A stretch of 36,659 bases of DNA from Deltaproteobacteria bacterium. Its GTDB lineage: Bacteria > Desulfobacterota > Desulfovibrionia > Desulfovibrionales > Desulfovibrionaceae. This document shows positions 1 through 36,659 of this stretch, piece by piece. The notes under the pieces are model-generated. The model was not told where the DNA came from. It saw only the letters and a list, made by a program, of their open reading frames with translations, and made no database searches. Numbering within the stretch: position 1 is the stretch's first letter; every line of letters begins with the position of its first letter. The position numbers and the translations under genes were made by a program. The stretch covers positions 1-36,659 of the forward strand of contig JAISBT010000015.1 of NCBI GenBank assembly GCA_031266055.1, read 5' to 3'.

Positions 1-3
1 AAC

Positions 4-118
4 TTTGAGACGCTCCCTCCGGCGCTTTACGGCGAAACAAGTTTCGCCTACGCCTGCGGGGCGGGCGGCGGTGCCCGCCGCCAGAGCATTTCAACATTTT
101 CAATGTTAAAATGCTCTA
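4..118 (+). repeat. Beta multi-hairpin repeat, copy 1
   Basis: GAGACGCTCCCTCCGGCGCTT..GGCGAAACAAGTTTCGCC..GGCGGGCggcggtGCCCGCC..AGAGCATTTcAACATTttcAATGTTaAAATGCTCT; near-identical reverse complement at 34086-34198 (about 3 differences over ~113 bp by eye). Confidence 0.9.
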
Positions 119-134
119 ATCCCAAGAAAAAAAT

Positions 135-1262
135 ATGACTGATTACAGCAGCATCTTAAGGCAACTGCGGCAAAACCCCAAACGCTGGCTCATTACCGGC
201 GTGGCCGGATTCATCGGCTCCAACCTGCTGGAAACCCTGCTTCAGGCGGGGCAGGAAGTGTGGGGCCTGGACAACTTTTCCACCGGCTACCAGAAAAATC
301 TGGATCAGGTGCGCGAGGCGGTCGGGCCTGCCTGGCGGAGCTTTCACTTCAGCCACGGGGACATCCGCGATCTGAACCTGTGCCGCATGCTCTGCCGCAA
401 TGCGGATTACGTGCTGCACGAGGCCGCTCTGGGCTCGGTGCCCCGCTCGATTGAAGATCCGATGCTGGCGAACCATAACAATATCGACGGCTTTCTGAAC
501 ATGCTGATCGCCGCCCGCGATTGCGGGGTGCATCGTTTCGTCTATGCCGCGAGCAGCGCGGTCTATGGCAATGAACCCACCCTGCCCAAGCGGGAGGATT
601 TAATAATGGGCAGGCCCCTGTCCCCCTATGCCCTGACCAAGTATGTAAATGAGCTTTATGCCGGGGTGTTCGCGGATGTTTACGGTCTGCAGAGCGTCGG
701 GCTGCGCTATTTCAACATCTTCGGCCCGCGCCAGGATCCGGCGGGCGCCTATGCCGCGGTTATTCCCAACTGGCTGGCCTCCATGCTGAAAAATGAACTC
801 GTGCATATCAATGGCGACGGGGAAAACACCAGGGATTTCTGCTACATAGACAACTGCGTGCAGGCCAATATCCTGGCCGCCGTTACCGACAGGCTTGAGG
901 CCGTGAACCAGATTTACAACGTGGCGGTGGGGCGGAGCACCAGCCTGAATGAACTGTTTGAGATCATCAGAAACGAAGCCGCCCGCCACAACCCGGCGGC
1001 GCGGCAGGCAAAGCCGGTGTACAGGGAAGCCCGCCAGGGCGACGTGCGCTATTCCCTGGCCGATATCCGCAAGGCGCAGGCCCTGCTCGGCTATGCGCCG
1101 GAGTACACGGCGGCACAGGGGTTGACCAGGGCCGGAGACTGGTACGCGCAAAATCTGGGGATAGATTGTCTTCCAGGAAGCGCCGGAAGCGCTCGAAACA
1201 GCTTCCAGCCGGATTCCGCCCGGAATGCGGACAGCTTGGTGGTCGGGCTGCCCGGATTTTGA
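135..1262 (+). CDS. NAD-dependent epimerase/dehydratase (SDR), UDP-GlcNAc/GalNAc 4-epimerase type (WbpP/TviC-like)
   Basis: [13 protein letters not shown] Rossmann motif, [15 protein letters not shown] (YxxxK), [12 protein letters not shown]. Confidence 0.88.
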
Positions 1263-1331
1263 AGCGGGCGTGTCTTTCTGAAAAAGTCGTTTCCGGCCTT
1301 TTCAGCGTTGAGTAATTAAGGAGAAATATAG

Positions 1332-2606
1332 GTGAAGGTTGTTATTGTCGCGCGCTTTAACCCGCATGAAGTTGTCGGCGGTGGCCTGAATGTCGCGTAT
1401 ATACAAGCGAAGCGATTGACGGAGCTGGGGGTGCGCACATATTTTTTTGCCGGCACACGTAAGCCGGTCAGCGGCGCGGAAATGCTTGAAAAATTTTCCG
1501 AAGGCCCGCTGACAGAATACCGTATGAACTATGCCCCCATGGAGAGCTTAATCCTCAACGAATTGGGGAAAATGACTTTTTACCGGGCGCTTGACGAAGA
1601 AATCAACAAAATTGATCCGGACATCATTAACTATCACACGCTTCTGGATATGGGACTTGCGGTGTTTGACCATGTCCGCGCTCCCAGAGCCAAAACCGTG
1701 TTCACAAACCATATTTATTCCCTGTTGTGCGAAAATTATGCCACCAGACCTCCGGAAGGCTACAATTTTTGCGATATGTCTGACCCGGTTCAGTGCCGCA
1801 GGTGTTTTCCCGCCCTGAGCGCGCAAACTTTGCGCCGGCATAGAAAGTTGCTGTTCTCCTATGTAAATGAAAAAATGAGCATGCTGACCACACCGGGCGA
1901 ACTGGCCTGGCGCCGCCATATAAAGGCAGGCATTCCGCCGGAAAAAATCCGCTGGATCCCCAACGGAACCGATATTCAACCTGTAACGACCCAACCTAGA
2001 ACGCCGGATGGAGTTTTACGCCTGATTTTTGTCGGCCGGGATGAAGAATCTAAAGGATTGGATATACTGCTGGCCGCTCTGGAAAATCTGCCCGCGGCAA
2101 TACGCTCCGCCGGGACAATACACCTGCATCTTGTCGGCGCAATGGATAAATCAATGCAGCCGAATAAACAATTTGGGAACTCACAAAGCTTTGTGGCGCG
2201 GTTGGACAAGCTGCTGCCAAAGCTGGCTGACATGGTCACGCTCCACGGCAGGGTTCCCAATGCGGACATTGCCCAATATATAAATGCGGCGGACTGCCTG
2301 ATAATGCCCTCCCGCGTCTTGGAAACCAGACCCTGTGTGATCCAGGAAGCCTTTGCCTGTGGTCGTCCGGTAATCTGCTCCAATGTCGGAGGTATGGCCG
2401 ACATGGTGCGCGACGGAGTGGACGGGTTGCATTTTGAGGCGGAAAATGCCGAAGATTTACGCGACAAGCTGCTTTTGCTCTTGCAAGACCCCAGCCTGCT
2501 GCCGCGTTTGCGCAAAGGCGTCAAGCCCCAGAGAAACGGCCTGGAGATGGCTGAAGATTACCTGAACCTTTACCAAGAGTTGCTGTCGGATAAGCGGCTC
2601 GTTTAA
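1332..2606 (+). CDS. Glycosyltransferase family 4 (group 1)
   Basis: GGGLNVAYIQAKRL N-terminus; IFVGRDEESKGLDILLAAL; EAFACGRPVICSNVGGMADMV C-terminal GT4 signature. Confidence 0.85.
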   Translation: MKVVIVARFNPHEVVGGGLNVAYIQAKRLTELGVRTYFFAGTRKPVSGAEMLEKFSEGPLTEYRMNYAPMESLILNELGKMTFYRALDEEINKIDPDIINYHTLLDMGLAVFDHVRAPRAKTVFTNHIYSLLCENYATRPPEGYNFCDMSDPVQCRRCFPALSAQTLRRHRKLLFSYVNEKMSMLTTPGELAWRRHIKAGIPPEKIRWIPNGTDIQPVTTQPRTPDGVLRLIFVGRDEESKGLDILLAALENLPAAIRSAGTIHLHLVGAMDKSMQPNKQFGNSQSFVARLDKLLPKLADMVTLHGRVPNADIAQYINAADCLIMPSRVLETRPCVIQEAFACGRPVICSNVGGMADMVRDGVDGLHFEAENAEDLRDKLLLLLQDPSLLPRLRKGVKPQRNGLEMAEDYLNLYQELLSDKRLV

Positions 2607-2630
2607 CGCCTGTATAACCAAGAGAAAATC

Positions 2631-3626
2631 ATGAAGAAATTATTCCTGCTGCTTGCATGCGCAGTCCTGCTCCTGCCTTTGCCCAATGCCTCCGCCGCCT
2701 GGCCGGAACGGCCCATACGTCTTATTGTAGCCTTCCCTCCGGGCGGGGGGTCGGACACTTTTTGCCGTTTGACCGCTCCTCTGCTGGAAAAGGAGCTGGG
2801 GGTCCGGGTGATTGTGAACAACATGCCCAGCGGTACCGGCGCGTCAGCAATGGCCTATGTGTGGAACGCCGCGCATGACGGCTATACCTGGTGTTCAGCC
2901 AATACCACGCAGCTTGGCATACCTGTGGCCACCGGAATCAAAACCACGGCCAAGGACTGGTCGTATTATATCGCGGGTGGCGGCATAAATATGATCTTTG
3001 TCAGCAAAGAATCCGGCATAAAAAATCTGGATGAATTTCTGGCTGCGGCCCGGCAACCTGAAAAGTTTGTCTTTGCCACGCCCGCCATGTCCGGAGTGTA
3101 CTGGGATCTTGAGTTGATCAAAAAAAACCTGAACCTCCCGGTAAAAATTGCGGCCTATGCCGGGGCTGCGGATGCCATTTTGGCGGTTCTCTCCGGCGAG
3201 ACCACCGGAGCGTTATTTTCCATGACCGAAGTGCAGAGCCACGTTCAGGCGGGGACATTAATTCCCATTGCGGTCGTCTCTCAGGATCAACCCCTCATGG
3301 TGGGAAATAAATCCATTCCCCCCCTGAGTTCCTCCGCCCCGGAGTGGGAGGCGCGCAAAGCGATAAAACAGTTCCAGGGTTACGTACTCCCGGCGGATAT
3401 ACCCCAGGAGGCCGCTACACGCATTAATGCCGCTTTCCTCAAAATTATGGACAGCCCTGAACTGGCTGCGGTCATCGAAGAATGGCAGTGGCAGCGCTAT
3501 GGATTATTCGGCAAGGCGGCGGCTGAATTTGCGGCGAATTTGGAAAGCGCGCTGTCGTATATTCAATATGATTTGGGTTTGGCAAAATTTTCGCCTGAAA
3601 CGTTCGGCATCAAGCGGATAGAATAG
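2631..3626 (+). CDS. Tripartite tricarboxylate transporter substrate-binding protein (TctC/Bug family)
   Basis: Signal peptide then WPERPIRLIVAFPPGGGSDTFCRL, typical Bug N-terminus; followed by TctB and TctA. Confidence 0.88.
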   Translation: MKKLFLLLACAVLLLPLPNASAAWPERPIRLIVAFPPGGGSDTFCRLTAPLLEKELGVRVIVNNMPSGTGASAMAYVWNAAHDGYTWCSANTTQLGIPVATGIKTTAKDWSYYIAGGGINMIFVSKESGIKNLDEFLAAARQPEKFVFATPAMSGVYWDLELIKKNLNLPVKIAAYAGAADAILAVLSGETTGALFSMTEVQSHVQAGTLIPIAVVSQDQPLMVGNKSIPPLSSSAPEWEARKAIKQFQGYVLPADIPQEAATRINAAFLKIMDSPELAAVIEEWQWQRYGLFGKAAAEFAANLESALSYIQYDLGLAKFSPETFGIKRIE

Positions 3627-3627
3627 A

Positions 3628-4095
3628 ATGGCTCTTGCCGATATGGTAACCGGCGTGGTGCTGGCGCTTTTCTCCCTGTTCATGGGCAGAGAATCCTGGC
3701 TGCTTTTACAGGATTCTCTGCAAATGGGCAATCCATGGTTCAAGTCAGCCGGCCTTGTGCCGGCCATTACAGCGGCGCTTCTACTGTTGTGCGCTCTGGC
3801 CATGTGCCGCAAAGCGCTTGGAAAACTGCGCTTGCGCGAAGCCCTGGCGGAATGGCGGCAGACCGTCAGGCGCGACCCTGTTGCCATCAGGAGCCCTTTT
3901 CTTGTGTTTATCTGGCTGTGCCTCTACATGTTGGCTATTCTCCCGCTGTTGCCTTATCCGCTGGCGACTTTTCTGTTTCTTCTGCCTTTGATGGGCATAA
4001 CAAAAAACCTTTTCCGGCACTGCCTTATTGCCGGAAGTTTTTCCGCGGCACTGGCTTTGGTTTTTGCCGATTTTTTCGCCATTCCGCTCCCCTGA
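3628..4095 (+). CDS. Tripartite tricarboxylate transporter TctB family membrane protein
   Basis: Small (155 aa) hydrophobic protein exactly between TctC and TctA genes. Confidence 0.8.
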   Translation: MALADMVTGVVLALFSLFMGRESWLLLQDSLQMGNPWFKSAGLVPAITAALLLLCALAMCRKALGKLRLREALAEWRQTVRRDPVAIRSPFLVFIWLCLYMLAILPLLPYPLATFLFLLPLMGITKNLFRHCLIAGSFSAALALVFADFFAIPLP

Positions 4096-4104
4096 AAACC
4101 AGCT

Positions 4105-5628
4105 ATGGATTTTATCAATTCCATAAATATCGCGGCCATAGCCCCTCTATTGCAGGCGGACATACTCCTGATGCTTTTCGGGGCAACCTCGCTGGGGCTG
4201 CTTATAGGCGCCATACCCGGTTTGACGGTGGTTCTCGCGCTCTCGCTCCTGTTCGGAATAGCGGCGGTCGTGCCGCTGGAATATTCCCTGGCCACTCTTT
4301 TGGGCGTTTATGTAGGCGGGATATACGGAGGCAGCATAACGGCCATACTGCTTAATATTCCCGGCACAGGCTCATCCGTCGCCACGCTTATGGACGGCCA
4401 TCCTCTGGCTCTGCGGGGCAAAGCCATGTTTGCCATCAGGGTTACCCGGGCGGCCAGTGTCATCGGCACTGCCGTCGGGGCCTGCATGCTGCTTTTTTTG
4501 ACCCCCTTGCTGACCAGGGCTGCCTTGCATTTCACTTCTCCGGAGTTTTTCGGTATGGCCCTTTTGGGCATACTGCTCTGCGGAGGCGTTTCCAGCGGAG
4601 GAGATGCGCTCAAAGGGTGGATTTGCGGCCTGCTCGGTCTTTTTTTGGCTTTTGTGGGAATGGATATTACGGAAGGGAGCCAGAGGTTCGTTTTCGGCAT
4701 TCCGGATCTGCTTTCCGGCATCTCTCTGGTTCCGGTGGTGATTGGACTTTTTGCCGTTCCGGAGGTTCTTAATTACTATGCCCACCCCTTTGCCGAGGCT
4801 TCAAAAGCGCAAAAAATACCTTCGGCGCGTCTGTCCGATTTCGGCGTATTGAAGGAAATACGGAACAAGTTCCGCCTTATTGCCCAGTCCGCCCTGATAG
4901 GGGTTGGTTTGGGCGTTTTGCCCGGCGTGGGCGAAGATATTGCGGCCTGGACAGCGTATGGGGCGGCAAAAAAGACCAGCAAGCATCCTGAGGAATTCGG
5001 CAAAGGCAGCGTGGAAGGCGTTATTGCCCCGGAGGTGGCCAATAATTCAGCCATTGGAGGTGCCTTTGTCCCGCTCCTGTCCCTGGGCATACCAGGCAGC
5101 CCGGGCGCGGCAATTTTTTTGGGAGCCCTGCTGCTCTATGGTATGCGCCCCGGCCCCATGCTTATACTGGAAAAACCCAACCTCCTGCCGCAAATGTTTG
5201 CCACCCTGCTCCTGGCGGATGTCTGCCTGCTCATCAGCGCCACGCTTTTTATCAAACCCATTATCGGGATTTTGCGCATTTCCGGCAAATACCTGATGCC
5301 CTGCATACTGGCTGTTGCCGGCATAGCGGCTTACGCCACCGACCTGTCCCGCTTCAATTTTGCGGTCATGCTCGTTGCCGGGGGCATAGGATATCTCCTG
5401 CGTTTAATGAAGTATCCCCCTTCCCCCATCATCTTGGGGTTGATTCTGGGCAAAATGCTGGATGACAAGTTTCGCACCACTCTGGTTATAGGCGATGGTT
5501 CCTTTATGCCTTTTATTGCCCGCCCGGTTTCCTGCGTTCTGCTGCTGCTGGTTTCAGGTATTATTTTATGGCCCATTATCGCCAGGTTCAGAAAAAACCG
5601 GAAAATCAGGGACGGCTATGCGGCATAA
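4105..5628 (+). CDS. Tripartite tricarboxylate transporter permease TctA family
   Basis: GLLIGAIPGLTVVLALSLLFG, YVGGIYGGSITAILLNIPGTGSSVAT, SLGIPGSPGAAIFLGALLLYGMRPGP. Confidence 0.93.
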   Translation: MDFINSINIAAIAPLLQADILLMLFGATSLGLLIGAIPGLTVVLALSLLFGIAAVVPLEYSLATLLGVYVGGIYGGSITAILLNIPGTGSSVATLMDGHPLALRGKAMFAIRVTRAASVIGTAVGACMLLFLTPLLTRAALHFTSPEFFGMALLGILLCGGVSSGGDALKGWICGLLGLFLAFVGMDITEGSQRFVFGIPDLLSGISLVPVVIGLFAVPEVLNYYAHPFAEASKAQKIPSARLSDFGVLKEIRNKFRLIAQSALIGVGLGVLPGVGEDIAAWTAYGAAKKTSKHPEEFGKGSVEGVIAPEVANNSAIGGAFVPLLSLGIPGSPGAAIFLGALLLYGMRPGPMLILEKPNLLPQMFATLLLADVCLLISATLFIKPIIGILRISGKYLMPCILAVAGIAAYATDLSRFNFAVMLVAGGIGYLLRLMKYPPSPIILGLILGKMLDDKFRTTLVIGDGSFMPFIARPVSCVLLLLVSGIILWPIIARFRKNRKIRDGYAA

Positions 5629-6778
5629 AAAAATTACCGCGCTTTTTTTCAGAGCCGAACTCTGGGGTGGCGGAGCGGAAAAAGTTACACTGGATATATG
5701 CCGGTATCTGGATAAAAGCAGGTTCAATCCTGTTATCTGGTATGCGCACCAAAATGACGCTGCTGCCTGGAATATGTTCAGGGGCATTATCCTGGAAAGC
5801 CCGCTTCTTCCCAATACTCTGCGCCTGCCGCCTAGGCAAACCCCGGAGCGGTTTAACTTCTACGCCGGTCTGCTGACTGAACGCTTGAAGCAACTGGAAG
5901 CGCCGACCGTGCTTATTCCCGCGTCTGAAGGCATATTTCCCGCCTTGGCCCAGGCGCTTGAAAACAGCGGGAGGCGGGGCGTTCCTTGTATCGTGCAAAG
6001 CCACGCCTATAATTCGTACCTTCTGCCAATAATTTATTCTCCTCAGCAAATAGATCTTTTTACCCGGCTTTGCCGGGAAGCGAACTTTGTCACCTCGCCC
6101 AGCCAGGGTTGCCGGGACGACCTGTGCCGAAATTTTGCCTCCCCTAAAGAAAGTACGCTGCATATCCCAAACCCCGTGGATTTTGAGCTTATTGAGGCCA
6201 TGGCCGCCCGCCCCTGCGAGCGCCCTCTTCCGGAGGCGGCCAAAAACAAACATTTATTCCTGTGCATGGCCCGTTATGCTGAGCAAAAAAATCATGCCCT
6301 GCTTCTCCGGGCCTGCACGTTTCTGCGCGAGAAAAATCCGGAATTTTACCTGCTTTGCGTAGGTGAGGGGAGTTTGAGAGGTGAATTACAGGTTGATATT
6401 GAAAATCTGGGGTTAACAAAGCACATCTCTCTTTTTGGAGCGGTTGAAAACCCCTTTCCATACTATAGCCTGGCACAGACGCATGTACTCGCATCTGTCT
6501 GGGAGTCTTTCGGGCTGGTTTTGGTGGAAGCTCTAGCCTGCGCCTGTCCTTGTATAGCGACAAATACTTTAGGCAGCCAGGATGTGCTGAATAACGGCAG
6601 GGGAGGCATTATCACTCCCCAGAATGATCCTGAAGCCCTGGCCCAGGCCATGCTTTGCGCTATGGAGCAGCCGGACGCAATGCGGGAAAAGCGGAGCCGC
6701 GCTCAGGAATGGATCAAACTGTACGACATCAAAAAAATTGTTCCGCAGTGGGAAAATTTGATAGAGAGTTGTTTTTAA
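5618..6778 (+). CDS. Glycosyltransferase family 4
   Basis: ATG at 5618 overlaps the TctA stop; FFRAELWGGGAEKVTLDICRYL, CMARYAEQKNHALLLRA, ESFGLVLVEALACACPCIATN. The ORF-track start (5495) is within tctA and unlikely. Confidence 0.87.
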   Translation: MRHKKITALFFRAELWGGGAEKVTLDICRYLDKSRFNPVIWYAHQNDAAAWNMFRGIILESPLLPNTLRLPPRQTPERFNFYAGLLTERLKQLEAPTVLIPASEGIFPALAQALENSGRRGVPCIVQSHAYNSYLLPIIYSPQQIDLFTRLCREANFVTSPSQGCRDDLCRNFASPKESTLHIPNPVDFELIEAMAARPCERPLPEAAKNKHLFLCMARYAEQKNHALLLRACTFLREKNPEFYLLCVGEGSLRGELQVDIENLGLTKHISLFGAVENPFPYYSLAQTHVLASVWESFGLVLVEALACACPCIATNTLGSQDVLNNGRGGIITPQNDPEALAQAMLCAMEQPDAMREKRSRAQEWIKLYDIKKIVPQWENLIESCF

Positions 6779-6818
6779 TCTGAAATTTAACCTTAAGCCA
6801 AACAGGAACATTACGTTT

Positions 6819-9020
6819 ATGCCAAAAACGAATGTAAGCGCGACACAAACAGCGGCGCCCGCCCGCGTATACGAGCTTTCCATTCTCATTCCTGTATATA
6901 AAGCCGAAGAGTTTCTGCCGCGCTGTCTGGACAGTCTGGTGGCCCAGCGGACAGAGCAGGTGGAAATTGTGGTGGTGGATGACTGTTCACCTGGCAATTG
7001 CGCGGAAATTGTCCAGCAATACCAAAAGGCCGGTCACGAAATTAAATACATCCGGCACAATAAAAACCGCGGGCTGATGCAGTCAAGAATAACCGGCATA
7101 AAAGGGTCTTCAGGCAGATTTGTGCTACCGGTGGATGCTGACGACATGCTTACTGAAAACTCCTGTGCCGAAGTGTTGCGAATAATCGCCGATCAGACTG
7201 TGGATATGATCACGTATAGCTGCCTTTACGGGCCTGAGCGCGAAACAATGGCCCCTCGCTGGCATAATCACCCGGATGCTGTTCTTGAAGGGGAAGAAAT
7301 ACGCGAGGCCTTTTTCAACAGCAAAATCTGGTGGATGATGTGCTCCAAGGTTTTCAGCAGAGAACTCTGTCTGAAAGCCGCCCCTTTTTGGCCTGCAGAA
7401 GAAGTACATATTAATTCAAGTGAGGATATGGTTCTATTTGTTCCGTTGCTTTTTTTCGCCGGTAAATGTGTAGCCGTAAACAGCTTCAGCTATTGTTATT
7501 TCGATAATCCATCCTCTTTGCGCTATAATTTTTATGCGACAGCTTCAGCATGGGCGAAACAATGCGCGGATCAAGGCGCTGCCCGCCAACATACGCTCAA
7601 TTTTCTTAACACTGCGCACAGACAGGATCGTATAGGCAAGATGGATGAACTCATGCATGCGCATTTCGTCTATCTTGAGCAAGAAGCGCGTAAGCTGCCC
7701 GACAATATTTACGCGGAAAGGTTGAGCGTTCTTGTGCCTCTGTACAATCAGCGTTCGGTTTACAATACGCTTTTTGATCGCGGTTTTCCGGAACTGTGCC
7801 AGGCAGCGCGGCATGTTCCCCTGAAAAGGAAAAGTATCAGGCGTATTGCCATATTTTGCGAATCTATGGGGCTTGGCGGAGCGGAACATGTAGCCGCGTT
7901 GCTGGTCAGGCTTTTCCACTCCGGGGGCTTCGGGGTAATGCTATGTACTGACTTGCCTCCACAGGATAATGATTACCTGTACCCACGCTCTATCCGGCGT
8001 ATTGTGCTGCCTGAAACAGGCCGCGCGCGGCACAGTATGGTTTTGGACATTGTTGAAGGCGAAAAAATAGACGCTTGCATCCTGGTCAGTCACCACACCC
8101 AGGCGGCCTTGTACGATTTGGTCTCCTGCCGTATGGCCGGCGTATGGACAATCATGCAGGAACACAACATGTATTTTTTTCCTATTCACCATAATAGAAA
8201 TTACCTGCTGCCCATGCGCCAGGAAGCCTATCCGCTTGCGCATGCCATCACCTGCCTGAGCGGCGATATTGTCTGCTGGTGGAGGTTGGCCGGCTTACAC
8301 CAAACAATATACATGCCAAATCCTTTGACTTTTGAAATAAGCCATGAAAAACCGTTGCCCAGAGAAGAGCGGAGGAACAATATTTTATTTGTAGGCAGGT
8401 TGTGCAGGGAAAAAGGCATTTTTCATCTTCCGCATATGCTGCACGAGTTGAAAAAGGATATTCCCGATGTCACCCTGACCATGCTGGGACGTTTCGCCAG
8501 TGACGAACAGCGGATGCAATTGGAACAACGAGTACAAGAGTATGGTTTGCGTGATAACCTGCTTATGCCGGGTCATGTGCATGATACCACAGCTTACTAC
8601 AAACAGGCGGCGGTGCTGGTTATTGCTTCCACCCATGAAGGGTTTGGGCTGGCGCGCATGGAAGCGGGCAACCACGGCGTTCCTTCGGTGATGTTTGAAA
8701 TGGATTACCTGGCCTGTGTATCCGAAAGCAATGGCTGTATACAGGTTGCCAAAGAAGATACGCATGCGTTGGTCAAGGCCGTAAAAAGGCTGCTCGTCGA
8801 TAATGCACACTGGCAACGTATGTCCAACGCCGCTAAAAACACTTTTGGACAATTTGCCGATGACGTCATTATGCAAAGATGGATGCAGCTGTTTAACGCT
8901 CTGCAAAACAACTCTCTTGCCGAAACCTTTCCCATGCCCGAATATGATGCCGAAAGAATGCTCAGCATGACTATGCGTGAATTAACCTATGCGTTGAAAA
9001 ATTCAAATTTTTTGTCGTAA
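6819..9020 (+). CDS. Bifunctional glycosyltransferase: N-terminal GT2 plus C-terminal GT4
   Basis: ELSILIPVYKAEEFLPRCLDSLVAQ..VVVDDCSPGN..LPVDADDM (GT2), then GLGGAEHVAALLVRLF..ILFVGRLCREKGIFHLP..THEGFGLARMEAGNHGVPSV (GT4). Confidence 0.88.
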   Translation: MPKTNVSATQTAAPARVYELSILIPVYKAEEFLPRCLDSLVAQRTEQVEIVVVDDCSPGNCAEIVQQYQKAGHEIKYIRHNKNRGLMQSRITGIKGSSGRFVLPVDADDMLTENSCAEVLRIIADQTVDMITYSCLYGPERETMAPRWHNHPDAVLEGEEIREAFFNSKIWWMMCSKVFSRELCLKAAPFWPAEEVHINSSEDMVLFVPLLFFAGKCVAVNSFSYCYFDNPSSLRYNFYATASAWAKQCADQGAARQHTLNFLNTAHRQDRIGKMDELMHAHFVYLEQEARKLPDNIYAERLSVLVPLYNQRSVYNTLFDRGFPELCQAARHVPLKRKSIRRIAIFCESMGLGGAEHVAALLVRLFHSGGFGVMLCTDLPPQDNDYLYPRSIRRIVLPETGRARHSMVLDIVEGEKIDACILVSHHTQAALYDLVSCRMAGVWTIMQEHNMYFFPIHHNRNYLLPMRQEAYPLAHAITCLSGDIVCWWRLAGLHQTIYMPNPLTFEISHEKPLPREERRNNILFVGRLCREKGIFHLPHMLHELKKDIPDVTLTMLGRFASDEQRMQLEQRVQEYGLRDNLLMPGHVHDTTAYYKQAAVLVIASTHEGFGLARMEAGNHGVPSVMFEMDYLACVSESNGCIQVAKEDTHALVKAVKRLLVDNAHWQRMSNAAKNTFGQFADDVIMQRWMQLFNALQNNSLAETFPMPEYDAERMLSMTMRELTYALKNSNFLS

Positions 9021-9053
9021 AATATGCGGGAAGGTTTAAACCTCTGAGGGAAC

Positions 9054-12050
9054 ATGCTTGAATACCGCTTACCCGAGTGGGTGCGCGATCTTTTGGAACA
9101 GCCCGAGTTGGGGCTGGAAGGTGTTGCGCGCGAAGAACTCGCCATGTTGCACACCGCTGTTTGGCAAAGCCGGCAATGGTTGGTGAAAAACTACGACCTG
9201 TATTCCCCTGAGGGCAGGCTCGCCTGTCTCGGAGCCTTTCTGCTTTGGGTGCAGCCGGAGTTGACGGAATACTCGCTGCCGCAGTGGGCGAGAGAAAAAC
9301 TTGCCTTGCCCGCGCCAGGTTTTGCGGAGGCTGACAGCTTTGGTCTGACCCTGCTTCAGGAAGCGGTCTGGAGGAGTGAACCCTGGCTGCGGGAAAATTT
9401 TGACCTGTATACGCCTGAAGGAAGGCTGGGTTATCAGGGTTATTTCATATGCAAATTCCAGCCTAGGCTTACTGAATACCCTTTGTCCGGCTGGGCTGAA
9501 GCGCGTCTGAGCCAACCCGCGCCTAGTTTTGAAAATTCCGCAGCCGATGGCCTGACTCTGTTTCAAGAAGTCATCTGGCGCGGCAATCGCTGGCTAACGG
9601 ATAATTTTGACCTGAAGAACAGAAATTCCCGCGCAGCCTTCATCAAAGGCAGCGAATTGTTTTGTTGCCGGTCATTGCCGTTGCATACCTTACGGATCGC
9701 CGTACATGGTTTTTCGCCTCAGGACGCTGTGGGCAATTTCGTCCAAGCCATTGTAAATAAAGCAAAAAATCTTGGATTTCCCTGTGCGGTATATGCGCAG
9801 CACCACACTCCGCCGTTAACTGTGGATGGCGGTTATGCGGAGCTTGAACGGGAGCTTTCTCCGCACGATACCCTGTTGTACCACCTGACCTGGGGCGACC
9901 CGGATTTCCCGCGGCTGATGCGGCTGCCCTGCCGCAAGATTGTCTATTATCACAATATCACGCCGGGCGAATTTTTTCTGCCGGATTATCCCCAACTGGC
10001 CGGGGAGCAGGCCAAAGGCCGCTCAATGCTCAAGGAACTTGTCCAGGCGGATGAAGTTTTCGCCAATTCAGCCTGGTCGCTTGAAGATACGCTTCCTTTT
10101 CTGAGTCCTTCGGCCCAAAGTGGAGTCATGCCGCCTATTACCCTGAATCTGCTTGAGCGTCTGAACGGCCGGGCGCATCCTGCCTTGAAAACTCCGCCTG
10201 TTCCGTATCTGGTAACTTTGGGGCGCGTTGCCCCGCATAAAAATATACTCGGAGACATAGAACTTTTTTCCGCCGTGCATAAACTGTACCCCACACTCTC
10301 CTATGTCATCCTGGGAAACCAGGAGGGTTTTCCGGACTACCTGGAGAAAATTCAGAACTGTCTCAGCGCATATAAAGAAGCCTCCCGGCGGGTCATCTTC
10401 ACCGGCAAGGTTGATGAAGCCGAAGCGGCTGAATGGCTGCGCAACGCCGCTGGGTTCCTGTGCGTGAGCCGGCATGAAGGCTTTGGAGCTCCGCTGGCGG
10501 AGGCCATGCACCTGGGGGTGCCGGTTTTCGCTCTGGAGCAGCCGGCGGTGAAAGAAACTCTGGGCAATGCGGGGATGCTGCTGGACGGGAATGATCTCCT
10601 CCGGAACGCGGCCGCAGTCGCTGCCGCGCTGAAGAGTACGGATACTCTGGCAAGCATGAAGGACACAGGTAAAAAACGCGCTGCGCAGCTTATATCCCAG
10701 GCTGAATATAACCAATTTTGGGCTTCCCTTATGCCGAGCGTGCGTGAAGACGAAACACGGGCAACCCCCGCAAGGGTCAGGCCCCGGAAAGCGGCAAACG
10801 AAACTGCCATTCCACGTGCCATTGTGCTCCTGTGCCGCAATTTCACGCAAACAGGAGGAATTCCAACCTTTACCCGTGATTTGGCTGAAGCTCTGGCCAA
10901 GCTTGGCCGCTCAACGCACGTTTTAATTGAAGGCGACGCACAGCGAACCTGGGCGTATGAGCAAAACAGTTTTCAGGTGCACGAACTGCCGGCGGGTAAC
11001 CAGCCTTTATCCGTTGCCGCGAGCAAAAACCGCGTGCCCGGCAAGCTCTGGTCCTGGTCGGCCGCGGCACTGGCTGAATGTCGGAGAATCCATAAAAGCG
11101 AACCCGTGCAGGTGGTGGAAGCCCCTATCTGGAATTGCGAAGGCATAGCTTTTTTGCTGCATGGGAGCTGGCCCCTGGTCACCAGCCTGCACACCACCTT
11201 GTTTTCCGTCTTGAAAAGCGATCTGGCCGAACTTTTTGATAAAACCTGGATGTCCTACCATGTTGCTCCCATGTTGCAGCTTGAAAGAGAACTGATGCTC
11301 GCTTCCGATGCTGTCCGGGCCAACAGCCGGGGCGTTATCGCGGCTATTGAAAGCGATTACGCCCTGGCCTTCAATCCGGCGCGGATCATGGTCATTCCAC
11401 ATGGATTGAGGACATTGCCCGTCCAAGCGGAACAGATTGGCGATGGAGGCAAGGTGAACATACTGTTTGTCGGACGCTTTGAAGCGCGCAAAGGCATTGA
11501 TCTGCTGCTGGAAGTCTTGCCTGGACTGCTGGAAACATATCCGCGGGTTTCTTTCACCCTAGCCGGGGAACATAACCAAGAGGGCGGGAGGCTCCTGGGG
11601 GAAGCCGATGACACGCCCTACGCGGAGGCTTTTCTGGAAAAATACCGGGGCGCGCCCTGGCTTTCCCGCGTTCATTTTCCCGGCAAGATCCCCGATGACG
11701 AACTTTTGGCCGCGTATGACAACTGCGACCTCTTTTGCGGGCCCAGCCGCTTTGAGTCCTTCGGCCTGATTTTTCTGGAAGCCATGCGCGCGGGCAAAGC
11801 GGTTATAGCCTGCAATACCGGCGGTATGCCGGAAATCGTCACTCCAGGGGAAAACGGCCTGCTGATTCCTCCGGGCAACGCCCAGGCTCTGGCCGAAGCC
11901 CTGGCCTGGATGATTGAGCGCCCGGAGGATAGAAAACGCATGGGCCAGACCGGAAGGCGCATTTTTGAGGAGCGTTTCACCGCCGGGCGCATGGCGGAAA
12001 AAAGCCTGGAGCTTTATACTTTGGCGTTGTCACAGTTCAGCAAAATTTAA
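9054..12050 (+). CDS. Large protein with three N-terminal ~69-aa repeats plus two GT4 glycosyltransferase domains
   Basis: Repeats at aa ~2-69, 70-138, 139-207; two separate GT4 cores: YLVTLGRVAPHKN..SRHEGFGAPLAEAMHLGVPVFA and ILFVGRFEARKGIDLLLEVLP..SRFESFGLIFLEAMRAGKAVIACNTGGMPEIV. Confidence 0.9.
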   Translation: MLEYRLPEWVRDLLEQPELGLEGVAREELAMLHTAVWQSRQWLVKNYDLYSPEGRLACLGAFLLWVQPELTEYSLPQWAREKLALPAPGFAEADSFGLTLLQEAVWRSEPWLRENFDLYTPEGRLGYQGYFICKFQPRLTEYPLSGWAEARLSQPAPSFENSAADGLTLFQEVIWRGNRWLTDNFDLKNRNSRAAFIKGSELFCCRSLPLHTLRIAVHGFSPQDAVGNFVQAIVNKAKNLGFPCAVYAQHHTPPLTVDGGYAELERELSPHDTLLYHLTWGDPDFPRLMRLPCRKIVYYHNITPGEFFLPDYPQLAGEQAKGRSMLKELVQADEVFANSAWSLEDTLPFLSPSAQSGVMPPITLNLLERLNGRAHPALKTPPVPYLVTLGRVAPHKNILGDIELFSAVHKLYPTLSYVILGNQEGFPDYLEKIQNCLSAYKEASRRVIFTGKVDEAEAAEWLRNAAGFLCVSRHEGFGAPLAEAMHLGVPVFALEQPAVKETLGNAGMLLDGNDLLRNAAAVAAALKSTDTLASMKDTGKKRAAQLISQAEYNQFWASLMPSVREDETRATPARVRPRKAANETAIPRAIVLLCRNFTQTGGIPTFTRDLAEALAKLGRSTHVLIEGDAQRTWAYEQNSFQVHELPAGNQPLSVAASKNRVPGKLWSWSAAALAECRRIHKSEPVQVVEAPIWNCEGIAFLLHGSWPLVTSLHTTLFSVLKSDLAELFDKTWMSYHVAPMLQLERELMLASDAVRANSRGVIAAIESDYALAFNPARIMVIPHGLRTLPVQAEQIGDGGKVNILFVGRFEARKGIDLLLEVLPGLLETYPRVSFTLAGEHNQEGGRLLGEADDTPYAEAFLEKYRGAPWLSRVHFPGKIPDDELLAAYDNCDLFCGPSRFESFGLIFLEAMRAGKAVIACNTGGMPEIVTPGENGLLIPPGNAQALAEALAWMIERPEDRKRMGQTGRRIFEERFTAGRMAEKSLELYTLALSQFSKI
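9057..9674 (+). repeat. Intragenic tandem protein repeat, three units of about 207 nt (69 aa)
   Basis: (L)xEYxLPxWxRxxLxxPxxxxExxxxxxLxLLxxAVWxSxxWLxxNxDLYxPEGRLxxxGxFLxxxQP read three times at period 69 aa; third unit diverges at its C-terminal end. Confidence 0.9.
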
Positions 12051-12098
12051 TCTCACGCATTGTGTTTTGTATGCATATCTTTTGTAAAGGAAAAAAAA

Positions 12099-13688
12099 AT
12101 GAAAAATTTTCTCGCTTCACCCGCTCCGGCCTTGTCTTTAGCCCTGTTGGCGCCGGTTTTGTTCATGTGGAGCCGGAACTGGCACATGTACACCTGGACT
12201 ACCCTGGGCCTGGCTTTTGCCGTGCTTTTGGCCATGGCTCTGCTTTTGTATACCGTCTGCCGGCTGGTGATCTTCGCGGCCCGACGCACCGGAGCGACGC
12301 AGGCTTGGCTGAGGATTCCGGGAACGCTGCTAATCTGCGCGGCTATGGCGCAACTGCTTGTTTTTTTTCTGGATGTTCCTCTACGCGCTTTTTCTCCACA
12401 AACCAACCATATTCTTGCCGGTATTGTTCTTGCTCTTGCGGCGGCGGGTATTTGCCTGCGCTTCAGTTTCCTGCCCGTCAACACGGTTTTGAGTGTTTTT
12501 ATCGCGCTGTCTTTGGGCAGCGGCCTTTTCGACGTGGTAAAAACCAGCTTCGAGCAAGGTGAAATAAAAGACGGCAATATTTCCATAACGCTGAAAAAAA
12601 AGCCCAATATTTATCTTTTCTGGCAGGAATCATACCATGATTTTGAGACGATGGAGTCCGCATACGGCATAGATACAAGCAAGTTACGCCGATATCTCGC
12701 TGAAAAATCTTTTTTTGTTTACGATAACGTCTTCTCTACCGGACCAAATACGTTGTCCGCCATGTATATGGCTCTTGCCATGAGAGAGTTCGACATTCAG
12801 AGTAAAGGAAATCAGGATTACAATCAGGCCGTGCGCAATCTTATCGGAGGGGGTGAAGGCAACGCGGTTTACAGAATCCTCAAGGAAAACGGCTATCACA
12901 CCAAATACGCCGTCGGTTTTCCTGGTCTCTACTATTTTACAAACCAGGGAAAATATCTGGATGAAACGGATGTCAATTTTAAAAAATTCAGCATTGCATC
13001 TTTGCTGCCTTTAATGGATCTGCACCCGGCTTTGTTGGAGAACAAAAAGATATCCTCTTTGCTCCAGAAAGCGTTTACGCGGGACAAATTTGTCAGCCCA
13101 TACTGGTCTGGCTTGCTTGATAATTTAGCGCGCAGCATCCAGCTCACCATTGATGAAGGTCTGCACAGCGGAAAGCCTTTTTTTATGGGTTTCAAGGCCG
13201 GGGCCGATCATAGCCCGAACATCAACTATAGTTACAAGAAACGGGATGAATGGGTAGGTTCCGGAAGATACCAGGGATTGGTGGAAAAAGGCGATGTTAT
13301 ATTGATGACGCTCGTTGACGGCATCATCGCCAACGACCCGAATTCAATAATTATACTCATCGGCGATCATGGTACTCATCGTTTACGGGCTATATGGTCC
13401 GAAGTCAGGCAGCGAGGCAGCTTTCTGGAGCTGAACGATGTTCTGCGGGCGGAAGGGGAAAGTCTGGAATCTCTGGCGCATGACATCTTCGGCGTTATGC
13501 TGGCCATCCGTACCCCTGAAGGAGCAAAGGACATCTCCTGGGGTCTGCCCATGAGCAACATCAATCTCTTCCGGCATATTTTCGCCTGGTGCAATGACGA
13601 CCCCGGCCTGCTCCAGGACAGGGTGAAGCAGATATCAAACATAGGCGGTTTCAAGCTGGTTGAAGACGGTAAAATAGCCTCTCCTTGA
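12099..13688 (+). CDS. Membrane-anchored sulfatase-like / LTA-synthase-like hydrolase or phosphotransferase
   Basis: N-terminal multi-TM region, then KKPNIYLFWQESYHDF..DNVFSTGPNTLSAMYMAL..IIILIGDHGTH; start taken at ATG 12099 with AAAGG upstream rather than the ORF-track 12060. Confidence 0.75.
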   Translation: MKNFLASPAPALSLALLAPVLFMWSRNWHMYTWTTLGLAFAVLLAMALLLYTVCRLVIFAARRTGATQAWLRIPGTLLICAAMAQLLVFFLDVPLRAFSPQTNHILAGIVLALAAAGICLRFSFLPVNTVLSVFIALSLGSGLFDVVKTSFEQGEIKDGNISITLKKKPNIYLFWQESYHDFETMESAYGIDTSKLRRYLAEKSFFVYDNVFSTGPNTLSAMYMALAMREFDIQSKGNQDYNQAVRNLIGGGEGNAVYRILKENGYHTKYAVGFPGLYYFTNQGKYLDETDVNFKKFSIASLLPLMDLHPALLENKKISSLLQKAFTRDKFVSPYWSGLLDNLARSIQLTIDEGLHSGKPFFMGFKAGADHSPNINYSYKKRDEWVGSGRYQGLVEKGDVILMTLVDGIIANDPNSIIILIGDHGTHRLRAIWSEVRQRGSFLELNDVLRAEGESLESLAHDIFGVMLAIRTPEGAKDISWGLPMSNINLFRHIFAWCNDDPGLLQDRVKQISNIGGFKLVEDGKIASP

Positions 13689-13751
13689 AACAGTTTGCAT
13701 TTGAAGCAAACACACCCTACATCTTTGATATTTCAAGGTTATTGTAAAAAA
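13684..13751 (+). repeat. ~67-bp direct repeat, copy 1 (upstream of rpn gene)
   Basis: CTTGAAACAGTTTGCATTTGAAGCAAACACACCCTACATCTTTGATATTTCAAGGTTATTGTAAAAAA; matches 15013-15080 with 5 internal mismatches. Nested inverted repeats CCTTGAAA/TTTCAAGG and GTTTGC/GCAAAC. Confidence 0.95.
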
Positions 13752-13801
13752 AGGGATAACGTACGGTATTTTTCGCACATTGAAAAAATGGAAACTACGC
13801 C

Positions 13802-14653
13802 ATGGAATTAAAACCGCTTTCGGCAACCAACGATTTCGTTTTTCGCAAAATATTTGGCGAAAATCTGTATGTATTGAAGGATTTTCTTGAGGCTGTGCTG
13901 GACTTGCCCGCCGAAGAGTATAAAAACCTGACGGTGGTTGATCCGAATCTGGAGAGGGAATATATTGAAGATAAGCTCGGGATTCTGGACGTCAAAGTCA
14001 CCACCGGTTCCGGCAAGGTGGTTGATATTGAGGTGCAGGTGCGGCAGCAGCGCGCTATCTGGAAGAGGATGCTGTTTTACACGTCCAAGATGCTTGTGGA
14101 GCAGGTGAAAAGTGGCTATCCGTATGACAGGATGAACAGAGCCATCAGCATCCTGATCGCCGATTTCGTGATGATACAGGAAAATAACGCCTACCGTCAC
14201 TGTTTCCGGCTTTATGACAGACATACACAGGTGCGGTATCCTGACTTCATGGAGATCAACGTGCTGGAATTACCCAAGATGCGTACGCCTGACGGAACGC
14301 GGTTGGGCAACTGGATGAGTTTTTTCAAGGCAACGACCGAGGAGGAATATATGGATGCAGCGCAAACCAACCCGGCGATCAACGAAGCTTGGGGCGTCAT
14401 TAAAGTCCTGAGCGGCGATGAACGGAACAGAGCCTTGGCCGAGGCCAGGGAAAAATCGCGTATGGATTTTGAGTCCTTTCTCGGCGATGCCCGGTATGAA
14501 GGGTGGCAGGAAGGATTGCAGGAAGGACGGCAGGAAGAAAAATTGGAAGTCGCCCGGAACCTTCTGCAGAAAAAGATGCCGCACGATGATATTAGTGACG
14601 CAACAGGTCTGCCCCTTGATGAAATAAAGCGGCTTGCCGCTGACCTCGCATAG
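13802..14653 (+). CDS. Rpn family recombination-promoting nuclease / PD-(D/E)XK family putative transposase
   Basis: LSATNDFVFRKIFGEN N-terminus, GILDVKVTTGSGKVVDIEVQV (D..ExQ nuclease core), C-terminal GWQEGLQEGRQEEK repeats and MPHDDISDATGLPLDEIKRL tail. Confidence 0.92.
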   Translation: MELKPLSATNDFVFRKIFGENLYVLKDFLEAVLDLPAEEYKNLTVVDPNLEREYIEDKLGILDVKVTTGSGKVVDIEVQVRQQRAIWKRMLFYTSKMLVEQVKSGYPYDRMNRAISILIADFVMIQENNAYRHCFRLYDRHTQVRYPDFMEINVLELPKMRTPDGTRLGNWMSFFKATTEEEYMDAAQTNPAINEAWGVIKVLSGDERNRALAEAREKSRMDFESFLGDARYEGWQEGLQEGRQEEKLEVARNLLQKKMPHDDISDATGLPLDEIKRLAADLA

Positions 14654-14690
14654 CTGCTCCGCCGTACGTTTCCGGGCTTCCCGTCGGGTA

Positions 14691-14860
14691 ATTCCGTTTC
14701 CAGATCAAAAATGATGTCATTTTTGATCTGGAAACGGAATAACGCGGCAGGATGTCGCGCCGAAATGCTTTCGCATTTCGGAGGCAAGGCGAAATCACAT
14801 TTTCGCCGCAGCCGACAAATCAAAACTGCATGGATGCAGTTTTGATTTGGAAATCGAATA
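14691..14860 (+). repeat. Alpha multi-hairpin element, copy 1
   Basis: H1 ATTCCGTTTCCAGATCAAAAATGA-tg-TCATTTTTGATCTGGAAACGGAAT (24-bp perfect stem, 14691-14740); small GCGGCAggaTGTCGC; H2 CCGAAATGCtttcGCATTTCGG (14760-14781); H3 GGCGAAAtcacatTTTCGCC (14788-14807); H4 AAATCAAAACTGCAT-gg-ATGCAGTTTTGATTT (14817-14848). Confidence 0.93.
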
Positions 14861-15012
14861 AAGCCCGTAAGCTACCGGAAACGAGGAGCAATTTTGCCGC
14901 TGCCGGATCTTTTGCCCCGAATCATGGCCTGAAAAAGCTGAAACAGGTGTTATGAAGGGGTACATTTTGCCCCTCTGGGCAAATATCCGCGAAACCGTGG
15001 TGGATTGGAGTT

Positions 15013-15080
15013 CTTGAAACAGTTTGCATTTGAAGCTAACACTCTCTACCTCTTTGATATTCCAAGGTTATTGTAAAAAA
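15013..15080 (+). repeat. ~67-bp direct repeat, copy 2 (immediately upstream of glycosyltransferase ATG)
   Basis: CTTGAAACAGTTTGCATTTGAAGCTAACACTCTCTACCTCTTTGATATTCCAAGGTTATTGTAAAAAA; same as 13684-13751 apart from 5 internal positions. Confidence 0.95.
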
Positions 15081-15089
15081 GGCTATACT

Positions 15090-16205
15090 ATGAAAATCGC
15101 GGTAATTCACTGGGGTTGCGTTCATCATGACGCCATTTCCGCCTCGGTTCGGGAGCATACGCTCTGGCTGCGCGCTGCCGGGCACGAGACCTATTTTGTG
15201 GGCGAGAGCTGCGCTTACCCGGAGTTGCCCTTCATGCGCGCCGCCACCCCGGCTGAAGCTCTGGAGCTGGCCTTTGTGCGGGAGTGCGACCTGGCGGTTT
15301 TCCATTTCGGCATTGTTTACGCTTTGTTTGACCTGCTGACCATGCCCCGGGGCCGGAGCAAACGCTTGGTTGTGTTTCACAACATCACGCCCGCGGATTG
15401 CGTTCCCCAAAAATTCCGGGAACAGATTGAGCGCAGTTTTCGCCAGATGCGCAATATAGCTCAGGCGGATTATGTCATCAGCGTCAGCGGGACAAATCGG
15501 GATGTCTTGCGGGAGGCGGGCCTGGACGGGCCGGGCAAGGTTCTGCCCCTGCCGTTTGAGTTCAGGAACGCGCCTCCCGGAAACAAACCGGGGTTCGGCT
15601 CTCCCTTGGTGCGCCTGGCCTTTCTGGGGCGTTTCGTGTTCCACAAGGGCCCCTGCGATTTGCTGGAGGCCCTGTCCATCGCCCTGGCGGCTGATCCGGC
15701 CCTGCGAGTTGAACTGACCATGCTGGGTAATCTGGGTTTTTCCGATCCGGACGTGCTTGCCGAAACGCGCGAACGCATCCGTATGCTGGAAGAAACTTTC
15801 CTCGGCAGGGCGCATGCTGCTTTGCGCGGCGATGTCAACGAAGAGGAAAAAGCGCGCGTCCTGGCCGCTGCGGATATCTTCGCGCTGCCCACCCGGCACG
15901 AGGGATTCTGCGTGCCCGTTCTGGAAGCCTTGGCCGGCGGCTGCCGGGTTATAAGCTACGCCAACAGCAATGTCCCGGCCATAAGCGGAGGGCTTGCCCG
16001 CCTCGTGCCTACGGGAGATCTTGACGCCCTGTCCCGCGCCCTGGCCGAAGAAGCCGCTCTTGTCCGTTCCGCCGGCTGGCAGGATGAAGGATACAGCTTA
16101 TTTACGCAAAAAGCGGCGCAACATCTGGAACAGTATCAACCTGAACGCATCCGCAAACGTTTTTTGGAAATTGTGGAGGAGTCAAAGCAGTGGAAAAGCC
16201 GCTGA
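15090..16205 (+). CDS. Glycosyltransferase family 4
   Basis: MKIAVIHWGCVHHDAISASVREHTLWL..LAFLGRFVFHKGPCDLLEAL..TRHEGFCVPVLEALAGGCRVISY; ATG at 15090 preferred over the ORF-track start within the 67-bp repeat. Confidence 0.86.
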   Translation: MKIAVIHWGCVHHDAISASVREHTLWLRAAGHETYFVGESCAYPELPFMRAATPAEALELAFVRECDLAVFHFGIVYALFDLLTMPRGRSKRLVVFHNITPADCVPQKFREQIERSFRQMRNIAQADYVISVSGTNRDVLREAGLDGPGKVLPLPFEFRNAPPGNKPGFGSPLVRLAFLGRFVFHKGPCDLLEALSIALAADPALRVELTMLGNLGFSDPDVLAETRERIRMLEETFLGRAHAALRGDVNEEEKARVLAAADIFALPTRHEGFCVPVLEALAGGCRVISYANSNVPAISGGLARLVPTGDLDALSRALAEEAALVRSAGWQDEGYSLFTQKAAQHLEQYQPERIRKRFLEIVEESKQWKSR

Positions 16206-17179
16206 CCGTGCTGTTCAATACCTACACCGTCGCCTTTGACTGCCCGGGCGGCGGCGAGGTGCAGCTTGTAAAATACGAGGAACAGCTTAAGCTCGCCGGC
16301 GTGCGCGTTTTGCGCTATGACCCCTGGAATCCGCGTCCGCAGTTTGAGGCGGCGGATCTTGTGCATTATTTTTCCGTGCAATGGGGTTCCATCCAGTTTT
16401 GCCATTACGTCGCGCATAGGCGCAAGCTCCCGCTGGTTATTTCCACCATTGCCTGGATGGAGCCGCACAAACGCACCCCTCCGCCGGAAGTCGGCGAGCT
16501 ACTGAAGCTGAGTTCGCGCAACCTGCCAAATTCACAGGCCGAATGCGATCAGTTGAGCGGGAGTTATGGCATTGCCCCTGAAAAATTTACTCCCATTGTC
16601 AACGGTGTGAACGAGATTTTTTTTGAACCGGCGCAGGCAGAGGTATTTCGGGAAAAGTTCAAGCTGCATGCGCCTTTTGTGCTGTGCATGGGCAATATTG
16701 AGGCGCGCAAGAACCAGCTCAAGCTTATTGAAGCCCTGACCGGGAGCGGCCTGCATCTGGTTCTGGCCGGGCAGGAACGCGAAGCCGAATACGCCGCCCG
16801 TTGCCGCCGGCTTGCCGATGACACTGTGCATTTCACGGGAGCGCTGGAACACGGAAGTTTATTGCAGCGTTCGGCTTATGCGGCGGCGGAGGCGCTGGTT
16901 CTGCCTTCCAGCATGGAAACGCCCGGTCTGGCCGCTCTGGAAGCCGCGGCAGCGGGATGCCGCCTGGCCCTGACCCGCGAAGGCTGTACCAAAGAATATT
17001 TCGGCGACTATGCCGTATATTTGAACCCTGACGATGCCGCAAGCATCAGGCAGGCGGTGGAACAGACCCTGGCCCGCGCCAGGAGGCCGGAACTGCCGGA
17101 ATACATACGTGGGCGCTATACCTGGAAGCGGGCGGCAGAGCAATTGCTGGTGGCGTATAAAGAAGTCCTGCGATCATAG
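16190..17179 (+). CDS. Glycosyltransferase family 4
   Basis: GTG start overlapping the previous gene; DCPGGGEVQLVKYEEQLK, LCMGNIEARKNQLKLIEAL, PSSMETPGLAALEAAAAGCRLALT. Confidence 0.85.
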   Translation: MEKPLTVLFNTYTVAFDCPGGGEVQLVKYEEQLKLAGVRVLRYDPWNPRPQFEAADLVHYFSVQWGSIQFCHYVAHRRKLPLVISTIAWMEPHKRTPPPEVGELLKLSSRNLPNSQAECDQLSGSYGIAPEKFTPIVNGVNEIFFEPAQAEVFREKFKLHAPFVLCMGNIEARKNQLKLIEALTGSGLHLVLAGQEREAEYAARCRRLADDTVHFTGALEHGSLLQRSAYAAAEALVLPSSMETPGLAALEAAAAGCRLALTREGCTKEYFGDYAVYLNPDDAASIRQAVEQTLARARRPELPEYIRGRYTWKRAAEQLLVAYKEVLRS

Positions 17180-17336
17180 GGCAAGGTCACATTTGAGGGT
17201 AGTGTCCAGAATTTTTCGCATTTTTTGTAGCAGCCAGTCAGTGTCGGTTTTAGGGCTGCCATAAGGGGACGGCGCGCGCCTTGCGAGCGATACCCCCAGA
17301 GATATCGCGGCTGCAAGGGCCGTGACGCCCCCGGTT

Positions 17337-17483
17337 CTATGCCGATACCTCTTGTTCCATATTCATGTACCTTTGCGTTCCCCACTTTTGCCCTGCCATG
17401 TACCGGAGGCGGTCCGCTACCAGCATCAGGGCCGCATGCACGTCCGGAAAGCTTCCGACAATCCTTGAAATGAACTCATGGTG
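17337..17483 (-). pseudogene. Remnant of IS256/Mutator-family transposase C-terminus
   Basis: Minus strand reads HHEFISRIVGSFPDVHAALMLVADRLRYMAGQKWGTQRYMNMEQEVSA*, fitting the IS256-family C-terminal pattern RxVGxFPxxxxAxxLVxxxLxxxxxxxWxxxRYxN. No intact upstream transposase ORF. Confidence 0.65.
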
Positions 17484-17664
17484 CCTTCTTACTCACAGAA
17501 AAACATGGAGCATCATGCCTGGTAAAAGGCGCCGTGGTCGCTTGCGGCGATGTTGCGCCCTTGCTTCTTGGCCCTTTTGACCACTCCGGCTTCCTGGAAC
17601 TCGCTACATGAACCCAAAAAAATCTTTATGGCACCTTGATCTACTATAAATATAACACAAAACA

Positions 17665-17699
17665 AAGTCCCACAAGGCTTTTAGCACCATGTGGGACTT
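17665..17699 (-). terminator. Probable Rho-independent terminator downstream of tRNA-Arg
   Basis: Minus strand AAGTCCCACA-(15 nt)-TGTGGGACTT followed by TGTTTTGTGTT; perfect 10-bp stem just 3' of the tRNA. Confidence 0.75.
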
Positions 17700-17714
17700 A
17701 GTGGAATTTAACTT

Positions 17715-17791
17715 TGGCGCGCCGGCAGGGATTCGAACCCCGGACCTACAGGTTCGTAGCCTGTTGCTCTATCCAGCTGAGCCACCGGCGC
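17715..17791 (-). tRNA. tRNA-Arg (anticodon ACG), CCA encoded
   Basis: Minus strand GCGCCGG TG GCTCAGCTGGATAGAGC A ACAGG CTACGAA CCTGT AGGTC CGGGG TTCGAAT CCCTG CCGGCGC G CCA; full cloverleaf by eye. Confidence 0.95.
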
Positions 17792-17850
17792 GCACAAACA
17801 ATGCCTATACTTGGTACAGGCGCATATAGTCAAGGATATTTTTACAAAAA

Positions 17851-19086
17851 TTATCCCCAACTTTTCAACGCCGCCAATACCTCCACTTTCGACGCCTGCC
17901 AGGCCGGCCACGCCCCCGCCGCGACGCCGACCAGCACGGAAACCGCCACCGCCAGAAAACAAAATGAAGGTTCATATATAAAAGGCATTTGGGCGATTTT
18001 GTACACCAGGCTTACCAAAAGCAAAGCCAGGGCAACTCCCGTAAACCCGCCCACGCCTGACATAAGTCCGGCTTCGGTCAAAAATTGCCGGATAATTACC
18101 TTCCGGCTGGCCCCTACCGCCCTGCGTATGCCTATTTCCACTTTTCTGGAACGCACCAGCAAAATCATAATGGAAAAAATGCCCAGCCCCCCAACGGTAA
18201 AAGATATGCCCGCGCTGAGGACCCCGAGGCTGCGCACCAGCTCCAGGGTGTCGTTACGCAATTTGGCGGCGTCTTCAGAAGAATATACCGTAAAATCATC
18301 CGCCTCGCCCTCGGCTATGTGATGGCGCGTTTGCAAAATGCGGGCAATGGCGGCCTTGGCCCGCACGGTATCGGAGCCGGGGTAAAGGTTCATATAAAAC
18401 CCGCTGAGCCGGTCGGTATTGGTTATGCGCCGCATATAGGAACGCAGGGGAACAAAAACCTGATCGTCAAAACTGGTTCCCCCCAGATCCGAACCCTTTT
18501 CTTTCAGCACTCCTATCACTTCCAGCCTTACATCATTGACAAACACCACCTGCCCCACCACCAGACCGGCGTACACAGCGTCGGAACCAAACAGACGTTC
18601 GGCAATGGCGTAACCCAGCGTCGCGGTCAGCGACAAATTTTGCTCATCCGGACTGCTGACAAACCTCCCGTCAAGCAATTCCAGACTGCGCACATCTTCA
18701 TATTCGGCCTGCACGCCCAAAAGCTGGCAGGTGCTTTTAACCGCGCCCGCACGAATGCCTCGTGCCCCGGCAATATAAGGAGTCAGACGCTCTACCTGGG
18801 ACACTCCTTCAGATACAGCCGCGGCGTCCCCCAAAGTCACCGTGGTCAAGGCGCCGGAAGAACCCGTGCCGGTATCCGTCCTGGCGAATCTGGCGCGTCT
18901 GGCCCGCACCTGCACCAGATTGGGGCCGAGTTTTTGCGTCTCCTCATCCGCCTGCAAAAGCATTGAAGACCCGATATGCATAACGGCTGTAAGAACCAGA
19001 GTGCCGAGAAAAATACCCAGTATGGCCAGGATGGAGCGCAGCCGGTGCGCGTTGAGCGCTTTAAAAGCGATGATCAGCCAGGTCAT
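17851..19086 (-). CDS. ABC transporter permease, MacB/FtsX family
   Basis: ALNAHRLRSILAILGIFLGTLVLTAVMHIG..VRSRKVEIGIRRAVGASRKVIIRQFLTEA..GVAAGAWPAWQASKVEVLAAL. Confidence 0.88.
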   Translation of the reverse strand: MTWLIIAFKALNAHRLRSILAILGIFLGTLVLTAVMHIGSSMLLQADEETQKLGPNLVQVRARRARFARTDTGTGSSGALTTVTLGDAAAVSEGVSQVERLTPYIAGARGIRAGAVKSTCQLLGVQAEYEDVRSLELLDGRFVSSPDEQNLSLTATLGYAIAERLFGSDAVYAGLVVGQVVFVNDVRLEVIGVLKEKGSDLGGTSFDDQVFVPLRSYMRRITNTDRLSGFYMNLYPGSDTVRAKAAIARILQTRHHIAEGEADDFTVYSSEDAAKLRNDTLELVRSLGVLSAGISFTVGGLGIFSIMILLVRSRKVEIGIRRAVGASRKVIIRQFLTEAGLMSGVGGFTGVALALLLVSLVYKIAQMPFIYEPSFCFLAVAVSVLVGVAAGAWPAWQASKVEVLAALKSWG

Positions 19087-19094
19087 GCCAACTG

Positions 19095-20348
19095 TTACCC
19101 ATTGTCCCCGGTTCCTTTAAGCGCGCTGATAGGCTCCAGGCCGGCGGCCCTGTGCGCAGGTTTAAGGCCGAAAACAACGCCTATCAGCACCGCGGCGGCC
19201 ACGGAATATAAAAAAACCGTCCAGGAAAGCTCTATGCTGAACAAAGTATTGGTTAAAGCCAGGCTGAACAGGGCCCCCCATAATACCCCCGCAAGAGACC
19301 CACCCAAGGTAAGCAGAACAGCTTCACACAAAAATTGCGCGGTTATGGAAGCCCTGGGCGCGCCCAAAGCTTTTTTCAAACCCACTTCCACACAGCGTTC
19401 CGAAACGGAAATATAAAATAAATTGGCCAGCACAAACCCGCTCACACATACGGCCGCAAAGGCTGTAATGCCCAGAAATATGAACATGCCCCCTTTGATC
19501 ATGCTTATAAAACGCTGGATATCCAACGCCGTAATAATGGTAAAATCGTCGGGAGTATTTTCATCCAAACCGTGCAAATAGCGCAGCAGAGTCCGGATAT
19601 TGTCGGCATGCATATCCATGTTTTGCGCATCCAGAAATTTGAGCCGCACCATACGCAGATACTGGCGATCCTGGTTAAAGCGCTGAATCATTGTGCTGAG
19701 CGGGATGATCACGGTTTCATCCATACTGTCTCCGCCGCCGGAAGAACCGCGCGCGCTGAGTTTGCCGATGATCGTGAACGGAACCCGCGAGATCAGGACG
19801 GTTTTGCCGATGGCGTTGCCCTCGCCAAACAATTCACGCTCCACAGCCTCGCCCACCAGACAGACGTCCGCGCCGCGGGCCAAATCCTCGGTTGAAATAT
19901 CCCGGCCTATGTCCAGAGGCCAATTCCAGATCTGGGCATAGTTCTCCGTGCTGCCCATAACCCTGTTGACCTGAAAATTATGGTTTTCATACACCACCTG
20001 CGACTGCCCCTTAAAAGACATGGGAGCGGTAATATATACGCCCGGCAAGGAATCCCGCATGGTGTTCACGTCTCTCCAGGTGATGCTTTTGGAACGCTGC
20101 CCCACTGCGCGTGAAATAACCGAGCCGCCGCTCACAAAGACCGCGTCCGGGCCGAAATTGCTCACCAATTCGTCAATTTTGCGATCCGCCCCTTCCATAG
20201 AAGCCACAATAACGGCCAATGCCGCTATGCCCAAAGACACCGCCAAAATAACAAAAAAACTGCGCAGGCGAAAAGCCAGCACCGCCATCCAGGCCTGCCG
20301 GAAAGCATTGGACAGCAATACGCCGGAATGCAGCCCGCCCTTGTTCAT
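19095..20348 (-). CDS. ABC transporter permease, MacB/FtsX family (second paralog)
   Basis: LAFRLRSFFVILAVSLGIAALAVIVASMEG..SERCVEVGLKKALGAPRASITAQFLCEAVLLTLGG..GLKPAHRAAGLEPISAL. Confidence 0.88.
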   Translation of the reverse strand: MNKGGLHSGVLLSNAFRQAWMAVLAFRLRSFFVILAVSLGIAALAVIVASMEGADRKIDELVSNFGPDAVFVSGGSVISRAVGQRSKSITWRDVNTMRDSLPGVYITAPMSFKGQSQVVYENHNFQVNRVMGSTENYAQIWNWPLDIGRDISTEDLARGADVCLVGEAVERELFGEGNAIGKTVLISRVPFTIIGKLSARGSSGGGDSMDETVIIPLSTMIQRFNQDRQYLRMVRLKFLDAQNMDMHADNIRTLLRYLHGLDENTPDDFTIITALDIQRFISMIKGGMFIFLGITAFAAVCVSGFVLANLFYISVSERCVEVGLKKALGAPRASITAQFLCEAVLLTLGGSLAGVLWGALFSLALTNTLFSIELSWTVFLYSVAAAVLIGVVFGLKPAHRAAGLEPISALKGTGDNG

Positions 20349-21043
20349 GAAGAAGCCCGCAGTTCGTCTTTTTCGATCAGTCCGTCGCTGATCAGAATGC
20401 GCCGTTTGGCATAGGAAGCCGTATGCGCGTCATGGGTCACCAAAATAATGGTCTGGCCCTGCCGGTTGAATTTGGTAAGCAGATCAAGAATGTCTGAACT
20501 GGTGGCGGAATCCAACTGTCCGGTGGGTTCATCGGCCAAAATCAGAGCCGGTTCATTGAAAAGCGCTCTGGCCAGAGCCACGCGCTGCTGCTGCCCGCCG
20601 GACAGCCGGGCCGGCAAAAAATCTTTACGGTCGCCCAGACCGACATTTTTAAGTAAAAATTCCGCCCGCTCCCGGGCGTTTTTTTGAATTTTATTGCTGT
20701 AAAAACCCGGCAAAAAAACGTTTTCCAAGGCGGTGGCATAGGCGACAAGATAAAAATTCTGGAACACAAAGCCGGTGGTGTCGGCCCGGAGCGCGCTTAA
20801 CGCGTCATCATCAAGATGGGCGACATTGCGGCCCGCAAGCTCATAGCTCCCGCTGCTGGGCCTGTCCAGCAAACCGATAATCTGCAGCAAAGTCGATTTG
20901 CCTGAGCCGGAAGTGCCCTGGATGGCCACAAACTCACCCGGAAAAATATCAAAAGATATGCCTTTAAGCACTTGTACGGTATTGCCCGCCTGTTTGAAGC
21001 TTCTGGTCAACGCACGCAGCCGTACTACCGGGGCGGGGTTCAT
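20345..21043 (-). CDS. ABC transporter ATP-binding protein, MacB/LolD type
   Basis: IQGTSGSGKSTLLQIIGLLDRPSSG (Walker A), ARLSGGQQQRVALARALFNEPALILADEPTGQLD (signature, Walker B). Confidence 0.95.
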   Translation of the reverse strand: MNPAPVVRLRALTRSFKQAGNTVQVLKGISFDIFPGEFVAIQGTSGSGKSTLLQIIGLLDRPSSGSYELAGRNVAHLDDDALSALRADTTGFVFQNFYLVAYATALENVFLPGFYSNKIQKNARERAEFLLKNVGLGDRKDFLPARLSGGQQQRVALARALFNEPALILADEPTGQLDSATSSDILDLLTKFNRQGQTIILVTHDAHTASYAKRRILISDGLIEKDELRASS

Positions 21044-21044
21044 T

Positions 21045-22358
21045 TCAACGTCCGCCCATACCGCCCGCCCGGCCGCCTATGCCGGCGGGATTTTGCGGCA
21101 CATTGTCCCGGGCGCTCAAAATAAGGCGCGTGGCTATTACATCGCCCTCCTGCAACCCTTCGAGCACTTCGCTGTTGACAGCCCCCCGCATGCCGAAAGT
21201 CACCCGCACCGGCTCCACCTGGTTCTTTTGCCTGAGTACATAAATAACCTGTTCGCCGCCTACCCATTTGACCCCCTCATTGGGCACAATCAAAACATTT
21301 TCACGGCTGCCCACAATCACGCGGCACTGGGTGGTCATTTCCGCCTTAAGCTGCAAGGCGGTCTCTTTATCCAAAGGCACCACGGTCTGATAATAAACAA
21401 TGCTGTCCCTGATTTCAGGCTCCGGGTATACCAGCCGCACCTGCCCCCGGAAGGTCGTTCCGGGCAGAGAGTCAACTGTAAATTCCACGGGCATGCCCGG
21501 CCTGACTTGCCCGACGTCGGTTTCATCCATATAAACCCACATTTCCAGACGGGAAGGATCAAGAACGGTTATCAGGTTGGCCACCTGCAAACCCGCCACC
21601 ACCGTTTCTCCTTCCTGCGCCGTAACCTGGCTTACCACGCCGTCAATAGGGCTGCGAATTGTAGCGTAATCCAGGCGTATTCTGGCGGTGTTCAAGGCTG
21701 CGGCAGCCTGCTTCCTGCTTTGCGCGGCGCTTTCCCGCTGGAGGACAAATTCCGCTTCCAGCCGGGTCAAAGACGCTCTGGCCGCGGCCAAAGTCTGCGT
21801 GGCGGCTATATACTGCTGCCTGGCCACATCCAAAGTGTCGCGCGCGTCCAGATCCTGATCCACCAGTTCTTTGCGGCGTTTATAGTTAAGGTCGTGGTAA
21901 TCGGCCGAAGCTTTCGCGGAAGCCGCCTGCGCCCCGGCTTCCTTAATTTGCAGCGGATAACTGGTCGTGATGCGCTCATACTCCACGTCAGCCCTGATCA
22001 TGGCGGCCGAAGCCTCCTGTACCTGCGCCTCCAGCTCGCGGCTGTCTATTTCCGCTATAATCTGATCTTTCAGCACATGATCGCCAACGCGCACGTGCAT
22101 TTTACGTATTATGCCCGTGGCCCGCGAACCTGTTTTCACTATGGCCCCAACCTCCGGCGTCACAATGCCTGTGGCGTTGAGAATTTTCACCACCGTGCCC
22201 CGGCGTATGGAGGCAGTGGCAAGCACCTCGGTTTTACCTCCGCTTCCCGTCAGCAAAAACCGGACAAGCGCCGCAAGTATGACCGCAAATAACGCGAGGC
22301 TGATTTTTTTATGCGCCCTGGCAAAAAGAAAAACAGAACGGATTTTTTCAGTTAACAT
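21045..22358 (-). CDS. Periplasmic adaptor subunit (MacA/HlyD family)
   Basis: MLTEKIRSVFLF TM anchor; lipoyl/hairpin and barrel: VGDHVLKDQIIAEIDSRELEAQV..TIRSPIDGVVSQVTAQEGETV..VYPEPEIRDSIVYYQTVVPLD. Alternative upstream start at 22412. Confidence 0.87.
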   Translation of the reverse strand: MLTEKIRSVFLFARAHKKISLALFAVILAALVRFLLTGSGGKTEVLATASIRRGTVVKILNATGIVTPEVGAIVKTGSRATGIIRKMHVRVGDHVLKDQIIAEIDSRELEAQVQEASAAMIRADVEYERITTSYPLQIKEAGAQAASAKASADYHDLNYKRRKELVDQDLDARDTLDVARQQYIAATQTLAAARASLTRLEAEFVLQRESAAQSRKQAAAALNTARIRLDYATIRSPIDGVVSQVTAQEGETVVAGLQVANLITVLDPSRLEMWVYMDETDVGQVRPGMPVEFTVDSLPGTTFRGQVRLVYPEPEIRDSIVYYQTVVPLDKETALQLKAEMTTQCRVIVGSRENVLIVPNEGVKWVGGEQVIYVLRQKNQVEPVRVTFGMRGAVNSEVLEGLQEGDVIATRLILSARDNVPQNPAGIGGRAGGMGGR

Positions 22359-22452
22359 ACGTTTTTCTATATACCAAAAAAAAACTGTTGCAAGCTTACT
22401 GTGTTTTGACACTCACCCCGGGTCAAACCAGGCGATTCATTCGCTTTCCAAG

Positions 22453-22540
22453 GCAAAACTGCATCCATGCAGTTTTGCTTTGTCGGCTGCGTCGAAAGTG
22501 TAATTTCGCCTTGCCCCCGAAATGCTGAAGCATTTCGGCC
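22453..22540 (-). repeat. Alpha multi-hairpin element, copy 2 (lacks H1)
   Basis: GCAAAACTGCAT-cc-ATGCAGTTTTGC (H4), TTTGTCGGCTGCG linker, CGAAAgtgtaaTTTCG (H3), CTTGCCC linker, CCGAAATGCtgaaGCATTTCGG (H2), abutting the stop codon of the minus-strand cysteine desulfurase. Confidence 0.9.
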
Positions 22541-23704
22541 TTACCAATCCGCATCCGGGCCGTGCGAGCGCAGCTGCCGGATAATTCCGGGCAGTTTCTC
22601 CAATACAAAATCCACCTCTTCTTGCGTATTGTACCCGCTAAGGCTGAACCGCACAGCTCCGCCGGCGAATTCCGGACTCACCCGCATGGCCTTCAGAACA
22701 TGCGAGGGTTCATGGATATCCGCGATACAGGCGGAACCGGCGCTGGCGCAAATACCGTATTTATCCAGCATAAGCAGCGCATCTTCGCTGTATACGCCTT
22801 TAAAAGCCATATTTAACGTGTTGGGCAAACGCTTCTCCGCATCCCCCAGCACCCGCGCATCGGGGATAGCCTCCAGCAGGCCGGACTGTAAACAGTCCCG
22901 CAGCCTTTGCACCTTGGGGTTTTCATCAGAAAATTTTTGACGCGCCAGCTCACAGGCCTTGCCCAAAGCCACAATCATCGGCACCGCCTGGGTTCCGGCC
23001 CGGCGGTTATATTCCTGGTGGCCGCCCAGCATAAACGGAACAAAAGGAACTCCCTGACGCGCGTATAACGCCCCCACCCCTTTGGGCGCATGCAGTTTAT
23101 GCCCGGACAGGGACAGATAATCCACCGGAAGAGCCGCAAGATTTATGGCGACTTTCCCCACCGCCTGAACGGCATCGGTATGAAAGAGCACTCCGCGTTC
23201 CCGGCAAAGAGCCCCGGCTTCGGCTATGGGGTAAAGGACGCCGGTCTCATTGTTGGCGAACATGATGGAAACAAGAGCGGTATCCTCCGACAAGAGGGCT
23301 TCAAGTTCTTCCAGATCAATTTGCCCGCCGCTGTCCACATTCAGATAGACAACGCGGTAGCCCCTTTCCGTCAAACGCCCGGCCACCGCCAATACCGCCG
23401 AATGTTCAACCGGAGTGGTGATAAAAGTCTTTTTTTCCGGCCGGGACTCCAGCGCGGAATAAATGGCCGTGGAATCGCTCTCGGTGCCGCACGAGGTCAT
23501 AATGATTTCGCCGGGTTTCGCGCCCAGAAGCTCGGCCGCCTGCTCATGGGCGGCAAGCAGGGCATCCTGCGCAAAATGGGCGAAACTGTATATGCTGGAC
23601 GGATTGGCGTATTCATCCAGCAAAAAAGGCTGCATGGCCTCACGCACCTGCGGGGCGACCCGGGTAGTGGCGTTGTTGTCAAAATAAATAAGCGGAACCG
23701 TCAT
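22541..23704 (-). CDS. Cysteine desulfurase, NifS-type (class V aminotransferase)
   Basis: IYFDNNATTRVAPQVREAM, HTDAVQAVGKVAINL, SLSGHKLHAPKGVGALY, GICASAGSACIADIHEPSHVLKAM. Confidence 0.92.
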   Translation of the reverse strand: MTVPLIYFDNNATTRVAPQVREAMQPFLLDEYANPSSIYSFAHFAQDALLAAHEQAAELLGAKPGEIIMTSCGTESDSTAIYSALESRPEKKTFITTPVEHSAVLAVAGRLTERGYRVVYLNVDSGGQIDLEELEALLSEDTALVSIMFANNETGVLYPIAEAGALCRERGVLFHTDAVQAVGKVAINLAALPVDYLSLSGHKLHAPKGVGALYARQGVPFVPFMLGGHQEYNRRAGTQAVPMIVALGKACELARQKFSDENPKVQRLRDCLQSGLLEAIPDARVLGDAEKRLPNTLNMAFKGVYSEDALLMLDKYGICASAGSACIADIHEPSHVLKAMRVSPEFAGGAVRFSLSGYNTQEEVDFVLEKLPGIIRQLRSHGPDADW

Positions 23705-23736
23705 AATGCGCCCTTATAAAATACTATATAAAAATG

Positions 23737-26700
23737 CTATACTTCCCGTATGTTGAACATAAACGCGTACATGCACGGTAAAACCAGAAGCGTCAGGACA
23801 GTGGCCGCCAGCAGCCCGCCGGCGACAGCTACGGCCATGGGCCCCCAGAAAACGTTGCGCGTCAGGGGAATCATGGCGCAAACCGCGGCCGCCGCCGTAA
23901 GCATAATCGGACGAAAACGGAACACCGCCGATTCAATAATCGCCTGCCGGGGGCTTTCTCCTTGCGCCAGATGTTTTTCTATCTGAACAATCAGAATAAC
24001 CGAATTACGAATAATCATGCCGCTCAAGGCCAGTATGCCCAGTTGGGCCACAAAGCCCAGGGGCTGCCCGAAAACAAGCATTCCAGCGGTAACGCCGACG
24101 AGACCCAGGGGGGCGGTGCAAAGAGCCAGGAACATCAATGAAAACCGCTGCAGTTGCAACATCAGAATGGTGATAATGGCCACGGCCATCCAGGGCACAG
24201 GGGCAAGCATATGGCGCAGGGACTTGGCGCTGTTTTCAGCCGCTCCATCCATCTCAATGGAGTAGCCCCGGGGAAGTCCGGCCCGCAATTCTTCCGCCTG
24301 TTCGTAAACCCAACGCGTCATTTCAGTGGCTGTGCCGGATTGTATATTGCCTTGCACGGTAATGGCCGGTTGCAGATTGCGCCGCCAGATTACGCTTTCT
24401 TCAGCCTCCAGGACGCCGGCGGCGGCAATTTGCCCCAATTGAACATAGCGTCCGCCGGGCAGAAAGACAGGCAATTGCTCCAGACGCCCCAAATAATCGC
24501 GATCTTCCCGGTTCATGCGCAGCACAATCTCAATTGTCCGATCTCCATCATAAAACTCGGCCATGCCCAATCCGCTGAGCTGAGCCTGCAGATAGGCCGA
24601 CAAAGTTTGCTTGTCCAGCCCCAAAGCCCGAATTTTATCGTTATCCAGATGAAGGCGCAAGGACTTGCCCATCTCGTTCCAGTTAAAGTTGACATTATAA
24701 ATGTTCGGGTTGGCGCGCATGATATCCGCAAGCTTTGCGGCAAGCTCGCGCACCCTGCCCTTGTCGTATCCGGCAACCCGCAGCATAACCGGGTAGGCCG
24801 AGGGAGGGCCGGTCTGAATCAGACGCATGTTGCCCACAACCTGTGGAAAATGTTCATTTAAAACCCCGGCTATTTTCTTTTGCAACCTGACCCGCTCGGC
24901 AATAGTCCCGGCCACAATCACAAATTGGGCATAGTTGGACGCGGGCAGCACCGGTTCTATGGTCAGAAGAAAACGCGGCGAACCTTCCCCCACATAATAG
25001 GTATAGTTTTTAATGCCGCTTTCTCCATCCAGAAAATCCGCAAAACGCCTGGCCTCGGCAGCCGTTGCCCGCACGGACGAGCCTGCGGGCAAGGTCATTT
25101 GTACTATAATTTCCGGGCGCACTGAAGCGGGAAAAAAATCCTTCTTCACAAATTGCAGCGCAAAAACTGATCCGCCGAAAACCAGCGCGGTAACAAACAA
25201 AACCGCTCCGCGGCGGCGCAGGCACCAGGCGAGCGTCTTGCGGAACCCGGAGTAAAAACGGCCGGAATACAGCCCCCGCTCCTTTTTGGGTCGGTTTTGC
25301 ATAATATGGCAGCCGAACAAAGGGGCCACAGTAACCGACACTATCCAGGACAGAAGAAGGGCAATGGAAATAACCGGAAAAAGAGCGGCGGTAAATTCGG
25401 CGGCCATACCCTTGGAAAAACCGATGGGGATAAACCCGGCGCAAGTGACCAAAGTTCCGGTAAGCATGGGCACAGCCGTAACATGATAGGCCGCTCCCGC
25501 GGCTTCAGCTCTGGGCATACCGCTTTCCATCTTGACGGCCATCATTTCCACCGCAATGATTTCATCGTCGACCAGAAGGCCCAGGGAAACAATCAAAGCG
25601 CCCAGAGAAACTTTATGCAAATCAATGCCCAAAATGTACATACACAGAAAAACTCCGGCCAGAACCGTGGGTATGCACAGGGCGACCACCATGCCGGTAC
25701 GCAGCCCCAGGCTTATAAAGCTGATGCCCAGAACAATGATTACGGCTTCGCGCAAAGTGGAAACAAAATCCGCAATGGACTCGGCCACAACTTGCGGCTG
25801 GCTGGAAACCCGTTCTATAGCCAGACCGGCCGGAAGATCCCGGATGATCTCCTCCATAACCGCGTCCATATCCCGCCCCAACTGGAGAATATTGCCGCCC
25901 GGCTCCATGGAGACGGCCACGGCAATGGACTTTTGCCCGTTATAAGACATAAGGGTGCCGGCCGGCTCGGCATAACCCCGCCGGATTACCGCAATATCCC
26001 CCAGCCGGAGGCTCCGCCCGTTCTGTGTTATGGGCAGGCTGCGGATGGCCTCCAAACTGTCAAAGGAGCCGGAAAGGCGCACATGCACGTTGTCGGTGGA
26101 TGTTTCCACCATCCCGGCAGGCAGCATGGCATTGTGCCTGTTCACCGCCTCCATGACCGCGACCGGGGGAATGCCCAGTTCGGCCAGACGGGATTTTTCC
26201 AGTTCCACATAAATTTTTTCCTCCTGCACCCCTATCAGCTCAACCCTTTTTATACTATCCACCGCCAAAAGCCGCCGTCTGATTCTCTCGCCGGTCTGCC
26301 GCATTTCCTCATAGGAAAAACCATCGGAAGTCAGGGCATAGATGGAACCGAAAACATCATCAAAACGGTCATTAAAAAACGGGCCAAGCACTCCTCCGGG
26401 AAGTTCACCCCGAATATCGGCCACCAGATTACGCGCCTCAACCCAGGCGGGACGCACCTCGTTCGCCGGACGCTCCGCCTTCAGCGTTATACAAATCATG
26501 GCCAGGCCAGGTCTGGAAACGCTTTGCAAAAAATCCAGATAAGGTATTTCCTGAAGTTTTCTTTCAATTTTATCCGTAACCTGCTCTTCCATTTCCGAGG
26601 CCGTGGCTCCGGGCCAGGCAACGCTGACCAACATCTGGCGAATCACGAAATCCGGATCCTCCATGCGCCCAAGCTTGAAATATCCGAATATCCCCGCCGA

Positions 26701-26778
26701 AAGAAGCACAATAATCAAGTAATACATAAGAGACTTATGCTTCAGGGCTGCTTCGCTGAGGTTGAAATTTTCCAACAT
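23737..26778 (-). CDS. RND efflux transporter, AcrB/HAE-type permease
   Basis: FNLSEAALKHKSLMYYLIIVLLSAGIFGYFKLGRMEDPDF; VDDEIIAVEMM, multiple TM; start set near ATG 26778. Confidence 0.93.
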   Translation of the reverse strand: MLENFNLSEAALKHKSLMYYLIIVLLSAGIFGYFKLGRMEDPDFVIRQMLVSVAWPGATASEMEEQVTDKIERKLQEIPYLDFLQSVSRPGLAMICITLKAERPANEVRPAWVEARNLVADIRGELPGGVLGPFFNDRFDDVFGSIYALTSDGFSYEEMRQTGERIRRRLLAVDSIKRVELIGVQEEKIYVELEKSRLAELGIPPVAVMEAVNRHNAMLPAGMVETSTDNVHVRLSGSFDSLEAIRSLPITQNGRSLRLGDIAVIRRGYAEPAGTLMSYNGQKSIAVAVSMEPGGNILQLGRDMDAVMEEIIRDLPAGLAIERVSSQPQVVAESIADFVSTLREAVIIVLGISFISLGLRTGMVVALCIPTVLAGVFLCMYILGIDLHKVSLGALIVSLGLLVDDEIIAVEMMAVKMESGMPRAEAAGAAYHVTAVPMLTGTLVTCAGFIPIGFSKGMAAEFTAALFPVISIALLLSWIVSVTVAPLFGCHIMQNRPKKERGLYSGRFYSGFRKTLAWCLRRRGAVLFVTALVFGGSVFALQFVKKDFFPASVRPEIIVQMTLPAGSSVRATAAEARRFADFLDGESGIKNYTYYVGEGSPRFLLTIEPVLPASNYAQFVIVAGTIAERVRLQKKIAGVLNEHFPQVVGNMRLIQTGPPSAYPVMLRVAGYDKGRVRELAAKLADIMRANPNIYNVNFNWNEMGKSLRLHLDNDKIRALGLDKQTLSAYLQAQLSGLGMAEFYDGDRTIEIVLRMNREDRDYLGRLEQLPVFLPGGRYVQLGQIAAAGVLEAEESVIWRRNLQPAITVQGNIQSGTATEMTRWVYEQAEELRAGLPRGYSIEMDGAAENSAKSLRHMLAPVPWMAVAIITILMLQLQRFSLMFLALCTAPLGLVGVTAGMLVFGQPLGFVAQLGILALSGMIIRNSVILIVQIEKHLAQGESPRQAIIESAVFRFRPIMLTAAAAVCAMIPLTRNVFWGPMAVAVAGGLLAATVLTLLVLPCMYAFMFNIREV

Positions 26779-26782
26779 ATGT

Positions 26783-27856
26783 TCACTTACCGGTATTAAC
26801 CCGCACAGCCTGGCCTTCATGCAATTTATGCACTCCGGCCACTACCAGCACATCGCCTTCGGCCAGTCCGGCCGTGACCTCCACCCGGTTTTCGCTGAAT
26901 TCGCCAACGCTCACCGGGACAAGCCGCGCCTGCCCGTCTCTGACCAGCCATACGCCCGCTTGTCCGCCGGTCTGAAAAATAGCGGTCACCGGCACAAAAG
27001 CGACTTTTCGCCCGGCTGAAGAGGCCGCCGGAGCTGTCTCCACCGAAGCCGTCATGCCGAGCTGCACTTCCGGCGGCGCAAAAGGCAGGCTGACCCGCGC
27101 GGAATAGGTGCGGGTGGCCGCATCGGCCACGGGTGATATTTCACGGATAAAACCCTGAAGAGTCAATCCCGGCAAAGCCCAGAATTTGACCGCAGCTGCC
27201 TGCCGCGGTCGCATGGCTGAAATTCTGTGTTCCGGAATACTGATTGCCACTTCCAATTCTCCGGATTTGACAAAAGTAAGCACCGGCTGGCCCGCCGCCA
27301 CCACCTGCCCCGCTTCCACCTCCAGAGAAGATATAATCCCCCGGGCGTCCGCAATCAGCCTGCTGTATCCAAGGGCGTTCCGGCTCTGATTATATTGGGC
27401 CTGGGCCTGGCGCAAGGCTTCTCCCGCCGCCTCCCGGGCGGTTTTGTATTGTTCGTAGGCAGCCTTGCTGACGGCGGCATATTGATAAAGGGCCGCATGG
27501 CGCTCAAAATCGTTTTTAGCCTGGTTGGCCCTGGTTTTGGCCGCTTCCAGCCCGGCGGAGGCCATACGGAGGTTTTCCTCCAAATCCTTGGGATCTATTT
27601 CCAGCAGCACTTTGCCCGGCTCCACGCGATCACCCAAATTCACATGGCGGACGCTGATTTTCCCGGCTACCTGGAACCCCAGGCGGCTTTCGTACCTCCC
27701 CCTCACCGAACCCGAAAATACATTGCTCCCCGCCGGATCACCCAGAGTGACCGTCACGGTTTTCACCACAACCTTCTCCACAGGCGGCGGGCTCTCGCTT
27801 TGGCAGGCCAAAAGCAGAATCAACACCGCCGGGCAAATCAGACTTTTCAACATCAT
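26783..27856 (-). CDS. RND efflux periplasmic adaptor (MFP), lipoprotein-like N-terminus
   Basis: ICPAVLILLLACQS lipobox-like; VSGSVRGRYESRLGFQVAGKISVRHVNLGDRVEPGKVLLEIDPKDLE; adjacent to the RND pump. Confidence 0.9.
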   Translation of the reverse strand: MMLKSLICPAVLILLLACQSESPPPVEKVVVKTVTVTLGDPAGSNVFSGSVRGRYESRLGFQVAGKISVRHVNLGDRVEPGKVLLEIDPKDLEENLRMASAGLEAAKTRANQAKNDFERHAALYQYAAVSKAAYEQYKTAREAAGEALRQAQAQYNQSRNALGYSRLIADARGIISSLEVEAGQVVAAGQPVLTFVKSGELEVAISIPEHRISAMRPRQAAAVKFWALPGLTLQGFIREISPVADAATRTYSARVSLPFAPPEVQLGMTASVETAPAASSAGRKVAFVPVTAIFQTGGQAGVWLVRDGQARLVPVSVGEFSENRVEVTAGLAEGDVLVVAGVHKLHEGQAVRVNTGK

Positions 27857-27892
27857 CGCTTTTATTCCAGAACAGTTTAAAGCGGTTTAATT

Positions 27893-28085
27893 TGGAGACG
27901 CTCCCCTGGTACGCTGTCCCGCTTAAAAATGCAGATCAACCCGCGTACTGGCCGCCGGGCGGACAAGCCCGGCGCGCCGCCTTAAGGCGGCGGAGCAAAG
28001 CAAAAACCACGTTTTTGCTTTGCGATTTTCACACTTCAAACGTAGCGAAGCGAAGTTTTAAGTGTGACATGGTACTGGAGCATTT
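27893..28085 (+). repeat. Gamma multi-hairpin repeat, copy 1
   Basis: GTACGCTGTnnnnCTTAAAA block, then ACAAGCCCGGCGCGCCGCCTTAAGGCGGCGGAGCAA (27963-27998), GCAAAGCAAAAACcacGTTTTTGCTTTGC hairpin, and CACACTTcAAAC..GTTTtAAGTGTG hairpin. Confidence 0.88.
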
Positions 28086-28765
28086 CACGCAAAAGACCGC
28101 GCGGGCAAATTGAGGCCAAGCACCTGGAAGCGGCCATGTTCCGCCCGGATATGGTGGATGTGCGCGTAATAATGTTCAAGGCGGAAAATAGCCTGAAGAG
28201 GCATTTGCAGGATCTGCGCCATAAGCACGCGGCTCACCCCCGCATGGGTGACTATGAGCACGGCGTTATTCTCCGCGCCGCCAAGCCGGATCGCTTTCTC
28301 CAGAGAGGCCGCCGCCCTCTCCTGCAACCGGCGGAAAGATTCTCCGCCTTCCGGAGCGTACTCCGCGGGCGATGCCCCTCTTTGCTCGTAAGCGCCTGGA
28401 AAACGCCGCCTGACCTCTTCCACGCTGAGCCCCTCCCAAGCGCCCAGGTTTATTTCCCTGAGCCCCGCGTCCAGTCGGGGCGGCTGCCCGGACGTCCGCG
28501 CCGCAATAATTTCCGCGCTTATCCTGCACCGCTGCAAGTCAGAACTGAGGATCAAGCCGAACGGTCTGGCCCGGAAAATTTCCGCCACTTCAGCTATCTG
28601 GGTCAGACCCTTGTCCGTCAGGGCGGGATCGCCCTGCCCGAGAAAACGGAACGGGCGGCTTGCGGCAATCTCGCCATGCCGCAGCAAATAAATATCCGTT
28701 TTTATAATCGCTTCGCTCCATGTCTTGCTTCGGTGGGAATGAATCCCGCCTCGCGCCGGCGGCAT
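28085..28765 (-). CDS. Histidine phosphatase / phosphoglycerate mutase-like (CobC-like) protein
   Basis: TDIYLLRHGEIAA (LRHGE), NLGAWEGLSVEEV, VLIVTHAGVSRVLM. Native start unclear: N-terminal ~20 codons are in repeat sequence. Confidence 0.85.
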   Translation of the reverse strand: MPPARGGIHSHRSKTWSEAIIKTDIYLLRHGEIAASRPFRFLGQGDPALTDKGLTQIAEVAEIFRARPFGLILSSDLQRCRISAEIIAARTSGQPPRLDAGLREINLGAWEGLSVEEVRRRFPGAYEQRGASPAEYAPEGGESFRRLQERAAASLEKAIRLGGAENNAVLIVTHAGVSRVLMAQILQMPLQAIFRLEHYYAHIHHIRAEHGRFQVLGLNLPARSFA

Positions 28766-28915
28766 AAGCCGCCGCGCCGTATTTTAAACCATATATCGCT
28801 GCGCCGGACGTGAAGTCCGGCTTGCTCCGCCGCCTTAAGGCGGCGCGCCGGGCTTGTTAGCCCCGCGGCAGTATGCTGTTCTATACGAACTTTTAAGTGT
28901 TACAGCGTACTAGCC
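28735..28915 (-). repeat. Gamma multi-hairpin repeat, copy 2 (inverted relative to copy 1)
   Basis: 28822-28857 is the exact reverse complement of 27963-27998; on the minus strand preceded by GTACGCTGTaacaCTTAAAA..TACTgccgcgGGG and followed by GCCGGACttcacGTCCGGC and a GCGGCGGCttatGCCGCC hairpin. Confidence 0.88.
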
Positions 28916-28919
28916 TGTC

Positions 28920-30059
28920 TCAATGCACTGCCCGACGCAAAATAAAATCCAACGACTTGCCTGCGGCCCGCTCAAAACGCCCGGCCAGCCGGCGTATACC
29001 GGACAAGCGTTCTTTAATTGCGCGTTCCGCCCGCATGTCTCCGCCATACTCCGCCAAACGGGCTCCAAAGCGTTCCTCCAGACCGACGCGCTTTACGCCG
29101 GCAACCAGCTTGTCCGCCAGGGCCACCACCGCCGCTTCATCCAGAGGAATATCTTCCGGCCAGCGGCATTCATTATGTAAAGCAACTACCCTGGCCAGAC
29201 GGGGGAAACCCATTGCCTTCAGCCTGCGCCCGCCCAGAACAGCGTGCTTTGGCTCGCCTTTGGCCAAATCATGCAGCCAGGCCCCGGAGAGCGCCAAATC
29301 GCGATCCAACGTCACCCCGGCGGAAGCCAGGGCCTCCAGCATGGCTCCGGTCACTTCCGCCACCGCCCGGCAATGGGCATAAAGCGCAGGCGGAGGCTGA
29401 AAATACAGCAACAGCAATTGTTCAGCCTCCTCCCCGCTGATTTCTTCTCCGCCGGCAACCACACGCGCGGCTTTCAGATAATCGCCCGGTTCATCCAGGT
29501 CAAACAGGATGTTACGATCCGCCACCGGCACAATTTCCGGATCATGGGCGCTCAAGACCGCCTGCAACCCTCCCCTGCCGTCATGTTTCAGTATATATGG
29601 AAAAAGTTCCGCGTCAATCAACGGAGGATGCCCGGGGTTTCCCGCATAGGCGGGGATGAGCAGCGGCCCGCCGCACCGCTCCGCTGCCCGTAAAACGAGC
29701 AGAACGGTGTCCGGCCTGACCAGCGGGATGTCCACAGGGTGGACGAACAGACCGCTCACCGTTGGGGATTGCTCCGCCAAAGCTGAAATCCCGGTTTGGA
29801 TTGAGCTGAACATCCCTTCTTCCGGCCGCGGGTTAATCACCCGGTTCACCCCCAGCTCTTCAGCCGCGCTTTGCACCGCATCCGCCTTATATCCGCAAAC
29901 CACGCTTATACCCGATAACCCGGCCTTGCGGTAAAGCGCAACCAGCCGCTGGAGGAGCGTCTTCCCGCCCAGGCGCATAAGCGGCTTGAAGCGGCCCATG
30001 CGGCTGGAAAACCCGGCCGCCAGGATAAGAACATGGCAGGAGGAAGCTTTCAGGTTCAC
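28920..30059 (-). CDS. Fusion of MobA/MocA-like NTP transferase with C-terminal HD domain (DVU_1551-like)
   Basis: VLILAAGFSSRMGRFKPLMRLGGKTLLQRL; then GAWLHDLAKGEPKHAVLGGRRLKAMGFPRLARVVALHN. GTG start at 30059 preferred, since the extra ORF-track N-terminus is encoded by the alpha repeat. Confidence 0.85.
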   Translation of the reverse strand: MNLKASSCHVLILAAGFSSRMGRFKPLMRLGGKTLLQRLVALYRKAGLSGISVVCGYKADAVQSAAEELGVNRVINPRPEEGMFSSIQTGISALAEQSPTVSGLFVHPVDIPLVRPDTVLLVLRAAERCGGPLLIPAYAGNPGHPPLIDAELFPYILKHDGRGGLQAVLSAHDPEIVPVADRNILFDLDEPGDYLKAARVVAGGEEISGEEAEQLLLLYFQPPPALYAHCRAVAEVTGAMLEALASAGVTLDRDLALSGAWLHDLAKGEPKHAVLGGRRLKAMGFPRLARVVALHNECRWPEDIPLDEAAVVALADKLVAGVKRVGLEERFGARLAEYGGDMRAERAIKERLSGIRRLAGRFERAAGKSLDFILRRAVH

Positions 30060-30082
30060 GCAAGTTCTCTTATTCGGATTCC

Positions 30083-30237
30083 AGATAAAAATTGCGTCCT
30101 GCAATTTTTATCTGTCGGCTGCGGCGGAAGCGTAGTTCCGCCTTGCCTCCGAAATGCTTCGCATTTCGGCGCGACATCCTGTCGCCTATTCCAATTCCAA
30201 ATTAAAAATTGACGCATTTTTAATTTGGAATTGGAAT
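30083..30237 (-). repeat. Alpha multi-hairpin element, copy 3
   Basis: AGATAAAAATTGC-gtcct-GCAATTTTTATCT (H4), GGCGGAAgcgtagTTCCGCC (H3), CCGAAATGCttcGCATTTCGG (H2), GCGACAtccTGTCGC, ATTCCAATTCCAAATTAAAAAT-tgacgc-ATTTTTAATTTGGAATTGGAAT (H1, 22-bp perfect). Confidence 0.93.
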
Positions 30238-31293
30238 TACTGTATAGGCTCCGGGCTTGTTTCTCAAAATTTCAGCCCTGCGGGCAATAAGCTCGCTCAC
30301 TATGGATACCGCGATTTCCGCCGGGGTTTCCGCCCCTATTTTAATCCCTATGGGGCAGAAAGGCCGCATTAAATCCTCCTGCGTAAAACCCATTTTCATC
30401 AGCTTGGCATATAGCTGCTTTTTTTTGGCCCGGCTGCCGATCATGCCTATATAACCGGCTTTTGTCTTCAAAGACTGGTAAAGTACGCTGGCGTCAAAAA
30501 CATGGCCCCGGGTGAGTATGGCAATGAAACAGCGTTCATCCACCGGAAAACCCAATTTTTTTTCATCCAGAGAGTCAATAAAAGCCGGAACCGTCAGCAG
30601 GCAATCCGCCGCAACCTGGGGAAAGCGCTCCTGAGCCACAAATTCCGGGCGATCATCAAGAACCGTGACTTTAAAACCCACCGGCACAGCCACCCGGCAA
30701 ACGGCCTGGGATACATGCCCTCCTCCGGCAAGAATCAAACGCAGAGGGGCAAGCAGGGACTCCACCAGGTAGTTTTCTCCTTCCACCTGCATGAGTATAG
30801 CCGATTCCGGAGCTTTTTGCATGATAACGGAAGATCTTTCCGGAGCAAGCGCGGCACCGGCAACGCTTCCATCGGGAAAAACAGCCGAAACGGGTGCGGA
30901 CTCGCCGGTTGAAGTTACCAGAAGAGTGTTCTGTCCATGCTCGTACCGTGCCAGCAGCATTTGAAAAAAGTCCAGCAATTCCGGTTTGAGAGTCTGGATA
31001 AATATATCCATGCGTCCGCCGCAGATAAGGTCAGCCCCCTCGGCCAGACAGCCGCTCATGTCCGCATGCAGCAGGCTGGACTTGCCGGAGGCGAGAACCT
31101 CCCCCGCCTCCTTGATGGCCCTGGCTTCGGCCAGACCGCCTCCAATTGTTCCACACAGCAACCCGCCCGCGTCTATCAGCATTTTGGAACCGGCGCTCCT
31201 GGGCGTGGAGCCTTTTTCCGCGGCAATGGTAACCATGGCCAGAGTCCGGCCTTTTTTCAAGTATTCACAAATTCCGGCCAGGATTGTGCGCAC
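30220..31293 (-). CDS. XdhC/CoxI family molybdenum-hydroxylase maturation protein
   Basis: VTIAAEKGSTPRSAGSKMLIDAGGLLCGTIGGGLAEARAI; LILAGGGHVSQAVCRVAVPVGFKVTVLDDRPEFV; TRGHVFDASVLYQSL..GYIGMIGSRAKKKQLYAKL. Confidence 0.92.
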   Translation of the reverse strand: MRTILAGICEYLKKGRTLAMVTIAAEKGSTPRSAGSKMLIDAGGLLCGTIGGGLAEARAIKEAGEVLASGKSSLLHADMSGCLAEGADLICGGRMDIFIQTLKPELLDFFQMLLARYEHGQNTLLVTSTGESAPVSAVFPDGSVAGAALAPERSSVIMQKAPESAILMQVEGENYLVESLLAPLRLILAGGGHVSQAVCRVAVPVGFKVTVLDDRPEFVAQERFPQVAADCLLTVPAFIDSLDEKKLGFPVDERCFIAILTRGHVFDASVLYQSLKTKAGYIGMIGSRAKKKQLYAKLMKMGFTQEDLMRPFCPIGIKIGAETPAEIAVSIVSELIARRAEILRNKPGAYTVIPIPN

Positions 31294-31314
31294 AGTACCC
31301 TCCTTTCTGAACTT

Positions 31315-32712
31315 TCACGACCTCAAACCCGTGCCCCGAACATCCCTGTAAAGAGCCTGCCCGTCAAGCCCGGTCATATTGTAAGCGCAAAACGGCACCA
31401 AAGCTCCTTTTTTATCCGCCACATGCACACAGCACTGCTGCAGGCGATCCAGATCCAGGCTCAAGACATCCTGAAAAGCCATGGCGGAAACCGTGAAGCG
31501 CAAATCCAGACCGGATTCGGCAAGTATCCTGCCGAAATCGTCCTGTCCGGCCGCTTCGGCTATCTCCCGCGGATGCCGCCAGTTCAAGGTGGTGAAAGCC
31601 TTGCACTGTTCAGCTCCGTCTCTGGGCCGCTCGTTCTCCGCATCCCGGCGGCCGTCCGGCGCGCAGCAGCTTTTTTTTGAGCGGAGCAGCTTCAAGCCGC
31701 CTTCCGGAGTGCGGGAGTAAAGAGCGCTGAAAGCGCATAATTCATGTTCACCGCTGTTGGGCCTGAAATCCGCCGCGTCAATCAGCCCGGCGCTCTGCTC
31801 CGCCAGACTCCGCATCAACTCCGCAAGAGTCATGCGCCTTGCGGACAGCTCTTCCGGGTAACGCCCGAAATAGGCAGCCGGCTGAAGGTGCAGACCCCTC
31901 ACTCCGCTCCCTCCGGCCAAGGCCAGATTAAGCAGTTCGCCAAGTTCTCCGTCATTCACCCCCGGCACCACCGTAGCCACCAGAACCACAGGCAGGCAGG
32001 CGTCAAGCGCGGCTCTGACGGCGGCCCGCTTCACTTCCAGACAATTCCTGCCGCGAATGGCCAGCAAAGAGCTTTCCTTCAAAGCGTCAAACTGCAAATA
32101 AACCACGGACAACCCGGCTTCAGCCAGCGCGTCCGCGTAATGCTCCTCCGCGCCCAACCGGAGGCCGTTGGTGTTCAACTGGATAAACGGAAAACCCTTC
32201 TTTTTCGCCAGACGGATAATGTCCGGCAGGTCATTCCGCGTAGCCGGCTCGCCGCCGGAAAGCTGGAGGATGGGTTTTCCCGCCTGGGCCGCAATGCCCT
32301 CCAGCAGCCCGCCCAGTTCATCCAGAGACGGATCCTGATGTTCTCCGCCGGCGGAAGCGAAACATAAAGGGCAATTCAGATCGCAATTTTGCGTAATTTC
32401 AAGCAGTACGCAGCAGCTGTTCTGGCGGTGTTCGCGGCACAGGCCGCATTCGTAGGGGCAGCCCCGCCCTTCATGCCCCCTGGAGTAAAGAGGTAATAAC
32501 GGCTTGCGCGTATACCAGCTCAAAAAATCAGGCTCTCCGCTCCAGACGGGAGTCCGGAAAACCCCATGTTCCGGACAGGTTTTATGGAGCAAAACCTCGC
32601 CGGCCGCGTTTCCGGGCGTATAAAAAGCCGGAATGCGGCGCAGGCATTTTGGGCACAGGCTCAGCGTTCTGGCCAGGATTTCGGGAGATGGCGCGCTGGA
32701 CACGGCGATCAC
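31315..32712 (-). CDS. Radical SAM protein with N-terminal Cys-rich region
   Basis: CDLNCPLCF (CX3CX2C), LSGGEPATRNDLPDIIRLAKKKG; N-terminal CPKCLRR..CPEHG. GTG at 32712 overlaps the upstream stop (GTGA), so preferred over 32799. Confidence 0.87.
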   Translation of the reverse strand: MIAVSSAPSPEILARTLSLCPKCLRRIPAFYTPGNAAGEVLLHKTCPEHGVFRTPVWSGEPDFLSWYTRKPLLPLYSRGHEGRGCPYECGLCREHRQNSCCVLLEITQNCDLNCPLCFASAGGEHQDPSLDELGGLLEGIAAQAGKPILQLSGGEPATRNDLPDIIRLAKKKGFPFIQLNTNGLRLGAEEHYADALAEAGLSVVYLQFDALKESSLLAIRGRNCLEVKRAAVRAALDACLPVVLVATVVPGVNDGELGELLNLALAGGSGVRGLHLQPAAYFGRYPEELSARRMTLAELMRSLAEQSAGLIDAADFRPNSGEHELCAFSALYSRTPEGGLKLLRSKKSCCAPDGRRDAENERPRDGAEQCKAFTTLNWRHPREIAEAAGQDDFGRILAESGLDLRFTVSAMAFQDVLSLDLDRLQQCCVHVADKKGALVPFCAYNMTGLDGQALYRDVRGTGLRS

Positions 32713-33155
32713 GATGAAGGAGGAAGACTTGGGTCTATGCCATATTCTTCCAGAAGATCCAAAAGTTTTTCCCAGCATCGGGACAGCAGGGAAGCGCATT
32801 CAATTTCCGAAGATTCCGCCATAAGCCGCGTTATTTGAAAACATTCGGTTCCCCCGCATTCCTTGACCGTTTCTTTAAACCATTCCAGATACTTGTATCT
32901 GATCTCCTCGCGAAAAAGATGCGCTTCATCGCCGTCGCCCCCTTTGCCCGTGAGATAAGACAGTGTACAGATGCCGCCGGTGAGCAAGCCGCAGGTGCCA
33001 TGACGAAAAGCCAAGCCGCGGCACAGACCGTGCATGGCCCGCAGCAGCCCCGGATTATCCACCCCCTGGGCATCCAAAACCAGTTTCATCAAAATCTGGC
33101 TGCAACAATAGCCGAACCTGGCCAGGGGGAGCGCTTCCAGCAATACCTCGCTCAT
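32709..33155 (-). CDS. C-GCAxxG-C-C-type small protein (DVU_1555-like)
   Basis: FGYCCSQILMKLVLDAQGVDNPGLLRAMHGLCRGLAFRHGTCGLLTGGICTLSYLTGKG; ATG overlaps the stop of the methyltransferase gene. Confidence 0.8.
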   Translation of the reverse strand: MSEVLLEALPLARFGYCCSQILMKLVLDAQGVDNPGLLRAMHGLCRGLAFRHGTCGLLTGGICTLSYLTGKGGDGDEAHLFREEIRYKYLEWFKETVKECGGTECFQITRLMAESSEIECASLLSRCWEKLLDLLEEYGIDPSLPPSS

Positions 33156-33859
33156 TACAGATCCTTTATTTTTTCAGATTTACAGGCATACTCTCCGGAT
33201 TTACAGGCAATCCACTGGCAGTAGCTTGCCCGCTTGCAAGCCGGACGCCCGTCCCGGCGGAAATCCAGCCGGCAGTCAAATCCGCCCAGTCCGCCTCCCA
33301 GCCAGGCCACCTGCGCAGCCATAGCTTTCAAGGCATCCGGATGATCCATGCTTTGCCGGACGTAAAAACCGCGCTTTTCCAATTGCCGGGAAATTTCCGC
33401 AGCAGCGGCGTTTCCGGCGGAATGACCGGGAATAAACCCGATGACGTCCGCCAGAAGCAGGCCACCCCCCGGAACCAGAACCCGGTAAAATTCAGCCAGA
33501 GCCAAATCCGGTTCGGCAAGGGTGGATAAAAGACATTCACACACCACAGCATCCACGGAACCGTCCGCCAAAGGCAGCCTTGCGGCATCAGCCTTCTCCG
33601 CCGGGCAACCGCTGTTCGCCTCCGCCTCCGCCAGCATGGCCGGCGACAAATCAAAGCCTCTGGCCTTAAACCCGAATTCCGCCAAAAGACCCAGAGTCGC
33701 TCCGGCCCCGCAGCCAACGTCAATAACCAGAGAACCCGCCGGCCAGCCGCATTTGCGGAGAGCCTGGCAAGTCAGCTCCGGGCCTCCGGGCCGCATGGCC
33801 GAACCGGAGGTTTTCCGGGCAGCCTGGCGAAAGATCGGATCTTCATAAGGAAAATTCAT
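33155..33859 (-). CDS. SAM-dependent methyltransferase, class I (DVU_1556-like)
   Basis: LVIDVGCGAGATLGLLAEFGFKARGFDLSPAMLAEA, DAVVCECLLSTLAEPDLALAEFYRVLVPGGGLLLADV; C-terminal Cys-containing ACKRASYCQWIACKSGEYACKSEK. Confidence 0.85.
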   Translation of the reverse strand: MNFPYEDPIFRQAARKTSGSAMRPGGPELTCQALRKCGWPAGSLVIDVGCGAGATLGLLAEFGFKARGFDLSPAMLAEAEANSGCPAEKADAARLPLADGSVDAVVCECLLSTLAEPDLALAEFYRVLVPGGGLLLADVIGFIPGHSAGNAAAAEISRQLEKRGFYVRQSMDHPDALKAMAAQVAWLGGGLGGFDCRLDFRRDGRPACKRASYCQWIACKSGEYACKSEKIKDL

Positions 33860-34074
33860 TTGTCTTCCAGCAGGCTTTCAACTTCGGCCATTCTTCCCTC
33901 GGCCAGTGACTTGGGGACAAAAACCCTTCCGCAACAAGGACATTGCGGCAAAGTGACGTCAAAGGCATTTTCCAGATACATGATCTGCATTTTCTTGAGT
34001 TCCAGCGGTTTGCAACAACCGGCGCAAATCCAGTCGCCGCGATCCGGAGAATATTCCTGCCTGCCGCTCATCAA
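33856..34074 (-). CDS. Small CxxC/CxxC redox or zinc-ribbon protein (DVU_1557-like)
   Basis: WICAGCCKPLELKKMQIMYLENAFDVTLPQCPCCGRVFVPKSLAEGRM, 72 aa; ATGA overlap with the methyltransferase gene. Confidence 0.8.
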   Translation of the reverse strand: MMSGRQEYSPDRGDWICAGCCKPLELKKMQIMYLENAFDVTLPQCPCCGRVFVPKSLAEGRMAEVESLLEDK

Positions 34075-34085
34075 AATTTCCTTTT

Positions 34086-34198
34086 AGAGCATTTTAACAT
34101 TGAAAATGTTGAAATGCTCCAGCGGCGGGCACCGCCGCCCGCCCCGCAGGCGTAGGCGAAACTTGTTTCGCCGTTAAGCGCCGGAGGGAGCGTCTCAA
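34086..34198 (-). repeat. Beta multi-hairpin repeat, copy 2
   Basis: Reverse complement is nearly identical to 4-118. Confidence 0.93.
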
Positions 34199-34231
34199 AA
34201 TTAAATTGCTCTATTGTCGCTTGACGCGATA

Positions 34232-36511
34232 TTAACTCCCTGTTTCAAAACCCGGCACGATCATCCTGTGGCAATAGGCGTCATGGATAGTGTACGCATC
34301 GCCCGAAACGGTGAACTCCACCCAGAAAGTCATATTGCCCAGGCGGCTGGCGGCCAGAAAATGGCCGCTTTCTTTGTCCAGAAACCGCTGCCCCCCGGAT
34401 TCAGTCTCTTGGACGACCTTTTCTATGTCTTCAATAAGGATATGGCGGCGCTCCATGCGGGTCAGCAGATCAGCAGCGATTTCCAGCTTCATGCGCTCAG
34501 GCAATTCAGTTTCCTCCGCTCCGGCCCGGTAAAAATTTTTCAAAATATTGCGCTTCAAAACGGCCCGGTTGAAGCGGCGTTTGGACAGACCTGGCCCTGG
34601 CCCGGTATAAGCGAGCCCCGGCCAAAAAACATCCAACAGGTGCAGGCTGTCTTTCTTTTGCTCCGCAAGGCGGTCGCGGCACATGATGCAGGACGACAGC
34701 GCCGGGTAGCCAAACTCCCCGCCCAGATCCCCGGCGCGGCTTTCGGCCATGGCATCGGCCACCTCGGGATTGGCGTTCCATACCAGACCGCCATAGCCGC
34801 AGCAGGATGTTTTTTCACCGCTCATTTCCGGTTCAACATAAGAAACTTCACGTCTTTCAAGAAGGGCGCGCACCGACAGGAGCCATTTCCGGTCATGCCT
34901 GGCGCTGCAGGGGTCGTTGATGACATAAGGCGAAGCAGGCTTGAACTCCACCGGCGGCGGAAGCGCCTCTTCAGCCAGCGTTTCCCAAAGCGAGACCACA
35001 GGCAGTTCGGGCGTACCCAGCCGGAAGGCCCGGATACATGAGGAACAGGCGGCGATAATCTGCGGCTGCCCCAACTCGTTCCAAATCCTGCGGGTGTTGG
35101 CGACAACCGAATCAAACCTGGTTTCCCTGCCGGCCCAGTGAGCCGGAATTCCGCAGCAGCCCAGCCAGATGCCGACACTTTCCGCCAGATTCGCCTGCAA
35201 ATGAGCCAGAACTTTTTCTATCTGCTCTCCTCGCGCGGCAGCCAGTTGACAGCCGGGAAAAAACACCCGGCCGCAAGTGGAAAACCCTTGCGGAGATCTG
35301 GCCAGAAAGGAATCCGGACTATTCGCCTGCTCCATGTCGCCCAGGGCGAATTCATGATCCGACTGACGCTGATGCCCATTGGCCACCATATCCCGTCTGG
35401 CTCTGAGGGTTAAACCGGTCATGGAAAAGGAGCCTGGACAAAGCGCTTCGCACAGGCCGCACAACGCGCAGGAATTAATCATATTGGTGGCCAGACGGTG
35501 GCCCTTGACCATGGTGACGTTCAGAAAAATTTTGCGGGCATAGGCTTTGGGATAAATTTTATAATGGCGCAAAAAAGCGCATTCACGGGCGCAGGCCAGG
35601 CATTCGCACAAAAGACAGCGCCCGGCTTCCTCAAGCGCCGCAGCCGAAGAATCCAGCCGCTTGAAACAGGCTTCGGCAAGGCGCGGCACAGACGTTATTT
35701 TATCCAGAGGAGTCCACAGGGAAGTCTGTCTCTGGCTTTCAGCCTCTCTGGCCAGCAACGGCGAGCTTCCGCCCATAAAACGATCCAGAGTGGTGGCGGC
35801 CCGCCGGCCGGAAAAAGCCTGCTCGGACACCGAATTGCCGTAACCGCCAAAGCAAAGCGAAAAATCGTCCAGACTTCCGGTAAGCGGGTTCAGATCCTCC
35901 CCGGACGGGCACTGTTCCGGCAGATACCGCGCGTCGAGAAAAACAGACTGAAAATTGTCGCGGCAAGCCGCAAGAAAAGCGACATCAGGAATATGGCGTT
36001 CAAAAACCACACCCCGTTCCTTGAGGCGTTCCAGTTCGGCGTCAATAATATCCGGAGGCAGGCCGTAAGAGCACAGCCAGGCGGAAGGGGCGGCTTCCGC
36101 GTAAAAAAGCGTTACCGGGTAAGCCTTTCCGCTCAAATCCCAGGCTGCGGCAAAGCTTGCCAATGATGCGCCCAGAATGGCGGTTTTTTTATCTTTTTTG
36201 GCTCTGGGCAGAAGTTTTCCGCCTTTTGGCGCATTTTCCAGGCAGCAACGCTCCAGGTTGCCTATAGCCACAGCACCGCCGAAATCCTCGCGCAAGCACC
36301 CGGATTCGCAGGGGTGGTCGCAAATACGGCCCAAAATTCCCGGGCAGGGCAAATGACGATCCAAACAAGCGCGCGCAGCCTGCATCTGCCCCTTGCGCAT
36401 CTGGGTCATAAAACCGCGCACGTCCAGGTGAAACGGGCAGCGAGCCTGACAGCGCGGGAGCTGTTCCTGGACGCAACAGTTTTCAAAACCCAGTAAATCG
36501 TTTTGATCCAT
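34232..36511 (-). CDS. Pyridine nucleotide-disulfide oxidoreductase-like / dicluster ferredoxin and CCG-domain protein
   Basis: N-terminal Cys-rich GltD-like region (CPGILGRICDHPCESGCLRE); CLLCECLACARECAFL and CALCGLCEALCPG cluster motifs; two CCG-type motifs (FFPGCQ..LGCCGIPAHW, NDPCSARH..SCCGYGG). Confidence 0.85.
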   Translation of the reverse strand: MDQNDLLGFENCCVQEQLPRCQARCPFHLDVRGFMTQMRKGQMQAARACLDRHLPCPGILGRICDHPCESGCLREDFGGAVAIGNLERCCLENAPKGGKLLPRAKKDKKTAILGASLASFAAAWDLSGKAYPVTLFYAEAAPSAWLCSYGLPPDIIDAELERLKERGVVFERHIPDVAFLAACRDNFQSVFLDARYLPEQCPSGEDLNPLTGSLDDFSLCFGGYGNSVSEQAFSGRRAATTLDRFMGGSSPLLAREAESQRQTSLWTPLDKITSVPRLAEACFKRLDSSAAALEEAGRCLLCECLACARECAFLRHYKIYPKAYARKIFLNVTMVKGHRLATNMINSCALCGLCEALCPGSFSMTGLTLRARRDMVANGHQRQSDHEFALGDMEQANSPDSFLARSPQGFSTCGRVFFPGCQLAAARGEQIEKVLAHLQANLAESVGIWLGCCGIPAHWAGRETRFDSVVANTRRIWNELGQPQIIAACSSCIRAFRLGTPELPVVSLWETLAEEALPPPVEFKPASPYVINDPCSARHDRKWLLSVRALLERREVSYVEPEMSGEKTSCCGYGGLVWNANPEVADAMAESRAGDLGGEFGYPALSSCIMCRDRLAEQKKDSLHLLDVFWPGLAYTGPGPGLSKRRFNRAVLKRNILKNFYRAGAEETELPERMKLEIAADLLTRMERRHILIEDIEKVVQETESGGQRFLDKESGHFLAASRLGNMTFWVEFTVSGDAYTIHDAYCHRMIVPGFETGS

Positions 36512-36540
36512 TGGCCTTCTCCCCACAGCGCAGAAGAATC

Positions 36541-36659
36541 AGAGCGTTTTAACATTGAAAATGTATAAAGCGCTCTGCAAGGATTTGCCTGCAAATCCTT
36601 GCCGCGAGATTGTCGCGAGGCGAACTTGCTTCAGCCGTTGCGACGAAGGAAGCTACGGA
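36541..36659 (-). repeat. Beta-like multi-hairpin repeat, copy 3 (diverged, cut by window edge)
   Basis: AGAGCGTTTTAACATTgaaAATGTaTAAAGCGCTCT, GCAAGGATTTGC-ct-GCAAATCCTTGC (12 bp perfect), CGCGAgattgTCGCG, then GAGGCGAACTTGCTTCAGCCG..GGAAGC aligning with TAGGCGAAACTTGTTTCGCCG..GGGAGC of copy 2. Confidence 0.75.

Follow-up and report, generated by a model that had tools for sequence, protein, structure and literature searches.

The BOX element of Streptococcus pneumoniae is a small dispersed composite of hairpin modules with an optional central module. It has terminal inverted repeats and a target duplication, its mobilisation in trans by an insertion sequence (IS) has been proposed, and ISSpn2-like ends have been noted (PMC3049150). 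The repeat family described here was alike in its hairpin modules, terminal inverted repeats, target duplication and proposed mobilisation in trans, and of the described systems BOX came nearest to its build from hairpin modules, of which a central one is optional. No sequence relation between the two is known. Here, the modular build was seen as short and long forms and as a tandem core in one copy (L013). In contrast to BOX, which belongs to another phylum, the element has a TNA duplication, five hairpins and a fully palindromic right end.

Bacterial MITEs (review PMC10969869; Nezha, Correia elements, QMITEs) are shorter than 500 bp and non-coding, with terminal inverted repeats, a target duplication and a stable fold, and the element agreed with them in these properties. 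However, bacterial MITEs often form one long hairpin from both ends, whereas here each end folded on itself. The two ends of one copy were about 80% alike and the core was G+C-rich, which also differed from typical MITEs. The IS1031 group of the IS5 family has a TNA target. The element shared the 3-bp TNA target duplication with this group, but its ends (TACC/TTCC/TTCG) were unlike those of the IS5-type element at L106, and no such transposase was found in the host genome.

REP/BIME repeats with RAYT (PMC2817692, PMC3733652) are likewise extragenic, palindromic, mosaic and high in copy number. However, the unit of the element was far longer, a target duplication was present, and the genome gave no Y1 transposase. 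Paired stem changes and conserved loops are also features of hairpins maintained by intrastrand template switching, which is reported to fix stems and keep loops (PMC8794818). That study concerns rRNA and other RNA genes, whereas the hairpins here lie in transposon copies. The element family is apparently undescribed, but it is of a known kind (MITE).

Copies in the window and spread of the family

Three copies were present in the window, which is the whole stretch of 36,659 nucleotides that was analysed. A preliminary description had reported three repeats of four hairpins each. The three places were real, and hairpin order and sequence were common to all of them. The copies lay where they had been reported, but their true ends were at 14692-14858, 30073-30236 and 22440-22539. 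The count of four hairpins was wrong, and a full copy had five (HL, H2, H3, H4 and HR). One supposed linker, CGCGACATCCTG, belonged to H4 (CGCGACA-TCC-TGTCGCG) as its 5' arm plus loop, and the 15-base core CTTGCCYCCGAAATG included the 5' arm of H3. The stem letters that had been quoted were accurate. The module order was left tip, HL, linker CGGCTGC, H2, linker TTGCCT, H3, H4 and the terminal palindrome HR.

The copy at 14692-14858 was a complete element of subfamily C, 167 bp long, and read HL-H2-H3-H4-HR along the minus strand, opposite to both other copies of the window. It was flanked by TAA/TAA direct repeats, and the flank reading gave a 3-bp target duplication at 14689-14691 on the HR side and at 14859-14861 on the HL side. 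The hairpins were placed on the minus strand from sequence and fold. HR was a terminal perfect palindrome at 14691-14740 (called H1 in the preliminary description), and its outer arm was the right terminal inverted repeat. H4 at 14743-14759 read CGCGACATCCTGCCGCG with one A-C mismatch and had been counted as linker. H3 at 14760-14781 read CCGAAATGCGAAAGCATTTCGG, and H2 (GGCGAAA/TTTCGCC) was located at 14788-14807. The left hairpin HL, formerly labelled H4, was located at 14816-14849, and before it stood the left tip (9 nt) of the terminal inverted repeat. The RNA fold of this copy gave -85.7 kcal/mol with z = -11.6.

The copy at 30073-30236 was a complete element of subfamily B on the plus strand, 164 bp with five hairpins, which scored 98.4 bits with the core model. 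Its TTA target duplication of 3 bp was read from the flanks at 30070-30072 on the left and 30237-30239 on the right. On the plus strand, the sequence gave HL at 30082-30114 (CAGATAAAAATTG-CGTCCTG-CAATTTTTATCTG), H2 at 30123-30142 (GGCGGAA/TTCCGCC), H3 at 30149-30169 (CCGAAATGC-TTC-GCATTTCGG) and H4 at 30170-30186 (CGCGACA-TCC-TGTCGCC, with the outermost pair lost). The terminal palindrome HR at 30188-30237 had 22-nt arms that were 100% complementary. The third copy, at 22440-22539 on the plus strand (core model 46.5 bits), was a partial copy of subfamily C. It held the left tip, HL, H2 (CGAAA/TTTCG only) and H3 and was without H4, HR and the right end, and its left flank was TCA at 22437-22439.

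The genes beside the window copies were PDDEXK_2 and glycosyltransferase genes, a cysteine-desulfurase-like gene, and MobA-like and XdhC genes. The PDDEXK_2 gene (Rpn-type nuclease/'transposase') at 13802-14653 adjoined the first copy, and part of it recurred at other loci examined. Neither its adjacency nor its repetition established a link to the element.

The host genome was a 91%-complete draft of 2.75 Mb in 202 contigs. Core CTTGCCYCCGAAATG occurred exactly 43 times in these 2.75 Mb, compared to 0 for the reversed control, and 49 times when up to one mismatch was allowed. The exact 15-base core gave 0 occurrences in six same-genus species. The host genome yielded approximately 65 copies or fragments, and a search with B-type ends showed about 20 further places. 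The copies fell into subfamilies A (most copies), B and C, whose terminal hairpins differed from one another. The family was non-coding with a size range of 164-220 bp. Complete short copies were 164-167 bp, and the long form (e.g. L010, L011, L018) carried a sixth hairpin between H3 and H4. At L013 (2488-2730), the HL-H2-H3 part was tandemly duplicated within one element, which resembles the variable number of boxB units in BOX.

An exact 19-base core pattern was searched against 85,488 species, and whole elements were found only in four Desulfovibrio MAGs (Iy174_bin20, Pc512_bin87, Nc350_bin8 and Ncb351_bin103). Other matches to the pattern looked like chance because no hairpins surrounded the core. 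The sample codes Pc512 and Ncb351 correspond to the termites Prorhinotermes canalifrons and Neotermes cubanus (PMC11707648). A covariance-model search of relatives, proposed in the preliminary description, was carried out with core model R1. Of 149 genomes from the bacterial family, 16 had the core, as did 9 of 44 genera; the E-values of this model were rough. Genus g20 showed 9 to at least 33 copies in each of six genomes and fewer copies were seen elsewhere, all R1 counts being lower bounds. One congener of the host species gave a single weak core match with this model. The family is expanded in the host species, and it is scattered through gut Desulfovibrio-like genomes, several species having dozens of copies.

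The element was absent from the collections of viral contigs, phages and plasmids that were searched, and a literature search on Desulfovibrio MITEs gave no description of this family. Together with the Rfam result, this was consistent with the earlier statement that the repeat belonged to no named family. As far as the collections searched show, it is apparently an undescribed repeat family across several genera of Desulfovibrio-like bacteria. It is useful for annotation and strain typing.

Ends, insertion sites and mobilisation

Complete copies had TACC, TTCC or TTCG at the left end and GGTA or GGAA at the right end. In the host genome, identical 3-bp flanks were found in 23 of 29 complete copies and were always TNA (shuffled mean 11.7, maximum 20). 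The middle base of the TNA flank agreed in 26 of the 29 (permutation P < 5e-5). The same was observed in other genomes, where 19 copies had a TNA on each side and the two agreed in 16 of them (P < 5e-5), and TTA, TAA, TCA and TGA were all represented among them. The left and right ends formed imperfect terminal inverted repeats that shared 15 of 18 bases in subfamily A and 18 of 22 in B and C. The tip bases co-varied across the element, TACC with GGTA and TTCC with GGAA, the second base of the left tip changing with its partner at the far right (Fisher P = 0.026). A transposase-binding site common to both ends would have this effect. Internally deleted derivatives of 50-126 bp (L079, L085, L086) retained both ends. 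The copies were mostly intergenic, in either orientation and without fixed gene context. The 3-bp TNA direct repeats and the terminal inverted repeats indicated a non-autonomous transposon (MITE) that was inserted as double-stranded DNA.

These results suggested that the palindromic mobile element is very probably a MITE, non-autonomous and non-coding, which is moved in trans and in which arm complementarity is preserved at the level of DNA. The preliminary description had been right in naming a palindromic mobile element. As the flanks showed, it inserts as double-stranded DNA at TNA sites, mostly between genes, and duplicates 3 bp. A DDE-type transposase recognising TACC/TTCC-type ends would mobilise it in trans. 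Stop-codon targeting, with TNA as TAA or TGA on either strand, was rejected, as 6 of 31 copies lay at stops compared to 7.9 expected. When the flanks were joined and used in an empty-site search, the matches were only short and belonged to other repeats, and no exact empty site was recovered.

No mobilising transposase with matching ends was found among the families searched in the 91%-complete draft. Y1_Tnp gave no match in the host genome in a search that worked on controls, and DUF4096 and DDE_Tnp_1_2 gave no match there either. The ISAzo13-type model also had no match in the host genome, but it had none in any control. Two DDE_Tnp_1 matches were discarded: one was an ISAs1-like element whose ends (CAGGGCAGACGCATCTAAA) were unrelated, and the other was a fragment at a contig edge. 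Thus, the ISAs1-like and IS1634-like candidates for an autonomous partner were rejected, with ends that were unrelated or missing. IS5-type DUF4096 transposases occurred in three carrier genomes and in none of the contigs of the host genome. The only one of them with readable ends (L106, in a carrier genome) had ends GGAGCTGTTTCTAAATA, which differed from those of the element. A multi-copy IS may just be missing from the draft assembly.

Paired changes in the stems and their origin

The preliminary description had stated that the stems change on both arms. The paired changes were far beyond chance, also against a tree-aware null, and the covariation was statistically supported in both the shuffle and the tree-aware tests. 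In subfamily A, HL had 11 two-sided Watson-Crick cells compared to a shuffled mean of 2.3 and a maximum of 8 (5000 shuffles of the 3' letters). HR had 23 compared to a mean of 9.7 and a maximum of 17 (5000 shuffles), and after removal of two common polymorphisms it kept 6 two-sided cells versus 0.4. In the 29-row alignment of the core, 23 cells were two-sided versus 5.1 after shuffling, and 0 of 500 shuffles reached the observed value.

For the tree-aware null, the number of changes per column was kept and the changes were placed randomly on branches. Over 300 simulations for each part, branch co-changes to Watson-Crick pairs numbered 16 in the core (null mean 4.0, maximum 11), 5 in HL (0.37, maximum 3) and 6 in HR (0.47, maximum 3). 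Slid partners of the core did not exceed this null. In a pair-by-pair G-test with a tree-based null, a single pair passed alone (H2 12-23), and the three top-ranked pairs were all structural. The conclusions rest on plain MAFFT alignments because alignment A2, which was made against the model, leans towards structure.

In distant genomes, whole stems were replaced and the loops and linkers persisted. For example, H3 was ATGGGC-TTC-GCCCAT in G033, and HL was GCTTTCAAAACGGC/GCCGTTTTGAAAGC in Pc512. The H3 loop was TTC in 67 of 89 rows and the H4 loop was TCC in 65 of 89. This conservation of loops and linkers over several genera was a hint of some sequence-specific constraint beyond pure mutation bias. 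Five private two-sided Watson-Crick changes were observed (L017, L032 twice, L038 and L100) compared to 32 private one-sided changes. By our own arithmetic, with approximately 1% private change per base, chance alone would give fewer than 0.1 such two-sided changes. No donor for them was found among the copies read. In addition, the same C-A mismatch was seen at one HR pair in five copies.

The pairing of the arms was best explained by template-switch repair or by selection on DNA hairpins, and the two were not separated. Template switching in replication (quasipalindrome correction) would copy one arm onto the other. It turns a one-sided change into a two-sided one in a single step and, in the intrastrand form, keeps the loops intact (PMC8794818), and thus it accounts for most of the observations. 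No inverted loops were seen, which counted against it, as did the C-A intermediate at one HR pair in five copies, since mismatched elements thus last or are able to move. The C-A shared by these HR copies meant that strict pairing is unnecessary for spread, or that recombination mixes copies. As an alternative step, only source elements with intact hairpins would keep transposing. The conserved loops somewhat favoured selection for DNA hairpins in source copies. Tentatively, the resident arms may be continually re-matched by template switching in replication, in which case compensatory changes, which commonly count as proof that an RNA is functional, would arise in DNA without function. Alternatively, the conserved loops may be read as extruded DNA hairpins by a transposase. 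Several species have dozens of copies in a genome, and the family is therefore a natural data set on template switching versus selection as the cause of compensatory change, and on how palindromes in DNA remain perfect.

A serious rival to template switching, itself a sub-reading of the MITE explanation, is that the arms match through selection alone: transposition would need the ends to extrude as a hairpin or cruciform, and source copies would spread only if perfectly paired. It is possible, though we would not call it probable. HL and HR were near-perfect in all subfamilies and species even though their sequences were wholly different, and mismatched copies could be dead decay. However, selection only did not fit the private two-sided changes, which were found in single young copies, nor the C-A mismatch that several HR copies had in common. 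H2-H4 also co-changed, although they are distant from the ends.

Recombination that exchanges whole hairpin modules between element families seemed an improbable source of the paired changes. The flanking modules of the long-form insert (CGCTGCTGTC..CATCCGTAA and AACGGCTG) were also present in another repeat family of the genome, and the tandem duplication of HL-H2-H3 in L013 was in line with such exchange. It left the private single-pair changes unexplained, however, and donors were absent among the copies read.

RNA and single-strand readings, and neighbouring repeats

The preliminary description had also offered a structured RNA. On this reading, the element is a structured RNA or an RNA-level regulator (sRNA, attenuator or mRNA-stability element), and selection on the transcript keeps the stems. 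We consider it very unlikely. Two-sided changes in all stems, conserved loops and linkers, and very strong folding would agree with it, but Rfam 15 gave no match to the element above the gathering threshold. At gathering and relaxed thresholds, only chance miRNA-type matches to the long hairpin were obtained. The copies lay in either orientation without fixed gene context, and neither a terminator-like T tract nor a consistent promoter accompanied them. A terminator role was likewise rejected, the T tract being inconsistent.

Pairing at the RNA level predicts that one-sided changes should be G-U more often than A-C. In the terminal stems, the distinct one-sided types were 17 G-U versus 26 A-C. 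In the core, the one-sided cells were 61 G-U versus 51 A-C, or 41 versus 47 without the loop-closing pair. One-sided stem changes thus had no G-U preference in either orientation. The lack of a G-U over A-C excess meant that the resident copies are not maintained as RNAs, and they decay like neutral DNA. Since one-sided changes are mostly post-insertion decay of dead copies, this comparison says little on the source element. The test does not reach the active source element, on which RNA selection may act. Covariation alone is no proof of RNA function, as the paired changes here are in transposon copies.

GNA-type loops form very stable DNA mini-hairpins, and single-strand Y1 transposition (IS200/IS605, REP) makes no 3-bp duplication. 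An ssDNA-mobilised palindrome (REP/BIME with RAYT, or IS200/IS605-derived) with hairpins as the recognition sites of a Y1 tyrosine transposase, the other form suggested earlier, is extremely improbable, because the 3-bp TNA duplication contradicts it, the 91%-complete host genome had no Y1_Tnp and the unit, at 165 bp and bounded by terminal inverted repeats, was unlike a REP of 20-40 bp, although the palindromes were extragenic, several per unit and mosaic, and the opposite-strand loops of H3 and H4 read GAA and GGA, which as GNA mini-hairpins are a lead only.

Other multi-hairpin repeats were also observed. One of them (TTTGAGACGCTCCCTCCGGCG...GAGCATTTCAACATT..AATGTTAAAATGCTC) was found at 1-124, 34083-34215 and 36541-36659 of the window and had more than 20 matches in the parts of the genome examined. 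Its copies at 1-119 and 34084-34202 were inverted and 97% complementary, and it had the module CGCTGCTGTC..CATCCGTAA..AACGGCTG in common with the long form of the element. A histidine-phosphatase gene at 28085-28765 lay between two inverted copies of yet another multi-hairpin repeat (TACCATGTCACACTT...ACAGCGTACTAG), at 27906-28087 and 28700-28914, possibly as a composite unit. At L117 (approximately 1200-1530, Iy174_bin20), a different multi-hairpin element showed the same end plan (TCA/TACCAAGTTGCATTC...GGGA/TCA, with slashes at the element boundaries). Right ends similar to those of the L117 element were seen at several places in G060 and G061. It would appear from this that such MITEs form a superfamily in these bacteria. 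In addition, the repeat CTGATATCCGCATTGAAAAGTAAACTTTTCCCTGCGGAGGATCGTCAACCGAAAAACGTGGTTTTCGGTTGACTC.. often directly adjoined or interrupted elements (L096, L028, L045, L024 and L081).
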